From assembly GCA_947491935.1 (NCBI GenBank), contig CANLLF010000003.1, forward strand, positions 248,001 through 312,000: a stretch of DNA of 64,000 bases, given 5' to 3'. Shown here piece by piece: positions 1-64,000 of the stretch. The notes beneath the pieces are model-generated. The model was not told where the DNA came from. It did not search any database and was given only the letters and a program-made list of their open reading frames with translations. Source of the DNA: an uncultured Roseicyclus sp. Its GTDB lineage: Bacteria > Pseudomonadota > Alphaproteobacteria > Rhodobacterales > Rhodobacteraceae. A program made the position numbers and the translations under genes. Numbering within the stretch: position 1 is the stretch's first letter; every line of letters starts with the position of its first letter.

Positions 1-1
1 C

Positions 2-280
2 GACGGGCAGGCGACTTATCCGTCTGATGCCACCAAGGGGCAGCAAGAGGCGCTGCTAGCGCCCGCCTCGGGGATATTCCTGCCGGAGCCGGGCGTGGAT
101 TTCCTGACCATGATGAAGAAGGGCGACAAGATCGCCAGCATCATCAACATCTTCGGGGATGAGGTGGGTGAGCTTCATGCGCCTGCCGATGGCATGTTCT
201 TTGGCCTGCGGGCGTTGCCCAATGTGAACCGGGGCGATTGGTGCTGCTTTTTCAACAAGGTTGAGGGGCCGCGTGCGTAG
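2..280 (+). CDS. AstE/aspartoacylase-family deacylase, C-terminal fragment
   Basis: This is the 3' end of a gene whose start lies outside the window; 92 codons remain before the stop. The residues contain the typical C-terminal beta domain of succinylglutamate desuccinylase/aspartoacylase proteins (LLAPASGIFLPE near the start, then VGELHAPADGMFFGL), which caps the zinc site in that family. Members remove acyl groups from N-acyl amino acids or related amides in the cytoplasm. The zinc ligands (HxxE and a later His) would be upstream and cannot be checked. The gene ends 27 bases before the PuuE-like gene and probably belongs to the same transcript. The family assignment rests only on the C-terminal domain. 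Confidence 0.7.
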   Translation, partial: DGQATYPSDATKGQQEALLAPASGIFLPEPGVDFLTMMKKGDKIASIINIFGDEVGELHAPADGMFFGLRALPNVNRGDWCCFFNKVEGPRA

Positions 281-307
281 GCCCGGCACCATGCAAGGGC
301 CGCACCC

Positions 308-1219
308 ATGAACCGGCTGCGCGATCTTGCGGGTTACGGGGCCAATCCGCCTGATATCCGGTGGCCCAACGGTGCGGGTCTGGCCGTCAACTTCGTGCTG
401 AATGTCGAAGAAGGCTCCGAATATTCCGTTGGTGACGGGGACGGGCGCTCGGAATCCGCACTGAGTGAGGTGCGCGCCTCCCGCGTGCCGCAGGGCGCCC
501 GCGATCTGGCTGCGGAATCGATGTATGAATATGGCAGTCGCGTGGGGTTCTGGCGGATCCATGATCTGTTCCGGTCGCGCGACCTGCCGATGACGATCTT
601 CGCCAGTGCCCTTGCGCTGGAGCGCGCGCCCCAGATTGCTCAGGCCATTGCGAAGACGGATTGGGATATCTGCGCCCACGGATACCGCTGGGTGGAGCAT
701 TACCACCTTACCCCCGAAACCGAAGCGGAGCAGATTGCGCAGGCCTATGACAGCCTGACACAAACCATTGGTCGGGCACCGCGCGGCTGGTACTGCCGTT
801 ATTCCGCCTCCACCGCCACGCGTGGCCTGATCGTGGCCCATGGCGGCTTTGACTATGACAGTGACGCCTATAACGACGATCTGCCCTATTGGACCGAGGT
901 GGACCGCAACGCCCATCTGGTCGTGCCCTATACAATGGTCAACAACGACGCCAAGTTCCTGTCGGGCGATGTGTTTTCGGGGCGGGATTTCGGCGATTTC
1001 CTGATCGACGGGTTCGATGTTCTGGCCGCTGAGGCACAGACCAGAACGCGAATGATGTCCATCGGCCTGCATTCCCGCATCATCGGCCATCCGGGGCGGT
1101 TGGCCGGGCTGATCCGGTTCCTCGACCACATTGCCGGGCGGTCAGACGTCTGGATCTGCGGGCGTGATCAGATCGCGGACTTCTGGCGTGAGGCACAGCC
1201 GCCGGGGCGTGGCGGATGA
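308..1219 (+). CDS. PuuE-type allantoinase-like polysaccharide deacetylase family protein
   Basis: 303 residues, the normal length for cofactor-independent PuuE-type allantoinases, which use a NodB-like fold. Recognisable PuuE signatures are NFVLNVEEGSE near residue 29, where classical chitin deacetylases have their catalytic Asp-Asp motif, and the AHGYRWVEH block near residue 121, which corresponds to the GHGWRW block of PuuE. PuuE opens the hydantoin ring of allantoin to allantoate. The next gene is ureidoglycolate-lyase-like, which supports a ureide or cyclic-amide substrate. However, no uricase, allantoicase or HIU hydrolase is present here, so another cyclic amide is equally possible. 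The stop overlaps the start of the next gene by four bases. Confidence 0.8.
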   Translation: MNRLRDLAGYGANPPDIRWPNGAGLAVNFVLNVEEGSEYSVGDGDGRSESALSEVRASRVPQGARDLAAESMYEYGSRVGFWRIHDLFRSRDLPMTIFASALALERAPQIAQAIAKTDWDICAHGYRWVEHYHLTPETEAEQIAQAYDSLTQTIGRAPRGWYCRYSASTATRGLIVAHGGFDYDSDAYNDDLPYWTEVDRNAHLVVPYTMVNNDAKFLSGDVFSGRDFGDFLIDGFDVLAAEAQTRTRMMSIGLHSRIIGHPGRLAGLIRFLDHIAGRSDVWICGRDQIADFWREAQPPGRGG

Positions 1220-1728
1220 CGGGCCTGTCCGTCGCCCTTCAAGCGCCGGATCCAAAGGCGTTTGCGCCTTACGGCCAGTTGGTCATGCCCCCCGATGCGC
1301 CGGGAACACGCCGGTTTTTCAGCGACGCGCTTCAGGCAAGGAACGAGGCCAGCGCGCCGGTCCTGCATGTGAACCACGTGAACCCGCAAAACCTCCCACT
1401 CAAGGTGACCGGGATCGAGCGGCACCCCCATGCGGCCCAGTGTTTCTTTCCCATTGATGTCGCGCGGTATGCGGTGATGGTGATGCCCTCGGACGCGGCG
1501 GGGGACCCGATGCTGGATCAGGCGCTCGGCTTCCTGATGCCGGGCACGATGGGCGTCATCTTCCATCCCGGCATCTGGCATCTGGGGGCCACGGTGTTCG
1601 ACCGGCCCGGCCATTTCACCGTTCTGATGTGGCGCGGCGGACCGGTGCAGGACGATGAATTTCGCACAATTGCACCTTTGACCTTGCATGATCCGACCAA
1701 CACAGGGGCCGGGGCGGCACTGCCATGA
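1216..1728 (+). CDS. ureidoglycolate lyase (AllA)-like protein
   Basis: 170 residues, matching the size of AllA-type ureidoglycolate lyases, which release urea from ureidoglycolate to give glyoxylate. The family's cupin-like core is visible: FAPYGQLV near the N-terminus, the central GIERHPHAAQCFFP block (the family usually has ERH..t.QaF.P) and HPGIWHLGA, the conserved His-rich strand near residue 120. It starts in an ATGA overlap with the upstream PuuE-like gene and ends in another ATGA overlap with the epimerase gene, so translational coupling is likely. Together with PuuE it suggests a ureide-type step, but the sugar-oxidoreductase neighbours are not part of classical purine degradation, so the true substrate may differ. 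Confidence 0.78.
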   Translation: MTGLSVALQAPDPKAFAPYGQLVMPPDAPGTRRFFSDALQARNEASAPVLHVNHVNPQNLPLKVTGIERHPHAAQCFFPIDVARYAVMVMPSDAAGDPMLDQALGFLMPGTMGVIFHPGIWHLGATVFDRPGHFTVLMWRGGPVQDDEFRTIAPLTLHDPTNTGAGAALP

Positions 1729-2660
1729 GCGACGGGTCCATCCTCATCACCGGCGCGGGCGGCTTTGTTTGTTCCGAAATCGCCGTGGCCCTGCGTGACG
1801 CGGGCCACCGGGTCGTTGCATTGGATCAGCAGTTTGATGGGCCCACCCGGGCGCGGCTGGCCGGCATCCGCCTTGTTGAAGGCAAGCTGGAAACCTCGAT
1901 GGCCGACGCCAACCTTGGCGCGCCCTCTGCCGTCATTCATGGCGCCGCGATCACAGCCTCGCCGGACCGCCTTGGGCTGACGCGCGCCGAGCATATCCGA
2001 CGCAATGTCGAGATGCTGACGGCAACACTGGCCTTTGCGCGGAACACTGGCGCGGCGCGGCTCCTGTTCCTTAGCTCGATGGGCGTCTTCAACGCGGATG
2101 ACGCACCGGCGCCAGATGGGCGGTTCACCGAAGCGACAATCCCATCGGCCACCTGCGCCTATTGCGTGGCGAAACAGGTGGGGGAGACCCTGACAAAAGC
2201 CGCGGCAGAACCAGGTTTTGCCACGCTGTCCCTACGCCTCGGCAACATCATCGGGCCCCACGAGGCCGTGCGCGAGACGCGGCAGGTTCTGTGCCTGATC
2301 TCTCGAATGATGGCGGAGGCGCGCTCCGATGGCGTGATCCATGTCCGGACGCCGGATGCGGCGCGCGAATGGTCGTGGTTGCCGGATCTGGCCGGAGGGA
2401 TCGTTTCGCTTCTTCCGACCATCCAACCAACCGGCCCTCGTGTTCTGCATGCGGGGTCGCCGCCGATCATCACCGACCTTGTCTTGGCCCGGGCCGTGGC
2501 GGAGCGCATCTCCGGCACAACCCTCCGCCTTGCGCCACCGCCCCATTCGCCCATCCGCCCCCCCATGGCCAGCGACCACGCGAGCGCGATGGGTGCGATC
2601 AATTGGACCCGGCCGGAGGCGATCCTCGATGCATCGATCCCGGTGGAGGTCACGTCATGA
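1725..2660 (+). CDS. NAD-dependent epimerase/dehydratase family protein
   Basis: 311 residues of an extended short-chain dehydrogenase. The N-terminal nucleotide-binding loop ITGAGGFVCSEIA is clear, with a Cys where the family usually has Gly or Ser. A later SSMGVF strand and the catalytic YCVAK (YxxxK) motif near residue 145 are also visible. Such proteins epimerise, reduce or dehydrate nucleotide-activated or free sugars and sugar acids using bound NAD. The gene overlaps both neighbours by four bases (ATGA) within a plus-strand operon. Its place next to two Gfo/Idh/MocA dehydrogenases suggests several oxidation/reduction steps on one sugar-like compound. The exact substrate cannot be read from sequence. 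Confidence 0.8.
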   Translation: MSDGSILITGAGGFVCSEIAVALRDAGHRVVALDQQFDGPTRARLAGIRLVEGKLETSMADANLGAPSAVIHGAAITASPDRLGLTRAEHIRRNVEMLTATLAFARNTGAARLLFLSSMGVFNADDAPAPDGRFTEATIPSATCAYCVAKQVGETLTKAAAEPGFATLSLRLGNIIGPHEAVRETRQVLCLISRMMAEARSDGVIHVRTPDAAREWSWLPDLAGGIVSLLPTIQPTGPRVLHAGSPPIITDLVLARAVAERISGTTLRLAPPPHSPIRPPMASDHASAMGAINWTRPEAILDASIPVEVTS

Positions 2661-3676
2661 CGGCCCTGCGCCTGATCATCGTGGGCCTCGGCGCCCGCGC
2701 GCGGACGTGGATCGAGGTGGTGAACGCCAATCCCGACGTTCAAATCGTGGCGCTCTGCGATCCCGATCCCAAAGCGCGCGCTGCCGCGCTCGAGCGGTTT
2801 CCCAAACTCTCCATCGGCGAGAGCCTGGCAGATGTCGTGGGCGCGGATGCCGACGCCGTCCTCCTTGCGACACCGCCGGGCGGGCGAGAGGCGCAGATCG
2901 AGACGGCGTGCCAAGCAGGCCTTGCGATCCTGGCGGAAAAGCCGCTGTCGGATAACGTCGCCACCGCCACCCGTTTCGTGGAGATGGCCGAAGATGCGGG
3001 CGTGCATCTGATCGTCGGTCTCAATTTTCGCTACCTGGGTGTGACATGCGCCATGCGTGACCTGCTCGACCAAGGCGCCATCGGCACCGCCGAATTCGGA
3101 CGCTTCATCTATGAGCGCTGGCGCGACGGCACGCAGGACTGGCTGAATTCCTACCCGTTGACGATGGATCACCCGATGTTGTGGGAACAATCGATCCACC
3201 ATTTCGACCTGATGCGTCATGTCTACCGGGCGGAGCCGCGTCACATCCAGGCCCATACGTTCAACCCAAGTTGGACGATGTATGCGGGCGACACCAACGT
3301 CTCCGCCCTGATCGCGTTCGAGGGCGGGATGAGCGTGACCTATCAGGGCACGTGGCAGGCGGGCCATGAACCGATGAACTTCAACTGGCGCACCGATGGG
3401 TCCGAAGGGATCGTGGTGCAGCGCGCCATGTTCGGCGATCTGGCCTGGGCCAAACGGATGGAACCGGAATTGACGCCGGTTTCCTTGCCCGACCATGTGC
3501 CATGGATCACCGATGCCGCGGCGCTCCTGCGCAGCTTCGTCGCCACGTGCAAGGGCACCGCGCCACCTGAATGCACCGGGCGTGACCACCTGCAATCGCT
3601 TTACATGCTGGAGGCCTGCATCCTGGCCTCCGCCCGCCGCGCGACCGTCGAGATTCACGAAGTGCGCCAGCTTTAA
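2657..3676 (+). CDS. Gfo/Idh/MocA family oxidoreductase (first copy)
   Basis: 339 residues from the ATG overlapping the previous stop (ATGA). The N-terminus carries the Rossmann loop IIVGLGARARTW, a variant of GxGxxG, and the family's EKPLS motif near residue 95, whose Lys contacts substrate and NAD(P). The remainder fits the C-terminal alpha/beta substrate domain. Family members oxidise or reduce cyclitols, sugar acids and pseudo-sugars. The frame is also open well upstream inside the preceding gene, but homology begins only at 2657, so the shorter start was chosen. It is followed after 17 bases by a second, clearly divergent member of the same family, so the two probably act on successive intermediates. 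Confidence 0.83.
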   Translation: MTALRLIIVGLGARARTWIEVVNANPDVQIVALCDPDPKARAAALERFPKLSIGESLADVVGADADAVLLATPPGGREAQIETACQAGLAILAEKPLSDNVATATRFVEMAEDAGVHLIVGLNFRYLGVTCAMRDLLDQGAIGTAEFGRFIYERWRDGTQDWLNSYPLTMDHPMLWEQSIHHFDLMRHVYRAEPRHIQAHTFNPSWTMYAGDTNVSALIAFEGGMSVTYQGTWQAGHEPMNFNWRTDGSEGIVVQRAMFGDLAWAKRMEPELTPVSLPDHVPWITDAAALLRSFVATCKGTAPPECTGRDHLQSLYMLEACILASARRATVEIHEVRQL

Positions 3677-3693
3677 TCCGTGAAGGAGACCCT

Positions 3694-4776
3694 ATGATCA
3701 ATGTCGGTATTATCGGTGCAAGCTTTGCGCGCGATGCGTATCTTCCCGCCTTCGCCCATATTCCGGGCGCCAAGGTTGTCGCCCTGGCGTCTGGCCGATT
3801 GGAAAGCGCGCAAGCCGCGGCGGAGCCTTACGGGATCACGGCCGTCTACGACGACTGGGAAAAGATGCTGGAAGATCATCGACTTGATCTTGTTTGCATC
3901 GCGACGCCCACCGTGATGCACGCACCGATGACGCTGGCCGCCATTGCCCACGGTGCGCATGTGCTGTGCGAGAAGCCCACGGCAATGAATGCCGGGGAAG
4001 CGCGCCAGATGCTGGACGCCGCGCGCAAGGCCAACCGGCTGCACATGATCGACCACGAATTGCGCTTCAACCCGACCCGCGCACGCACTGCGGAGCTGAT
4101 CCACGGCGGGGAATTGGGTGAGATCCGGCATGTCAACATCACCAATATCGGCGCGTCCTGGGCCGATCCGGCGTCGCGCCCCAAGGGTGATTGGTGGTCG
4201 GATGCGTCCATGGGCGGTGGGCGGCTGGGGGCCAATGGTTCGCATCAGGTCGACATGCTGCGCTGGTGGTTAGGGGAACCAGCCTCCGTCATCGGGCAGG
4301 CCCTGACAATCGTGCCGGACCGGGTGTGTAAGAATACCGGCGAGGCGTGGACGGCGACCGCAGATGATCTGTCGCACTTGACGCTTGAGATGCAATCCGG
4401 CGCCTTGGCACAGGTTTTCATGAGTGGCGTGGCGGCGGCCAATATGGGCAACGAGACACAAGTGTTCGGGACCAAGGGCACGATCACGCTAAGCAATTCG
4501 GACGAGAAACTCTACTTCGCCAAGGCAGGCGAAAGTTTCAAGGATATCAGCGTGGAAGACCCGAACGCGTCCCTGGAGGGGCTGAACAAGGGGATCTGGA
4601 ATGTCTCCGTCACGGCCGCGCTGCAGGAGCTTTGCGCAGCTATCACAGAGGATCGTGGATTGCGCCACGGGGCGAGTTTCGTCGACGGGCTGCGCAATCA
4701 GATGGTTCTCGATGCCGTGATCGCGTCGACCGCCAGCCGCAAATGGGAAGATCTCGACATGTCAGGCGCGGTCTGA
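3694..4776 (+). CDS. Gfo/Idh/MocA family oxidoreductase (second copy)
   Basis: 360 residues. A strong ribosome-binding site (AAGGAGA at about 3683) lies just upstream of the ATG. The N-terminal GIIGASFARDAYLPAF dinucleotide loop and the CEKPTAMN motif (the family EKP) near residue 93 identify an NAD(P)-dependent sugar or cyclitol dehydrogenase. The C-terminal half contains the substrate-domain stretch DWWSDASMGGGRLGANGSHQ (about residues 168-187), with the conserved DxxxH pattern. Its stop overlaps the following SDR start (TGATG). Sequence similarity to the first copy appears low outside the motifs, which argues for a different substrate or step rather than a recent duplication. Confidence 0.84.
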   Translation: MINVGIIGASFARDAYLPAFAHIPGAKVVALASGRLESAQAAAEPYGITAVYDDWEKMLEDHRLDLVCIATPTVMHAPMTLAAIAHGAHVLCEKPTAMNAGEARQMLDAARKANRLHMIDHELRFNPTRARTAELIHGGELGEIRHVNITNIGASWADPASRPKGDWWSDASMGGGRLGANGSHQVDMLRWWLGEPASVIGQALTIVPDRVCKNTGEAWTATADDLSHLTLEMQSGALAQVFMSGVAAANMGNETQVFGTKGTITLSNSDEKLYFAKAGESFKDISVEDPNASLEGLNKGIWNVSVTAALQELCAAITEDRGLRHGASFVDGLRNQMVLDAVIASTASRKWEDLDMSGAV

Positions 4777-5486
4777 TGCCCGCGCTGGCCGACCAACGGG
4801 TGCTGATCACCGGTGCGGGGCAGGGCCTTGGCGCGGCCATCGCGCAGGTCTTTGCAGGGCAGGGGGCGGAACTGATCCTGATGGATGTGGATGGTGCCGG
4901 TTTGGCCGCAGTAAACAATCAGATCGGCGGTGGGGCCACAATAATCACCGGGGATCTGGCCAATGCCGGGGCCACGGCAGAGGCCATCGCCAAAATCCCC
5001 GGCCCGGTCGATACCGTCATCCACAATGCCGCCATCTTGCGCCCCGAACCTTTGGAAGACGTCAGCCTGGAAACCTTCCGGGCCACCCTGGATGTCGGCA
5101 TTCAGGCCGCTTTCCAACTGAGCCAGGCCGTCTGGCCCGCGATGAAAGCCCAGGGCGGCGCGCTGATTTTCGTCTCGTCGCAATCCGGCATCAAAGGGTT
5201 TGTGGACGAGACCGCCTATTGCGCCGCCAAACACGCGCTTGAAGGGTTCTCCAAATGCCTCGCCATGGAGGGCGAGCCGCACGGCATCCTGTCTTGCACG
5301 ATCACGCCAGGCAAGGCGATGCACACGCCGATGTCCGAGGCGAACTACCCGCCGGAATTGAAAGCGGAATGGATCGACCCGGCGCGTCTGGCCCCCGCCT
5401 TCGCCCATATCGCCACCACCCGCGATATGGCGCTGAGCGGTGAACGCCTGAACGCGTGGGATTTGTCGCAGGAGCATCCGCTATGA
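4776..5486 (+). CDS. classical SDR family oxidoreductase
   Basis: 236 residues from an ATG that shares its A with the previous stop. The cofactor loop ITGAGQGLGAAIA (TGxxxGxG), the HNAAIL strand (NAG-like) and the catalytic Ser and YCAAK (YxxxK) near residue 148 are all in place. Classical SDRs are cytoplasmic NAD(P)-dependent alcohol or ketone oxidoreductases. The gene sits between the sugar dehydrogenases and a peptidase and ends in an ATGA overlap with the M20 gene, so the product is very likely co-translated in the same pathway. The substrate is not predictable. Confidence 0.84.
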   Translation: MPALADQRVLITGAGQGLGAAIAQVFAGQGAELILMDVDGAGLAAVNNQIGGGATIITGDLANAGATAEAIAKIPGPVDTVIHNAAILRPEPLEDVSLETFRATLDVGIQAAFQLSQAVWPAMKAQGGALIFVSSQSGIKGFVDETAYCAAKHALEGFSKCLAMEGEPHGILSCTITPGKAMHTPMSEANYPPELKAEWIDPARLAPAFAHIATTRDMALSGERLNAWDLSQEHPL

Positions 5487-6835
5487 AAAACATCTACGCC
5501 TATATCGACGCCTATGCCGATGAATTTGTGAAGGATTTGCAGGCATTTGTGCAGCAACCGTCCGTTTCCGCCCAGGATATCGGGTTGCGAGATTGTGCGG
5601 AGCTGATCCGCGATATGATGCGTCGCGATGGCTTGCCAGCGGAGTTCCATGAACTCGAGGCAGGCCCGCCGGTGGTCTACGGCGAAATCCCATCGTCATC
5701 ACCCAAAACGCTGCTGTGTTACTCCCATTACGACGTCCAGCCACCCGAACCCATCGAGGCGTGGAGTCACGGCGGCCCATGGTCGGGCGCTGTGGTGGAT
5801 GGCGTGCTTTATGGACGTGGAGCCACTGACAACAAATCAGGCGTTCTGGCGTTCAACAAGGCCGCCAAGGCGTTTCTGGCGGTGCGGGGTGAGGTGCCGG
5901 TCGGCCTGAAACTTCTTATAGAAGGAGAGGAGGAAATAGGATCCCCGAACCTCGGGCCTTGGGCAAAGAAAAACGCCAAGATGCTGGAGGCGGATGGGAT
6001 GCATTGCCTCGATGGCAGTCTGGAGATTGGAGTGGAGGTGCCGGACGTCTCCCTCGGGTTGAAATCCGTACTTTTCGTGGAGTTGATCGCGCGCGGGCCG
6101 CGGACAGACGTGCATTCCCTGAACGCGCCTTTGGTGCCGAACCCGGTCTGGGATCTGGTCCATGCGCTGGCCACGATCATGGATCGTGACAAGAACATCC
6201 TGATCCCCGATTGGGCCGAGGGGCTCTATGAGCCCAACGAAGAAGACATCGGGTATCTGGAGGATAAGGCCGCGCGGATCGATTTCGATATGCTCAAGGA
6301 GGAGATGGGTGTCGATGAATTCGCGCTCGGGCGCGACGGCGTTGAGGCGTTGAAAGCGCGCACCTATGAACCAACGGCGAATATCCAAGGGATTACAGGG
6401 GGCTATACCGGGCTCGGCACCAAAACCATTGTGCCTGCCGAAGCGCGCGTGCGGATGGATTTCCGCCTAATCCCCAACATCTCGCCAGCGAAAGCCATGG
6501 CCAAGCTGAAGGCGCATCTGAAGGATCAAGGCTTCGACAATATCGAAGTCAAAGGCGAGCCGCGCGTGGAGGAGCCCTACAAGATCTCAGCCCGCGAAGA
6601 CATCAGCCAATCTATCATCGCCGCCGCCCACGAAGTCTATGGCGAGCCGCCCATCGTCAATGGCGTCTCGGCCGAAGGCGCGATCCTGAAACATGTCTGG
6701 ATCCCCTGCGTGCTGACCGGCTTTGCCAATCCCGGCTGCAACCTGCATGCGCCAGACGAGAACATCCATGTCGACAAATACATCCTCGGCATCAAATACG
6801 CCGCCGCCATCATGGAGCACTTTGGCCGCAGCTAA
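5483..6835 (+). CDS. M20 family dipeptidase/amidohydrolase
   Basis: 450 residues starting in an ATGA overlap. Metal-binding and catalytic landmarks of M20 metallopeptidases are present: HYDVQPP (His ligand plus Asp) near residue 80, GATDNKSG (bridging Asp) near residue 113 and EGEEEIGS (catalytic Glu plus ligand Glu) near residue 147. A dimerisation domain follows, then a C-terminal His near NLHAPDE. The length and motifs resemble the carnosinase/DUG1-like branch that hydrolyses dipeptides and N-acyl amino acids in the cytoplasm. With the adjacent M14 carboxypeptidase and the AstE-like protein, it implies that the pathway substrate contains amide-linked amino acids. Confidence 0.86.
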   Translation: MKNIYAYIDAYADEFVKDLQAFVQQPSVSAQDIGLRDCAELIRDMMRRDGLPAEFHELEAGPPVVYGEIPSSSPKTLLCYSHYDVQPPEPIEAWSHGGPWSGAVVDGVLYGRGATDNKSGVLAFNKAAKAFLAVRGEVPVGLKLLIEGEEEIGSPNLGPWAKKNAKMLEADGMHCLDGSLEIGVEVPDVSLGLKSVLFVELIARGPRTDVHSLNAPLVPNPVWDLVHALATIMDRDKNILIPDWAEGLYEPNEEDIGYLEDKAARIDFDMLKEEMGVDEFALGRDGVEALKARTYEPTANIQGITGGYTGLGTKTIVPAEARVRMDFRLIPNISPAKAMAKLKAHLKDQGFDNIEVKGEPRVEEPYKISAREDISQSIIAAAHEVYGEPPIVNGVSAEGAILKHVWIPCVLTGFANPGCNLHAPDENIHVDKYILGIKYAAAIMEHFGRS

Positions 6836-6856
6836 AGGCCCGAAAGGACACGGAAC

Positions 6857-8527
6857 ATGACCGTTAATATCGCGTTCGACACCTATTACACCTATGATGA
6901 GATGACCGCGCATCTGCAGGCGCTGGCGGAGGCCTACCCGAAGCTTTGCAAGCTGACCTCCATCGCCAAAAGCTTTCGGGACCGTGACGTCTGGTTCATG
7001 ACGATCACCAACCCCGACACCGGTCCGGCGCTGGAAAAGCCCGGCTTCTACATCGACGCGCAGATCCACGCGGAGGAGCACGCGACATCGGCCACCGCGC
7101 TTTACGCCTGTTGGTATCTGCTGACGAAGTACGGGACGGATGAGGAGGTGACGCGGCTGGTCGACGGGCAGGTGTTCTACATCATTCCGCGCATCAATCC
7201 CGATGGGGCCGAATACGCGATGACGGCACCCTACCATCCGTGGTGCGGCAATGGCCGTTTCCTGCCGGATGAGGATCGGATCGAGGGGCTGATCCCGCAG
7301 GACATCACTGGCGACGGTTACATCGTGCAGATGCGGGTGCCCGACAGTAAGGGCGAGTGGAAGAAGGATGCGGAAAACCCGGACATCATGGTGCAGCGCG
7401 AGCCGGGGGAAGAGGGTGGCGAGTATTTCCGTCTCTACCCCGAAGGCATGATCCGCAACTACGACGGCGTGCATGTCCATATCGAGATGCAGGAAGACGG
7501 GAACATGAACCGCAACTTCCCGACGAACTGGACACCGCAGGAGTATGGCGCGGGCGACTACCCGTTTTCCGAGCCGGAAACGGCGGGGATGCGGGATGTG
7601 ATCCTCGGCCATCCCAATATCACCGGCATGTGCGCCTATCACACCCATGGCGGCATTATCCTGCGCCCATCGATGCTGGAGCCGGACAGTACGATGAGTC
7701 CACCGGATCTGTCGCTCTATAAGGCATTGGGGGAAGTGGGGGAGCGTTTAACCGGATATCCCACAATTTCGGTTTATGAGGATTTCACGCCCGACAAGTC
7801 GAAGGCGCGCCACGGCTCGCTCACCGATTGGACCTATGAGGAGATGGGCATCATCTCCTTTGCGACCGAGCTGTGGGATCTGGAACGCACCGCCGGGGTG
7901 CCGAAGGAAGGTTACTACAACCTCGGGCCGCGCGATGCGGCGACGCAGCGGCTGGTGCACAATTGGGTGGTGGAAAATGTTGGCGAGCACGGCTTCCGCC
8001 CCTGGACCGCCTTCGATCACCCGCAGCTTGGGCCGGTGGAGGTGGGCGGGATGGTTTACATCTGGTCCTACCGCAATCCGCCCGGAAATCTGTTGGAGGA
8101 GATCTGCCACAACAACGTGTTGTTCAACCTGCGCCATGCTGCGGCGGCGCCCCGGATTGCCTTGGATAGCCTTGAGGTTGAGGCGCTTGGCGCGGATCTG
8201 CACCGGGTCACGGCGGTGGTGTCGAACCATGGCTATCTACCCACCAACCTATCGGATGTCGCGGTGAAGAACGGTGTCGCGAAGCCCGTGACCGTTGAGC
8301 TGGAGTGCGAGGGGGCCGAGTTGGTGATGAACCCGGGCGATGTGACGCTCGGCAACCTCGCCGGCCGCAACGAGCGGCGCTACGCCTATTCCAATTGGGG
8401 GCAGCAATGGTCCCCCGTCACCAAGAAGGTGGAATGGCTGGTGAAGGCAAGCGGCGCGGGCGCGTCGGTGCGCGTGACGGCGGCGTCCGAAAAGGGCGGG
8501 ACGGATCGGAAATCCGCGTCGTTGTAG
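6857..8527 (+). CDS. M14 family zinc carboxypeptidase
   Basis: 556 residues, longer than the ~300-residue catalytic unit because of a C-terminal beta-rich extension from about residue 400. The zinc motif HAEEHATS (HxxE) lies near residue 75. A later YHTHGG supplies the third ligand and FATELWD fits the catalytic Glu. M14 enzymes remove C-terminal amino acids or cleave gamma-D-Glu amides. No signal peptide is seen (the protein begins MTVNIAFDTYYT), so action is probably cytoplasmic on imported material. It is the last gene of the plus-strand run, 21 bases after the M20 gene, and converges with the minus-strand amidohydrolase after two bases. Confidence 0.84.
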   Translation: MTVNIAFDTYYTYDEMTAHLQALAEAYPKLCKLTSIAKSFRDRDVWFMTITNPDTGPALEKPGFYIDAQIHAEEHATSATALYACWYLLTKYGTDEEVTRLVDGQVFYIIPRINPDGAEYAMTAPYHPWCGNGRFLPDEDRIEGLIPQDITGDGYIVQMRVPDSKGEWKKDAENPDIMVQREPGEEGGEYFRLYPEGMIRNYDGVHVHIEMQEDGNMNRNFPTNWTPQEYGAGDYPFSEPETAGMRDVILGHPNITGMCAYHTHGGIILRPSMLEPDSTMSPPDLSLYKALGEVGERLTGYPTISVYEDFTPDKSKARHGSLTDWTYEEMGIISFATELWDLERTAGVPKEGYYNLGPRDAATQRLVHNWVVENVGEHGFRPWTAFDHPQLGPVEVGGMVYIWSYRNPPGNLLEEICHNNVLFNLRHAAAAPRIALDSLEVEALGADLHRVTAVVSNHGYLPTNLSDVAVKNGVAKPVTVELECEGAELVMNPGDVTLGNLAGRNERRYAYSNWGQQWSPVTKKVEWLVKASGAGASVRVTAASEKGGTDRKSASL

Positions 8528-8529
8528 GA

Positions 8530-9756
8530 TCAGAGGTGATCTTTGACCACGTCGCCAGCCTGTACAATCAGGGGGATCTTTTCCCCCTGGCCCAGAAGGC
8601 AGGTCATGTCCGATAGCGGATCGCCGTTCACAAGGATCAGATCCGCCGTCGCCCCTTCACCCACATGACCCAGATCGGGGCGGCGCAGGATCTCGGCGTT
8701 CACGGACGTGGCGGATTTCAGCACGTCCGCATTGGGCAGGACCTGTGCGCGAAGGGCAAATTCATCGGATTGGTGCTGGTTCATCCAGCCCAGAAGATCG
8801 GTGCCAAAGCCCATCTTCGTGCCCGCCTTCTGCAGGATCTGCAGAGAGTTCAACCCGGCCTCCCGCACCTTGCGGTTCTTGACGCGGTTGTCGCCGCCGA
8901 GGCCAATAGCGTCGGCGTGGCGATCGAGGCAATCGTAGATCACCAGCGTCGGCACGGCATAGGCGTCGCGATCCTTGAGGATGCCCGCCACGCGGTCGTC
9001 GATCAGGTTGCAATGCTCCAATGTCCGCACGCCGTTCACGCAGGCATGCTCAATGGCCTTGGCCGTGTAGGTATGGGCCGCGACGTAGGTACAGGCGGCC
9101 TCGGCCACCGTCACGATGGCCTGAATTTCCTCGGGCGTGAACTGAATCCAATCGATCGGATCGGTGGGCGTGGCCACACCGCCATTGGCCATGATCTTCA
9201 CGAAATCAGCGCCTAGGCGCAGCTCATCGCGGGCGGCTTGCAGGCAGGCTGGAACCCCGTCCACGATGCGCCCGAGCGAGGGTAAATGGCGGCGCTGCAT
9301 ATCCCCCACATCGGCCCGGCTGGCGCCGCGAAAATCCGTGTGCCCGCCAGTTTGGCCCAAGGCCTTTCCGGACGTTGAAATGCGGCTGCCACGGATCATC
9401 CCTTCGGCCTGCGCGCGTTTGTTGCCGGCATCCCCGCCGCCGACATCGCGGACGGTCGTAAAGCCGCGATCCAGCATTTCACCGAGGTTTCGCGCCGTCC
9501 AATGGGCCACGTAGGTGGGATGCATCGCCTCTAACGCCGCGAGGTTGGGGGTGGCAGCGGCGATATGCACATGGGCATCGATCAGGCCGGGCATTAAAGT
9601 GTGCCCGGTGCCGTCGATCACGCGGTCGGCCTCAGCGGAAATTGCGGTTTCTGACACTTCGGCAACCTGGCCCTCGGCCACCAGAACATGCATCCCCGGC
9701 TTGGCCTCATCCGAAACCCCATCAAACAATGTGCAATTCTCAAATTTGATCCGCAT
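8530..9756 (-). CDS. metal-dependent amidohydrolase (prolidase/imidazolonepropionase-like)
   Basis: 408 residues from the ATG at 9756; an in-frame GTG at 9786 would add ten residues. The shorter form was chosen because family homology begins at MRIKFENCTLFDG. The metal motif LIDAHVHIA is near residue 59, a carboxylated-Lys candidate lies in ADFVKIMANGG near residue 187, and His ligands follow in YVAAHTYT and LEHCN. A late Asp in GFGTDLLG completes the set. Members of this branch hydrolyse dipeptides (often Xaa-Pro or Xaa-Arg) or cyclic amides. It is divergent from the Liv ABC operon and convergent with the M14 gene, a position that ties it to the same amide catabolism. Confidence 0.82.
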   Translation of the reverse strand: MRIKFENCTLFDGVSDEAKPGMHVLVAEGQVAEVSETAISAEADRVIDGTGHTLMPGLIDAHVHIAAATPNLAALEAMHPTYVAHWTARNLGEMLDRGFTTVRDVGGGDAGNKRAQAEGMIRGSRISTSGKALGQTGGHTDFRGASRADVGDMQRRHLPSLGRIVDGVPACLQAARDELRLGADFVKIMANGGVATPTDPIDWIQFTPEEIQAIVTVAEAACTYVAAHTYTAKAIEHACVNGVRTLEHCNLIDDRVAGILKDRDAYAVPTLVIYDCLDRHADAIGLGGDNRVKNRKVREAGLNSLQILQKAGTKMGFGTDLLGWMNQHQSDEFALRAQVLPNADVLKSATSVNAEILRRPDLGHVGEGATADLILVNGDPLSDMTCLLGQGEKIPLIVQAGDVVKDHL

Positions 9757-9792
9757 TTTTGCCCCCATTGGTTGTGCCGCGAACACTCATTT

Positions 9793-9806
9793 GCTCCCTA
9801 GGGAGC
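9793..9806. promoter_or_regulatory. perfect 14-bp palindrome between amidohydrolase and Liv operon
   Basis: The sequence GCTCCCTAGGGAGC is a perfect inverted repeat in the 120-base divergent spacer between the minus-strand amidohydrolase and the plus-strand Liv ABC operon. Its position just upstream of both starts fits an operator for a dimeric regulator. No regulator gene is adjacent, so the binding protein is unknown. A role as an RNA hairpin is less likely because there is no loop. Confidence 0.45.
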
Positions 9807-9879
9807 CTGATGTGAGAGAATTACGCAACCCACTTGAGTTTTCACTTGTCACCCCGGCCGATCGCGGCATCATGGGTGG

Positions 9880-10692
9880 ATGGTTACCGAAGTGCTTGCT
9901 GCCGCGCCGCCGATGGAAAAGACCGCCCGCCCGCTGATGCAGGTGCGCGACCTGAGGCGCAGTTTCTATGGCGTTCAGGCGCTGAACGGGGTCAGCTTTG
10001 ACGTGACGCCGGGGACGATTACTGCGCTGATCGGGCCGAACGGGGCGGGCAAGACCACGGCGTTCAACTGCATCTCGGGCGTGATCCCGCCGGAAAGCGG
10101 ATCCGTCACGTTTGAGGGGCACGACATCACCGGCCTGACACCGGATCGGATCCATGGCCACGGGGTCGTGCGCACGTTCCAGATCGCCCGGGGATTTCCC
10201 ACGCTGACGGTGCTGGAAACGCTGCTGTTGCACGGCGAGGCGCAGCCCGGGGAAAGCATGCTGACGGCCTTGTTCAACCCGGGAACCGCGCGTGCGCGGG
10301 AGGCGGAACTGCTGGATCGTGCGCAGATTATCGCGCGGCGGTTGAAGCTGGACCATGTGCTGGAGAACCTAACCGATGCGCTGTCGGGCGGGCAGAAAAA
10401 GCTGCTGGAGATCGGGCGGGCCCTGATGGCGCGGCCCAAGCTGATCCTTCTGGATGAACCGGTTGCGGGCGTGAACCCGACGCTCAGCCTTGAGATCGCC
10501 GAACGTATTCAACAGCTTCGCGAGGAAGACGACCTGACCTTCCTGATCGTCGAGCACGACATGGACGTCGTGGCGCGCATCTGTGACCCGGTGGTGGTGA
10601 TGGCGCAGGGTACCACCCTGACCCAAGGCAGTTTTGCCGAGATTTCCGCCGATCACGCGGTACAGGATGCTTATCTGGGGACGCGGTCATGA
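9880..10692 (+). CDS. Liv-type ABC transporter ATP-binding protein (LivG-like)
   Basis: 270 residues. Walker A (GPNGAGKTTAFN), the ABC signature (LSGGQKKLLEIGRALM) and Walker B (LILLDEP) are intact, and the spacing matches the LivG/BraF branch that energises uptake of branched-chain amino acids, amides and related compounds. Alternative in-frame ATG starts exist at 9913 and 9937; homology begins at about the latter, so the first 10-20 residues are uncertain. The end overlaps the LivF-like gene by four bases. This is the first gene of a seven-gene operon that includes every transporter component. Confidence 0.88.
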   Translation: MVTEVLAAAPPMEKTARPLMQVRDLRRSFYGVQALNGVSFDVTPGTITALIGPNGAGKTTAFNCISGVIPPESGSVTFEGHDITGLTPDRIHGHGVVRTFQIARGFPTLTVLETLLLHGEAQPGESMLTALFNPGTARAREAELLDRAQIIARRLKLDHVLENLTDALSGGQKKLLEIGRALMARPKLILLDEPVAGVNPTLSLEIAERIQQLREEDDLTFLIVEHDMDVVARICDPVVVMAQGTTLTQGSFAEISADHAVQDAYLGTRS

Positions 10693-11396
10693 GCCTTCTG
10701 AGCGCCAGAGATGTGGTGGGCGGCTACACCAAGGCCGATACGATCCTCAAAGGCGTGTCGGTCACTGCGGATGCTGGGGAGATCGTGGCCATCCTCGGCC
10801 CCAATGGCGCGGGAAAGTCGACGCTTCTCAAGGCCATTGCCGGACAATTGGACGTGCGCGAAGGCGCGGTGGAGTTGAACGGCACGGCGATCAACGGCCT
10901 GAAACCGCGCGAAATTGCGCAACGTGGTGTCGCCTATGTGCCGCAAGAGGCGAATGTCTTTCCCAGCATGACAATCCGGGAAAACCTTGAGATTGGCGGC
11001 TACCTTGCGCCCAAACACGTTGCGGCGCGGATGGCCGAGATCTTCGAGCGCTTTCCCATGCTGGCCGAAAAGCGGCGGGAGGCAGCGCGGACCTTGTCAG
11101 GCGGCCAACGGCAGGTGCTGGCAGTGGCCGTGGCGCTCATGGTGGCGCCGTCGTTGATGCTGCTGGATGAGCCGTCCGCGGGCCTGTCGCCCGTCGCCAC
11201 AGCGGAGCTGTTCGATACGATCCGGGGGATCCGCGACCAGGGCGTCGCGGTGGTGCTGGTGGAGCAAAACGCGCTGGACGCGCTGGGGCTGGCGGAACGC
11301 GGCTACATCCTTGCGGCGGGCGCCAATCACATAAGCGGAAACGCAGCGGATCTGGCCGCGGACCCTGATGTCCGCAAGGCCTTTCTTGGTGGATAA
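10689..11396 (+). CDS. Liv-type ABC transporter ATP-binding protein (LivF-like)
   Basis: 235 residues, the usual LivF/BraG size. Walker A (GPNGAGKSTLLKAIAG), the signature motif (LSGGQRQVLAVAVALM) and Walker B (LMLLDEPSAG) are complete, and YVPQEANVFPSMT is the family Q-loop region. It pairs with the LivG-like subunit to form the ATPase of the importer. The ATG lies in an ATGA overlap with that gene. Confidence 0.9.
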   Translation: MSLLSARDVVGGYTKADTILKGVSVTADAGEIVAILGPNGAGKSTLLKAIAGQLDVREGAVELNGTAINGLKPREIAQRGVAYVPQEANVFPSMTIRENLEIGGYLAPKHVAARMAEIFERFPMLAEKRREAARTLSGGQRQVLAVAVALMVAPSLMLLDEPSAGLSPVATAELFDTIRGIRDQGVAVVLVEQNALDALGLAERGYILAAGANHISGNAADLAADPDVRKAFLGG

Positions 11397-11413
11397 AATG
11401 GGAGAAGTGACCA

Positions 11414-12619
11414 ATGACTGACTTTAAGAACCTATTCGCGCCGACACGGCGGAGCGTGATGCTGGGGGCGACGGCCCTTCTGGCGACACCGGCGATCCTG
11501 CGCGCGCAATCCGCGCCGATCACCTTTGGCACGTTGACGCCGCTGACTGGTGTCGGCGGCACATACGGCCCGTCCATGCGCGACGCGGCCGCCAACGTCT
11601 TTACCGCCGTGAACGAGGCGGGCGGCCTTCTGGGCCAGGAGATTGATCTGGTCTCTGAAGACACGCAGACCAACCCGGAAGCCGCCGTGCGCGCGGTGCG
11701 CAAGCTGATCGACGTGGACGGTGTGTCGGTTGTGATCGGCACATGGGCATCTTCGATCACGACAGCGGTCGCGCCGCTCTGCTGGGAAAACGGGGTGATG
11801 CTGTTCACCGTCTCCGGCGCCGACAGCATCACGCAGTTGCCCCATATGGGCTATATCGCGCGCACGCAGCCGAACTCGGTGCTGCAGATCGAAGTCGCCG
11901 GGGATTTCATGTTGCGCCAGGACTCCGCCGGCATGGCCTGGATCGGGCCGCAGACGCCGTTTGCCCAATCCTCGATCGATATTCTCGCGGGGCAGGCCGA
12001 AGGTGCCGGGATCGGTATGGAAAGCCTGATCTACGAGGCCGACAAGAGCACGTATCGCTCCGAGGTCGACACGATCCTGCGCTCCAACCCCGATTTCATC
12101 ATGTTGGGCGGTTATGCGGCTGACAGCACCGTGGTGCTGCGCGACATCTGGCAGGCGGGCTATGAGGGCCGGATCATCGGTCCGGCCTATGCGGTCAATC
12201 CAACCGTGCTGGAGGCATTGCCCGCCGAGGTCACAGAAGGGGTCTTCACCTGGGAAGGCGCACCGGATGTGGGCAGTTCCGCTTATGCCAATGTGCAGGC
12301 CTCGCTGGGTGTGGAGGAGGTCGACCCCTATTCTGCGCAAACCTATGACCACGCCAATATGGCGGTTCTTGCGGCGGCCGCGGCGGGTGATGCAAGCGGC
12401 GCGGCGATCCGCGACGCGCTGCGCTCGATCAGCCAGGGAGAGGGGGATGCCGTCTCCGACGCGATTGCCGGGCTTGAAGCGCTCGCAGGCGGTGGGTCGG
12501 TGAACTATTCCGGCGCGTCGGGCCCGTGTGACTTCGACGATATCGGCGACATCACTGGCACGCAGTTCCTGTTCCGGCAGATCTCCGGCGGGTCGCCTTC
12601 GGACTTTGAACGGGTCTAA
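11414..12619 (+). CDS. ABC transporter substrate-binding protein (LivK/amide type, Tat signal)
   Basis: 401 residues. The N-terminus is a clear twin-arginine signal (TRRSVMLG, Arg12-Arg13) followed by a hydrophobic stretch and a probable cleavage near residue 31, so the mature protein is periplasmic. The mature part begins with ITFGTLTPLTGVGGTYG, the type I binding-protein start typical of LivK, AmiC and UrtA relatives, and carries the family's ASSITTAVAP and later TYDHANMAVLA blocks. The likely ligands are amino acids, amides, urea or aromatic acids. The gene is in the middle of the Liv operon and is followed by a strong hairpin before the permease genes. The operon's proximity to the deacylase and peptidase run suggests it imports the substrate of that pathway, but this is inference. 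Confidence 0.87.
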   Translation: MTDFKNLFAPTRRSVMLGATALLATPAILRAQSAPITFGTLTPLTGVGGTYGPSMRDAAANVFTAVNEAGGLLGQEIDLVSEDTQTNPEAAVRAVRKLIDVDGVSVVIGTWASSITTAVAPLCWENGVMLFTVSGADSITQLPHMGYIARTQPNSVLQIEVAGDFMLRQDSAGMAWIGPQTPFAQSSIDILAGQAEGAGIGMESLIYEADKSTYRSEVDTILRSNPDFIMLGGYAADSTVVLRDIWQAGYEGRIIGPAYAVNPTVLEALPAEVTEGVFTWEGAPDVGSSAYANVQASLGVEEVDPYSAQTYDHANMAVLAAAAAGDASGAAIRDALRSISQGEGDAVSDAIAGLEALAGGGSVNYSGASGPCDFDDIGDITGTQFLFRQISGGSPSDFERV

Positions 12620-12644
12620 CCCACTGCAATCCGTAAAATAATCC

Positions 12645-12670
12645 GCCGGGGCCTCCTACCGGGCCCCGGC
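12645..12670 (+). other. intergenic hairpin after the Liv binding-protein gene
   Basis: A perfect 9-bp stem (12645-12653 with 12662-12670, arms GCCGGGGCC and GGCCCCGGC) with an 8-base loop lies 25 bases after the binding-protein stop and before the permease. There is no strong T-tract, so partial termination or 3'-end protection of the upstream mRNA is more likely than full termination. Such elements commonly set higher expression of the binding protein than of the membrane subunits. Confidence 0.6.
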
Positions 12671-12699
12671 CTTTCCCCAACCCAAGGCCAACCTGCCAC

Positions 12700-13566
12700 A
12701 TGCTCGACCTTCTGCCGCAATTTCTGGTGAACGGGATCATCACCGGCGCGCTTCTGGCGGTGCCCGCGATTGGCTTCACCGCTATTTTCGCGGTGCTTCG
12801 GTTCCCGAATTTCGCCGTGGCCAGCCACGCCACCGTAGGGGCGTTTGCGGGGTTCGTGGCCAATGTGACTTTCGGGCTCCCCGCGATCCCTTCGCTGATG
12901 TTCGCCTTCCTGATCGCGGGTCTTGTGGGCCTGGTGAGTGATGAGATCGCGCTGAAACCGCTCCGAAAATATGGGGCGCTGACCACGGCCATCGCCTCGA
13001 TTGCGCTCACCATCGTGTTGGAGAACATCGTGCGGTTCTTCTTTGGCAACGATTTGCGCGGATATGACCTGCCGCTGGTGCGGGACATCCGCTTTGGCGA
13101 CATCCGGGTGAACCCGCAACAGCTTGAAAACATGGCGCTGGCCGTGGTGATCATGATTGCCGTCTTCGCTGCGCTGAAATTCACCCGGATGGGCAAGGCG
13201 ATGCGGGCCGTCGCCGACAATCCGGGGCTGGCGGATCTCAAGGGGATCGATGCGGTGATGGTGGGCCGTGTCGTGGCCTTTGTCGGCATGGGGCTTGTCG
13301 GTGTGGGCGGGATGCTCTTTGGCCTTGGCACCTCCATAGATCCGCTCACCGGGTTTCGCTTCATCCTGCCGATTTTCGCCGCCGCCGTGGTGGGCGGCCT
13401 CGGCTCCATCCCCGGCGCGGTTCTCGGCGCGATGATCGTCGGGATCGGGGAGGAGATGTCGGCGCTGGTGCTGGAGCCCGCCTACAAATCCGCCGTTGGC
13501 TTCTTTGCCATCGTTCTGGTGCTGACCTTCCGGCCGCGCGGGCTTCTGGGTGAAAGGGCGTATTGA
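12700..13566 (+). CDS. Liv-type ABC transporter permease (LivH-like)
   Basis: 288 residues, strongly hydrophobic with about eight predicted membrane segments, beginning MLDLLPQFLVNGIITGALLA, a typical LivH/BraD N-terminus. The Liv permease landmarks GKAMRAVADNPGLA near residue 166 (the coupling loop) and VVGGLGSIPGAVLGA near residue 230 are evident. It forms the membrane channel with the following LivM-like protein, whose start codon overlaps its stop (TGATG). Confidence 0.9.
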   Translation: MLDLLPQFLVNGIITGALLAVPAIGFTAIFAVLRFPNFAVASHATVGAFAGFVANVTFGLPAIPSLMFAFLIAGLVGLVSDEIALKPLRKYGALTTAIASIALTIVLENIVRFFFGNDLRGYDLPLVRDIRFGDIRVNPQQLENMALAVVIMIAVFAALKFTRMGKAMRAVADNPGLADLKGIDAVMVGRVVAFVGMGLVGVGGMLFGLGTSIDPLTGFRFILPIFAAAVVGGLGSIPGAVLGAMIVGIGEEMSALVLEPAYKSAVGFFAIVLVLTFRPRGLLGERAY

Positions 13567-14480
13567 TGCTGAGCTGGCTGTTTTCCGTCGCAACCTTCGC
13601 GGGCATTTACGCGCTGCTGGCCCTCGGGATCAACGTGATCTGGGGCATGGGCGGCATGATCAACCTTGGCATGGCCGGGTTCTTTGCCCTCGGCGCCTAT
13701 GCCTCGGCCTTGGCCACGGGCGCGGGCGCGCTGCCCATCCCCATCGGGCTGGCTTTGGCCGCGGGGCTGGCGGCGCTGGCGGGCGGTCTGCTCTGTCGGC
13801 TGACGCTCAGGCTCCGGGGGGACTATCTTGCCATTGTCACCCTGGGGTTTTCCGAACTCATCCGCCTCATCGCGGCCAATGAGATCTGGATGACCAATGG
13901 GTCGGATGGCATTTCCGGCATTCCGGGCCCGTGGCGCGCGGAGCTCTCGCCGTTCCAGTTCAACATGCTCAGTTGCGCGCTCGTGACCCTCGCGGTGCTC
14001 ATCGTCTGGGCCATGACCGAGCGGCTCAGGCGCAGCCCCTGGGGCAGGGCGCTCCGGGCGATCCGCGATGATGACACCGCCGCCGCCGTGGCGGGCAAGC
14101 CGATCACGCGCTTCAAGGTGCAGGCCTTCGCCCTTGGCGCGGCGATCCTCGGCCTCGCGGGGGCGTTTTATGCCCACTACACCAGCTACATCGCGCCCGA
14201 CATTTTCCGGCCGCTGATCACGATCTACATCTTCCTGGCGCTCACCGCCGGGGGCACCGGCAATTCCACCGGAGCGGTTGTCGGCGCCATTGCGGTCGTG
14301 GCCGTGCTTGAGGGCAGCCGATTTCTGGAGGGCTGGGTCTCCGTCCTGGGCGGGGTAGAAAAGGCCGCCTTGCGAGAGATCGTGATTGGTGTGGCTTTGA
14401 TCGCCATCATGCAGTTACGCCCGCGGGGGCTGTTGCCGGAAACGCCACCGGGCCCATTTTTGAAGCGGAAAGACACATGA
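13566..14480 (+). CDS. Liv-type ABC transporter permease (LivM-like)
   Basis: 304 residues from the ATG sharing a base with the previous stop; an in-frame TTG one codon earlier is not needed. The protein has the LivM pattern: INVIWGMGGMINLGMAGFFALG near the N-terminus (split here only for description), the GDYLAIVTLGFSELIR loop near residue 90 and the coupling segment GRALRAIRDDDTAAAVAG near residue 160. Together with LivH it makes the heterodimeric transmembrane domain. It ends in an ATGA overlap with the GAF gene. Confidence 0.9.
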   Translation: MLSWLFSVATFAGIYALLALGINVIWGMGGMINLGMAGFFALGAYASALATGAGALPIPIGLALAAGLAALAGGLLCRLTLRLRGDYLAIVTLGFSELIRLIAANEIWMTNGSDGISGIPGPWRAELSPFQFNMLSCALVTLAVLIVWAMTERLRRSPWGRALRAIRDDDTAAAVAGKPITRFKVQAFALGAAILGLAGAFYAHYTSYIAPDIFRPLITIYIFLALTAGGTGNSTGAVVGAIAVVAVLEGSRFLEGWVSVLGGVEKAALREIVIGVALIAIMQLRPRGLLPETPPGPFLKRKDT

Positions 14481-14968
14481 GCGATACGGACCTTCTTGCG
14501 CAAACCCGCGATGCGGCGGATCTCTATCCCGCCATCCAAAGCGCACTTGATCAGATCGTCGGCCACAAGCTCTTCACGCTGACGGCGATTGACCATGGGC
14601 GGGGGGAGGCCGCGCGAATCTATACGTCGCATCCAGCGGAATACCCGGTGGGTGGACGCAAACCGTTGGGGGATATGACGGCCTGGGGCAAGATCGTACT
14701 GCAGGATCGCCAGCCCTGGATCGCCTACAATGCGGCAGATATCGAAGGGGCGTTTTTCGACCACGCCTTGATCGCTGAACTGGGCTGCGCGTCGTGCCTG
14801 AATATGCCCGTTGTCGAAGAGGATGCGCCGGGCGGCCCGCGTGTGATCGGCACCGTGAACCTGTTGCATGGCGAGGGCCACTACGCGCCGGAGCACATCG
14901 AGAAGGTTGCCCCTTTCGCGGCGCTTCTGGTGCAATCCTTCAAGGATTGGGCGGACGCGGCGGGTTAG
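14477..14968 (+). CDS. GAF domain-containing protein
   Basis: 163 residues that fit a single GAF domain from about residue 15 to 155, with the characteristic GCASCLNMPVV strand and a final VIGTVNLLH strand. It has no HTH, kinase or cyclase partner domain. GAF domains bind small molecules such as nucleotides, ureides or aromatic compounds. It is the last gene of the Liv operon (4-base overlap with LivM) and converges with the sugar ABC ATPase gene, overlapping it by 4 bases. A role as a ligand-sensing accessory to the transporter, or as a small-molecule binding enzyme, is inference. Confidence 0.75.
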   Translation: MSDTDLLAQTRDAADLYPAIQSALDQIVGHKLFTLTAIDHGRGEAARIYTSHPAEYPVGGRKPLGDMTAWGKIVLQDRQPWIAYNAADIEGAFFDHALIAELGCASCLNMPVVEEDAPGGPRVIGTVNLLHGEGHYAPEHIEKVAPFAALLVQSFKDWADAAG

Positions 14969-16026
14969 GACAGCCGAAGAGATTGTCCGCTTGCCGTGTC
15001 GAACAAATGCGCGTCGTCGCCGGAGAGCGACAGGCTGATCTTGTCCCCCGCTTTGGGGGGCGTGCGGCCCGGCGCCGTGGCGTTGATTTCCTGCCCGTCG
15101 ACATCGACATAGACCAGCGTTTCGGAACCAAGAGGTTCGGCAACCGTAACGGTTCCATTCAATACACCGCTCGCGTCAGATTTCAGATCCTCTGGCCTTA
15201 TGCCAAACGTCACGGAGCGACCTGCCGGGATCGCTAGGCCCGGGACGGAAATCTCCGCGCCATTCCAAAGCTTGACGCCATGGCCCGTGCCCTGTGCCTC
15301 CATCAGGTTCATCGCAGGCGCGCCGATGAATTGCGCGACGAAGGTATTGGCGGGTGCGTGGTAGACCTCGGCGGGTGTACCGATCTGCTGAATGTAGCCG
15401 TCTTTCATGATCACGATCCGGTCGGCCAGCGTCATCGCCTCCACCTGATCATGGGTCACGAAGATCATCATCTTACCTACGCGGGTATGTAACTTCTTGA
15501 TTTCCAAACGCATTTGCGTGCGAAGCTGCGCATCGAGGTTCGAGAGCGGTTCATCGAAGAGGAACACTGCCGGGTCCCGCACCATGGCGCGCCCGATGGC
15601 GACCCGCTGACGCTGACCGCCGGAGAGCTGTGCGGGTTTGCGTTCCAACAGGTCGGTCATACCGAGAATGCCTGCCACCTCGTCGATGCGGGCGTTCTTC
15701 TCCTCCTTCGTCAGCTTCGCGGTTTTCAGGCCGAAGCCGATATTCCGGCGCACTGACATGTGGGGGTAGATCGCGTAATTCTGGAATACCATGGCGATGT
15801 TGCGTTCCTTGGGCTCCAGATTGTTGACCACGCGCCCGCCGATCTCGATTGTCCCCTCCGTGATCTCCTCCAGCCCTGCGATCATCCGCAAGGTCGTGGA
15901 TTTGCCGCAGCCGGACGGGCCGACCAGCACGACAAACTCGCCCTCATCCACGGTCAGGTTGATCGAATGCAGCACCTCGGTATCGCCGTAGCGTTTGACA
16001 AGGTCGCGCAGGATCAGATTGGTCAT
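14965..16026 (-). CDS. sugar ABC transporter ATP-binding protein (UgpC/MalK type)
   Basis: 353 residues. Walker A GPSGCGKSTTLRMIAG, signature LSGGQRQRVAIGRAMV and Walker B VFLFDEPLSNLD are intact, and a C-terminal TOBE-like regulatory domain (from about residue 235) with FGIRPEDL marks the carbohydrate (CUT1) group. It powers the importer encoded upstream by the two permeases and binding protein. It is the last gene of the minus-strand operon and starts in a 4-base overlap with the ArgH-like gene. Confidence 0.9.
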   Translation of the reverse strand: MTNLILRDLVKRYGDTEVLHSINLTVDEGEFVVLVGPSGCGKSTTLRMIAGLEEITEGTIEIGGRVVNNLEPKERNIAMVFQNYAIYPHMSVRRNIGFGLKTAKLTKEEKNARIDEVAGILGMTDLLERKPAQLSGGQRQRVAIGRAMVRDPAVFLFDEPLSNLDAQLRTQMRLEIKKLHTRVGKMMIFVTHDQVEAMTLADRIVIMKDGYIQQIGTPAEVYHAPANTFVAQFIGAPAMNLMEAQGTGHGVKLWNGAEISVPGLAIPAGRSVTFGIRPEDLKSDASGVLNGTVTVAEPLGSETLVYVDVDGQEINATAPGRTPPKAGDKISLSLSGDDAHLFDTASGQSLRLS

Positions 16027-17510
16027 GTTTGGCCTTTCAGGTCTTCGAATGCGGTGCGCAGGCGGGCATCGGCGCCGGCGCGGCGCGACAGGCGCTCGGA
16101 TTGCGCGGATGTCAGCGCTTCAAGCGTTTCGGAATAGATGGCAAAGGCCGCATGCAAGGCGGCGGGGGCCGGGCCGCCCGTCCGGTCGCGGCGGGTCACG
16201 AAGCTGCGGGCACCGACGGCGGCGGCGAATGCTGTCTGATCGAGTGAGGTCTCGCGCCCGCTGGCTGCGGCGAAGGCCTTGGCAAAGGCATCGTAACCCT
16301 GACCCAGCGGCGCACCTTTGGCGATGACCGCGCGCGCGGTGGTGGCGGCCACGTCATGGGCTTGGCGGAAGCTCAGTCCCTCGTCGCGCACCAATGTATC
16401 GGCCAGCTCTGTGATGGTGATGCAGGCCGCGTCGGTCGTGCGGGCCACACGCTCGGCATTGATTGAGCAGGCGGGCAGGAAGGCTGTCAGCAGGTCGAAC
16501 ACGCGGGCGGCATGATCAAAGGCGCCATAGCCTGCCTGTTGCACTTCACCTTCGCTGTCGTTCATGTCGGTGAACGGCGTGTTGTGCATCGTGTTCACCA
16601 CCGTATCGCACCGCCCCGCGGCAACCGACGCGAGGTGGCGCAGGTGTTCGATCGGCACCGGGTTGCGCTTTTGCGGCATGATCGACGAAATCTGCACCAG
16701 ACTGCGCGGCACGTAGAGTTGCCCGACCTCGAACGCCGACCAAAACGCCATATCCTGCACCACGCGCCCCAGATGAAGCATCGGGAGTTTCAGCGCGGAA
16801 TAGAGGCCGGTCACGTAATCGACGGACGCGATACAGCCATATGCGTTGATGCGCGGGGCCTCGAACCCGAGCAGCTCCGCCATGCGTTCGCGGTTGATGG
16901 GAAAGCCGGAGGTGGTGATTGCGGCGGCGCCCATGGGGCAGAGGTCGAGCGGCGCAATGGCCGCTTCAAGCCGCCTGGTGTCGGCCAGCAGAACTTCCAG
17001 CATGGCGGCGAGGTAGTGGCCGAAGGTGGAGGGTTGCGCGGGCTGACCATGGGTGTAGGCCACAATCAGCGTGTCACGTTCAGTTTTAGCTTTTTCCAGA
17101 AGGGCTTGCGCGAGGATGTTCATGCGGTTCAGCGCATCCTCCGCACGATCTCGCAGGGCCATCTTGAACATGGTGTGGTCCATGTCATTGCGGCTCCGCG
17201 CCGTGTGCAGCGCCCCGCCCAGATCCCCAAGGCGGGCTTTGAGTTCGGCCTCCACGAGAAAGAACCAATCCTCATGCTCCCCGGTATAGCTCTGCGCGTC
17301 GCGGTCGGTTTCGTCGGCAATGCGATCAAGCGTCTGTGCGATGGCCTTGCCGTCTGTCGCGCTCAGGATGTCGGTCTCCACCAACATCACAAGATGCGCC
17401 CGGTTGATGGCGTCCATGTGGTCGGCGAAATGCGCCTTCACACCCTCGAACAAGGGCGCGAGAACGGTGTCCCGGTAGGTGGGATCGGGGAAGGTGGAGG
17501 TATCGGTCAT
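16023..17510 (-). CDS. ArgH-like lyase of the fumarase/aspartase superfamily
   Basis: 495 residues. The superfamily signature SSIMPQKRNPVPIEHLR near residue 282 and the THGQPAQPSTFGHYL and TARSRNDMDHTMFK blocks place it with argininosuccinate lyases and relatives. It differs from housekeeping ArgH at active-site positions: the usual SRNDQVATD is SRNDMDHTM and PLGSGALAG is replaced by CPMGAAAITTSGF. It probably performs a C-N or C-O elimination on a different substrate. It lies inside a sugar ABC operon between a VOC protein and the ATPase, overlapping both by 4 bases, which makes a role in the imported compound's catabolism more likely than arginine synthesis. The start ATG at 17510 fits the family N-terminus. 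Confidence 0.8.
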   Translation of the reverse strand: MTDTSTFPDPTYRDTVLAPLFEGVKAHFADHMDAINRAHLVMLVETDILSATDGKAIAQTLDRIADETDRDAQSYTGEHEDWFFLVEAELKARLGDLGGALHTARSRNDMDHTMFKMALRDRAEDALNRMNILAQALLEKAKTERDTLIVAYTHGQPAQPSTFGHYLAAMLEVLLADTRRLEAAIAPLDLCPMGAAAITTSGFPINRERMAELLGFEAPRINAYGCIASVDYVTGLYSALKLPMLHLGRVVQDMAFWSAFEVGQLYVPRSLVQISSIMPQKRNPVPIEHLRHLASVAAGRCDTVVNTMHNTPFTDMNDSEGEVQQAGYGAFDHAARVFDLLTAFLPACSINAERVARTTDAACITITELADTLVRDEGLSFRQAHDVAATTARAVIAKGAPLGQGYDAFAKAFAAASGRETSLDQTAFAAAVGARSFVTRRDRTGGPAPAALHAAFAIYSETLEALTSAQSERLSRRAGADARLRTAFEDLKGQT

Positions 17511-17947
17511 TCGCGCAGACCGTCCCGGATCGGGCCGGTGTCGTACGTCACCACCTCAAGTTCATTGCCATCTGGATCGAGGAAATCGAAGGTCATCGCA
17601 AGGCCGTAATCGTTCACATGCGCAGCCGTCAGCGGCGTCTGATCCTGCGCGCGGACATCTGCATCCGGCAAGCTTCGCGCGAATTCCAGAAATGCGTCCG
17701 CATCGACCGCAAAGGCGACGTTCCGGTCGCCGCCGTTTGCCGGGTCCCCGACGAACAGCGACAGACAATGGTGCGTGGGCTGCGACGCGGGGGCAAGAAA
17801 CACCGGGTGATTTGATGTAACCTCGTCATGGTCTTGGCCCAGAACATGAAGGTCAAGCACACGCCCATACCAGGCCACGGACCGCGGACGGTCTGTCACG
17901 CACAGGTGCACGTGATCCAGCCGTGCACCGCGGACCAGTGCGCTCAT
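17507..17947 (-). CDS. VOC family protein (glyoxalase/dioxygenase fold)
   Basis: 146 residues from the ATG at 17947, which overlaps the permease stop (ATGA). The frame is open further upstream but homology begins at LDHVHLCVTDRPRSVAWY, the classic first beta-alpha module of vicinal-oxygen-chelate proteins. The His in DHVHLC, a mid-protein His and a C-terminal Glu (DPDGNELEVV) form the expected metal triad. VOC enzymes include glyoxalases, extradiol dioxygenases and epimerases. Position within the sugar ABC operon suggests an isomerase- or lyase-like step on the imported compound; the reaction cannot be specified. Confidence 0.82.
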   Translation of the reverse strand: MSALVRGARLDHVHLCVTDRPRSVAWYGRVLDLHVLGQDHDEVTSNHPVFLAPASQPTHHCLSLFVGDPANGGDRNVAFAVDADAFLEFARSLPDADVRAQDQTPLTAAHVNDYGLAMTFDFLDPDGNELEVVTYDTGPIRDGLRE

Positions 17948-18828
17948 CCCTTCAATCCCGCCATGACGACGCCGCGGATTATGAAGCGTTGGAAGATCAG
18001 GAAGAAGATCAGCGTGGGCAGCGTGGAGATTGCGGCACCGGTCATGATCAATTCCCATGCGACGTCAGCCTCATCCCCGAAGGACGAGAGCCCTACGGGC
18101 AGGGTGTAGAGGTCCGGCGACGTTGTCACGATCAGCGGCCAGAGGAACGCGGTCCAATTCCCCAGGAAGATGAAGATCGCCAAAGCGGCCAATGCAGGCC
18201 TGACCATAGGCATGGCAACCTGCCACCAGATCTGAAACTCGTTCAGGCCATCGATGCGTGCGGCTTCAAGGAAATCATCGGGGACGGTTTCGAAGAATTG
18301 TTTCATCAGGAACACGCCGAAGGCGGTCATCAGGCCGGGGAACATGATGCCCCAATAGCTGTCCAGCCAGCCGAAGCTCTGGCTCATCATGTACCACGGG
18401 ATCACCAGCATTTCGGTGGGGATCATAAGCGTCGACAGGATCGCGATGAAGACGATGTAGCGGCCCCGGAACTTGAATTTGCACAGTGTGTAGCCCACGA
18501 GGCTATCGAAGAAGAGGGCGGAGAGCGTGGTGATCGTGGCGATCACCAGCGAATTGATGAACCAGCCGAAAAAGCGCCCGTCCTCAAGCACATAGGTGTA
18601 GTTTTCGAGCGTGGGCTCTTCGGGGATCAGCCCGAGATTGTAGACTTCCCACGGCCATTTCATCGAGGTGGAGATCATGTAGGCCAATGGCATGACCATC
18701 ACGATGCCGCCCGCAAACAACAGCACCCAGCGGATGAACTGCGCCATGTTGCGCTTCTTGGGTGGGGCCGAAGCCTTCAGTAGCGCGTCGGAGGAGGCGC
18801 GGACGGCAAGATCATCGGTCGCGGCCAT
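17944..18828 (-). CDS. carbohydrate ABC transporter permease (MalG/UgpE type)
   Basis: 294 residues with about six membrane segments. The coupling EAA loop reads EAARIDGLNEFQIWWQVAMP near residue 197, the CUT1 consensus. A cytoplasmic N-terminal tail of about 30 residues precedes the first membrane segment. It pairs with the MalF-like permease one base upstream. Confidence 0.9.
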   Translation of the reverse strand: MAATDDLAVRASSDALLKASAPPKKRNMAQFIRWVLLFAGGIVMVMPLAYMISTSMKWPWEVYNLGLIPEEPTLENYTYVLEDGRFFGWFINSLVIATITTLSALFFDSLVGYTLCKFKFRGRYIVFIAILSTLMIPTEMLVIPWYMMSQSFGWLDSYWGIMFPGLMTAFGVFLMKQFFETVPDDFLEAARIDGLNEFQIWWQVAMPMVRPALAALAIFIFLGNWTAFLWPLIVTTSPDLYTLPVGLSSFGDEADVAWELIMTGAAISTLPTLIFFLIFQRFIIRGVVMAGLKG

Positions 18829-18829
18829 A

Positions 18830-19786
18830 TCAGCGGTCCTTCAGGATACGAAGCTGGATCAGGCTGACGATCAGCAGGATCACAAAAAGCACCACGGTTT
18901 GCGCGGCGGCATAGCCCATATCGAAGCTGTCAAACGCGGTTTGATAGATCATCAGGACCAGCGGTTTGGTGGAGTTGAGCGGCCCGCCGGGATTGGCGGT
19001 GGTCATGTTGAAGACGTGATCGAAGATGCGCAGGAACCCGATGGAGGACAGCACGACGATGAACACGATGGTGGGGCGCAGGAGGGGCAGCGTGATCTCC
19101 CACAGAACTGTCCAGGTGGAAACCCCGTCGATCTTCGCGGCCTCGTAGAACGTACGAGGGATGGCGCGCAGGCCCGCCATGAAGATGATGATCTGGAAGC
19201 CGAGGCCGGCCCAGATGGCGGGCGCAAGGATGGAGGGCAGGGCGTTGGTTGTGCTGTCAAGGAAATCGATCTGCGCAATGCCGACCGACGCCAGCATGTT
19301 GTTGAACAGGCCGATGGGCACGTCCTGATAGAACCAGCGCCAGACCCAGGCCATGGCCACGGCGGATGTCATGAAAGGCACGAAATAGAGCGCCCGGATC
19401 GTGCCATGCATGAAGCGGACTTGATCGAGGTGGTAGGCGATGATGAAGGAGATCACGAGGCTGACGGGCGTGCCGATCAGCAGATAGGCGAAGGTGTTGC
19501 GGAAGACCTGCCAGAAGACCGGATCACTGAACAGCGTGATGTAATTGTCGACGCCATTCCACGTGCGGTCACCCAGAAGGTTCCATTCCTGGAACGACAG
19601 AACCATGGCGTTGCCAGTGGGGTAGAAGCGTATCACGACGTAGAACAGGATCGGGACTGCCAAGAAGGCCCATGCCCAGAGCGTGCGCTTCTGATTGATG
19701 CTCAGCCGGCTATAGAACCCGCCCTGGGCAACGGGAGGCTGCGTGGCCTGCGGGGTCGTGTCGTGAATGGACGGATTGCTCGCCAT
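18830..19786 (-). CDS. sugar ABC transporter permease (MalF/UgpA type)
   Basis: 318 residues. The EAA coupling loop EAAKIDGVSTWTVLWEITLP near residue 216 and FVPFMTSAVAMAWVWRW identify the MalF-like inner-membrane subunit of a CUT1 importer. About six to seven hydrophobic segments are evident. It follows the binding-protein gene after 73 bases that contain a strong hairpin, and is followed by the partner permease after a single base. Confidence 0.9.
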   Translation of the reverse strand: MASNPSIHDTTPQATQPPVAQGGFYSRLSINQKRTLWAWAFLAVPILFYVVIRFYPTGNAMVLSFQEWNLLGDRTWNGVDNYITLFSDPVFWQVFRNTFAYLLIGTPVSLVISFIIAYHLDQVRFMHGTIRALYFVPFMTSAVAMAWVWRWFYQDVPIGLFNNMLASVGIAQIDFLDSTTNALPSILAPAIWAGLGFQIIIFMAGLRAIPRTFYEAAKIDGVSTWTVLWEITLPLLRPTIVFIVVLSSIGFLRIFDHVFNMTTANPGGPLNSTKPLVLMIYQTAFDSFDMGYAAAQTVVLFVILLIVSLIQLRILKDR

Positions 19787-19818
19787 CGGCGCGGGGCCCT
19801 ACCTGTTCAGACATATGT

Positions 19819-19849
19819 GCCGGGCCGGGGCTTATGCGCCCGGCCCGGC
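19819..19849 (-). other. intergenic hairpin after the sugar-binding-protein gene
   Basis: A perfect 11-bp stem (19819-19829 with 19839-19849, arms GCCGGGCCGGG and CCCGGCCCGGC) with a 9-base loop lies ten bases downstream of the binding-protein stop on the minus strand and before the first permease. It lacks a T-tract. Its likely role is mRNA stabilisation or partial termination, which would give more binding protein than permease. Confidence 0.65.
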
Positions 19850-19859
19850 GACACTCAGA

Positions 19860-21116
19860 TCACTCGCCGTAGTAATCGTCGAGGATCGCTTGTTCGGCTT
19901 CAGCCGCGATGGAGAGGCTTTCGCCGGGGTCCATATCCTGCAGCTGCACCCGTTCGATCATGTCCACCAGCACCTGACGCTGCGCACTTTCATCGGCGAA
20001 GATCGTGGTGTTGGCGTATTCCAGGCCACGGATGAAGGGGCCGAAGACCTCGTCGTTGGCATTCTCTTCGGTCATCCCAACCTCGGCGCGGGCGGGCAAT
20101 TCACCCACAACGTCGAGCCAGATCTGCATCGCCTCGGGCGATGTGAGATATTCCATGAACAGCACCGCGGCATCGTATTCCGCCCCTTCGGCGGAGGAGG
20201 TGATCGCATTCACCCAATAGGAGGAGTAGTTCGACCGGGTGCCATCGGGTCCGGCGGGCAGTTCCGTCACACCCCAATCAAGGCCCCGGCTGTCGTTAAG
20301 CGCGCCGATACGGAACGAGCCATCGATATGGAACGCCGCGCGGTTGCCGCGGAAGGCGGCCTGCGGCTCATCCATGAAGCCCGACTGCGTCACGCCCTGT
20401 TCCTCGAGCCCGAGGTAGAAATCGAGTGCTGCGCGCCCGGCCTCGTTGTCGTAATTCACGTTGCGATAGCCGTCGGTATAGGGCTCGCCGCCCATCTGGC
20501 GGATCAGGACCTCGCGGAACCAGTGGTGATCCTGCGCGGTCATGCCGGTGGTCAGGCCCACTTGCGTGATATTGCCCGCGCCATCACGCTCCGTTGTCGC
20601 CGCGGCGGCGGCAACAAGCTCATCAAGCGTGGTGGGAACTTCAACACCGGCCGCATCCAGAAGGCGCTGGTTGTAGAAGAGCGCCAGTGAACGCACGGCC
20701 GTGGGCAGGGCAAAATACTGGCCGTCGCGTTCCATTGCCTGAACCATCGGGAAGAACTCGGATTCGACCATTTCAGGCGAGAATCGGTCGGCGGGCAGGG
20801 GCTGGATCAACTCCGCATCGATGTAATCATTCAGCCAGCCGTAAAAGAGCTGCACGATGTCCGGGCCTTCCCCCGCGGGCACCGCCACGGCCGTCCGTGT
20901 GCGGTAATCGGCATAGGGAAAGTGCGTCATTTCCACGTTGATATTCGGATTGGCGGCCTCGAAATTCTCGATCAGCTGGTCCATCGCATTGACGCGCGCC
21001 TCAAAGAAATACTGCCAATACTCGATCGTCACCTCCTGGGCAGCGGCGCCCGATGCGCCGAGCGCGGCGGCGGAGGTGGCAAGGGCGGCAAGCGCCGTGC
21101 GGATATTCATTTTCAT
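19860..21116 (-). CDS. extracellular sugar-binding protein of ABC importer
   Basis: 418 residues. A Sec signal peptide is clear: basic MKMNIR, an Ala-rich hydrophobic core, and cleavage near residue 26 after GAAA. The mature start EVTIEYWQYFFE and the later NVEMTHFPYADYRTR and GEGPDIVQLFYGW blocks match the family 1 solute-binding proteins for sugars, sugar alcohols and glycerol derivatives. It delivers the ligand to the two permeases downstream. It is the first gene of the minus-strand operon, divergent from the ROK regulator with 121 bases between them. Confidence 0.9.
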   Translation of the reverse strand: MKMNIRTALAALATSAAALGASGAAAQEVTIEYWQYFFEARVNAMDQLIENFEAANPNINVEMTHFPYADYRTRTAVAVPAGEGPDIVQLFYGWLNDYIDAELIQPLPADRFSPEMVESEFFPMVQAMERDGQYFALPTAVRSLALFYNQRLLDAAGVEVPTTLDELVAAAAATTERDGAGNITQVGLTTGMTAQDHHWFREVLIRQMGGEPYTDGYRNVNYDNEAGRAALDFYLGLEEQGVTQSGFMDEPQAAFRGNRAAFHIDGSFRIGALNDSRGLDWGVTELPAGPDGTRSNYSSYWVNAITSSAEGAEYDAAVLFMEYLTSPEAMQIWLDVVGELPARAEVGMTEENANDEVFGPFIRGLEYANTTIFADESAQRQVLVDMIERVQLQDMDPGESLSIAAEAEQAILDDYYGE

Positions 21117-21190
21117 GGGTGTGCTCCCTGATGTCCATGTCGTTGGGGTGGCCCGGATTTGTCGTTTGCGTGGGGCTCTGGAGGCGACGC

Positions 21191-21228
21191 TAACTCAGCC
21201 ACGTTGAGCTATCAAGTGAGTTGAGTTA
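21191..21228. promoter_or_regulatory. candidate ROK operator in the divergent spacer
   Basis: Inverted arms TAACTCA (21191-21197) and TGAGTTA (21222-21228) flank a spacer that carries two further TGAG-type half-sites. The cluster lies between the sugar ABC operon and the ROK regulator gene, ten bases before the regulator's start. Regulators of the NagC/Mlc group bind AT-rich inverted repeats in such spacers, so autoregulation and control of the importer are plausible. This is inferred from position and symmetry only. Confidence 0.4.
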
Positions 21229-21237
21229 ATCGGGTGT

Positions 21238-22401
21238 ATGGTCACCGTTTCTCCAACCCCCGGATCGAACGCCGAGCGCAGCCGCGCCTATAACCGGGGG
21301 CTGGTCCTTGGCCATATCCGACGCGAGGGTGAGGCCGGGCGCGCCGAGATCGCGCGGGCCTCGGGCCTCAGCACCCAAGCCGTCAGCAATATCATCGCCG
21401 ATCTACTGCAAGACGGCTGGGTCTATGAGACCGGACGGCGGATGGGTCAGCGCGGCCAACCGGCTGTCACCTACGCGATCCGCAGCGATGCCGGTGTCGC
21501 CCTGGGCGTCGAGATCCGGCCCGATGCCGTTTTGGCCGCATGGATCGATCTGGGCGGGCAGGTGCTCCATACCGAACGGATTGCGCTCGTCTGCGCCACG
21601 CCGGAGGACGTGCTGCCGGTTGTCGCATCGTTGCCCGCGCGCGGGCAGGGCGCCACCAAGGCGCGGGTCATCGGCGCGGGCGTCGTCATGCCGGGCCCGA
21701 TCGGACCGACCGGCCTGTCGGGGCGGGGCACCGAATTGCCGGGATGGGCAGACGTGGCGCCGGAACCGGCCCTTCAGGCGGCGCTGGGCCTGCCGGTCAG
21801 CGTCGAAAACGACGCCAACGCGGCCGCAATGGCGGAGCGCGTTCTGGGTGCGGCACAGGGGCTCGGCACCTTCGCCTGCCTCTATTTCGGGGCCGGTCTG
21901 GGCCTTGGGCTGGTGGCCGACGGGTCGATCTACGGCGGGGCGTTCGGAAATGCTGGCGAGATCGGGCACATACCGGTGCCCGGCCCGGACGGCCCGTGCC
22001 GCCTGGAGGATGTGGCCAGCCGCGTGGCCCTGGTGCGCGCGCTCAAGGCCGATGGCATCCGGGCCGATACGGTCGATGATCTCGCCGCGCTGCATCTGGC
22101 GCGGCCCCCGGCCTATGAGGCCTGGCTTGACGGCGCGCGCGCGGGCCTGAGCCATGCGGTGCAGGTGTTGGAAAATCTCATGGATCCCGAAGCCATCGTG
22201 CTGACCGGCGCGATGCCGCAACCGATCCTGGACGAGCTTGTCGCGCGGACGCACCTGCCGGATCAATCCGTCGCCCACCGCCCGGATCGCGCTTATCCCC
22301 GGCTGATCGCGGGCGGTGCGGGCCGCCGGGCCGCCACGCTGGGGGCCGCGGCCCTTGTGATCAACACCGCCTTGTCGCCCCGTCTTGTCGCCGCCATCTA
22401 G
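21238..22401 (+). CDS. ROK family transcriptional regulator
   Basis: 387 residues. The N-terminal winged helix (RAEIARASGLSTQAVSNIIA, about residues 36-55) is followed by a ROK sugar-binding/kinase-like domain with VENDANAAAMAE and FGAGLGLGLVADG. The zinc motif of ROK proteins (GH...CxCGxxGCxE) is degenerate: after GEIGHIPVPGPDGPC the other Cys residues are missing. It most likely represses the divergent sugar ABC operon and senses a sugar. It is followed after 11 bases by the PIG-L gene, so both are probably co-transcribed. Confidence 0.88.
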   Translation: MVTVSPTPGSNAERSRAYNRGLVLGHIRREGEAGRAEIARASGLSTQAVSNIIADLLQDGWVYETGRRMGQRGQPAVTYAIRSDAGVALGVEIRPDAVLAAWIDLGGQVLHTERIALVCATPEDVLPVVASLPARGQGATKARVIGAGVVMPGPIGPTGLSGRGTELPGWADVAPEPALQAALGLPVSVENDANAAAMAERVLGAAQGLGTFACLYFGAGLGLGLVADGSIYGGAFGNAGEIGHIPVPGPDGPCRLEDVASRVALVRALKADGIRADTVDDLAALHLARPPAYEAWLDGARAGLSHAVQVLENLMDPEAIVLTGAMPQPILDELVARTHLPDQSVAHRPDRAYPRLIAGGAGRRAATLGAAALVINTALSPRLVAAI

Positions 22402-22412
22402 GACCGTTTGTC

Positions 22413-24731
22413 ATGCCCAATGAGACCCAAGCCCGTATTCTCGCCGAGGCGCACGATCCCCTGATCGCACGTGTCTGGCGCGCCATGGCCGGGCTGAGAT
22501 CGGTTGTGACTTTCATGAATACCGGCGCCCATCCGGATGATGAAACCTCCGCGATGCTGGCTGCCCTCTGGCTGCGCGACGGGATCAACCTGTCCTATGC
22601 GTGCTCCACCCGCGGTGAGGGCGGTCAGAATGATATCGGCACCGAAAGCGGGGCAGACCTGGGCACGCTGCGCACGGCGGAAATGGAGGCCGCGGCAGAC
22701 GTGCTTGATATGCGGCTCTACTGGCATGGGCAGACAGCCGATGACACCATCACCGATTTCCGGTTCTCGAAATCGGGGATGGAGACGATGGGGATCTGGG
22801 GCAGAGAACGTCTGATGGCGCGGTTCGTCGAAATCATTCGCCGGGACCGGCCCGATATCATCTGCCCCACCTTCCTCGATGTTCCCGGCCAGCACGGCCA
22901 TCACCGGGCCATGACGGAGGCCGCCCACGACGTGATCGCGCTGGCGGCGGACCCGGATTACCCAAGTTGTGATTTGCCAGCGTGGCAAGTGTCGAAGCTA
23001 TATTTGCCCGCATTTTCGGGGGCCGGGGGCGCCTATGATGATGAAGTGCCGCCGCCTCCCGCAACGCTGGTGGTGGAGGCCAAGGGCGGTGATCCGATGC
23101 TGGGGATGTCATATGAGCGGATCGGCCAATGGTCGCGGCAGTTTCATCGCACGCAGGGCATGGGCCATTGGGTAGCGGCGGGGCAAGAGCGGGACTGGCC
23201 GCTGCATCTGGCTTGGTCTGCTGTGGGGGAGGATCGCGGTGCGGTGGATGACAACTTGCCGCGTACGCTGGGTGATTTGGGGTTGCGCGAAGCCGAGGCT
23301 GAGATCGAGGCAATCTTTGCCGTCTTCCCGGATATGGACGGGATGCGAGCGGCAGCCACGCGGGCGGTAATCGCCCTACGCGCGGCGGATACCGCACCCG
23401 AACACGCCCATCGGATCGACCGCAAGCTGGCTCAATTGGCCCGCTTGATCCGTCTTGTGGCGGGGGTCGATGCGCGCGCGCGGCCGGCCAAACATATTAT
23501 CTCCGCCAGTGAGACGGTGGAGGTGTTGACGGAGGTGAACGCGCCTCATGGCGTTCAGGTTGACGTGGCCCTGACCCCTGGACCCGGACTGCGCCAGACC
23601 GATGGTCGCTTGACGGCCGAGCGCGACGCCGCTCCGACCGACCCCTATCCCGATCACTACGACCCCTTGATGCCCCGCGTCCCTGCTTTGCGCGTGACTG
23701 TGGCCGCGGATGATGTCGCGACCCAATCCCACGTGCCGTTGGAGCGCCCGCTTTTGATCCTGCCGAGCCCCCGGGCGCAGCTTTCGGAAAGCGCGAAGTT
23801 CCTGAACCTTGCGTTGCCCGACCGGACGATCACACTGTCCCTTGGCGCGGGATCGCCGGGGCAGGCGCGCTTTGCGCTACCGGCCGGATGGACGCAAGAC
23901 TGGTCGGGCCGGACCGTCACGCTTCAAGTGCCCGAAGATGCGATAGGAGGGCTCCACACCTTACCGCTGACCATTGAGCGAGCGCCGGCCCATTCTGTGC
24001 GTATCATCGACCAGCCACACATGCCCCTGCGCATGAACCACAGCCCCGCCGTGGTGACGGTGCGCTTGGCCCATGTGGTGCTGCCCGAAGCGCGGATCGC
24101 CTATGTCGGCGCGGGCAATGACCGGGCAGCAGAATGGCTGCGAGCGGCCGGTCTCGACGTCACGGATCTGGAGGATGAGGCCCTTTCCGGTGCCGACCCG
24201 TTCGACGGCTTCGATGCCGTGCTGGTCGGCGTATTCGCCTATCGCTTCCGCCCGGCGCTCAAAACCGTCGTCGGCGCGCTGAACGCGTGGGTTGAGGCCG
24301 GTGGCACGCTTGTGACGCTCTATCACCGTCCGTGGGACGATTGGGACCCGGACACGACGCCGCCCGCGAGGATTGAGATCGGCCAGCCGTCCCTGCGTTG
24401 GCGGGTCACCGACGCGGAGGCCGAGGTGACGGTGTTGGAGGACAATCACCCAATGCTGCAGGGGCCCAACGCAATCACGCCGGAGGATTGGAACGGCTGG
24501 CATAAGGAGCGCGGCCTTTATTTCGCGAAGTCATGGGATGATCGCTATCAGGCGCTCCTGCGGATGGCCGACCCCGAGGAACAACCGCTTGATGGTGCGC
24601 TTCTGGTGGGTGAAATCGGGGCGGGCCGCCATGTCCATGTGGCGCTGAACCTGCATTACCAGATGGGGCAATTGGTGCCGGGGGCGTATCGGTTGATGGC
24701 GAACCTGCTGACGCCCCGCAGCCGGGGATGA
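22413..24731 (+). CDS. PIG-L family deacetylase with C-terminal GATase-like domain
   Basis: 772 residues in at least two units. The N-terminal ~270 residues are a LmbE/PIG-L deacetylase: zinc and catalytic motif AHPDDE at residues 39-44 and a later HGHHRAMTEAA (HxxH) near residue 160. A beta-rich middle segment follows. The C-terminal ~220 residues (from about IAYVGAGNDRAAEWL) resemble ThuA/class I glutamine-amidotransferase-like folds. PIG-L enzymes remove N-acetyl groups from GlcNAc-type sugars or mycothiol-like conjugates. No signal peptide is present. Co-transcription with a ROK regulator facing a sugar ABC operon suggests an N-acetylated sugar conjugate as substrate. Confidence 0.83.
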   Translation: MPNETQARILAEAHDPLIARVWRAMAGLRSVVTFMNTGAHPDDETSAMLAALWLRDGINLSYACSTRGEGGQNDIGTESGADLGTLRTAEMEAAADVLDMRLYWHGQTADDTITDFRFSKSGMETMGIWGRERLMARFVEIIRRDRPDIICPTFLDVPGQHGHHRAMTEAAHDVIALAADPDYPSCDLPAWQVSKLYLPAFSGAGGAYDDEVPPPPATLVVEAKGGDPMLGMSYERIGQWSRQFHRTQGMGHWVAAGQERDWPLHLAWSAVGEDRGAVDDNLPRTLGDLGLREAEAEIEAIFAVFPDMDGMRAAATRAVIALRAADTAPEHAHRIDRKLAQLARLIRLVAGVDARARPAKHIISASETVEVLTEVNAPHGVQVDVALTPGPGLRQTDGRLTAERDAAPTDPYPDHYDPLMPRVPALRVTVAADDVATQSHVPLERPLLILPSPRAQLSESAKFLNLALPDRTITLSLGAGSPGQARFALPAGWTQDWSGRTVTLQVPEDAIGGLHTLPLTIERAPAHSVRIIDQPHMPLRMNHSPAVVTVRLAHVVLPEARIAYVGAGNDRAAEWLRAAGLDVTDLEDEALSGADPFDGFDAVLVGVFAYRFRPALKTVVGALNAWVEAGGTLVTLYHRPWDDWDPDTTPPARIEIGQPSLRWRVTDAEAEVTVLEDNHPMLQGPNAITPEDWNGWHKERGLYFAKSWDDRYQALLRMADPEEQPLDGALLVGEIGAGRHVHVALNLHYQMGQLVPGAYRLMANLLTPRSRG

Positions 24732-25585
24732 GCGCACCTCTTGCGACCCGGTCCGAGAACTTGCGTGGGGCGGGTTGGCTGATCGCCGACATGTCGCTCA
24801 ATATCTGGGCGCTCAGCATCGTGAAGGCAATGGGCGCCGAGTATCCGGCGGCACAGATTGTGTTTCTTCGGGTCTGCGTTGGGCTTGTCGTGATCCTGCC
24901 GTGGGTCTGGCGCGAGCGGGCGCGGTTGTCCGGCGTGGCGCATATGGGCCTGCATATGCTGCGGGTTTGTCTATCGGCGATCACTCTGATCGCGTCGTTC
25001 TTTGCCATCGCGCGCGTGCCGTTTGCGATGTTTTCAGCCATTAACTTCACGCGCCCGGTCCTTCTGATGGTCCTGGCAGCGCTCTTGCTGAGTGAACGGG
25101 TCAGCCCGCATCGCTGGCGCGGGGCGGTTGTTGCTCTGCTCGGCGCGGTGATCGCGGCGGCCCCGGCTCAGCTCGAAATCGGGTGGGGCCTTGCCGGACT
25201 TTGCCTTTCGGTGACGACGGGCACGTTGGCGATCATCCTGACGCGGCGGCTCAAAGGCACGCCTGAGGTTGTGATGATGCTGTTCTACACGCTCGGTATC
25301 GCGGTGCTGATGGCACCTCTGGCCTGGGCGGCTTGGGTACCGGTCGCGGCCGAGCACTGGCCCATCCTGCTTCTGGTCGGGCTCTGCGCTCAGATGGCAC
25401 AATTCTGCTTTCTGCGCGCCCATTGGCTGGGGGATGCGGGCGTGCTTGGGGCGGTGTCGTACCTGTCGATCATCCTGTCGACGGCATCGGGCTTCTTCTT
25501 CTTTGCAGAAGTGCCCGGCTGGCCTTTGGTTCTTGGTGCCGCGCTGATTGTTCTGGCGAACATCTATATCTCGCGGGACGTCTGA
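24728..25585 (+). CDS. EamA/DMT family transporter
   Basis: 285 residues with about ten hydrophobic segments arranged as two EamA repeats, the second beginning near residue 150. The start lies in an ATGA overlap with the PIG-L gene. DMT proteins export amino acids, metabolites or drugs, and a few import. The motif FSAINFTRPVLLMVLAALLL ahead of SERVSPHRWRG is the usual end of the first repeat. It may export a product of the PIG-L reaction. Confidence 0.85.
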   Translation: MSAPLATRSENLRGAGWLIADMSLNIWALSIVKAMGAEYPAAQIVFLRVCVGLVVILPWVWRERARLSGVAHMGLHMLRVCLSAITLIASFFAIARVPFAMFSAINFTRPVLLMVLAALLLSERVSPHRWRGAVVALLGAVIAAAPAQLEIGWGLAGLCLSVTTGTLAIILTRRLKGTPEVVMMLFYTLGIAVLMAPLAWAAWVPVAAEHWPILLLVGLCAQMAQFCFLRAHWLGDAGVLGAVSYLSIILSTASGFFFFAEVPGWPLVLGAALIVLANIYISRDV

Positions 25586-25700
25586 CAGGGTGGGCGGAGG
25601 AAGTTACAGGCGGGGTTGATCCCCGTGTCGTTTCTCCCTCAAGTGAAGCAGATCATGCCGCGGGGACAGGGCGGTTGGACGTTCAGAATAGGGAGATGAC

Positions 25701-28700
25701 ATGGGGCTGCGCGTTTTTTCCGAGAAAAGCCGTCCCGTTCATCTGGGCTCCTACCGTCTTGAAACCCTGAAACGGCACGCGGATGCGAACCTGGATGCGG
25801 TGTCGCCGTTTCAGCAATTATCCTTCGCCCATGACAATCGCCCCCAGTCGATCGTGAATGCGATGCGAGATCATCAAGCGATGCTGGATGCCATCCGCGA
25901 TGGGTTGGTGAACAAGGTGCAAGCCGAGGCGCCAACAGGATTAACAGAGCGTTCCAATCACCTGAAATCATTTGGATACTTTGCCGATGCGTCGATGGTT
26001 GGCACCTGCCTTTTGCCCGATGCAGCGCTGCTGGATCAGCCCTACCTGAACCCGGATATCGCGCGGCTGGCCGAGGATCTGCGCACGCGCCAGACCAAGA
26101 CGCTGGCCTCGGGCATCGACCTGATCATGGCGGACCTCAAGGAATCGATGGAGGCACCGCCAAGCACGATCGAAGGGCACACCCATGCGATTGTCTTCCT
26201 CTATGAGCATCCCCGTGCGCCCAAGGCGGATGAGCCGGGGACCGATTGGATCATGGATGCGCTGCCCCACCGCTCCTGCCTATTGGCGGCCGAGACGGCG
26301 GTGGTGATCGCCAACTATCTGCGAATTCTGGGCCACGACGCCCGCGCCCATACTGCCAGTTCGTCGGATGTGGATCTGAACCGGCTGGCCGTAGCCTCCG
26401 GTCTTGCAATCGCGGCGGATGGGGGGACGCCGTCGGCGCCGTTCATCGGGCCCAATTTCGGCATTGCGGCCATCACGACCACCTTTGCCGTCGCGCCGGA
26501 TCAGCCGCTGGCCCCGGGATCCGTCCCGCAAAGCGCCGTGCCGCCCTTTGCCACTCGACGTTTCATGGATGGCGCCCATCCGTTCGAGAAGCTCAAACGC
26601 GTCGATGATCCCACCACCTATATCGACGAGGCGCGCGTGCCCCGTGTGCCGAAACGGACCGACATGTTCGCGCGGGCGCAATTCGGCGATATGGGCAAAC
26701 CGCTCCAGGATGGGGCCAAAGGCGGTTACTACGTCCGCAAGGCCGCGCCGTCTTCAGCGCAGCGGCGGGCTTTGGGGGCGTTCGTTCTTTTGCAAGATGG
26801 CGAGCCCGCGGCGGAAAAGGTCCCGCTGTCACCGCAAGAGGCGGCGGAGTTGGTGAAGGCGACCAGCTACTTCCTGGGCGTCGATGCGGTGGGGCTCAGC
26901 CGGTGCCCGGACTGGACGTGGTACTCCCATGATGCCGCCGGCGAGCCTATCGATCCGCCCCATGACCATGCGATCAGCATGATCATCGATCAGGGCTTTG
27001 ACACGATGGAGGGTGCGTCGGGCGACGACTGGATCAGCGTCGCCCAATCCATGCGCGCCTACCTGCGGTTTTCGCTGCTGGGTGGGGTCGTGGCCCGGCA
27101 ATTGCGCAACCTGGGCTACAAGGCCAAGGCCCATTCCGTGATGGATGGCGAGGTGTTGCAACCGCCGCTTCTGCTCCTGTCCGGTCTGGGCGAGGTCAGC
27201 CGCATCGGTGAGGTGATCCTGAACCCCTATCTCGGACCACGCCTGAAATCCGGAGCGGTCACCACCGACCTGCCGATGGAGCATGACAAGCCGATCGATT
27301 TCGGCCTCCAAAGCTTCTGCGAGGCGTGCAAGAAATGTGCCCGCGAATGCCCATCGGGTGCCATCACCGCCGGGCCGAAACTGATGTTCAACGGCTACGA
27401 GATCTGGAAATCCGACAGCCAGAAATGCGCCACCTACCGGATCACGACGCAGGGCGGAGCGATGTGCGGGCGCTGTATGAAGACCTGCCCTTGGAACCTG
27501 GAAGGGGTGCTGGGGGATGCGGTGTTCCGCTGGACTGCGATGAACGTGCCATCCTCTGCCCCGGCTCTGGCCAAGCTCGACGACATGCTGAACCGGGGCG
27601 ATCTGAACCCGGTCAAGAAATGGTGGTGGGATCTGGAGCTGGATGCGGATGGCGGCTATCGCCCTACGGACAAGCCGGTGAACGCGCGCGGGCTGCAAAA
27701 GGATCTGGACCTGAAATACGAGGATCAGACGCTGGCCGTCTATCCCGCGCCGCTGGTCCCGCATCCCTATCCCTACCCCTACATCATGGATCGCGAGGCC
27801 GGGATTGAGGCTTATCAGGCTATGATCACCGCCGAGGAATACAAGGCCCGCGCGGCGCGAGGGGAAAATCCGGTCCACAAGACGCGCGATTACGATGAGA
27901 GCCCGGTTCTGCGGGTACAGATCACCAAGGCAGAACAGACGGCGGAGGACATCACCATCTATGAATTCCGGAGCCTTGATGGGTCTGACCTGCCGGCATG
28001 GGAGGCGGGCGCCCATCTTGACATCGTCGTGGCGCCGGAATTCCTGCGCCAATATTCGATGTCAGGCGACCCGGCGGACCGCTCGACCTACCAGATCGGC
28101 GTATTGCGGGAAGCTCAGGGGCGCGGCGGATCGGCGCTCTTGCATCGGATCTTCAACGAGGGCCGCAAGGTCTTTATCTCCAAGCCGATCAATCACTTTC
28201 CGCTCCATGAAGATGCGCCAATGACTTACCTGATGGGGGGCGGGATCGGGATCACTCCGATGATCGCCATGGCGCATCGGCTGCATGCCTTGGGCAAGCC
28301 GTTTGCGATGCACTATTCCGGGCGGATGCGGGCGACGATGGGGTATCTGAATGATCTCAGAGCGATGCCCTGGGCCGACAAGGTGGTTGTGCATGTCTCC
28401 TCCGAGGGGACTCGTGCGCAATTGGCAGACATCCTGGCATATCAAGACGGCGCGCACGTCTATACCTGCGGGGCGGAGCCCTACATGGCCGCAGTGATGG
28501 AGGCCGCGGAGGTGGCGGGGTTCCCGGAGGATAACCGGCATCTGGAATACTTCTCGGTCCCCGATGTACCGGATTACGAGAACCACCCATTCACGATCAA
28601 ATTGGCGAGGTCGGGCCGCGCATTCAGCGTGCCCGAAGACAAATCCGCCGCCGATGTGTTGATCGAGAACGGCATCCCGGTGGATCTGAAATGCTCCGAC

Positions 28701-28850
28701 GGAATCTGCGGCGTCTGCAAATGCGGACTGGTCTCCGGCGACGTCGAACACCGCGATTTCGTGCTATCCAAGTCACAACGGGCCACCCAGATCATCACCT
28801 GCCAATCCCGGGCGCGGGAGCCGGGCGGCGTGATCGAGCTCGATCTGTAG
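25701..28850 (+). CDS. rdhA: self-sufficient (catabolic-type) reductive dehalogenase fused to a flavin/2Fe-2S reductase
   Basis: 1049 residues. Residues ~1-690 are a cobalamin-dependent reductive dehalogenase unit without a Tat signal; the C-terminal ~340 residues are a phthalate-dioxygenase-reductase-like module. Two 4Fe-4S sites are complete: C540, C543, C546, C550 (CxxCxxCxxxCP) and C576, C589, C592, C596 (Cx12CxxCxxxCP). The reductase part shows the flavin motif RQYS at 783-786, a nucleotide-binding GGGIGITP near 846 and a plant-type 2Fe-2S set C998, C1003, C1006, C1034. This order matches the soluble NAD(P)H-driven dehalogenases known from Nitratireductor and Comamonas, which remove halogens from halogenated hydroxybenzoates aerobically. 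The RBS is AGGGAG seven bases before the ATG. No membrane anchor gene (rdhB) is present and none is needed for this type. Confidence 0.9.
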   Translation: MGLRVFSEKSRPVHLGSYRLETLKRHADANLDAVSPFQQLSFAHDNRPQSIVNAMRDHQAMLDAIRDGLVNKVQAEAPTGLTERSNHLKSFGYFADASMVGTCLLPDAALLDQPYLNPDIARLAEDLRTRQTKTLASGIDLIMADLKESMEAPPSTIEGHTHAIVFLYEHPRAPKADEPGTDWIMDALPHRSCLLAAETAVVIANYLRILGHDARAHTASSSDVDLNRLAVASGLAIAADGGTPSAPFIGPNFGIAAITTTFAVAPDQPLAPGSVPQSAVPPFATRRFMDGAHPFEKLKRVDDPTTYIDEARVPRVPKRTDMFARAQFGDMGKPLQDGAKGGYYVRKAAPSSAQRRALGAFVLLQDGEPAAEKVPLSPQEAAELVKATSYFLGVDAVGLSRCPDWTWYSHDAAGEPIDPPHDHAISMIIDQGFDTMEGASGDDWISVAQSMRAYLRFSLLGGVVARQLRNLGYKAKAHSVMDGEVLQPPLLLLSGLGEVSRIGEVILNPYLGPRLKSGAVTTDLPMEHDKPIDFGLQSFCEACKKCARECPSGAITAGPKLMFNGYEIWKSDSQKCATYRITTQGGAMCGRCMKTCPWNLEGVLGDAVFRWTAMNVPSSAPALAKLDDMLNRGDLNPVKKWWWDLELDADGGYRPTDKPVNARGLQKDLDLKYEDQTLAVYPAPLVPHPYPYPYIMDREAGIEAYQAMITAEEYKARAARGENPVHKTRDYDESPVLRVQITKAEQTAEDITIYEFRSLDGSDLPAWEAGAHLDIVVAPEFLRQYSMSGDPADRSTYQIGVLREAQGRGGSALLHRIFNEGRKVFISKPINHFPLHEDAPMTYLMGGGIGITPMIAMAHRLHALGKPFAMHYSGRMRATMGYLNDLRAMPWADKVVVHVSSEGTRAQLADILAYQDGAHVYTCGAEPYMAAVMEAAEVAGFPEDNRHLEYFSVPDVPDYENHPFTIKLARSGRAFSVPEDKSAADVLIENGIPVDLKCSDGICGVCKCGLVSGDVEHRDFVLSKSQRATQIITCQSRAREPGGVIELDL

Positions 28851-28906
28851 GGCGGATAGTAGCGCATTGGCCCGGTTGTGATTCAATTCGTGGGTGCGGG
28901 TCGAGC

Positions 28907-29320
28907 CTAGTCCGCATCCCGCAACACATGCACCGCGCAGGGCGCATGCCGCACAACACGCGCAGCGGTTGAGCCAAGCAGATAGTCGATCAACCCCGGT
29001 TTGTGGGACCCGATGATGATGCAATCCGCCTTCTGTTCATCGGCGAAATCGATGATCGTCCGGCCGCTATGGCCCTTGATCACGATAGGGGTCACGTCCG
29101 GGTGGTCGGCAACGCGCACCTTCAACCGCGCCTGAGAGGCCTCGAACGCTCCCCGCACGGTGTCCTCGTCAAGATAGGCACTGACCGATCCTTGCGGGGC
29201 TTCGTGCACGTGCAACGCAGTGATCTTGCCGCCGTCATTCAACAGCTTGTGCGCCAGCGCGATGGCGGTTCGTCCAAACCCGTGATCAAGCGCCATTGGG
29301 ATGATGATGTGGTCATACAT
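28907..29320 (-). CDS. universal stress protein (UspA family)
   Basis: 137 residues, one Usp domain. The nucleotide-binding signature GSHKPGLIDYLLGSTAARVV (G-x2-G-x9-G-S/T) near residue 103 is intact, so ATP binding is likely. The N-terminal MYDHIIIPMALDHG is the usual first strand. It is convergent with the dehalogenase gene and lies downstream of the TRAP operon on the same strand, 166 bases after dctM. UspA genes next to TRAP transporters are common in proteobacteria, and a regulatory ATP-sensing role for the transporter has been suggested in other organisms. Confidence 0.88.
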   Translation of the reverse strand: MYDHIIIPMALDHGFGRTAIALAHKLLNDGGKITALHVHEAPQGSVSAYLDEDTVRGAFEASQARLKVRVADHPDVTPIVIKGHSGRTIIDFADEQKADCIIIGSHKPGLIDYLLGSTAARVVRHAPCAVHVLRDAD

Positions 29321-29436
29321 TACAAGTCTCCGGTTTTCATGCGCGCGCTTTGAGGTCAGTCAGGCCGATCACGACACGCGGATGCAAGGGCATTCGGGTC
29401 CGCTTGGATCGCTCGGCGAGGCGTTGAGGGTGGGAC

Positions 29437-29452
29437 GGGGCCACCGGGCCCC
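29437..29452 (-). terminator. short GC-rich hairpin downstream of dctM
   Basis: GGGGCC (29437-29442) and GGCCCC (29447-29452) form a 6-bp stem with a 4-base loop, 35 bases after the dctM stop on the minus strand. It has no clear T-tract. It may end the TRAP transcript before the UspA gene, or simply separate expression levels. Support is weak. Confidence 0.3.
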
Positions 29453-29486
29453 CTCTGTGGCCCAAGCCCTAAGAGCATCCGCCATC

Positions 29487-30818
29487 CTATTGGTAGATCT
29501 CCGGCAGGAGCGCCGTGGAAATCGCCGGGATATAAGCAATCAGTAACGTCACCATCAGCATGAACAGAACGAACGGGACGGCGCGGGCGGCAATCTTCAA
29601 TATCGATTCCCCCGTTATCCCTGACACGACGAACAGGTTCAGCCCGAGCGGCGGCGTGATGAACCCGACGCCGAGAGCAGTGATCATCATCACGCAGAAC
29701 TGGATCTCGTTCATGCCGATATTCTGCGCCAACGGGAACAGGATCGGCGCCAGGATCACGATGTTCGGCGTCGTCTCCATCACACATCCAGCGGCAATCA
29801 GGATCAGGATCATCATCAGGATCAGGATCCGTGGATCGTCGCTCACGCCGGTGGCGGCGGCGACAAAGCCCTGCGGCACCCCGAGGATGGCCAGGGCCTG
29901 CGCCAGAGGCAGCGAGAACGCGATGATCGGCAGGATCACCCCATTCACCTTGGCCGAGCTGACCAGCATCGCCGGAAAATCACTGAACTTCAGCGTGCCG
30001 ATAATGAAGCCGATGACGATACAGGTGACCACCGCCACGGCACCGGCCTCGGTCGGTGTCAGGCGCCCTGAGAAGATGCCGTAGAAGATGATGCCGGGCA
30101 CAAGAAACGCGTACCAGCCCGATCGGACCGTGCGCCACAGGTTGCTGGCCCATTCGCCGACACTCATCAACCCGCCCCCCTCGTAAGCGTGCCGACGGTT
30201 GACGATGGTGTTGGTGATCAGGATTGCCAGCAGCACCAGTAGGCCGGGAATCACGGCAGCGAGAAACAGGATCGAGACGTTCACGCCAAGCACGAGGCCG
30301 ATGATGATATAGGCGATGGACGGCGGGATAAGGATGCCGGTACAGGCACCGGCAGCCACAAGGGCGCAGGCATAGGGGCGCGGGTAGCCGGATTCGACCA
30401 GGCGGTCGATGGTCATCCGGCCAACCGCGGCAGCACCCGCCGCGTCGGAACCGGAGATGGCGGCGAACATCCCACAGACCAATACGGTGGCCGAGCCGAA
30501 GCCGCCCTTGGCCCAACACGTGATGGCCTCCGCCACGTCGAGGAATTTTTTCGACAGCCCGGTCCGGACCAACACGTCGCCGGTCAGGATGAAGAGCGGC
30601 ACGGCCGTCAGCGCGAAGTGGTCGATGCCGTGAAAAAGGCTTTCGCCCACCAAAGACAGGGGCAGGGCGCCCGACATCATCAGCATCAGGATCGCGGCGG
30701 ACCCGATAGAGGCCCAGACCGGAACCGCAAGGGCCACCAGGATAACGAAGACGATGATCGGGACGTAGAAATCTGCGCCCAGTTCAACGGTCTGCTGTTG
30801 AAGCGTTTGCCAAAGCAT
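29487..30818 (-). CDS. dctM: TRAP transporter large permease (DctM)
   Basis: 443 residues, the normal DctM length, with about twelve hydrophobic segments. Family landmarks include FSGRLTPTEAGAVAVV near residue 250, AGACTGILIPPSIAYII near residue 165 and the C-terminal FITPPLGLNLFVVSGI block. It uses an ion gradient to drive solute uptake together with DctQ and the periplasmic DctP. It is the last gene of a four-gene minus-strand operon and lies 13 bases after dctQ. Confidence 0.93.
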   Translation of the reverse strand: MLWQTLQQQTVELGADFYVPIIVFVILVALAVPVWASIGSAAILMLMMSGALPLSLVGESLFHGIDHFALTAVPLFILTGDVLVRTGLSKKFLDVAEAITCWAKGGFGSATVLVCGMFAAISGSDAAGAAAVGRMTIDRLVESGYPRPYACALVAAGACTGILIPPSIAYIIIGLVLGVNVSILFLAAVIPGLLVLLAILITNTIVNRRHAYEGGGLMSVGEWASNLWRTVRSGWYAFLVPGIIFYGIFSGRLTPTEAGAVAVVTCIVIGFIIGTLKFSDFPAMLVSSAKVNGVILPIIAFSLPLAQALAILGVPQGFVAAATGVSDDPRILILMMILILIAAGCVMETTPNIVILAPILFPLAQNIGMNEIQFCVMMITALGVGFITPPLGLNLFVVSGITGESILKIAARAVPFVLFMLMVTLLIAYIPAISTALLPEIYQ

Positions 30819-30831
30819 TGTTCAGCCCCCC

Positions 30832-31347
30832 TCAGTCAAACAGCTTGTCGCCCTCGTAAACGGGACGTCCGTTTCGAAGGTCTGACAGATCACGAAGGAA
30901 GGATTGAACAAGCCTCAGGATGACGAGGGCAAATCCGAACGGCACGGCAAAGAGGAAGAACACCTGGCTGATCCGCAGGCCGTGGGTGACCGAGCCGAAC
31001 GTCCAGGAGACGTGAACGGCCTCCCACGACCAGTAAAGCGCCACGCAGGCCACCACAAACATCACGATGTCGCCCAGGATGTACAGCAGCGTCTTGAGGG
31101 TGTGCGGCACGTAATTCATGATCACGTCGATGCGGATGTGACCGCGTTCCTTCACCGCCGAGGCCGCGCCGATCCAGGCCAGATAGATGAAGGAGTAACG
31201 CACGATCTCTTCGCCCCAGATCGAGGAATAGGAAAACACCTCGCGCCGAATGACTTCGATGAACATCGTGCCCACCAGCATCACGTAGAACACCAGCAAC
31301 AGCCAGCGTTCCGCATTTCGATTCAGCGATTGAAGAAAAGTCGTCAT
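30832..31347 (-). CDS. dctQ: TRAP transporter small permease (DctQ)
   Basis: 171 residues with four hydrophobic segments and the DctQ core pattern EVIRREVFSYSSIWGEEIVR near residue 29, ending in helices that pack on DctM. It is essential for the TRAP complex in the inner membrane. It is separated from dctP by 104 bases containing a hairpin and from dctM by 13 bases. Confidence 0.92.
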   Translation of the reverse strand: MTTFLQSLNRNAERWLLLVFYVMLVGTMFIEVIRREVFSYSSIWGEEIVRYSFIYLAWIGAASAVKERGHIRIDVIMNYVPHTLKTLLYILGDIVMFVVACVALYWSWEAVHVSWTFGSVTHGLRISQVFFLFAVPFGFALVILRLVQSFLRDLSDLRNGRPVYEGDKLFD

Positions 31348-31409
31348 GCTGCCCCTCCCACCGGAGGGAGCCCCGGCATGAACATGCTGTATTTTCGTTG
31401 AGATATTGG

Positions 31410-31440
31410 GGCCGGCATCCGCGAGGCGCAGGTGCCGGCC
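31410..31440 (-). other. intergenic hairpin after dctP
   Basis: An 8-bp perfect stem (31410-31417 GGCCGGCA with 31433-31440 TGCCGGCC) with a 15-base loop lies 12 bases downstream of the dctP stop and before dctQ on the minus strand. As with the hairpins after the two ABC binding-protein genes, it probably raises the ratio of binding protein to permease by stabilising the upstream RNA or partly stopping transcription. Confidence 0.55.
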
Positions 31441-31451
31441 TTGGTGTGGGT

Positions 31452-32597
31452 TCAGGCGTCGTGCACGTAGTAGCGGCCCATCGTACCAGCGGCCTCTTCG
31501 AGGCGCGCGAACGTCTCCATGGAGCCTGCAAGGTCAACCTTGAACTGGTCCCAATCGGGCAGCTGGTAGCCGCCAACCGACTGCCATTCGGCCAGCTGGT
31601 CATCCGTGAGTGAATGAAACTCCACACCGTTTGCCGTCAGTTCCGACATCGCATAACCGCGCGCGGCTGGCACTTTGGCAAGGTTCTGGGCCTGTGTGAT
31701 CTCACCCGCGAACTCGATACCCTCCTGCACGTCGGCAGGCAGGCTTTCGAACCATTCGAGGTTCACGGAGTAAACCTGGCTGTCCGGCACCGCCTGCGTG
31801 AAGGTCACGTGGCTAAGGATTTCGCCAAAACCGAAGACATGCAGCGCGCCGACCGACGGGTCAAGCGCATCAGCCACACCCTGACGGATCGCCGAGGGGG
31901 TCTCGCCCCAAGCCACCGGTGTCGGGTTGGCACCAACCATGCGGTAATACTGCTGCAACATGGCGGAGCCCGGCACGCGGAATTTCACACCGTCCATGTC
32001 CGCGGGCGTGATGATGGCGTCGCCGCCCTGCCGCACGGCGACGACGCGCGGGTCGATCACGATGTAGAACAGCGCCTTGAACCCGGACGCCGCGATGCGC
32101 GGGTCCACTTCGTCCTTCCACGTCTGCGACGACGTCAGGTTGGTGAACCGCTGATTGGAGCCGCAGAAATAGGGCAGGTTGATCAGATCAACGACCGAGG
32201 CAAACGGCGCAAAATTGGCCAAAGAGTGCTGCGCACATTGGATCGTGCCGGATTGCACAGCCTGCGCCAGCGCCCCGCCGGCTCCAAGTTGTCCACCGGG
32301 GGCAAGGCGCACATAGACCTTGCCGTTGGTCATGTTCTGGATGTTTTCCTTCAGGTCCAGCTGCATGATCGGATAGCTGCGCGAAGCCCCGAGAACATAG
32401 GCGGTGGCCAACGTCATGATGTGATCGGCGGCGGCCTCCCGCGCGGCCTCTTCTTGTTGGGTCTGGGCCGCCGCTTCGCCCGACCACAATGTCCCTGCAG
32501 CCCCTGCAACCATCGCGGCGGTGAAGCTACCGGCGCTTGCAAGCTTGAGGAAATTGCGGCGCTCGGCCGACTTTAGCTCTTGGATGTCTTTGTCCAA
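31452..32597 (-). CDS. dctP: TRAP transporter substrate-binding protein (DctP, Tat signal)
   Basis: 381 residues from a TTG start at 32597. That start was chosen because GGAGG lies eight bases upstream and the protein begins directly with a cytoplasmic tail and a twin-arginine signal (AERRNFLKLA, Arg13-Arg14), then a hydrophobic stretch and cleavage near EAAAQ. An ATG nearby (32601) is out of frame. The mature protein has the DctP/TAXI-like pattern, with GGQLGAGGALAQAVQSGTIQ near residue 103 and VKFRVPGS near residue 195, whose Arg contacts the carboxylate of the ligand in this family. Ligands are therefore likely organic acids. Export of a folded binding protein by Tat is less common than Sec. 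Confidence 0.9.
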   Translation of the reverse strand: MDKDIQELKSAERRNFLKLASAGSFTAAMVAGAAGTLWSGEAAAQTQQEEAAREAAADHIMTLATAYVLGASRSYPIMQLDLKENIQNMTNGKVYVRLAPGGQLGAGGALAQAVQSGTIQCAQHSLANFAPFASVVDLINLPYFCGSNQRFTNLTSSQTWKDEVDPRIAASGFKALFYIVIDPRVVAVRQGGDAIITPADMDGVKFRVPGSAMLQQYYRMVGANPTPVAWGETPSAIRQGVADALDPSVGALHVFGFGEILSHVTFTQAVPDSQVYSVNLEWFESLPADVQEGIEFAGEITQAQNLAKVPAARGYAMSELTANGVEFHSLTDDQLAEWQSVGGYQLPDWDQFKVDLAGSMETFARLEEAAGTMGRYYVHDA

Positions 32598-32614
32598 TTC
32601 ATGTCCTCCCTGGA

Positions 32615-32803
32615 CTATTTGCCTGCACCGTTTTCCTTGGCTTCGGCTTCTTTTTTCAGGATCGCGATGACGAACAGGATGCTGGCTGCAAGCAGCGTCA
32701 GCATCTCGCCCACATCGGTCAGAAACGCGTTGTTTGATGCGGAGCCCATGCCGACATTTACGGCAAAGACCACCAATAAGATGACTGATCCGATGAGTGC
32801 CAT
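32615..32803 (-). CDS. small two-helix membrane protein of the TRAP operon
   Basis: 62 residues from the ATG at 32803, preceded by a GGAGGGG ribosome-binding site. Two hydrophobic segments are visible (about residues 2-18 and 28-46), with a charged C-terminal tail (KKEAEAKENGAGK). No known family is recognised. It is the first gene after the LacI operators, 17 bases upstream of dctP, so it is produced under the same control as the transporter. It may assist DctQM assembly or sense membrane state, but no function can be assigned. Confidence 0.7.
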   Translation of the reverse strand: MALIGSVILLVVFAVNVGMGSASNNAFLTDVGEMLTLLAASILFVIAILKKEAEAKENGAGK

Positions 32804-32841
32804 GTTGCGTCTGCCCCTCCCGACACACGATTCCATGTCGC

Positions 32842-32859
32842 AATGTAAGCCTTTACATT
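32842..32859. promoter_or_regulatory. LacI-type operator 1
   Basis: AATGTAAGCCTTTACATT is an 18-bp near-palindrome with the central pyrimidine-purine arrangement typical of LacI-family sites (TGTAA..N..TTACA). It lies 38 bases upstream of the TRAP operon's first start codon and next to a second copy. The adjacent LacI gene is the obvious binder. Overlap with the TRAP promoter would give repression until the inducer binds. Confidence 0.75.
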
Positions 32860-32864
32860 CCGGC

Positions 32865-32882
32865 AATGCAAGCCTTTACATT
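32865..32882. promoter_or_regulatory. LacI-type operator 2
   Basis: AATGCAAGCCTTTACATT differs from operator 1 at a single position (T to C in the left arm) and is displaced by 23 bp centre to centre, about two helical turns. Tandem sites on one helix face support cooperative binding of a LacI dimer of dimers. It is 78 bases from the LacI start and may also autoregulate that gene. Confidence 0.75.
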
Positions 32883-32960
32883 TACTGTGATCATTTCAGT
32901 GGTTTGGGTGGGGTACGTCATCGTATAAGGGAAAGAGGCAGCACCAATACGAAAGACCTA

Positions 32961-33989
32961 ATGAACTCGATCCGCACGACACCGACCTTGCACGACGTCG
33001 CGATTCAATCGGGGGTTTCGACCGCAACGGTGTCGCGGTGCCTGAACTTTCCAGAACAGGTGTCCGACAAGACGCGTGAGAAGGTGATGCGCGCGGTGGA
33101 CGCGCTAGGATACTCTCCGAATTTCGGGGCGCGGGTGATGGCCTCGCAGCGCACCAACACGATCGGTGCGATCATTCCCACGATGGAAAACGCGGTTTTT
33201 GCCCGCGGAATTCAGGCCTTTCAGGAAGAGCTTAATGCCCACGGCTACACACTTCTTGTTGCCAGTTCCTCCTATCGCGCGGATCTTGAGGAGCAGCAGG
33301 TTCGCTCGCTTGTGGCGCGCGGGGCCGATGCGCTTTTGTTGATCGGCCATGACCGCGATCCGTCGATCTATGAATTTCTCAACGCCCAGAAGGTGCCGTG
33401 CCTTGTGACATGGGCCTTCGACGCCTCGGCGGGCCGCCCGTCGGTGGGGTTCGACAACCGTTTGGCGATGCACAACATGGCCAAGGTGGTGCTGAACCAC
33501 GGGCACCGCAAGCTGGCCCTGATCTCGGCGGATGTTGCGGCCAATGACAGGGCGCGGGCGCGTCTTGACGGCATGCGCGATGCGCTCGCTGAGGCGGGCC
33601 TCGATGCCGGGGCGCTGGCGGTGATTGAGACGCCCTACGGGATCGACAGCGGAGCGCGCGCGTTTGAGCAATTGATGCAAGCGCCCGACAGGCCCACGGC
33701 GGTATTCTGCGGCAACGATGTTTTGGCCGTCGGCGCGGTGGGGAAGGCGCGCGAGATGGGGCTTGGTGTGCCCGACGATGTGTCGATCATCGGGTTTGAC
33801 GATATCGAACTGGCCCGCGTGGCCTATCCGAAACTGACCACCGTCCATGTGCCGCACCGCGAGATGGGCCGCCGGGCGGCGCGCGCGCTGGTCGATACGC
33901 TCAAGACCGGCGAACCCATCGAGCCGCAGGAGCTTGCGGCAGATCTTCGCCTTCGCGAATCCCACGGGCCTGTGCCCAAGGGGCGTTGA
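32961..33989 (+). CDS. LacI family transcriptional regulator
   Basis: 342 residues from the ATG at 32961. The frame is open much further upstream, but the canonical N-terminal HTH (TLHDVAIQSGVSTATVSRCL, residues 9-28) fixes the start. A hinge (YSPNFGARVMASQRTNTIGA) and a type I periplasmic-binding-like effector domain follow, with FCGNDVLAVGAV and GFDDIELARVAYPKLTTVH near the C-terminus. It is transcribed divergently from the TRAP operon across two matching tandem operators and almost certainly controls it. The effector is probably the imported acid or its metabolite. Confidence 0.93.
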   Translation: MNSIRTTPTLHDVAIQSGVSTATVSRCLNFPEQVSDKTREKVMRAVDALGYSPNFGARVMASQRTNTIGAIIPTMENAVFARGIQAFQEELNAHGYTLLVASSSYRADLEEQQVRSLVARGADALLLIGHDRDPSIYEFLNAQKVPCLVTWAFDASAGRPSVGFDNRLAMHNMAKVVLNHGHRKLALISADVAANDRARARLDGMRDALAEAGLDAGALAVIETPYGIDSGARAFEQLMQAPDRPTAVFCGNDVLAVGAVGKAREMGLGVPDDVSIIGFDDIELARVAYPKLTTVHVPHREMGRRAARALVDTLKTGEPIEPQELAADLRLRESHGPVPKGR

Positions 33990-34170
33990 GATCGCTGGCG
34001 GTTCGCCTCCAAAACCAGCCGCGCAGATCGTGATTTTACAAAAGTTTCACAATCGGATCCGCCCAAACCGATTACGGATGCGGCATGACGTTGCTTGCAC
34101 CCAAAAGGCTGGCCGAAACGGCACCGGGCCACCCAGCAGCGTTCGGCTCCGTCTCGACAGGATTTGATGC

Positions 34171-35169
34171 ATGACCACCTACGCCCTGAACGGCCTTGGC
34201 CGGATCGGAAAACTGGCCCTGAAACCGCTGCTGGAGCGCGGTGCCAAGATCGCCTGGATCAACGATGCCGTGGGTGACCCAGAGATGCACGCCCATCTTT
34301 TGGAGTTCGACACCGTCCATGGCCGGTGGGACGCCGCGTTTTCCCACGATGATCGGGCGATTACCGTCGACCACGTGCGGCTTCCCTTTATCGGCGCAAG
34401 GGGCCTGGCGGATCTGCCGCTCGATGGCGTGGACGTGGTGATCGATTGCACCGGCGCCTTCAAAACGCAGGCCGGGCTGGCGCCGTATTTTGAGGCTGGC
34501 GTAAAGAAGGTTGTTGTGTCGGCTCCCGTCAAGGACGGGCCGACCGCAAACATCGTCTACGGCGTGAACGAGGGTGTCTATGATCCCGCCGTACATTCTA
34601 TCATCACTGCCGCCAGTTGTACGACCAACTGCCTTGCCCCGGTTGTGAAGGTCATTCACGAGGCGATCGGCATCAAGCACGGCTCCATCACGACAATTCA
34701 TGATGTCACCAACACGCAGACCATCGTGGATCGGCCCGCCAAGGATCTACGCCGGGCCCGCTCGGCGCTGAACTCGCTGATCCCCACGACCACCGGCAGC
34801 GCCACGGCCATCACGCTGATCTATCCGGAGCTGAAGGGCCGTTTGAACGGCCATGCGGTGCGGGTGCCCTTGCTGAACGCATCGATCACCGATTGTGTGT
34901 TCGAGGTTGGGCGTGAGACCTCCGTGGAGGAGGTCAACGCGTTGTTCAAAGCGGCGTCGGAGGGTGAGTTGAAGGACATTCTCGGATATGAAGAGCGCCC
35001 CTTGGTTTCCGCCGACTACACCAACGATACCCGGTCCTGCATCATCGATGCGCCGTCCACGATGGTGATCAACGGGACGCAGGTGAAGATCTATGCATGG
35101 TATGACAATGAGGTGGGGTATGCGCATCGCCTTGTCGATGTGGCCCTGATGGTCGGAGGGGCACTTTGA
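34171..35169 (+). CDS. ArsJ-associated glyceraldehyde-3-phosphate dehydrogenase
   Basis: 332 residues. The Rossmann start [18 protein letters not shown], the catalytic SCTTNC with Cys150, and the C-terminal [14 protein letters not shown] are those of GAPDH. The start is an ATG preceded by a moderate purine-rich site. It overlaps arsJ by four bases. In this known partnership GAPDH uses arsenate instead of phosphate to make 1-arseno-3-phosphoglycerate, which ArsJ exports, giving arsenate resistance. The N-terminal variant GLGRIG and other differences from glycolytic GAPDH agree with a dedicated paralogue. No arsR, arsC or acr3 is present in this window. Confidence 0.9.
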
Positions 35170-36443
35170 CCGAACCCGGCCGCCCGCGCCCCGAGGGCCT
35201 GAACGCCTACATGGCCGTCACGGCGGCGTATTGGGCCTTCATGCTGAGCGATGGGGCGCTGCGTATGCTGGTGCTGCTGCACTTTCACATCCTCGGCTTT
35301 TCGCCTGTGCAACTGGCCTATTTGTTCGTGCTCTACGAGGTGGCGGGCATGGTCACAAACCTGTCGGCGGGCTGGATCGCGGCACGCTTCGGGTTGACCT
35401 CCACGCTCTATGCCGGGCTGGCGCTCCAGATCCTGGCACTTCTGGCGCTGGCGCAGCTTGATCCCGGGTGGGCCATTGGCGCGTCGGTGGTTTTTGTCAT
35501 GATCGTGCAGGGCGTCAGCGGCGTGGCCAAGGATCTGTCGAAGATGTCGTCTAAATCTGCGGTGAAGTTGCTGGCCCCGACCGAAGGCGACGGCCTCTTT
35601 CGCTGGGTCGCGCTTCTGACCGGGTCCAAGAATGCGGTGAAGGGGCTCGGGTTCCTGCTTGGCGCAGGTCTTCTGGCCAGCCTTGGCTTTACCTGGGCCG
35701 TCCTTGCCATGGCTATCGTTCTGGCAGCGGTCCTCGGCGCTGTCCTGCTGGCGATGCCGCCGGGCCTGCCGAAGGGGCGCAAGGGGGCCAAGTTCACAGA
35801 GGTCTTCTCGAAATCGGCCAACATCAACTGGCTTTCCGCCGCGCGCGTGTTTCTCTTTGGAGCGCGGGATGTCTGGTTCGTGGTGGGCATCCCGATCTAC
35901 TTCTACGCCGTGCTGTCGGATGGAAGCGAGGCCGGCAATCGCGCGGCGTTCTTCACCATCGGCACCTTCATGGCGGTCTGGATCATCCTTTACGGCGCGG
36001 TGCAGGCGACCACGCCGCGGCTGTTGCGGGCCAGCGCACAATCCGAGGCCGATCTGATCGGTTCCGCCCGGCTCTGGGCCTGGGCCCTGACACTGGTGCC
36101 CGCCGGCCTGACCATCGCTGCCCTTATCGTGCCAGAGCCGCAGCCGTGGCTGACGGCCACGCTTGTCAGCGGGCTGCTGATCTTCGGCGCGGTCTTCGCT
36201 GTGAATTCCGCGCTCCATTCCTATCTGATCCTCGCCTTCACCCAGGCCGAGCGGGTGACGATGGATGTCGGGTTCTACTATATGGCCAATGCCGGTGGGC
36301 GCCTGATTGGCACGCTCCTGTCCGGGCTGATGTATCAGATCGGCGGCTTGGCCTGGATGCTTGGCACGGCGGCGGGGATGGTGGCGGTCTCGGCCATCGC
36401 CGCGGGGCAGTTGAGGCCCCAAGAGCAACCGGATCCTGCCTGA
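35166..36443 (+). CDS. arsJ: organoarsenical efflux MFS transporter ArsJ
   Basis: 425 residues starting at TTG in a TTGA overlap with the GAPDH stop, with CGGAGGGG just upstream; the next in-frame ATG at 35211 would remove the conserved N-terminus. About twelve membrane segments are present. The ArsJ-specific loop [18 protein letters not shown] near residue 119 and the [15 protein letters not shown] block near residue 152 are diagnostic. The protein exports 1-arseno-3-phosphoglycerate, which breaks down outside to arsenate and 3-phosphoglycerate. It pairs functionally with the upstream GAPDH. Confidence 0.93.
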
Positions 36444-36461
36444 CGGCCCGACGCGATCCTT

Positions 36462-37508
36462 TCAGATCCAGTTCAACACCACCTTGCCGGATTGTCCGGA
36501 CTTCATGGCCGCGAAGCCCTTTTCGAAGTCGTCCACCGCAAACTCGTGGGTGATCACGCGGCTCACATCGAGCCCGTTTTGCAACATCGCGATCATCTTG
36601 TACCAGGTTTCGAACATCTCGCGCCCATAGACGCCCTTGATTGTGATCGCCTTGAACACGATGCGCGACCAGTCGACGGGGGATTTGCCGGGTGGGATGC
36701 CAAGCAGGGCGATCTTGCCGCCCATGACCAGCGCCTCGACCATCTGATCCAGCGCCATCTGGCTGCCGGACATCTCGAGGCCGACATCGAAACCTTCTTT
36801 CAGGCGCAGTTCCGCGATCACGGCCCTGAGGTCCTCGTCTGCAACGTTCACGGCGCGGAGGGACGGGACCACGTGGCGCGCCAGCGCCAGACGGTCGGGG
36901 TTGATGTCGGTGATCACCACGTTGCGGGCACCGGCATGGCGGGCGACGGCGGCGGCCATGATCCCGATCGGTCCGGCCCCGGTGATCAGCACGTCTTCCC
37001 CCAACAAATCAAAACTCAACGCCGTGTGCACGGCGTTGCCGAGGGGGTCCAGGATCGCACCGGTCGCATCGGGGATATCGTCGGGCAGGGGGACCACGTT
37101 GAAGGCGGGGAGCCTGAGATATTCGGCAAAAGCACCCTGTTCATTGACGCCGATGCCGCGCGTTCCGGGATCCAGGTGAAACTTGCCCGCGCGGCTCTGG
37201 CGGCTTTCGGTGCCGATCAGGTGGCCTTCCCCGGAACAGCGCTGGCCGATCCGAAGATCAGTCACGTTTGCGCCGCGCTCCACGATCTGCCCGGCGAATT
37301 CGTGCCCGGTGATCATCGGCACGGGCACGGTCGCCGCGGCCCAGTCATCCCAGTTCCAGATATGGATATCAGTGCCGCAAATCCCGGTCTTGTGGATACG
37401 GATCAACACATCATCGGGCCCGATCTCGGGGATCGGGGCCTCCACCATCCAAAGGCCCTCAACGGGTTTGGATTTTTGCAGGGCTTTCATCGTGTCGGGG
37501 CGGCTCAT
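36462..37508 (-). CDS. tdh: L-threonine 3-dehydrogenase
   Basis: 348 residues, the usual Tdh length being about 341. Catalytic zinc residues [13 protein letters not shown] (Cys and the following Thr-Asp) and GHEFAG near residue 70 are intact; the structural-zinc Cys cluster of some relatives is less complete here. The nucleotide loop [15 protein letters not shown] is near residue 168. The enzyme oxidises threonine to 2-amino-3-ketobutyrate, which Kbl cleaves with CoA to glycine and acetyl-CoA. It overlaps kbl by four bases. The in-frame ATG at 37490 is an alternative start six codons downstream. Confidence 0.93.
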
Positions 37509-38692
37509 GCCAAGACCCCAATCTCACGGCCCACCGAGCTGAAGGCGGCCAGGGCGGTGTCGAGGTCCTCCGTGGTGAGGGCGGCGTTCATCTGAGTCCG
37601 GATCCGGGCCTGACCGCGCGGGACCACCGGAAAGAAAAAGCCCGACACGTAGACGCCCTGTTCAAACAGCCGGGCGGCCATCTTCTGGGCCAGCGGTGCG
37701 TCCCCCAGCATGACCGGGATGATCGGGTGTTCGCCGGGCAAAAGGTCGAACCCCAGCGATGTCAGCCCGTCCCGCCAATATTGCGCGTTGGCAAAAAGCT
37801 GCACCCGCATCGCGGCGCCGTTTTCGACAAGTCGGAGCGCCTCAAGCCCGGCGGCGACGATGGCGGGCGGCAGGGAATTGGAGAACAGGTAGGGCCGCGC
37901 ACGTTGGCGCAGAAGGTCGATCACCGGCTGCGGCCCCGCTATGTACCCGCCGATGGCGCCGCCAAGCGCTTTGCCCAATGTCCCGGTCAGGATGTCGACA
38001 TCCACGCCGAAATGGTCGGGCATGCCCGCGCCGCGGGGGCCCATGAAACCGGTCGCGTGGCAATCATCCACCATCAAGATCGCATCGTACGGGTCGGCCA
38101 GCGCCCGGATCGCGGGCAAGTTGGCCAGGTAGCCATCCATCGAAAACACGCCGTCGGTGGCGATCATGATGTGCCGCGCCCCCTCACCGCGGGCCTGTTT
38201 CAGCTTGGCTTCCAGATCCTCCATGTCGCTGTTGGCGTAGCGATAGCGCTTGGCCTTGCACAGGCGGATGCCGTCAATGATCGAGGCATGGTTGAGACTG
38301 TCGGATATCACCGCGTCGTCAGGACCCAGAAGCGGCTCGAACAGGCCGCCATTGGCATCGAAACAGGCGGCGAAGAGGATCGCGTCATCCATCCTCAGGA
38401 ACGCCGCAAGCGCGTGCTCCAACTCGCGGTGGATATCCTGCGTGCCGCAGATGAACCGCACGCTGGCCATGCCGAAGCCCTTGGGCCCCATCGCGCTCTT
38501 CGCCGCTGCGATCAGGTCGGGATGATCGGCGAGGCCAAGGTAATTATTGGCGCAGAGATTGATCACCTTGCGGCCTCCCACGGTGATTTCACCCCCTTGG
38601 GGTGACGTGATAAGCCGTTCGCGCTTGAACAGCCCCTCGGCCTCGATCTCGCTCAGCGTCGTGGAAATGTGGGACAGAAATGCTGTGGACAT
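37505..38692 (-). CDS. kbl: glycine C-acetyltransferase (2-amino-3-ketobutyrate CoA ligase)
   Basis: 395 residues. The PLP lysine lies in [14 protein letters not shown] near residue 241, [10 protein letters not shown] near residue 206 is the PLP-ring-contacting block, and the N-terminal [11 protein letters not shown] is the alpha-oxoamine synthase start. It forms the second step of threonine degradation with Tdh, which is encoded immediately downstream. It is preceded by 86 bases containing an inverted repeat and then the XRE-cupin regulator gene on the same strand. Confidence 0.95.
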
Positions 38693-38717
38693 GGGCGCAA
38701 CCTCCAGGTTGGCCTCA

Positions 38718-38750
38718 TTCTATCATAACGGAAGGGTATCCAGAATAGAA
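38718..38750. promoter_or_regulatory. inverted repeat upstream of kbl-tdh
   Basis: Arms TTCTAT (38718-38723) and ATAGAA (38745-38750) flank a 21-base spacer in the 86-base gap between the XRE-cupin gene and kbl. On the minus strand the region also has a TATGAT box that could be a -10 element. This is a plausible site for the adjacent regulator, but the arms are short. Confidence 0.35.
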
Positions 38751-38778
38751 GAATGCGAAATTGCGGAGGAGATTTCCG

Positions 38779-39357
38779 CTAAAGCGGATTTTCGCTGCCT
38801 TTGACGATGAGGAACACCCTGGCGCCATGTTCGAGGGCCGCGATGGAATGGGCCACATCCGCCGCATATCGGGCGGTATCGCCGGTATTCAGATCTTGCA
38901 CCGCCATGCCGGAAATAACCCTCACCCGGCCGTCCAACACCGTTACCTGCTCACTGGCGCCGCGCACATGGGGCTGGCTCGTCAGGGCTCCGCCGGCCGC
39001 AAACCGGATGTCATAGACTTCGTGCTCGCCAGCCTCTTCGGGTGGAGACAGGATACGGATGCTGCATCCGCGGCCCATATTGTCGATGCTTGGCACGTCC
39101 GAGGCCGTCAGAACCTCGATCCGGTCCGTAGCATCGCTCGTCTCCATCAATCCGGCGAAATCGACCTGCAAGGCGCGGGTCAGGTTCCAGAGGGTGGCAA
39201 TCGTCGGGCTGCTTTCGCCGCGTTCGATCTGGCTCACCATGGAGCGTGATACGCCGCTGAGATTGGCCACAGCTTCCAGCGACAACCCCTTGGATTGACG
39301 TGCCTTCTTCAGGCGGGCTGGCAGGAGCGTCAAGATATCGTCGTCGCGTTCCGTCAT
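38779..39357 (-). CDS. XRE family regulator with cupin domain
   Basis: 192 residues from the ATG at 39357; the frame is open 12 codons further but without homology. The N-terminal HTH (SLEAVANLSGVSRSMVSQIE, about residues 26-45) is followed by a C-terminal cupin from about residue 110 with a DIRFAAGGALTSQPH strand. Such regulators control amino-acid and polyamine catabolism. Its position just upstream of kbl-tdh on the same strand suggests control of threonine degradation by a small-molecule ligand bound in the cupin. Confidence 0.9.
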   Translation of the reverse strand: MTERDDDILTLLPARLKKARQSKGLSLEAVANLSGVSRSMVSQIERGESSPTIATLWNLTRALQVDFAGLMETSDATDRIEVLTASDVPSIDNMGRGCSIRILSPPEEAGEHEVYDIRFAAGGALTSQPHVRGASEQVTVLDGRVRVISGMAVQDLNTGDTARYAADVAHSIAALEHGARVFLIVKGSENPL

Positions 39358-39419
39358 GACGGATACGTAACTTAGACCACACGAAAAGACCATCGCGGCG
39401 TTCGCCCAATCGGTCAGGC

Positions 39420-40298
39420 TTAAATATCCCGATTTTTCAACACATCTTGCAGGATCGGGTTCGGGAACCGTCGCGAGAGCGTAACGGCGTAGAATGTCTC
39501 GCCAATGCCGGGCAGGCGATCCGCTTCGACAAGGCGACCGCTGGTCAACTCGTCCTGCACAACAATTGGCGGCAGCACGGCCAGCCCCACACCTTCGCGC
39601 GCCAGAAGGCGCATCATCGCCATATCCTCGACTTCCGCGGCGATCTGCGGGCGAATGCCAAGCCGCTCGGTCCAGGCGTCGAACCCCACCCGCACACTGG
39701 TCTCCGCCGTGGGCAGAATGACGGGCTGGCTGGACAACAGGCCCTTGAGATCGTGTTGGCCCCGCAAGCGATCCGGTGTGCCCACAAGGCTGACGGGTTG
39801 TTCAGACAGGCGATGTGACACGAAGGGTGTGACTGCATCGCGGGTCGGGGCCTGATTGATCAGGACCACATCGAGGTTCAACGCCTCAAGGGCGTGCAGC
39901 AGGTCGGCGGAATTGCCCGACCGCAGGATGATCTCGACATCGGGCCGGTCGAGTATCGGGCGCAGGAATTCCAGCTGAAAATTGCGCGACAAGGTGGCCA
40001 ACGCTCCGATCCGGATCGCCTGCCGGGCGCGCCCCTTGTCTTGCAACGTCCCGACCAGTTCCCGCCCCGCCGCAAAGATCGCATCGGCATGGTCCAGCGC
40101 GATGCGACCGGCTTCCGTCAGGATCAGTTGGCGGCCACGCCGCTCGAACAGCGCGTGGCCAAGCTGCGCCTCCAATTGCTTGATCTGCACCGACACCGCC
40201 GATTGCGACAGGTTCAGACGTTCGGCGGTCCGCGTCAGGTTGCCGTCATGGGCGACGGCCCAGAAATACCGCAGGTGGTGATAGTTGATCTCAGCCAT
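39420..40298 (-). CDS. LysR family transcriptional regulator
   Basis: 292 residues. The N-terminal HTH (LTRTAERLNLSQSAVSVQIK, residues 21-40) is canonical, and the opening NYHHLRYFWAVAHDG resembles the NhaR-like branch. A LysR substrate-binding domain follows. It is divergent from the DabB-DabA operon with a 108-base spacer and is the likely regulator of that operon, perhaps responding to CO2 limitation. The effector is unknown. Confidence 0.92.
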   Translation of the reverse strand: MAEINYHHLRYFWAVAHDGNLTRTAERLNLSQSAVSVQIKQLEAQLGHALFERRGRQLILTEAGRIALDHADAIFAAGRELVGTLQDKGRARQAIRIGALATLSRNFQLEFLRPILDRPDVEIILRSGNSADLLHALEALNLDVVLINQAPTRDAVTPFVSHRLSEQPVSLVGTPDRLRGQHDLKGLLSSQPVILPTAETSVRVGFDAWTERLGIRPQIAAEVEDMAMMRLLAREGVGLAVLPPIVVQDELTSGRLVEADRLPGIGETFYAVTLSRRFPNPILQDVLKNRDI

Positions 40299-40406
40299 AC
40301 CGTTTCATTAATCAGAACGAAAACAATCAAACAATGAATTTTTCTAGCTGTACCTGAGATGTTATCCGTCCCGAAAACGGCATTGCAGCCTTAAGGAGAC
40401 GCGCCC

Positions 40407-41966
40407 GTGTTTATTGCCTTTCTGCCATATCTCGCCCCGATTGCCCTGGTGGCCGCGGCGGTCCTGGCCTTCCGTGGCCCGCTGGTACGCCCGGTTGACG
40501 TGCTGGGGAAAGTGGAGGTCGCCGCGCTGGCCGCTTTGGCCGTGGCTGCGCTGTCCGGTATAGTGCTGGCGATCAGCGGCCCGGCGACCAGCCCCCTGAT
40601 CGGGTTCGGCGGCCTGGGCCTGTCGGCGCGGCTCGATGCAGTCAGTGCGATCATGCTGCTATTGGTCTCGTTCGTTGGATGGGTCGTCCTGCGCTACGCG
40701 GCCACCTACATGGACGGCGAAGATCGGCAGGGACCATTCACGGGGTGGCTTTGCGCGACCCTGGCCGCGGTGATGATGCTAGTGATCGCGGGCAACCTTC
40801 TGCAGTTGGTGTTGGCATGGATCGCGACGAGCCTGTTTCTGCATAAACTGCTTCTGCATTACGCCGACCGCGTCCCGGCGCAGCGGGCCGCGCGCAAGAA
40901 ATGGGTCACCGCCCGGCTGGGGGATGTGGCCCTGCTGCTGGCCGCTGTGCTGCTTTATGTCGGCTATGGCACCGGCGACGTCGCCGAGATCCTCGCCACG
41001 GCCCGTCTGGGTGAGGATGGGCAATGGGCCGGATGGGTCGCGGCGGCCCTGGCTGTGGCCGCCATTCTGAAGTCGGCGCAATTCCCCATGCATGGCTGGC
41101 TGACCGAGGTCATGGAAACCCCCACGCCTGTCTCCGCGCTGCTCCATGCCGGGGTCATCAACGCGGGCGGTTTCCTGTTGATCCGCTTTTCCGATGTCAT
41201 GCTTCTGTCGCCCGGCGTGCTGGCCGTTCTGGTGATGATCGGCGGGTTCACCGCGCTTTTCGGCGGGCTTGTCATGCTGACGCAATCGGCGGTCAAAACC
41301 TCGCTGGCCTGGTCGACCGTGGCGCAGATGGGGTTCATGATCCTGCAATGTGGCCTTGCGCTTTTCCCGCTGGCACTTCTGCACATCGTGGCCCATTCGC
41401 TTTACAAAGCGCATGCCTTTCTGGCCTCCGGCGCGGCAGTAGAGACCGTCGCTGCAACCCGCCGCCCGGGGCCGGTTGCGATCCCCAATGGCCTTGCCGT
41501 CGGACGCGCCTTTCTGCTGGCGCTGGTGATCTATGCCGGGGTGGCGTTCCTCTTCGGGGTGGCGGACAAGTCTCCGCAAGCCATCGCGCTGGGGGCGATT
41601 CTGATCTTCGGGGTGGCCTACCTGCTGGCCCAGGGCCTCGCCGATGCGGCGCCGCGGGTCCTGACGCAGCGGACGGCGATCTATTCCGTGGGTGCGGCCA
41701 TCGGGTATTTCGCGCTCCAGACCGGAGCGGAATGGCTGATGCAGGGTACATTGCCCGCAACGCCCGCGCCCGGACCGCTGGAATGGGCCCTCATCGTCCT
41801 GGCGCTTCTGAGTTTCGGGCTGGTGGCCATCGCGCAGGCGATGTTCCCGCTCTGGGCTTATCACCCCGCTGCCGCGGGCCTGCGCGTGCACCTTTCCAAC
41901 GGGCTTTATGCCAATGCCGTCTTCGACAAGCTGCTGCGCGGTTGGTCCACGCGGCACACCTCCTGA
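40407..41966 (+). CDS. dabB: DabB: proton-conducting membrane subunit of the DAB inorganic-carbon pump
   Basis: 519 residues from a GTG with AAGGAG 12 bases upstream. It is a NuoL/MrpA-like (proton_antipo_M) membrane protein with many helices, including [20 protein letters not shown] near residue 222 and the conserved [14 protein letters not shown]. Standing alone beside a DUF2309 protein rather than in a Nuo or Mrp operon, it is DabB, which couples proton movement to CO2 hydration by DabA. It ends 22 bases before dabA. Confidence 0.9.
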
Positions 41967-41988
41967 TCGACATAAAGGACCAGAAAAC

Positions 41989-44385
41989 ATGACACAGATG
42001 TCCGAGCGCTCACCATCCGTGATCGACACTGCCAGCGAAACCGCTGCCCGCGCGATCCCGCCGGTCTGGCCCCTGGCTTCGTCGGTTGCGGTGAACCCGT
42101 TCCTGGGGCAGGCGGAAGACACCCTTGCCGGGGTCGGGGCGCGGTTGGGCCGCGTAGGGGGCGTGCCGGTGACCATGCCGCGCGTGTGGTACAACAGCCG
42201 CATTCAGGACGGTACGATCACCGATGCGGATTTGACTGCCGCCCTAGCGGGGCAGGACGCGTTTGACCTGCCGGGTCTCAAGGCCATCGCGGGGCAGGCG
42301 GCGGCCACACCCACGCCGCAGCCGACCATCGCCGATCTGGCGGCAGAAGCGTCGGGCATCGATTGGCCCGGGATCATCGCGGATCGCTTCGGGATCTGGG
42401 CAGCGGGTTACTTCGATCAGGGCCAGGCGCTTTGGGCGGCACCACGGCGGCGGGGTGCCTATGATGCGTGGCGCCAGACGGCGACACATGACCTGACGCC
42501 TGAGATCGCGGGGCTTCGTGGCTTTGCGCAGTTTGTGAGCGAGACGGCCGATACGGCGGACGTCGCCCGCCAGCGCGCCATCCAAAGGCTTGGCCTCGGC
42601 GAAGCGGCGTTGGAGACGTATCTGCACCAACTCCTGTTCTCGCTTGGCGGGTGGGCACAGGTCGCGCGCTATCGCTTGTGGCAGGCCGAACTGGCCAAGA
42701 GCGGCGACACGACGCTGACAGACATGTTGACCATCCGCTTGGTTTGGGAGGAGGCGCTGTTCACGCAGTATGAGGCCGACATCTCCGAAGCGTGGGACTC
42801 CGCGAAAGATGTTCACGCGATGCCGGTTGCGCCCGATGCGGACCTGAAGGCCAACGCCTTGCTACAGGAAGCCTGGGAGCGGGCGGCACAACGCGACCTT
42901 GCGGACACGCTATCAAGCCCGGCCGCACCGCATACCACGGAGCGGCCCGCGCTTCAGGCCGCATTCTGCATCGACGTCCGTTCCGAAGTGTTCCGCCGGG
43001 CGGTTGAGGCCGTCCATCCCGGCATCCAGACCCTTGGCTTTGCTGGATTCTTCGGCCTCACGGCGTCCCACAAAGGGTTCGCGTCCGATGTGGATGAGCT
43101 GCGCCTGCCGGTTCTGCTCAACCCCGGCGTAACCTCCACGTCGCAGGGCAATGACCAACAGGCCGATCAGACGGCACGCTTCAAGGCCCGGGCCAGCCGT
43201 GCTTGGGGGCGGTTCAAACTGGCCGCCGTCTCATCATTCGCCTTTGTCGAGGCGACCGGTCCGATCTATGCGGGCAAGCTGGTGCGCGACGCCCTGAACC
43301 TCGCGTCGAACGAAGCACCGGGCGGCCCGGCCCCGCGGCTCGACCCCGCACTTGATATTGATGCCCAGATCGACGCCGCCGAAACTATCCTGCGCGCCAT
43401 GTCCTTCACCGACAATTTTGCGCGGTTGGTGGTTCTGGCGGGCCATGGCGCCAATGTGGTCAACAACCCCTTCGCCAGCGGCCTGCATTGCGGGGCCTGC
43501 GGCGGCTATTCCGGTGAAGTGAATGCCCGCCTGCTTGCCGGCCTTCTGAACAGCGCCGAGGTGCGCGGCGGGCTGGCCGAGCGGGGGATCGTCATTCCCG
43601 AGGATACGCACTTTATCGGCGCCCTGCATGACACCACGACGGACGCGATGACACTTTATACCGATGACCATCCGGCCCCCGCGCATGGGGCCGATATCAG
43701 GCAGGCGCAGGATTGGTTCGCAACCGCCGGTGCCGTGACCCGGACGGAACGTGCCCTGCGTCTGCCGCGGGCGGGGGGAGATGATGACATCGCCCTGCGG
43801 AGCCGGGATTGGGCCGAAACCCGGCCGGAATGGGCACTGGCGGGATGCAAGGCTTTTCTTGCCGCCCCACGTCAGCGGACAGCCGGAAAAAGCCTCGCGG
43901 GCCGCGCGTTCCTGCATGACTACGACTGGCATCAGGACAAGGATTTCGGTGTGCTTGAGCTGATCATGACCGCACCGGTTGTCGTGGCCAGCTGGATCAG
44001 CCTGCAATATTACGGCTCGACCGTTGCGCCGGAGCAGTTCGGCTCGGGCAACAAACTGCTCCACAACGTCACCGGCGGGATCGGCGTGGTCGAGGGCAAT
44101 GGCGGCACGTTGCGGGCCGGCCTGCCGTGGCAATCGGTTCACGACGGCGAGCAGTATGTCCACGAGCCGCTGCGCCTGTCGGTCTATATCGAGGCCCCGC
44201 GTGAGGCCATGAGCGACATTCTCAAGCGCCACGACGGCGTCCGCGCCCTGTTCGACAATGGCTGGCTTTATCTGTTCGCGCTGGATGACGATGGGCACAT
44301 GGCCTGGCGCTATGAGGGCGATCTGAAATGGTCCGAGGTCAAGGACCAGTCAACGCCACGCACCAAGCTCGCCGCCGTGAGCTAG
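41989..44385 (+). CDS. dabA: DabA: DUF2309 carbonic-anhydrase-like subunit of the DAB inorganic-carbon pump
   Basis: 798 residues from the ATG at 41989, with AAAGGACC upstream. The four zinc-site residues known for DabA are visible with the right spacing: C327 and D329 in FCIDVRSE, and H486 and C501 in [11 protein letters not shown]...HCGAC (15 apart, as in the characterised protein). DabA is a cytoplasmic peripheral protein with a beta-carbonic-anhydrase-like site that hydrates CO2 unidirectionally, driven by DabB. It supplies bicarbonate for carboxylases in heterotrophs or for CO2 fixation in autotrophs. The start further upstream in the same frame lies inside dabB and is not supported. Confidence 0.94.
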
Positions 44386-44485
44386 GCGGCCCGATTTCAA
44401 CAACGAGATCGGGCCTACCGCGGTACGGCGAGGGGCTTCTGGCGGCCTTGTTCACGATCAAAGCCGTCAATACACATTTCAAAGA

Positions 44486-44518
44486 TACTTCAAGCATAAA
44501 ATATTTGGACTTGAAGTA
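44486..44518. promoter_or_regulatory. 9-bp inverted repeat upstream of the 2-aminobenzoate operon
   Basis: TACTTCAAG (44486-44494) and CTTGAAGTA (44510-44518) are perfect inverted arms with a 15-base A/T-rich spacer, 54 bases before the monooxygenase start. A related half-site ATTTCAAAG begins at 44476. The AT-rich stretch probably includes the promoter. The MarR regulator encoded as third gene is the likely binder, with an aryl-CoA as inducer as in other CoA-dependent aromatic pathways. Confidence 0.55.
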
Positions 44519-44571
44519 AAGATGCTTCCGGCATACCGTCTGAGCAGACGAGCATTGGGAAGGGCAACCAG

Positions 44572-46866
44572 ATGCGGATAGCGTGCCTTGGTGGAGGGCC
44601 AGCGGGTCTTTACTTTGCCATTTCAACCAAGCTCAGGACGCCGAACGCCGACGTTGTCGTGTTCGAGCGGAACCGGCCAGACGATACCTTCGGTTGGGGC
44701 GTCGTGCTGTCCGATGAAACGCTTGAAAACCTGCAGGCCAATGATCCTGTCAGCGCAGCCAAAATCCGTGCGCAGTTTGCCTATTGGGACGACATCGCAC
44801 TCCATCACAAAGGTCAGAAACTGGTATCCAGCGGGCATGGGTTTTGCGGGATCGGTCGCAAAACGCTTTTACTGATACTGCATGAGCGGGCGCGGGAACT
44901 GGGCGTTGATCTGCGGTTCGAGACGGAAGTCAGTGCCGCCTCCGACTACATGGATGATTTCGACGTGGTGGTGGCCTGCGACGGGCTGAACTCCAAGACA
45001 CGGCTGGAGTTTCAAGACACGTTCCAGCCCGATATCGATACCCGGCTCTGTCCCTTTGTCTGGCTGGGGACGCACCAGAAATTCGACGATGCGTTCACGT
45101 TCATTTTCGAGGAAACCGACAAGGGATGGGTCTGGGTTCACGCGTATCAGTTCGACGAGGATACGGCGACATTCATCGTGGAATGCAGCCAGAAAACCTT
45201 TGATGCCTACGGGTTCGGGGAGATGAGCCAGCAGGAGAGCATCGCGGTCTGCGAAGACATCTTCAAGGATCACCTCGACGGACATTCCCTGATGACGAAC
45301 GCCAATCATATCCGCGGCTCGGCCTGGATCCGATTCCCGCGTGTGCTGTGCGAAAAGTGGAGCCACAAGAACGTGGTATTGCTTGGGGACGCATCGGCCA
45401 CCGCGCATTTCTCCATTGGATCGGGCACGAAGCTGGCATTGGAAAGCGCGATTGCTTTGGCGGACGATATCGCCACGCAGCCCACCCTTGAGGATGCCTT
45501 CGCCAATTATGAAGCGAAACGCCGCCTTGAGGTTCTGCGCCTGCAGTCGGCGGCAAGAAACTCGGTGGAGTGGTTCGAGGATGTGGAGCGTTATCTGCAC
45601 CTCGACCCGGTGCAGTTGAACTATTCCATGCTCACCCGGTCCCAGCGGATCAGCCACGAGAACCTGCGGGAGCGGGACGCGGACTGGCTGGGTTCGGCGG
45701 AAGACTGGTTCATGAAACAGGCGGGCGTCACGTCGAACGGGGCTGCCCGCGCACCCATGTTCGCGCCGTTCAAACTGCGCGACATGCACCTGAAGAACCG
45801 GATCGTCGTATCTCCCATGGCGCAGTACAAGGCCGTTGATGGCGCACCCACCGACTGGCACCTGATCCACTATGGAGAGCGCGCCAAGGGCGGCGCGGGG
45901 CTGGTCTATACGGAAATGACGTGTGTGTCGGCAGACGGGCGCATCACGCCCGGCTGCCCCGGCCTCTATGCGCCGGAGCATGAGGCGGCGTGGACACGGT
46001 TGAACGCTTTCGTCCATTCTGAAACGGAGGCCATGACCTGCTGCCAGATCGGCCATGCGGGACGCAAGGGCTCCACCCGGATCGGGTGGGAGGGCATGGA
46101 TCGGCCATTGGACGCAGGAAACTGGCCGCTTCTTTCTGCGTCGGCCATTCCCTGGTCAGATGAAAACGCGACGCCCAAGGCAATGGACCTTGCGGATATG
46201 GAGGCGGTGAAGGCGGATTTCGTATCGGCGGCCCGGATGGCGGATCGGGCGGGGTTTGACATGATCGAGCTGCACGCCGCCCACGGCTACCTGATCTCAT
46301 CGTTCATCTCTCCGCTGTCGAATATCCGCGACGATGCCTATGGCGGTAACCTGGAAAATCGCATGCGGTATCCGTTGGAGGTTTTCGCGGCAATGCGCGC
46401 GGTTTGGCCGGAGGCGAAGCCAATGTCCGTCCGCATCTCGGCCAATGATTGGGTGGGTGACGACGGTATCACGCCCGACGAGGCCGTTCAGATCGCGGCG
46501 ATGTTCGAAGCGGCTGGCGCTGATATCATCGACGTGTCGGCCGGGCAGACGTCAACCGAGGCGAAGCCGGTTTACGGGCGAATGTTCCAAACGCCGTTTT
46601 CAGACCGCATCCGCAATGAGGCGGGGATCAAAACCATGGCGGTCGGCAATATCTATGAGGCCGATCACGTGAACTCGATCCTGATGGCAGGTCGGGCCGA
46701 TCTGGTCTGTCTCGCGCGGCCTCATCTGTCGGATCCCTATTGGACGTTGCACGCGGCGACCGGGCTTGGCGACAGGCAGGAGACTTGGCCAAAGCCCTAT
46801 GAAGCCGGTCGCGATCAGGCGTGGCGATTGGCGGATCGCGATGCCGAAATGGCGGGGAAGGTTTGA
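44572..46866 (+). CDS. abmA: 2-aminobenzoyl-CoA monooxygenase/reductase (fusion of aromatic hydroxylase and OYE-type reductase)
   Basis: 764 residues, two flavoenzymes in one chain. Residues 1-~385 are a class A flavin monooxygenase ([12 protein letters not shown] at the N-terminus and [16 protein letters not shown] near residue 273). From M396 ([20 protein letters not shown]) it is an Old Yellow Enzyme-type reductase with [13 protein letters not shown] and [16 protein letters not shown]. This architecture is shared by 2-aminobenzoyl-CoA monooxygenase/reductase and salicylyl-CoA 5-hydroxylase. The aminobenzoate-type CoA ligase and beta-oxidation genes downstream favour the first. It hydroxylates and partly reduces 2-aminobenzoyl-CoA with O2 and NADH, removing aromaticity without ring-cleaving dioxygenases. 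Confidence 0.85.
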
Positions 46867-47600
46867 TGGCGGGCCATGTCGTGATTTCCGGCGGTGGCAC
46901 CGGTGTGGGGGCGGAGACCGCACGGCACTTCGCTGAGGCGGGCTACAAGGTCACGATCCTTGGCCGCACGGAGGCGACGCTGCAGGCGCAAGGCGTGCCC
47001 TACCAGATCTGCGATGTCACCGACGATGCCGCCGTCAGGGCCGCCTTTACCGCGGCGCGCGAGGCGCAAGGCCCCGTGACGGCCGTGATCGCCAACGCAG
47101 GTGCGGCCACGTCGGTGCCGTTTGCCAAGATGACGGCGGCGGATTTGACCGCGATGACCGACGTGAACCTGACCGGTGTGTTCAATGTCTGGCAGGCGGC
47201 CTTGCCGGACATGAAGACGGCCGGGTCGGGCCGGATGATCGCCATAGCATCGACCGCTGGCCTCAAGGGCTACCCCTACGTTGCAGGTTACTGCGCGGCC
47301 AAACACGGCGTCGTGGGCCTGACCCGCGCCCTGGCGGTGGAGCTGGCGGCTTTAGGGATCACGGTCAATGCAATCTGCCCCGGGTTCGTTGAAACCCCGC
47401 TATTGGAACGCTCGATTGCCAACATTGTTGAAAAGACCGGCATGAGCGCGGGGGATGCCGCGAAATCCCTGACGAAGGGCAACCCGCAGCGGCGGTTCAT
47501 CCAAACCGATGAGGTCGCGGCCACGGCGCTCTGGCTTTGCTCGGACGCCGCGAAATCCGTGAACGGGCATGCGTTGAGCCTGTCAGGTGGAGAAATCTGA
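46866..47600 (+). CDS. SDR family oxidoreductase of the 2-aminobenzoyl-CoA pathway
   Basis: 244 residues from the ATG overlapping the previous stop (TGATG). The cofactor loop ISGGGTGVGAETA, NAGAATS strand and YCAAK catalytic motif near residue 144 are present. It resembles 3-hydroxyacyl-CoA dehydrogenase-like SDRs, so a beta-oxidation-type alcohol oxidation on the alicyclic CoA intermediate is likely. It ends in a TGATG overlap with the MarR gene. Confidence 0.85.
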   Translation: MAGHVVISGGGTGVGAETARHFAEAGYKVTILGRTEATLQAQGVPYQICDVTDDAAVRAAFTAAREAQGPVTAVIANAGAATSVPFAKMTAADLTAMTDVNLTGVFNVWQAALPDMKTAGSGRMIAIASTAGLKGYPYVAGYCAAKHGVVGLTRALAVELAALGITVNAICPGFVETPLLERSIANIVEKTGMSAGDAAKSLTKGNPQRRFIQTDEVAATALWLCSDAAKSVNGHALSLSGGEI

Positions 47601-48073
47601 TGCATATCGAACCCCAACACGACCCCGAGACTCCCTCGAAAGAGCGGCTCAGGTTGTGGCTACGGTTCCTGAAAGCCAGCCGCTCGATCGAGGCGACGCT
47701 TCGGGACAACCTGCGCAGGGAATTTGCGACGACACTGCCCCGTTTCGACGTGATGGCGGCTTTGTCGCGGTTCGAGGATGGGCTGAAGATGAGTCAGCTT
47801 TCAGACGTTCTGCGTGTGTCGAACGGCAATGTGACGGGGATCGTGGATCGGCTATCGGAGGATGGGTTTCTGGTCCGTGTTCCGGTGCCGGGCGACCGCC
47901 GCGCGTCTGTCGTTCGGTTGACGCGCCGCGGGACCGAGGAATTTGCGCGCCAGGCCGCCGCGCACGAAGCGTGGATCAGCGACATGTTGGGTGATTTCTC
48001 GCCCGATGAGGCGCGCGATATCCGCCTGAGGCTGGAGCAGCTTGAGGTCAGTTTGAACGGGGGAAAAGGATAA
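47600..48073 (+). CDS. MarR family transcriptional regulator
   Basis: 157 residues. The winged helix is clear ([20 protein letters not shown] near residue 65, then the wing [18 protein letters not shown]). It lies inside the operon between the SDR and the hydratase, translationally coupled to the former. MarR proteins in aryl-CoA pathways (BadR and CouR groups) release DNA on binding the CoA thioester, so autoregulation through the palindrome upstream of the monooxygenase gene is expected. Confidence 0.9.
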
Positions 48074-48075
48074 CG

Positions 48076-48876
48076 ATGCGCACGAATGTCGAGCATTTCA
48101 AATGCGGGATCGAGGACGGTATCGCCACGATTGCCTTGGATCGGCCGGAGCGCAAGAACCCGCTCACCTTCGAGAGCTATGCGGAGCTGCGCGATTGGTT
48201 CAGGGACCTGCAATATGCCGATGACGTCAACGCGGTCGTGTTTGCGTCCAACGGCGGCAATTTCAGCTCCGGCGGGGATGTGCACGACATCATCGGCCCG
48301 CTGACGAAAATGTCGATGAAAGAGCTACTCGCGTTTACCCGGATGACCGGCGATCTGGTCAAGGCGATGGTGAATTGCGGCAAGCCCATTATCGCGGCCA
48401 TCGATGGCATCTGCGTGGGCGCGGGCGCGATTATTGCGATGGCGTCCGATCTGCGGATCGCGACGCCGGACGCCAAGGTGGCGTTCCTGTTCACGCGCGT
48501 GGGCCTTGCGGGTTGCGATATGGGCGCCTGCGCGATCCTACCCCGCATCATCGGGCAGGGACGGGCGGCGGAGCTTCTCTACACGGGGCGTTCGATGTCC
48601 GCCAAGGAAGGCCACACCTGGGGGTTTCACAACAAGCTGGTTGCGGCTGACGAACTGGTATCCGAGGCACACGCGCTGGCCTCCCGCATCGCGGCCGGGC
48701 CGACCTTTGGCAACATGATGACCAAGACGATGCTGGCGCAGGAATGGTCGATGTCGATCGAGCAGGCCATCGAGGCGGAGGCGCAGGCGCAAGCGATCTG
48801 CATGCAGACCGCGGATTTCGAGCGGGCCTATACCGCGTTCGTCGCAAAGGAAAAACCTGTGTTTGAGGGCAATTGA
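48076..48876 (+). CDS. enoyl-CoA hydratase family protein
   Basis: 266 residues of the crotonase fold. The oxyanion-hole blocks [10 protein letters not shown] near residue 72 and [19 protein letters not shown] near residue 113 are present. The usual catalytic Glu pair of crotonase (Glu144/Glu164) is not evident in [17 protein letters not shown], so the reaction may be a hydratase variant, an isomerase or a ring hydrolase. It probably acts on the alicyclic CoA intermediate. It overlaps the acyl-CoA dehydrogenase by TGATG. Confidence 0.85.
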
Positions 48877-50027
48877 TGGCGGATAAATCCTTCCTGACCT
48901 GGCCGTTCTTCGAAGACCATCATCGCGACCTCGCGGGATCTCTGGAGGCATGGGCGGCGCAAAACCTGGCTGGGATCGATCACCGCGATACGGATGCCGC
49001 GTGCCGCGCCTTGGTGGCGGCGCTGGGGCAGGGTGGATGGCTCAATCATGCGGCGGTTGACCCCGGGGGCGAGGCGAAGCTCGACGTCCGAACACTGTGC
49101 GTGATCCGCGAAACGCTGGCGCGCCACGACGGGCTGGCAGACTATGCCTTTGCAATGCAGGGCCTTGGTACCGGTGCGATTTCACTCTTTGGCACCGATG
49201 CACAGAAAGCCGCGTGGTTGCCGAAAGTCCGCGCCGGATCCGCGATTTCCGCCTTTGCCCTGACCGAGCCGCAATCGGGCTCGGACGTGGCAAACTTAAC
49301 CATGACAGCCACACCGGATGGCGACAGCTACGTGTTGAGCGGCGAGAAGACGTGGATCAGCAACGGCGGCATCGCGGATGTCTACACGGTTTTCGCCCGC
49401 ACCGGTGAGGCGCCAGGCGCGCGGGGTTTGTCGGCGTTCGTGGTGCCCGCGGATACGCCCGGCCTCGACATTGTTGAACGGCTCGATACCATCGCACCGC
49501 ACCCTTTGGCGACTCTGCGCTTCAGCGATTGCCGTGTGCCTGCCTCGGCCCTGATCGGCGAGCGCGGGGCGGGCTTCAAGATCGCCATGTCGGTTCTTGA
49601 TGTCTTCCGCTCCACCGTCGCGGCGGCGGCCCTTGGCTTTGCGCGACGGGCCTTGGACGAGGCGATTGCCCGCGTCACAACACGCCATGTGCAGGGCGCA
49701 CAGTTGTTTGATCTGCAAATGGTACAGGGGCATATCGCGGATATGGCCGTCGATGTTGACGCCAGTGCACTGCTTGTCTACCGCGCCGCCTGGGCCAAGG
49801 ATAACGGCGCACCGCGCGTGACGCGAGAGGCGGCGATGGCCAAGCTCTTCTCCACCGACCAAGCGCAGAAGGTGATCGACCGGGCCGTGCAACTGCACGG
49901 GGGGGACGGCGTCCGCACGGGGGAGGTGGTCGAGAAACTCTACCGCGAAATCAGAGCCTTGCGCATTTATGAGGGCGCGTCCGACGTCCAGCGTGTGATC
50001 ATCGCGCGGCAAACCTTGGGGCAGTAA
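48876..50027 (+). CDS. acyl-CoA dehydrogenase family protein
   Basis: 383 residues from the ATG at 48876. Signature blocks [16 protein letters not shown] near residue 125, [14 protein letters not shown] near residue 151 and the C-terminal [15 protein letters not shown] are present, so FAD binding and alpha-beta dehydrogenation of a CoA thioester are expected. The catalytic Glu should lie near [15 protein letters not shown]. Its place after the hydratase and before the ligase indicates oxidation of the reduced ring thioester. It ends three bases before the ligase start. Confidence 0.88.
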
Positions 50028-50030
50028 ACC

Positions 50031-51650
50031 ATGTTAAGCACCAGCGCTCATACCGACACCTTCGCCCGCGACAACCTGCCTGCACCGGAGGCGTGGCCCG
50101 AATTCCTGCTGGATGGTTTCGATTACCCGGACCGCCTGAATGTGGGCGTGGAACTGACCGATGCGATGGTCGCCAAGGGGTTCGGCGACAACACCGCCCT
50201 GATCGGGAACGGCCGCCGCCGCACCTATAAGGAATTGGCGGATTGGACCAACCGCATCGCCCATGTGTTGCAGGACGACATGGGCGTTCAGCCGGGCAAT
50301 CGCGTGCTGATCCGGTCTGCCAATAACCCCGCCATGGTCGCGTGCTGGTTGGCCGCGACGAAAGTGGGGGCTGTTGTCGTCAATTCGATGCCCATGCTGC
50401 GGGCGGGCGAGTTGAGCCAATATGTCGACAAGGCGCAGATTACCTTTGCCCTGTGCGACACGCGTTTGATGGAGGATATGGAGGCCTGCGCGGCATCCAA
50501 TTCGACATTGGGCCGCGTTGTGGGGTTTGACGGCACCTCCAACCACGAGGCCGAGTTGGACCGGCTCGCTTTGGAGAAGCCGGTGCAATTCGACGCCGTA
50601 CCAACCGCTGCGGACGACGTGGCGCTGCTGGGGTTCACCTCAGGCTCCACGGGAGATCCCAAGGCGACGATGCACTTCCATCGCGATCTTCTGATCATTG
50701 CGGACGGCTATGCCAAGGAGGTGTTGGGCGTGACGCCCCAGGATGTTTTTGTGGGCTCACCGCCTCTGGCCTTCACGTTCGGCCTGGGTGGGCTCGCCAT
50801 CTTCCCCCTCCGGTTCGGCGCTGCTGCAACCTTGCTGGAAGTGGCGACACCACCCCTGATGATCGAGATCATCGAGAAGTACCGCGCAACCGTCTGTTTC
50901 ACGGCGCCTACGGCTTACCGCGCGATGTTGCGCGCGATGGAGGGGGGCGCGGACCTGTCGTCGCTGCGCGCCGCCGTTTCCGCCGGTGAGACGCTGCCCG
51001 CGCCGGTCTATGACGATTGGATCGCCAAGACCGGAAAACCGATGCTGGACGGGATCGGCGCGACGGAGATGCTGCATATCTTCATCTCCAACCGGTTCGA
51101 TGATCACAGGCCCGCCTGCACCGGTAAGCCTGTCGGCGGATATGTGGCCAAAGTGATTGGCCCGGACGGGACAGAAGTGCCACACGGCACGCCGGGCCGG
51201 CTGGCGCTGAAAGGGCCCACCGGGTGCCGCTATCTGGGCGGGCAACGGCAAACGGAATACGTGCAGGACGGCTGGAATATCTCGGGCGACACATTTGTGC
51301 AGGACGACGACGGCTACTTCCACTTCGCGGCGCGCAACGACGATATGATCGTCTCGTCGGGCTACAATATCGCGGGGCCCGAGGTTGAGGCGGCGTTGCT
51401 GTCGCACGCGAACGTCGTGGAATGCGCCGTTATCGGCGCACCGGACGATGAACGCGGGGCGGTCGTCGAGGCGCATATTGTCCTGTCCGAGGGGCTTGCC
51501 GGAACGGCGGAACAGGCCAAGGCGCTCCAGGACCATGTGAAGGCCGTTATCGCACCTTACAAGTATCCCCGCAGGGTTGTTTTCGTCTCCAGCCTCCCCA
51601 AGACCGCGACTGGCAAGATCCAGCGGTTCATGTTGAAGCCGGGAGGGTGA
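50031..51650 (+). CDS. abmG: 2-aminobenzoate-CoA ligase (AMP-forming)
   Basis: 539 residues of the ANL superfamily. The AMP/P-loop GFTSGSTGDPKATMHFHRD near residue 202, the A5 motif DGIGATEMLHIF near residue 342 and the C-terminal catalytic Lys (KTATGKIQRF) are complete. It most resembles benzoate/2-aminobenzoate ligases rather than 4-coumarate ligases. It activates anthranilate to 2-aminobenzoyl-CoA, the substrate of the fusion enzyme at the start of the operon. The start ATG is three bases after the dehydrogenase stop. A benzoate or salicylate preference cannot be excluded. Confidence 0.85.
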   Translation: MLSTSAHTDTFARDNLPAPEAWPEFLLDGFDYPDRLNVGVELTDAMVAKGFGDNTALIGNGRRRTYKELADWTNRIAHVLQDDMGVQPGNRVLIRSANNPAMVACWLAATKVGAVVVNSMPMLRAGELSQYVDKAQITFALCDTRLMEDMEACAASNSTLGRVVGFDGTSNHEAELDRLALEKPVQFDAVPTAADDVALLGFTSGSTGDPKATMHFHRDLLIIADGYAKEVLGVTPQDVFVGSPPLAFTFGLGGLAIFPLRFGAAATLLEVATPPLMIEIIEKYRATVCFTAPTAYRAMLRAMEGGADLSSLRAAVSAGETLPAPVYDDWIAKTGKPMLDGIGATEMLHIFISNRFDDHRPACTGKPVGGYVAKVIGPDGTEVPHGTPGRLALKGPTGCRYLGGQRQTEYVQDGWNISGDTFVQDDDGYFHFAARNDDMIVSSGYNIAGPEVEAALLSHANVVECAVIGAPDDERGAVVEAHIVLSEGLAGTAEQAKALQDHVKAVIAPYKYPRRVVFVSSLPKTATGKIQRFMLKPGG

Positions 51651-51853
51651 GGGTATCGGACACCGTGGCAACCGGCGGGCGCTCAAGAACCTGACCATGT
51701 CCACAAACCACAGTTCAGACCACACGAGATGCCGCCTATGAGATTCAACCCCAGCGCAAAATCACCCTTGGCGAGTATTGGCGGACATGGCTGGCCTTCC
51801 CCATGGCCTGATCCCATCCCCACAGCCACAATTCCTGACCTTCGGAGCGAAGA

Positions 51854-52264
51854 ATGACAAATACAGTAGTGCAACCCGATGGATGGGCGCCCGCAAAAGG
51901 CTATGCGAACGGTATGCTTGCGCCCGATGGAACGCTTTATATCGGCGGCCAGATCGGTTGGACGGCGGACCAGGTCTTTGAGACCCACGACTTCATCGGC
52001 CAGATGGAGCAGGCATTGCGTAACATCGCGGACATCGTGCAGGCGGCCGGGGGGCAGGTGGAGGATATCGTCCGGCTGACGTGGTTCGTGATCGACAAGA
52101 CCGAATACGTCGCGCGCCAACGCGAAGTTGGCGAAGTCTACCGTCGGGTTCTTGGCCGCCATTTTCCGGCAATGTCGATGCTGGTCGTGGCAGGCCTCGT
52201 TGAAGACGAAGCTTTGCTTGAAATCGAGGCAACGGCCCATATCGGCGCGGGGCGTCAGGGGTAG
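51854..52264 (+). CDS. RidA-like (YjgF/Rid) protein lacking the canonical arginine
   Basis: 136 residues of the YjgF/Rid fold with LYIGGQIGW and a C-terminal LEIEATAHI strand. The Arg that binds the substrate carboxylate in enamine deaminases (RidA Arg105, in FPARS) is Met107 here (FPAMS), so it belongs to a non-canonical Rid group. It lies 203 bases after the ligase on the same strand. It may hydrolyse the imine/enamine formed when the amino group leaves the oxidised ring in 2-aminobenzoyl-CoA degradation; this is inference from position. The spacer before it contains no convincing gene. Confidence 0.82.
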   Translation: MTNTVVQPDGWAPAKGYANGMLAPDGTLYIGGQIGWTADQVFETHDFIGQMEQALRNIADIVQAAGGQVEDIVRLTWFVIDKTEYVARQREVGEVYRRVLGRHFPAMSMLVVAGLVEDEALLEIEATAHIGAGRQG

Positions 52265-52335
52265 GCCGTCTGCATCTGTAGATTAAAGCGCGCGTCGAAG
52301 TAGCGACCTTCTGCTGCCGATGACATCTACCGCTT

Positions 52336-52752
52336 TCAAGATGACGCGGCGTGTTTCACAACACTATCGACATGCGCGCTGCACGATATCTTGCCCCGCA
52401 ACAAATCTCTGATCGCCCACCATCGCGCATCGCTGACATCATCCTGGGCGATGGCGTCGCCTGAGACGTAGTCGCAGAGCACCGCGGCGAGCAGGAAGTG
52501 AAACCGGACGGCGCCGTCCTCGCCGTGTTCGATCACATCTACATTCGTCAGATACCGGAGCGGCCGCCCGATGATCCCGGTTTCTTCATGCAGCTCCCGC
52601 GCGGCGGCTTCCAGGGCGGTTTCGCCCAGATCCACATGACCGCCCGGAAATCCCCAGAGACCTGCGTCGGGTTCGTTCCGACGCTTGACCAGAAGCACGT
52701 GGTCGTCCCGGATGACGACGGCAAGCGCGGCGAGTTTTGGATGATCGGTCAT
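52336..52752 (-). CDS. NUDIX hydrolase
   Basis: 138 residues. The Nudix box is complete: GHVDLGETALEAAAREL followed by HEETGI, i.e. Gx5Ex7REUxEExGU with REL and EE in place, so a metal-dependent pyrophosphohydrolase is expected. The substrate may be a nucleotide, ADP-ribose or a dinucleoside polyphosphate; NADH pyrophosphatase zinc Cys residues are absent. The start overlaps the stop of a broken transporter remnant by three bases, suggesting the pair was once a coupled operon. Confidence 0.92.
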   Translation of the reverse strand: MTDHPKLAALAVVIRDDHVLLVKRRNEPDAGLWGFPGGHVDLGETALEAAARELHEETGIIGRPLRYLTNVDVIEHGEDGAVRFHFLLAAVLCDYVSGDAIAQDDVSDARWWAIRDLLRGKISCSAHVDSVVKHAASS

Positions 52753-52925
52753 GACTTTGGTTTGTCAGGGCGCAGCCGGGAAAGCAAACCTGCCACCACA
52801 ATTCCGACGATGCCCACCAGAGACAACGCCACGGGCAACTTACCGAAGAAAATTGAGGCCCAGATCAGGCAAAAGACGAGATTGGTATCGTCGAAGGCCA
52901 CCACACCGCCAATGAGAACCGGTTA
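52749..52925 (-). pseudogene. C-terminal remnant of an EamA/DMT transporter
   Basis: Reading the minus strand from about 52920 to the stop at 52749 gives about 57 residues ending in LVGIVGIVVAGLLSRLRPDK, with the aromatic helix FCLIWASIFFGKLP before it, the usual last two helices of an EamA domain. Immediately upstream the frame closes with a TAA, while another frame (giving PRLIFAVHPILIAM) continues for a short distance. This pattern suggests a frameshift plus loss of the 5' two thirds. No promoter or start is seen. The remnant overlaps the NUDIX start (ATGA type), a relic of an intact operon. Confidence 0.65.
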
Positions 52926-53097
52926 TTGGAACACATTGCGATCAGAATGGGATGCACGGCGAAGATCAGCCGTGGTTGATATGGGTTAGCCTCAGCAAGG
53001 TAGCTTAAGCGCGCTCGTTTTTGACATTCGCAGCACTCCGCAGATTGGACTCGTTCCCGTCGTTGGCAGACCGCTCAGCGTGCCCAATGGCCACGGG

Positions 53098-53742
53098 TCA
53101 TCCCCTCGTTAGGCCAGCTGCCGCGTAGGCGCAAAGAAAAATGCGCACGGACTCCCGCGCATGCGCTTGGAGTTGGTGGTTCTCGGGTATCCCTTCATCC
53201 CCCAGGAACATCGCTGCGTTTGTCGGTGCGCCCATGACAATCCAGTTGAACTGGGTTGCGGCCACATCCGGATCCGGCGTGTTCAGCTGGCCGATATCGG
53301 TGTAGTGCCGACATGCCCGCGTGAGCCGTTTGATGGATCGCATCGGCCCATTGACATAGAGAGACCGGCCCAATGCAGGGAACCGCTCGGCCTCTCCAAT
53401 CACCATCCGGCGCAGTTGCATCAGTCGCGGTGTCAGAACGACGGTGAGCTGGTCCATGGCCACCTCAAGCAAGTAATCTTCCACCCTCCGATCATCAAAA
53501 ACATCCGCGATATCTTCGCCGATGTCCTGCGCCGCGCCGCCGGTCATGGCCTCCACGACCTCGATGAAGAGCGCCTCTTTGGATTTGAAATGCGCATACA
53601 CGGTTTGCTTGGACACACCGGCCGTTTCGGCGATCACATCCATGTTGGTGCCAAGAAAGCCGTGCTGCAAAAACACGGCCTCCGCCGCCGTGAGGATCTT
53701 TTTGCGACTTCGGCGGGCGCGGATGGCTGCTCCATTCGACAC
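53098..53742 (-). CDS. TetR/AcrR family transcriptional regulator
   Basis: 214 residues. The N-terminal HTH is typical (ILTAAEAVFLQHGFLGTNMD then VSKQTVYAHFKSKEALF), followed by an all-helical ligand domain. It is divergent from a GFA-type gene, with 99 bases between starts that hold a perfect 15-bp palindrome. It probably represses itself and the divergent pair. The ligand is unknown. Confidence 0.93.
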   Translation of the reverse strand: MSNGAAIRARRSRKKILTAAEAVFLQHGFLGTNMDVIAETAGVSKQTVYAHFKSKEALFIEVVEAMTGGAAQDIGEDIADVFDDRRVEDYLLEVAMDQLTVVLTPRLMQLRRMVIGEAERFPALGRSLYVNGPMRSIKRLTRACRHYTDIGQLNTPDPDVAATQFNWIVMGAPTNAAMFLGDEGIPENHQLQAHARESVRIFLCAYAAAGLTRG

Positions 53743-53797
53743 TATCGGGCCTCTTCTTCGGTGAGGGGCAGCATAACACGCATTCTTGACGGATCAA

Positions 53798-53812
53798 ACT
53801 GGACGGTCCAGT
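53798..53812. promoter_or_regulatory. perfect palindrome, TetR operator candidate
   Basis: ACTGGAC-G-GTCCAGT is a perfect 7+1+7 inverted repeat in the spacer between the TetR gene and the divergent GFA-type gene, 56 bases from the first and 30 from the second. A TTGACG box at 53786-53791 lies beside it and could be a -35 element for the plus-strand gene. Position and symmetry fit a TetR dimer site. Confidence 0.75.
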
Positions 53813-53841
53813 CTAATTAATGAAGAGTCGAGGAGGATCTC

Positions 53842-54375
53842 ATGACGTCCCAACGTGTGGGCTGTGCCTGCGGACAAGTGACCCTGGATGTGGAAGGGGC
53901 GCATATCGCGACTGTTGAATGCCTGTGTCACAGTTGCCGCGCAGCGGGCGACGTTATAATGACGTTGCCAGCCGCACCGCGCATCGTGGACGAGAAGGGG
54001 GCGACGCTATTCGTCATGCACCGGAAGGACCGCGTTCGGTTTCTGACCGGGAAAGATCAATTGAAAGAGTATCGCTTGTCATCGGATGCAGGCACCCGGC
54101 GGGTGGTTGCCGCCTGCTGCAACACGCCGGTGTTCATGGAGATGAAAGGGGGCCATTGGCTCAGCCTTTACGGGCAATTGTGGCCCAAAGACACACTGCC
54201 GAAGCTGGAAATGCGCACGATGACAGGTGATCTTGCTGACACCAATGCCTTACCCGGTGATGTTCCGAACCTGAAGCAGCATTCGCTCTCGTTCTATGCC
54301 CGCCTTTTTGGCGCATGGGTCAAAATGGGTTTCCGCAATCCCGAAATTGTCGTGGATGGAGACCTTCATGTCTGA
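53842..54375 (+). CDS. GFA/CENP-V-like zinc protein of unknown function
   Basis: 177 residues. The N-terminal half shows the Cys pattern of glutathione-dependent formaldehyde-activating (GFA) and CENP-V-like proteins: VGCACGQV, ECLCHSC and a later AACCNTPVF, giving two probable zinc sites. The C-terminal third is not typical. GFA-like proteins are often of unknown function, and formaldehyde activity should not be assumed. A good RBS (GAGGAGG) precedes the ATG. It overlaps the next gene by 8 bases and is divergent from the TetR gene. Confidence 0.78.
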   Translation: MTSQRVGCACGQVTLDVEGAHIATVECLCHSCRAAGDVIMTLPAAPRIVDEKGATLFVMHRKDRVRFLTGKDQLKEYRLSSDAGTRRVVAACCNTPVFMEMKGGHWLSLYGQLWPKDTLPKLEMRTMTGDLADTNALPGDVPNLKQHSLSFYARLFGAWVKMGFRNPEIVVDGDLHV

Positions 54376-54673
54376 AACCGATAGCAAGATCGAGATCGAA
54401 AGCATCACATCACCACACCGGACGGAACGCGTTGATCGCGCCAGATACATGGCCATGCGTGAAGCGCTGTTGCCGGTGTTGCCCGACACGGCACCGGGGA
54501 TCACGGTTGCCGAGGCGAAAGCAGAGGTGTTGGAGCGCCTGTCGGAGGATGTGTTTCCGGGCGGGGCCAAGGCCGGCTGGTGGCTCAAGGCCGTCCAGCT
54601 GGATCTGGAGGCCAAGGGGTTGATCGCGCGAGGGTCAACCAAACCCGTTCGACTCTATCGCTGCAAGGCATAG
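54368..54673 (+). CDS. small conserved hypothetical protein (DUF6958-like)
   Basis: 101 residues from the ATG at 54368, overlapping the GFA-type gene by eight bases. It has a block of helices (AKAEVLERLSEDVFPGGAKA, then GWWLKAVQLDLEAKGLI) and a C-terminal PVRLYRCK strand that resembles a small winged-helix-like domain found in proteobacterial proteins of unknown function. It has no signal peptide or membrane segment. It is likely co-regulated by the TetR protein. Confidence 0.72.
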   Translation: MSETDSKIEIESITSPHRTERVDRARYMAMREALLPVLPDTAPGITVAEAKAEVLERLSEDVFPGGAKAGWWLKAVQLDLEAKGLIARGSTKPVRLYRCKA

Positions 54674-54903
54674 GTTCGTCGAAGTGCGCGGTTGAATAGC
54701 CCCGAATTCGTTCACCATGGACGGTGCTGGTCTTGCCGGACTGCCCAGCCTTCGGAGGCAGGCACAACGCGCCATGGTTAAGGCAACCCCGCCAAATGTG
54801 GTCCAAGGCAAGGACGTGTGCCTCAAATACCGGCCCATCTGCAGGGACGGTCTCGGGGGCAGAGGCATTTGCATATTACGAAGATGAGGGCGTATCAGAT
54901 CGC

Positions 54904-56484
54904 ATGGCTCAATATGTCCCAACAAAGGCCCAACATGTATTGGATCGGCTGCGCGGCGGACTGATAGCCTCGTGCCAGCCCGTCGATGATGGCCCGATGG
55001 ATCAGCCGGAGATCGTGGCCGCCATGGCACAGGCGGCGATTGCGGGCGGGGCGGCGGGGCTTCGGATCGAAGGTGTAGAGAATGTGCGCGCGGTGCGGCG
55101 CATGGTGGATGCTCCGATCATTGGGATCGTCAAAACGGACCACGACACGACACCGGTCCGGATCACGGTCTGTGTCGACGACGTGCGGGCTTTGATTGAG
55201 GCGGGGGCGGACATCGTTGCCTATGATGCGACCGATCGGCCACGCCAGGATGGGCGCGACACGGTTCTGGCGGCCATCCTCTCCAACGGCGGTCTCGCCA
55301 TGGCAGATTGTGCAAGCGCGGCCGATGGCATGCATGCCATAGCCAATGGCGCGGCGATCATCGGCACGACGCTGTCAGGCTACACGCAGGATACAGAGCG
55401 CCCCGACAAGGCCCCGGATCTCGATCTGGTCCGATCCTTTGCCGGCATGGGCGGGTTTGTTATGGCTGAGGGGCGGTTTGACACGCCGGAGCTGGCCGCG
55501 ACGGCAATCCTTGCCGGTGCCCATGCCGTGACCGTGGGCAGCGTGCTTACCCGGCTTGAAGTCGTGACCGGCAGGTTTTCTCACGCGGTCTCCGAGGCCC
55601 ATCGCAGAACGCCGCTAACGGGTTTCGCAATTGATCTGGGAGGCACCAAGACCGCCGCCGCGCGGGTTGAGGCCGGTCGCATAGCCCAATATGAGCGGGG
55701 CCCAACCGACAGGGATGCGGGGCCCGCCGGGCAATATGAGCAGATCGAGGAATTGCTGCGGGTTGTCGGGTACAGGCCCGGTGACCGGCTGGGGGTCTCG
55801 GTGACCGGCCGGGTGGACGCGATGGGGCGGTGGCATGCCGTCAATCAAAGCACGTTGCGAAACATCACCTCCGTTCCGCTGGCCGATGATCTTGCGCGGC
55901 GGCTCGGCCCGGTGACGGTTGTCAATGACGCCTCCGCGGCGACACTGGCGGAGCATCGGTTGGGCGCCGGGCGCGGGCATGAGGATTTCGCCTATATCAC
56001 CGTATCGACGGGCGTGGGTGGCGGTTTGGTCTTGGTAGGGGCGCTCCATCAAAGCCCAGATGGGATTGCCGGGCATCTGGGTTTCGCATCGTCGCAACAC
56101 GCAACGGCTTTGTGCGGTAGCGGTCGGGTTGGGACCGTGGAAAGCGTCGCGAGCGGGCGGGCCATTGCGGAGATGGCGCGGCTGGCGGGGCATGACGGTA
56201 GGGACGCGCGCGCGGTCTTCGAAGCCGCTGCAGGAGGCGCGCCATGGGCAGAGGATATCGTTCAGATGTCGGCGGCGGCAATCGCTGAGCTGTGCGGAAA
56301 TCTGGTCTCCATGCTTGGGATCACAAGAATTGCGATTGGCGGCAGCGTCGGTCTGGCGGACGGCTATGTGGACAGTGTTCAACGCGAGTTGAACACGATG
56401 CCCGAGTTATTCCGGGCGGACGTCGTGCCTGCTGAACTTCGGGGCGACGGACCGCTCCTCGGGGCATTGCTGTCCACCCAATAG
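54904..56484 (+). CDS. nanEK: NanE-NanK fusion: N-acetylmannosamine-6-phosphate 2-epimerase / ROK kinase
   Basis: 526 residues from the ATG at 54904; the frame is open further upstream without homology. Residues ~1-230 are a NanE-type (beta/alpha)8 epimerase (GGLIASCQPVDDGPMD, then GLRIEGVENVRAVR and a C-terminal AHAVTVGSVLTR). From about residue 240 a ROK sugar kinase starts (FAIDLGGTKTAAARVE, then STGVGGGLVLVG). The ROK zinc motif is degenerate: C404GSGRVGTVE413 keeps one Cys where NanK has CGCGxxGCxE. The pair would phosphorylate N-acetylmannosamine and epimerise it to GlcNAc-6-P. A NanA lyase is not seen in this window. The 230 bases upstream hold no gene. Confidence 0.87.
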   Translation: MAQYVPTKAQHVLDRLRGGLIASCQPVDDGPMDQPEIVAAMAQAAIAGGAAGLRIEGVENVRAVRRMVDAPIIGIVKTDHDTTPVRITVCVDDVRALIEAGADIVAYDATDRPRQDGRDTVLAAILSNGGLAMADCASAADGMHAIANGAAIIGTTLSGYTQDTERPDKAPDLDLVRSFAGMGGFVMAEGRFDTPELAATAILAGAHAVTVGSVLTRLEVVTGRFSHAVSEAHRRTPLTGFAIDLGGTKTAAARVEAGRIAQYERGPTDRDAGPAGQYEQIEELLRVVGYRPGDRLGVSVTGRVDAMGRWHAVNQSTLRNITSVPLADDLARRLGPVTVVNDASAATLAEHRLGAGRGHEDFAYITVSTGVGGGLVLVGALHQSPDGIAGHLGFASSQHATALCGSGRVGTVESVASGRAIAEMARLAGHDGRDARAVFEAAAGGAPWAEDIVQMSAAAIAELCGNLVSMLGITRIAIGGSVGLADGYVDSVQRELNTMPELFRADVVPAELRGDGPLLGALLSTQ

Positions 56485-56541
56485 CGCCAGAGACGGATCT
56501 GGACGCAACCAGGCTGTCTGCGTCACGGATTGACGATAGAT

Positions 56542-56557
56542 CATGTTACCATAATAA
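56542..56557 (+). promoter_or_regulatory. CATGTTA-type motif, candidate GntR site upstream of the M81 operon
   Basis: CATGTTACCATAATAA matches the element at 62691-62706 (CATGTTATGATATTAA) at 13 of 16 positions and lies 62 bases before the M81 gene start. The GntR regulator encoded downstream is the natural candidate. On its own the motif is only partly palindromic. Confidence 0.4.
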
Positions 56558-56618
56558 TCGAATAGATTGGCCTGGCGCTGTGGCCCGGCGCTCTGTTTCT
56601 TCTCGCGGGAGATGCCAC

Positions 56619-58130
56619 ATGACGCCGAACGTGCTTATGGCGGGCCTGTTTCACGAAACCCATACGTTTCTGGCCCAGAAAACGTCTCTCGCCGATTTCG
56701 AGGCCGGCATTTGTGTCGAGGGGTCCAACATGATGCAGGCGATGCGTGGCAATGGATCGCCCATGGACGGTGCGCTCAGTGTAGCCGAATGCGCGGGGTG
56801 GCGCGTGATCCCGTCCATTCATATGGCGGCGATGCCGGGCGGCCTTGTGGAAGCCGCCGCTGTTGAGCGCTTCGAGGATCGGTTCTTTGCCGACGTGGTC
56901 GAGCATATCGACGCAATCGACGCTGTCTTTCTGATTTTGCACGGCGCGATGGTGAGTGAGGGATGCGACGACGTTGAAGGCGCTGTTCTGACGCGGCTGG
57001 AGACCTTGCTCGCCGACGCGGGCCGCGACGTGCCCGTCGTGGCCGTTCTGGACCTGCATGCCAATGTCTCCCAGGCGATGGTGGATCATTCTACCGTTTT
57101 TGATGCGTACCGCGAGAACCCGCACAGCGATGCGCGTGACACGGCGGTGCGCGCGGCGCGGACGCTCGACGATCTTCTGAAATCGCTATGCGCCGTGCAT
57201 CAGGTCCACCGCCCCACACCCTATGTTCTGCCGCCGACGGGCGTCGGCTCAGCGGCGGACCCGATGCGTGCGGTTCTGGCGCGTGCCCGCGCGATGGAGG
57301 CCGCAGATCCGCAGATCATCGGGATCAACGTGATGGCTGGCTACGCCTATGCCGATATCGCCGATTGCGGCTTCAGCCTGAATGCCGCGACACGTGGAGA
57401 TCCCGCGCAGGCTGCCGCCTATCTGGACGAGTTGATCGATGTGCTGGAGGCGCATCTGGACGACGGCTATCCCGAAGAAGAGACGCTGGAGGTGGTCTTG
57501 AGGCGAGTCGACACCCTGCCGCCGGGGGACGGCCCGGTTCTGCTGGTGGAGGCGGCGGACAATATCGGCGGGGGATCACCCGGCGACGCCACCGATATCC
57601 TTGCGCCGCTGCTGGCATCGGGACGGCGCGGCATCGTGACCGCGATCAATGATCCCGATGCGGTCCTGTCCTGCCGGGACGCAGGGCAGGGCGCGGAGGT
57701 TCATTTGAAGATCGGGGCCAAGACCGATGAATTTCACGGCGAGCCGGTGGCCGTGTCGGGGAGGGTTCGGCACCTGTCGGATGGGGTGTTCGATCTGGAA
57801 AACCCGAAGTCGCATCTGGCCTCCATGCGCGGCACAAGGATCGAGATGGGGCCCTGCGCCGTGCTTGAAAACGACCAGGCGATCATCCTTCTGACCACGC
57901 AAAAAACTGCGCCGATGGATCTTGGCCATCTGCATTCGCAGGGGGTGCGGCCCGAAGACGCCACGTTCGTCATCGTGAAGGCAGCCGTGTCGCACAAGGC
58001 GGCTTACGATCCAATTGCCCGGGCATCGTTCAACGTTGACAGTGCCGGGCTCTGCACCAGCAATCTCACGCGGCTCCCCTATACAAAGCTGTCGGGCAAG
58101 CGGATTTCGCGGGAGGGCGCACGGTTGTGA
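56619..58130 (+). CDS. M81 family metallopeptidase (MlrC-like)
   Basis: 503 residues from the ATG at 56619, with GGGAGAT eight bases upstream. The MlrC landmarks are LFHETHTFL (HET block) at the N-terminus, the metal motif DLHANVSQAM near residue 146 and the C-terminal MlrC domain beginning near residue 300 (ADNIGGGSPGDATDILAPLL). Family members are best known from microcystin/linear-peptide degradation but most are of unknown substrate. The gene opens a plus-strand operon with the sialidase-fold protein and the MFS-HEAT protein. Confidence 0.88.
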   Translation: MTPNVLMAGLFHETHTFLAQKTSLADFEAGICVEGSNMMQAMRGNGSPMDGALSVAECAGWRVIPSIHMAAMPGGLVEAAAVERFEDRFFADVVEHIDAIDAVFLILHGAMVSEGCDDVEGAVLTRLETLLADAGRDVPVVAVLDLHANVSQAMVDHSTVFDAYRENPHSDARDTAVRAARTLDDLLKSLCAVHQVHRPTPYVLPPTGVGSAADPMRAVLARARAMEAADPQIIGINVMAGYAYADIADCGFSLNAATRGDPAQAAAYLDELIDVLEAHLDDGYPEEETLEVVLRRVDTLPPGDGPVLLVEAADNIGGGSPGDATDILAPLLASGRRGIVTAINDPDAVLSCRDAGQGAEVHLKIGAKTDEFHGEPVAVSGRVRHLSDGVFDLENPKSHLASMRGTRIEMGPCAVLENDQAIILLTTQKTAPMDLGHLHSQGVRPEDATFVIVKAAVSHKAAYDPIARASFNVDSAGLCTSNLTRLPYTKLSGKRISREGARL

Positions 58131-58155
58131 CGCAGCGCTTGGGGAAGGCTCGGCC

Positions 58156-59247
58156 ATGCACATAGACGTCGAACGCGAGATTACGATCTATGCCAATCCG
58201 GCGCCGTTGCTGGTCAGCCGCCAAGCGGTGTTTGCCGGTGTCGTGAAACTGCATGGCGGCGATCTTCTGGCGATGTTTTCCATCGGGCAGGCGTTTGATG
58301 CTGCCGATATGCGCGCCGTCGTGTCGCGTAGCGAGGATGGCGGCCTGAACTGGGACGCGCCCGTACCCTTGCATAGCGGAACTGAGCTTGCCTCCGAAAG
58401 CTTCAAACCGGTCGTTTTGCCCGACGGGTATATTCTGGCGACAGGATACGTGTTTGAACGCCCCGATATGCTGACCCCGATTGTCGATCCGGACACCATG
58501 GCCCTGCTGCCGCTCCGCAACCAGATGTCGGTATCGGAAGATCAGGGGCGCACATGGACATCGCCCGCTGACTTCTCGGTCGAGGACGCACCGCTGGAGC
58601 TGTCCGGTCCGGCCATCCTGCTGCCATCGGGGCGCATTCTGGCGGCTGCTGCGCCGTTTCATCTGGGACATGACGGTCATGAGGGCTGGATCATCGCCAG
58701 CGACGATGGGGGCAGGACATGGGCGCGGCTTTCGGTGTTCTTTCGGGCGCCCGGTGGGCGGGTCGCACCGTGGGAATGCCGTCTGTGCCATCTGGGCGGA
58801 AATCGGGTAGCGGTTATTTTCTGGGCCTATGACGTGGCGGCGCAGACCAACCTCGATAACCATATCGCAGTGTCGCAGGACGGCGGTGAAAGCTTTGAGC
58901 TCGCGATCCGGACAGGCATCATGGGGCAGGCGTCGGGCATCATGGCGCTCGGTGGTGAGCGGGTCCTGACCATTCATTGCCACCGCGAGGCACCGGTCGG
59001 CCTGACGGTCCGGGCATTGCGACTGAACGCCACCGAAGTGGAGGTTGAGGCGGAGGTTCCGATTTTCGGGGCGACAACACAGGCCAGCGCCACGGAGAGC
59101 ATCGTTGATCAATTCGCCAGCCTGCGCTTCGGGCAACCGGCCTTGCTGCGACTGGCCGAGGACCGTGTTTTGGCCACCTGTTGGGCCGTCGAAGACGGAC
59201 AACATGTGATCAAAGGCTACCATCTGCGGCTCGGGGCGGCAAAGTGA
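58156..59247 (+). CDS. sialidase-fold (BNR/Asp-box) protein without signal peptide
   Basis: 363 residues from the ATG at 58156, which is preceded by GGGGAAGG. Four Asp-boxes of the SxDxGxxW type are present: SEDGGLNW at residue 59, SEDQGRTW at 127, SDDGGRTW at 182 and a weaker SQDGGESF at 240, consistent with a six-bladed propeller. No N-terminal signal or FRIP motif is seen, so the protein appears cytoplasmic, unlike secreted sialidases. It may act on an imported oligosaccharide, or be a non-catalytic or non-sialidase propeller. It overlaps the transporter start by four bases. Confidence 0.85.
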   Translation: MHIDVEREITIYANPAPLLVSRQAVFAGVVKLHGGDLLAMFSIGQAFDAADMRAVVSRSEDGGLNWDAPVPLHSGTELASESFKPVVLPDGYILATGYVFERPDMLTPIVDPDTMALLPLRNQMSVSEDQGRTWTSPADFSVEDAPLELSGPAILLPSGRILAAAAPFHLGHDGHEGWIIASDDGGRTWARLSVFFRAPGGRVAPWECRLCHLGGNRVAVIFWAYDVAAQTNLDNHIAVSQDGGESFELAIRTGIMGQASGIMALGGERVLTIHCHREAPVGLTVRALRLNATEVEVEAEVPIFGATTQASATESIVDQFASLRFGQPALLRLAEDRVLATCWAVEDGQHVIKGYHLRLGAAK

Positions 59248-61484
59248 CCGGCGTGCTGTCCAGTCAAGGGCAGAGCGATTACGACAAGATGCGGCGATTG
59301 CCGTGGCTCTACCTCTTCACCGTGATGACCGGTACGGCCACGCTGTGCACCGTCACCGCGCCGCTGACGCTGTTTGCGGCAGAGCTTGGCATGGATGAAG
59401 GCCGGATCGGCCTCTTGGCCGGGATCATGCCGTTCTTTCAGGCGCTTGGCGTGTTGGCATTGCCCATCGTCTTGCGGTTCGGCAGCCGCCGCGTCGCCGC
59501 CACGGCGCTGACGTCCCGCTATGTGTTTCTGGGCTTGTTCCTGATCGTCCCGGCATTCGCCGCACGGCCAGACGCGGTGTTCGCCATCTTGCTGGCGGCA
59601 ATGCTTGGCTTTGCCATCTGCCGCAGTCTGGCCGAGGCCGCTATTGTCCCGTGGAGTCAGGAATTCATGCCGCGCGCAGTGCGGGGCCGGATCGCCGGGC
59701 GCATGGCGCTGGCCTATGTGCCGGTGGCGCTTGGCGTGTCGTGGGTCATTCAGATCTGGCTCGACAGTCGCACCGGGCTGGACCGGTTCATGCCGGTCTT
59801 TGCGGTCGGGATCGTCGTCGGCATTGTCGGCGCCCTCATGCTGTTGGGGTTGCGGGGCGGAAAATCAAGCGAAGCCAACGCCGTCCGGCGCGTGTCTATT
59901 GCCGAGCCGCTGCGCGACCGCAACTTCGTGATCTACCTGTTTGCCTCCGCATTGCAGAGCATCGTCTTCGTCGCGATCAGCCTGTTCCTGGTCCTGTTTT
60001 TCCGGGATCGTCTGGGGATCAGCTCGGGGGCGCTGGTGCTGTTGGTGGCTCTGATCCCCGTCGGCTCGGCGGCTGGCAACGTCACGGCCGGTTGGTTTGT
60101 GGACCGCTATGGAACACGGGCCATCCGAACGACCTTGCAGATGGGGCAGATCGCGCTGCTCCTCTCGCTGCCCTTGCTCAGGCCTGAGGTCTGGGGCGTC
60201 CAGTGGCTGGTTCCGATGGCGTTCTTTTCGTTTGGCTTTGTGTTTCAGGCCGGGATCGCCGTGGCCCATGTCTATATGCTCAACGTGATCCCACCGGCCT
60301 CCAAAGAGGGATACACGACCCTGCATTACAGCATTGACGGTCTGGCCGGGGGGCTGGTGACGTTTGCGGCGGGATTCCTGCTGGCCTGGCTCGGGGCGCG
60401 CCAGATCGAAGTGTTCGGGCTGGAATTGGGCAATTACGAAGTGTTGTTCGTGCTTGCGGCAGGTCTCACGGCGATTTCGGCCCTCTCGTTTAGCCGGTTG
60501 CGCGAAGAAGGCGCGTTGTCTGTGCGTGATTTCCTCACCCACTTTACCACCGGCAATCCGATGAAGGCGCTGTGGGGGATAAACCGGTATGCCAGCCGCA
60601 CATCGGAGGATCGCCGCCGCGATCTGGCATTCCGGTTTGGTGGGGTGGGCAGCCCGCTGGCCAAGGAAGAGCTCATTGCCGCGCTGCGCGATCCCAGTTT
60701 TGACGTACGCCACGACGCGATCCGGGCACTTGGCCATATCGGGGCGCATCCATCCGTGGTCAGCGCCCTGGAGACGGTGCTGGATTATGAAGGTTTGGTG
60801 GAGTTGCAATACGCGGCCCTGGGATCACTCGGGCGCTTGAGAGCGGGCTCCAGCGCGCCGCGAGTCGCCGTCTTGCTGGACGATGGCAACCCCCTGCTGC
60901 GCGCCCGGTCCGCGCGGTCGCTGGGGGAGATCGGCCATGCCGCGTCCTTGCCGCGGATCCGCGCGATGCTGGTTGATGATCCCGATCTGGATTGCAGGCT
61001 GGCGGCGGCCTCAGCCTTGGGCAAGCTGAAGGATCACGACAGTACCTTGGATTTGGTCGATCTCTATCTTGAGCAGGCGGCGGATCGGTCAACAAATGTA
61101 TCCGAGCCTCGCAGCAAGGTTGTCTTGCTCGCGATCACCAAAATCCTGTCCTGCGAGGAGGAGTTCTCCCATCAATGGCGGCGGGAAGAGGCGCAGGCCG
61201 GGCTGGTGATGCCTCAGATGTTGGTTCGGTTGGCGCGACGGATCCGTGACACGGCGCCCGAGCGGGCCAGCCGGTTGAAAGCGCTTGCCGCGGCCTATGA
61301 TGCGGACAACACCGGCGCTACTTTGGCGGCGCTGACTGCCCTGATGCCTGAGGCGCGCCGATCCCGCCACCCGGATGCTAACTTGGCGGTTGAGGTGCTT
61401 AAGGCGACGCAGACCGCCCCCGATCCGCATCCCGCCTTGCTTGTGGCATTGGCCGCTATACTCAACCGGATTTTGTCAAACTGA
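59244..61484 (+). CDS. MFS transporter with C-terminal HEAT-repeat domain
   Basis: 746 residues from a GTG overlapping the previous stop (GTGA). Residues ~15-430 are an MFS permease with twelve helices (for example NVTAGWFVDRYGTRAIRTTL near residue 280). From about residue 465 to the end the protein is built of HEAT/Armadillo-type helical pairs (ELIAALRDPSFDVRHDAIRA, VAVLLDDGNPLLRARSARSL, IRAMLVDDPDLDCRLAAASA and further units), i.e. at least four to five repeats. HEAT repeats bind proteins or membranes, so the soluble tail may recruit partners such as the neighbouring enzymes or sense a ligand. Such a fusion is rare among MFS permeases. Confidence 0.86.
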   Translation: MTGVLSSQGQSDYDKMRRLPWLYLFTVMTGTATLCTVTAPLTLFAAELGMDEGRIGLLAGIMPFFQALGVLALPIVLRFGSRRVAATALTSRYVFLGLFLIVPAFAARPDAVFAILLAAMLGFAICRSLAEAAIVPWSQEFMPRAVRGRIAGRMALAYVPVALGVSWVIQIWLDSRTGLDRFMPVFAVGIVVGIVGALMLLGLRGGKSSEANAVRRVSIAEPLRDRNFVIYLFASALQSIVFVAISLFLVLFFRDRLGISSGALVLLVALIPVGSAAGNVTAGWFVDRYGTRAIRTTLQMGQIALLLSLPLLRPEVWGVQWLVPMAFFSFGFVFQAGIAVAHVYMLNVIPPASKEGYTTLHYSIDGLAGGLVTFAAGFLLAWLGARQIEVFGLELGNYEVLFVLAAGLTAISALSFSRLREEGALSVRDFLTHFTTGNPMKALWGINRYASRTSEDRRRDLAFRFGGVGSPLAKEELIAALRDPSFDVRHDAIRALGHIGAHPSVVSALETVLDYEGLVELQYAALGSLGRLRAGSSAPRVAVLLDDGNPLLRARSARSLGEIGHAASLPRIRAMLVDDPDLDCRLAAASALGKLKDHDSTLDLVDLYLEQAADRSTNVSEPRSKVVLLAITKILSCEEEFSHQWRREEAQAGLVMPQMLVRLARRIRDTAPERASRLKALAAAYDADNTGATLAALTALMPEARRSRHPDANLAVEVLKATQTAPDPHPALLVALAAILNRILSN

Positions 61485-61491
61485 GAAACCG

Positions 61492-62673
61492 TCAGGCGGC
61501 AGTCGCGCGGTAGCGTTCGACACCCCCGACATATGTGGCCTTGACCGCGTGCGAAACGGGGTCGAGCACGGCGAAATCAGCCAGTTTCCCCGCACTGATA
61601 CTGCCCATATCGGCCTCCCGTCCGAGGACGCGGGCAGGCACAAGGCTGGTGGCGTGGCTTGCGCGAACAAGATCGGCGCCGCCCAAATTCAAAAAGTTCG
61701 CCATCGCCTCATCCGGCGTCAGAGATGAGCCGCAAAGCCCGCCGTTTTCGTCATGCACCGCATTCCCCTTCTCGCTGTGGACGCGGTAGCCGGGATAAAA
61801 TTCGAAAGATTGGTCCTCCGCGCCCGCGAACTTCATCGCGTCGGTTTCCAGAAAAACTCGATGCCTGGGCAATTGCGCCAATAGGCGGATAAACCCCGGA
61901 TCTGTGTGGATACCGTCGCAGATCAGGCCTATCGCAAGGTCCGGCTCGGCCAACAGCGCGTCGGGCAGGGAATAGGGATGGATGCCCATGCCGCCATAGG
62001 GCACCGGTGGCATCGCGTTGAAAATATGTGTCACCGCATCAATCCCCCAGGACACATATCGCGGCACATCGTGGGGCGCGGCGTTGGTATGGCCAAGGTG
62101 AACGGACACGCCCGCCGCTTTCATGTGGGCTATGAACGCCTCCGCTCCTGGCAATTCTGGGGCGATGGTGACGGCCAGCAGCGTGCCGTCGCCTGCGTCC
62201 AGCATACTTTGCGCGAGGTCCACGCTTGGCAGCGCGAGGTTCTCGGGGTTGTGGGCGCCTGCTACGGCAAAACAGGGGCCTTCGCTGTGTACGCCAAGGG
62301 CGCGCGCGCCACGGGCCTCCGTGCATTGGCGCCCCAGTTCCCTCAAGATCTCGGACATGCGTGGGACGGGGGTACAACCAAATGACGGCAAAAACGCCGT
62401 GGCCCCACAAGACAGCAGGAATTGCGACGCCTCCGCCACGGCGCCGGGCAGGGCGTCGCCATAGAGATGCCGGAACATGCCATGCTGCAACACGTCGATA
62501 ATACCGGGGAACAAGATCGCGCCATTCCCGTCGATGCGCTGCCAGTCGGCACCGGTTGCCGCGTCGGGATCTATAAAATCCGCAAACCTGTCGTCGCGGA
62601 TCAACACATCGCGAGTAATAGGCCCATCGGGGGTGATCGAGGTGACGTTGACCCACCGTTGATTGACAGTCAT
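61492..62673 (-). CDS. N-acetylglucosamine-6-phosphate deacetylase-like amidohydrolase
   Basis: 393 residues. NagA landmarks are present: HSEGP (metal Glu) near residue 128 with GAHNPENL, SVHLGHTNA near residue 190, HIFNAMPPVPYGG near residue 212, a DGIHT block near residue 251 and the catalytic Asp region LETDAM near residue 274. The first His-rich motif is DVLQHG rather than HxH, as is also seen in some NagA branches. It would deacetylate GlcNAc-6-P, the product of the NanE-NanK fusion. It converges with the MFS-HEAT gene and is divergent from the SDR gene across a palindromic spacer. Confidence 0.86.
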   Translation of the reverse strand: MTVNQRWVNVTSITPDGPITRDVLIRDDRFADFIDPDAATGADWQRIDGNGAILFPGIIDVLQHGMFRHLYGDALPGAVAEASQFLLSCGATAFLPSFGCTPVPRMSEILRELGRQCTEARGARALGVHSEGPCFAVAGAHNPENLALPSVDLAQSMLDAGDGTLLAVTIAPELPGAEAFIAHMKAAGVSVHLGHTNAAPHDVPRYVSWGIDAVTHIFNAMPPVPYGGMGIHPYSLPDALLAEPDLAIGLICDGIHTDPGFIRLLAQLPRHRVFLETDAMKFAGAEDQSFEFYPGYRVHSEKGNAVHDENGGLCGSSLTPDEAMANFLNLGGADLVRASHATSLVPARVLGREADMGSISAGKLADFAVLDPVSHAVKATYVGGVERYRATAA

Positions 62674-62690
62674 CCCAAATCCCCTATTAG

Positions 62691-62708
62691 CATGTTATGA
62701 TATTAACA
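62691..62708. promoter_or_regulatory. palindromic GntR-operator candidate between nagA-like and SDR genes
   Basis: TGTTATGATATTAACA (62693-62708) has inverted arms TGTTA and TAACA with a 6-base spacer, in the 45-base divergent spacer. It shares the CATGTTA..ATA.TAA pattern with the site at 56542. GntR-family dimers bind arms of this kind, and the downstream GntR gene is translationally coupled to the SDR. Confidence 0.5.
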
Positions 62709-62718
62709 GGTCAGGCTA

Positions 62719-63522
62719 GTGGAGCAAGTGAAGGCCGTGGGACAGGAACAATCGCCGTCAGCACCGCGCCGCGTTTGCGTGACCGGGGCCACCCAAGGCA
62801 TCGGACTGGCGATCGCCACAGCCTTTGCCCGGGAGGGGGCGCGGGTGGTGATCAACGCCCATACGTCAACCGACAGTGGTGCGTGCGACCGCTTGGCGGA
62901 GCTGTCGGAGTGCCACTATGTCCAGGCCGACCTGAGCACGTCCGCTGGCGCGAAGGCTGTCATCACCGAGGCAAGCGCTCTGCTTGGCGGGATCGACACG
63001 CTTGTGTGCAATGCCGGGAGCTTCTTTGACGTCCCATTCTCCGAGCTGACCGAAGACCAGATTGACCGGACGTTGAACCTCAACGTCAAAGGCTATCTGC
63101 TGTGCGCGCAGGCCTTTGCCAACCAAGTTACTCCCGCGCAGTCCAATCCGTCGATTGTGTGCACCGGATCGACGAACGGCCACGCCGCTGAGAAGAACAG
63201 CGTCGCCTACGACACATCCAAGGGCGCCGTGCTAATGATGGTCCGGTCGCTTGCCGTGACGTTGGCCCAACAGGGCATCCGGGTGAACGGCGTTGGCCCG
63301 GGTCTTGTCGATACGCCGCTGACCCATCCCGGCCTCAGCCGGGCAGGTAAGCGCGAAAACGCCGCCGCACAGATCCCGCTTGGCCGCATTGGCGCGCCGG
63401 ACGATGTTGCGGGGGCCGCGCTCTTTCTGGCGTCGGAGGCGGCAAGTTATATTACCGGCCAAATGCTATATGTGGATGGCGGCATCCTCGCTCAGCAACT
63501 GTTATGGGACCCCGAGATATGA
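62719..63522 (+). CDS. SDR family oxidoreductase of the amino-sugar cluster
   Basis: 267 residues from a GTG at 62719; later in-frame GTG codons at 62728 and 62737 are alternatives because homology starts only at RRVCVTGATQGIGLAIA. The cofactor loop, NAGSFFD and YDTSK (YxxxK) are present, followed by the C-terminal SDR glycine-rich ASYITGQMLYVDGG. Relatives act on sugars and sugar acids. It is divergent from the nagA-like gene and overlaps the GntR regulator by four bases (ATGA), so the two are coupled. Confidence 0.86.
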   Translation: MEQVKAVGQEQSPSAPRRVCVTGATQGIGLAIATAFAREGARVVINAHTSTDSGACDRLAELSECHYVQADLSTSAGAKAVITEASALLGGIDTLVCNAGSFFDVPFSELTEDQIDRTLNLNVKGYLLCAQAFANQVTPAQSNPSIVCTGSTNGHAAEKNSVAYDTSKGAVLMMVRSLAVTLAQQGIRVNGVGPGLVDTPLTHPGLSRAGKRENAAAQIPLGRIGAPDDVAGAALFLASEAASYITGQMLYVDGGILAQQLLWDPEI

Positions 63523-64000
63523 AAACCGACCTTGCGCCGCGACACCTGCAACTTCGTGAATTGCTGTTCCATCGCTGGAAGGCCGCTGGATTGCGGCCGG
63601 GGGACAGGATCGAGTCGCAGAACGAGATCGCGCGGTTTTGTGCCTTTTCGTTGATCACCGTGGTCAAGACGCTCAAAGACCTCGAAGCGGAGGGCATCAT
63701 CGTCAGACAGGTTGGGCGCGGCTCGTTTCTTGAGCGCACACCATGGGCCGAAGCGCATCACCGGGTTGGGTTTTTCTACAACCGCGATGTGGTGGGCGGC
63801 GGCATCTTCAACAATGATTTCTACACAAGACTGGTCTCGGGGCTTGAGCAGGCGGTGGTCTCGGACGGCCATGAATTCATCCTTGGCAGTTTCACCAACG
63901 CCAAGATGCCGATGGATGTGTGGGACGCGCTGGATGTGATCGTGCTGACCTCGATCACCGGCGAAACGCGGCTGGACTTTCTCGACACCACCGCAAGCCA
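63519..64000 (+). CDS. GntR family transcriptional regulator with periplasmic-binding-like effector domain, truncated by window end
   Basis: 160 residues are readable before the window ends. The N-terminal winged helix is GntR-type (LRPGDRIESQNEIARFCAFS, then LITVVKTLKDLEAEGIIVRQ and VGRGSFLE). After residue 80 the chain (VGFFYNRDVVGGGIFNNDFY onward) begins a LacI/periplasmic-binding-like sensor domain rather than FadR or HutC domains, an architecture associated with sugar-responsive GntR regulators. It probably controls the NanEK/M81/NagA-like cluster through the two CATGTTA-type sites. The C-terminus is not visible. Confidence 0.85.
   Translation, partial: MKTDLAPRHLQLRELLFHRWKAAGLRPGDRIESQNEIARFCAFSLITVVKTLKDLEAEGIIVRQVGRGSFLERTPWAEAHHRVGFFYNRDVVGGGIFNNDFYTRLVSGLEQAVVSDGHEFILGSFTNAKMPMDVWDALDVIVLTSITGETRLDFLDTTAS

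Follow-up and report, generated by a model that had tools for sequence, protein, structure and literature searches.

Among the catabolic reductive dehalogenases (RdhAs), the fused, self-sufficient type is represented by BhbA of Comamonas and by the characterised marine JtRdhA of Jhaorihella thermophila (WP_104007082), which contains cobalamin, FMN and the iron for two [4Fe-4S] clusters and one [2Fe-2S] cluster, and shows an NADPH:product ratio of 1.0 both with and without air (PMC10463259). JtRdhA works best on 3,5-dibromo-4-hydroxybenzoate, takes 3-bromo-4-hydroxyphenylacetate at 99.3% of that rate and enables E. coli W to grow on the latter; bromo- and iodo-phenolics, including 2-iodophenol, 2,4,6-triiodophenol and, poorly (6.8% of the best rate), 2,6-dibromophenol, are converted, while none of the chlorinated compounds tried lost its halogen (PMC10463259). 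NpRdhA of Nitratireductor pacificus (4RAS, 6ZXU) is naturally without a reductase domain, separate ferredoxin genes adjoining its own (PMC10463259), so that the original prediction, which had assigned the fused architecture to the enzymes of both Comamonas and Nitratireductor, was right about BhbA and wrong about NpRdhA; another Nitratireductor (OM-1, on a plasmid) does encode a fused RdhA. An N-terminal "vestigial duplication" has been described for catabolic RdhAs (PMC10463259), and a further source presents Ros_A3X954 of Roseobacter sp. MED193 as a Tat-less marine debrominase with a short chain lacking the reductase, and remarks on the spread of the enzyme type across the Roseobacter clade (PMC13101508). 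No settled natural substrate for the enzyme type was found in the literature.

The window, by which the whole analysed stretch of 64,000 nucleotides is meant, adds one more case to this already characterised fused kind (Table 1). Its rdhA is a single frame starting with ATG, and is a real gene, as 56 relatives share 69-85% identity with its product over the full length (alignment A1) and the homologue in L001 shares 97%. Profile and phmmer matches agree that the dehalogenase and reductase halves are joined in one 1049-residue chain, as had been proposed: TIGR02486 ("reductive dehalogenase") scores 192.5 bits against a cut-off of 160.35 (best stretch, residues 423-631), PF13484 (4Fe-4S) and PF00111 (2Fe-2S) both exceed their own cut-offs, residues 159-718 match NpRdhA (4RAS; whole-chain E-value 3.6e-146; 44% identity, 247 of 556 aligned residues), and residues 733-1045 match phthalate dioxygenase reductase (2PIA, E-value 4.2e-56). 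An identity as the epoxyqueuosine reductase QueG was rejected, TIGR00276 reaching 24.8 bits against a cut-off of 200. The N-terminus, inspected by eye, carries no twin-arginine motif, which agrees with the predicted absence of a Tat signal, a signal of this kind being a feature of respiratory RdhAs; no gene like that of RdhB, the membrane anchor of respiratory RdhAs, was seen among the nine flanking genes scanned. All the cysteines named earlier, together with RQYS (which we take to be the flavin motif), are where they had been placed, and the ligand sets for two [4Fe-4S] clusters and one [2Fe-2S] cluster are complete.

Table 1. Features of the rdhA locus, in window coordinates.
Feature	Position	Strand	Remark
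Fused (self-sufficient) catabolic reductive dehalogenase (predicted), 1049 aa	25701..28850	+	stop included
N-terminal half, residues 1-372	25701..26816	+	border approximate; aligned to NpRdhA
Insert, residues 108-158	26022..26174	+	gap between two phmmer stretches
Short loop, residues 272-285	26514..26555	+	
Catalytic part, cobalamin and [4Fe-4S] (predicted), residues about 373-720	26817..27860	+	TIGR02486, NpRdhA alignment
Tyr454 (NpRdhA Tyr426, proton donor)	27060..27062	+	
Lys516 (NpRdhA Lys488)	27246..27248	+	
Two [4Fe-4S] sites, Cys540/543/546/550 and Cys576/589/592/596	27318..27488	+	
Arg580 (NpRdhA Arg552)	27438..27440	+	
Phthalate-dioxygenase-reductase domain, residues 736-1049	27906..28847	+	
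RQYS, residues 783-786	28047..28058	+	
[2Fe-2S] ferredoxin domain, Cys998/1003/1006/1034	28602..28814	+	PF00111
EamA-type transporter	24728..25585	+	upstream of rdhA, same strand
Universal stress protein family	28907..29320	-	convergent with rdhA
TRAP transporter dctM, dctQ, dctP	29487..32843	-	convergent with rdhA; dctP start uncertain

As described, JtRdhA resembles the window RdhA in being a Tat-less fusion of an RdhA with a phthalate-dioxygenase-reductase domain, in its duplicated core, in the same three key residues and in its marine host. The N-terminal parts of the window RdhA and of NpRdhA can be aligned to each other, and residues 1-372 would, by homology, be the vestigial copy of the core that binds no cobalamin, as in catabolic RdhAs; residues 108-158, opposite which NpRdhA has 8 residues only (104-111), probably correspond to the insert that has been reported in JtRdhA as specific to the fusion (PMC10463259). 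The loop at residues 272-285, typical of an 11-row clade around the window RdhA (loop sequence compared for 10 of the rows, with L011 judged by length), lacks about 20 of the residues that most aligned relatives have there.

The catalytic Tyr, Lys and Arg on which the predicted function hinges are all kept, NpRdhA Y426, K488 and R552 corresponding to Y454, K516 and R580, as are S422 and M423 (Ser450 and Met451, slightly ahead of the tyrosine), and all 113 aligned rows agree at Y454, K516, R580 and S450; Arg552 of NpRdhA lies near the substrate hydroxyl (PMC7565698). The mouth of the pocket, on the contrary, has changed relative to NpRdhA (F290 to M322, K307 to A339, A419 to V447 and N452 to V480), and the exact specificity of NpRdhA is therefore not transferable; as the mouth also differs from that of BhbA, the substrate is not readable from homology alone. 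The AlphaFold model has NpRdhA chains as its best PDB matches (6zxx_A, E-value 6.4e-52), followed by self-sufficient P450s and 2PIA at the reductase end, and is poor near the active site (pLDDT below 50 at 306-351, 480-513 and 550-595).

The fused kind is common in the genus and the family, with matches in 13 of 13 genomes of the former, where each genome holds one full-length copy although the copies stem from different gene lineages, and in 100 of the 248 genera sampled from the latter. The original prediction had left the substrate open, noting that no catabolic genes were adjacent; this is so in the window, whereas four relatives of the same genus and the same rdhA clade (G002, G005, G010 and G012, rdhA 83-85% identical) share the gene order hmgA-maiA-fahA-MBL-FAD monooxygenase-rdhA (maiA of G005, having no ORF call of its own, was found by tblastn), so that rdhA stands immediately after the homogentisate genes. 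In L008, L025 and L032, hpaE-D-G-H stand immediately ahead of rdhA on the same strand, and pobA-like genes adjoin it in other lineages (tblastn); one representative each of HmgA, MaiA, FahA, HpaE, HpaD and HpaH is above the curated cut-off. The window's own genome encodes hmgA, maiA, fahA, hpaE/D/H and pobA above cut-off, all located elsewhere. Linkage to hmgA fails as a general rule, since among 80 loci (one per genus) none has hmgA within about 8 kb and three have a pobA-like gene by rdhA, so that the link to a pathway is lineage-specific; hpaE is too loose as a family-wide marker at the E-value used (found in 247 of 248 genomes, 88 above cut-off). A conserved operon partner was likewise rejected, the most frequent neighbour family, rdhA aside, being present in just 21 of 90 loci; by eye, it looks like an ABC-transporter ATPase.

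Taken with these neighbours, which narrow the choice of substrate, the homology suggests that the window RdhA is quite probably a cytoplasmic, oxygen-tolerant, self-sufficient catabolic dehalogenase acting on ortho-bromo or ortho-iodo 4-hydroxyphenyl acids, most likely of the 4-hydroxyphenylacetate type first and of the 4-hydroxybenzoate type second. The catabolic, NAD(P)H-driven character proposed before is supported by homology, from which we infer NAD(P)H-driven, oxygen-tolerant ortho-dehalogenation of phenolics, and among the marine halogenated aromatics then put forward the chlorinated ones are doubtful in view of JtRdhA (PMC10463259). Electrons would flow from NAD(P)H to the flavin in the C-terminal reductase domain and on through the [2Fe-2S] cluster and both [4Fe-4S] clusters until they reach cobalamin, which, once reduced, would remove the bromine or iodine ortho to the phenolic hydroxyl as bromide or iodide, with Tyr454, tuned by Lys516, as the putative proton donor and the hydroxyl held by Arg580 and Ser450. 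The dehalogenated product could then feed into the routes through homogentisate, homoprotocatechuate or protocatechuate, whose genes lie at other places in the genome. An unlikely extension, put forward tentatively, places the fused RdhA at the entry to a halotyrosine route in this marine genus, with cobalamin from other organisms: bromo- or iodo-tyrosine, acted on by a pyridoxal-dependent decarboxylase and oxidised, would yield ortho-halo-4-hydroxyphenylacetate, which RdhA would dehalogenate before the hmg or hpa pathway mineralises the ring. Aerobic marine B12-dependent removal of bromine and iodine would form a considerable sink within the halogen cycle of the oceans, and the homogentisate and homoprotocatechuate operon neighbours make the question of the natural substrate directly testable with 3-bromo-4-hydroxyphenylacetate.

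It is possible, though less likely than not, that an enzyme of the same type serves to lower the toxicity of marine bromo- and iodophenols and feeds no growth pathway, which would not be fully exclusive of the catabolic reading and would explain a lone, often relocated rdhA. The single copy kept throughout the genus despite the different gene lineages, the lack of a conserved neighbour across the loci examined and the three halophenols accepted by JtRdhA agree with such detoxification, but 2,6-dibromophenol is among them the poor substrate noted above (PMC10463259), and rdhA does adjoin hmg, hpa and pobA-like genes in several lineages. Rather doubtful is a BhbA-like dehalogenase of 3,5-dihalo-4-hydroxybenzoate feeding pobA and protocatechuate cleavage, a proposal that overlaps the second substrate class of the catabolic reading. 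BhbA (Comamonas sp. 7D-2 plasmid pBHB, WP_015585978) is fused over its full length, shares 50.5% identity with the window RdhA at 100% query coverage and has identical catalytic residues, its gene and that of OM-1 lie with pobA/ligAB-type genes, and the pobA of the window's genome and the pobA-like neighbours in three genera point the same way; yet BhbA groups with OM-1 on a branch of its own (support 100, FastTree), both show F/S/S/S/A opposite M322/A339/Y344/V447/V480, and hmg and not pobA stands by rdhA in the nearest relatives with informative neighbours. The bhbA gene also differs from the window rdhA in its setting, a plasmid of conjugative type on which protocatechuate 4,5-dioxygenase genes adjoin it. 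A B12- and NADPH-dependent reductase acting on a bond other than carbon-halogen is highly improbable, for although epoxyqueuosine reductase is among the class III B12 enzymes (PMC10463259) and halogen specificity is here deduced from homology, the dehalogenase model outscores the QueG one (192.5 against 24.8 bits), the NpRdhA catalytic residues are kept and the fused relative JtRdhA is a proven dehalogenase (PMC10463259).

As regards the cofactor supply, a search covering cobJ and CobN-like genes gave no cobJ above cut-off in the window's own genome, which suggests that B12 is probably imported; the CobN-like match was rejected, being the magnesium chelatase BchH. No Rfam cobalamin riboswitch matched in the window at the gathering score, and a promoter and terminator scan gave nothing above shuffles. 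The TRAP transporter is a possible partner of rdhA, dctM being found 15-104 bases upstream of rdhA on the same strand in 7 of 92 loci, but the window dctM (copy in L128) belongs to another subfamily, being only about 26% identical to the dctM of L027, which is of the kind found ahead of rdhA in other loci. The window's genome encodes a second RdhA (L082, 403 aa, above the TIGR02486 cut-off), whose Cys motifs are similar to those of Ros_A3X954 (PMC13101508). PF13486 ("Dehalogenase") has no match to the window RdhA at E<=0.001; it matches this second, short RdhA, which is 28.7% identical to the window RdhA over residues 285-599.

The protein of the window's rdhA, which the original prediction had correctly spotted as a dehalogenase, is a further member of an already characterised enzyme type. 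It scored 192.5 bits against the NCBIfam reductive dehalogenase model TIGR02486 (curated cut-off 160.35) vs 24.8 bits against that of QueG, far below the latter's own cut-off of 200, so that the QueG identity, named beforehand as the possible undoing of the assignment, is rejected. Pfam matched 4Fe-4S and 2Fe-2S domains in the protein, PF13486 “Dehalogenase” being absent from its matches, and the predicted cysteines and RQYS motif lie at the positions first proposed. By sequence search, the nearest solved structure for residues 3-107 and 159-718 (the stretches aligned with 4RAS; 6ZXU was also matched) was NpRdhA of Nitratireductor pacificus, while residues ~733-1045 fell nearest to self-sufficient P450s and the phthalate dioxygenase reductase 2PIA. 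NpRdhA chains were also the first structural matches of the predicted AlphaFold model, which was built from an input alignment of 57 sequences, has a mean pLDDT of 71.5 and is poor around the active site.

NpRdhA residues Y426, K488, R552, S422 and M423, whose roles are described in PMC7565698, correspond to Y454, K516, R580, S450 and M451 of the window protein, all invariant in a 113-row alignment (111 fused proteins, one truncated homologue and NpRdhA); the catalytic Tyr, Lys and Arg, proposed as a check, are thus all kept. Four residues at the pocket mouth are changed from those of NpRdhA (F290 to M322, K307 to A339, A419 to V447 and N452 to V480), and the resulting set is a common one (99, 96, 99 and 108 of the 113 rows, respectively), whereas BhbA, the fused enzyme of Comamonas sp. 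7D-2, and the fused protein of Nitratireductor OM-1 show F, S, S and A; the placement of NpRdhA F310/P311 varies between Y343/Y344 (NpRdhA alignment) and Y344/V345 (113-row alignment). The loss of K307 leaves benzoates among the conceivable substrates, since this lysine touches the benzoate carboxylate in only one of three bound conformations, according to PMC7565698.

JtRdhA of Jhaorihella thermophila is, per PMC10463259, a characterised enzyme of the same architecture, which as purified held cobalamin at 0.4, FMN at 0.53 and iron enough for all clusters, showed an NADPH coupling of 1.0 with air present or absent, debrominated and deiodinated ortho-halophenolics, and allowed E. coli W to grow on 3-bromo-4-hydroxyphenylacetate; it dehalogenated none of the chlorinated compounds tested. 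The same paper describes NpRdhA as having no reductase domain, so the fused reductase originally ascribed to the Nitratireductor enzyme does not stand. The spread of fused RdhA in the Roseobacter clade is not new, as PMC13101508 already states that putative bhbA homologues are widespread there.

No gene was constant beside rdhA across the loci examined, these being a 92-locus set (counting the window, loci on plasmids and those from genomes of the genus; both flanks above 6.9 kb in 62) and a partly overlapping one-per-genus sample covering 80 of the 99 other matching genomes (full flanks in 65). The homogentisate gene hmgA lay at most 9 kb from rdhA in 11/92 loci, namely in four genus relatives (G002, G005, G010 and G012) and seven others, which by our reading of the tree make up about four to six lineages, against a chance expectation of ~0.4 loci (our estimate from genome size, made with no shuffled control); in the one-per-genus sample it was near rdhA in 0/80, which rules out this linkage as a general rule. 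Other neighbours in the 92-locus set were hpaD-G-H (3 loci), a pobA-like gene (7, including those of BhbA and OM-1) and a co-directional dctM immediately upstream of rdhA (7), and in the one-per-genus sample pobA-like (3/80), MarR (6/80) and dctM-like genes (8/80). The link of rdhA to 4-hydroxyphenyl-acid pathways is therefore seen as lineage-limited: real in some lineages, the window's close relatives included, and not seen in most. The pathway assignment is testable, and the window alone could not have given it. Elsewhere in the genus, rdhA follows the hmg operon's FAD monooxygenase gene by ~14 to 26 kb on the same strand (G001, G008 and G009), lies far from the operon (G003, G004 and G007), or is on another contig (the window's own genome G000, G011 and the draft G006). 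Literature on reductive dehalogenase with homogentisate, or with hydroxyphenylacetate and catabolic, yielded nothing about this enzyme, judged by titles and abstract starts, subscription journals being mostly outside the scope.

Contig C1 of the window's own genome carries the hmgA, maiA, fahA, MBL and FAD-monooxygenase genes with no rdhA behind them, as well as hpaF-E-D-G-H (HpaF called by tblastn, HpaG under its cut-off), where a gene for a pyridoxal-dependent decarboxylase separates hpaD from hpaG; pobA is on contig C2. As rdhA is followed, at a distance of two to four genes, by a decarboxylase gene of the same family in the four hmg-linked relatives (the L120 protein is 75% identical to that of the window's genome), one idea would be that rdhA serves a halotyrosine route with a putative decarboxylase step. 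As for the cofactor, cobJ reached its cut-off in 10/13 genus genomes, the exceptions being the window's own and G011, which form a species pair, and the 83%-complete G006; the CobN-like match of the window's genome was rejected as a cobalamin gene, being the magnesium chelatase BchH. Together, these point to an organism that probably imports cobamide and, given BchH, is probably a photoheterotroph scavenging B12 for a B12 enzyme.

One full-length rdhA copy was found in all 13 genomes of the genus, the G011 protein (L001) being 97% identical to the window's, and a match in 100/248 genomes of the family, the window's own counted (one genome per genus, E<=1e-100; a few partial matches and G045, a truncated NpRdhA-like chain, are included); of the 1068 plasmid records with a match, 8 span at least 80% of the query. 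The rdhA gene tree (FastTree only) splits the genus into the window's clade (7/13), a second clade (5/13) and G007, whose gene sits among Rhodobacterales, Hyphomicrobiales and Granulosicoccaceae, while in the RpoB tree G007 groups with first-clade genomes and G006, despite its first-clade rdhA, with second-clade ones (support 94). RpoB identity within the genus is 93-99% vs RdhA identity down to 71%, and the simplest reading of these comparisons is replacement of rdhA by horizontal transfer. None of the 11 rows in the window's clade has a chain longer than 1053 residues, and in the 10 of them inspected a loop is ~20 residues shorter; outside the clade, L118 and the cut L080 are short as well. 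Two rdhA copies, L117 (G205:C12) and G111:C4:333239-336432, are apparently broken or split, one genome showing an incomplete match interrupted by two in-frame stops and another two overlapping partial matches, and upstream of the Epibacterium ulvae rdhA a frame (L006, 7087-9231) is, in its part 8119-9228, 27% identical to the window protein over 390 residues.

Coordinates of the dehalogenase genes and of other window features
Feature	Position	Strand	Remarks
rdhA frame	25701-28850	+	1049 residues
Short reductive dehalogenase	L082:1348-2559 (G000:C3 ~158.5 kb, outside the window)		TIGR02486
ArsJ-associated glyceraldehyde-3-phosphate dehydrogenase and MFS exporter ArsJ	34171-36443	+	both over curated cut-offs
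772-residue protein	22413-24731	+	weak N-terminal matches to deacetylases BshB2 and Mca, below cut-off

The second, short reductive dehalogenase of the window's genome (403 aa, over the TIGR02486 cut-off) has cysteine motifs resembling those of Ros_A3X954, a short RdhA of Roseobacter sp. MED193, and adjoins a 320-residue gene that looks agmatinase/arginase-like by eye. Within the window, the ArsJ pair is presumably an arsenate-detoxification module, and a long C-terminal part of the 772-residue protein extends outside its deacetylase matches.
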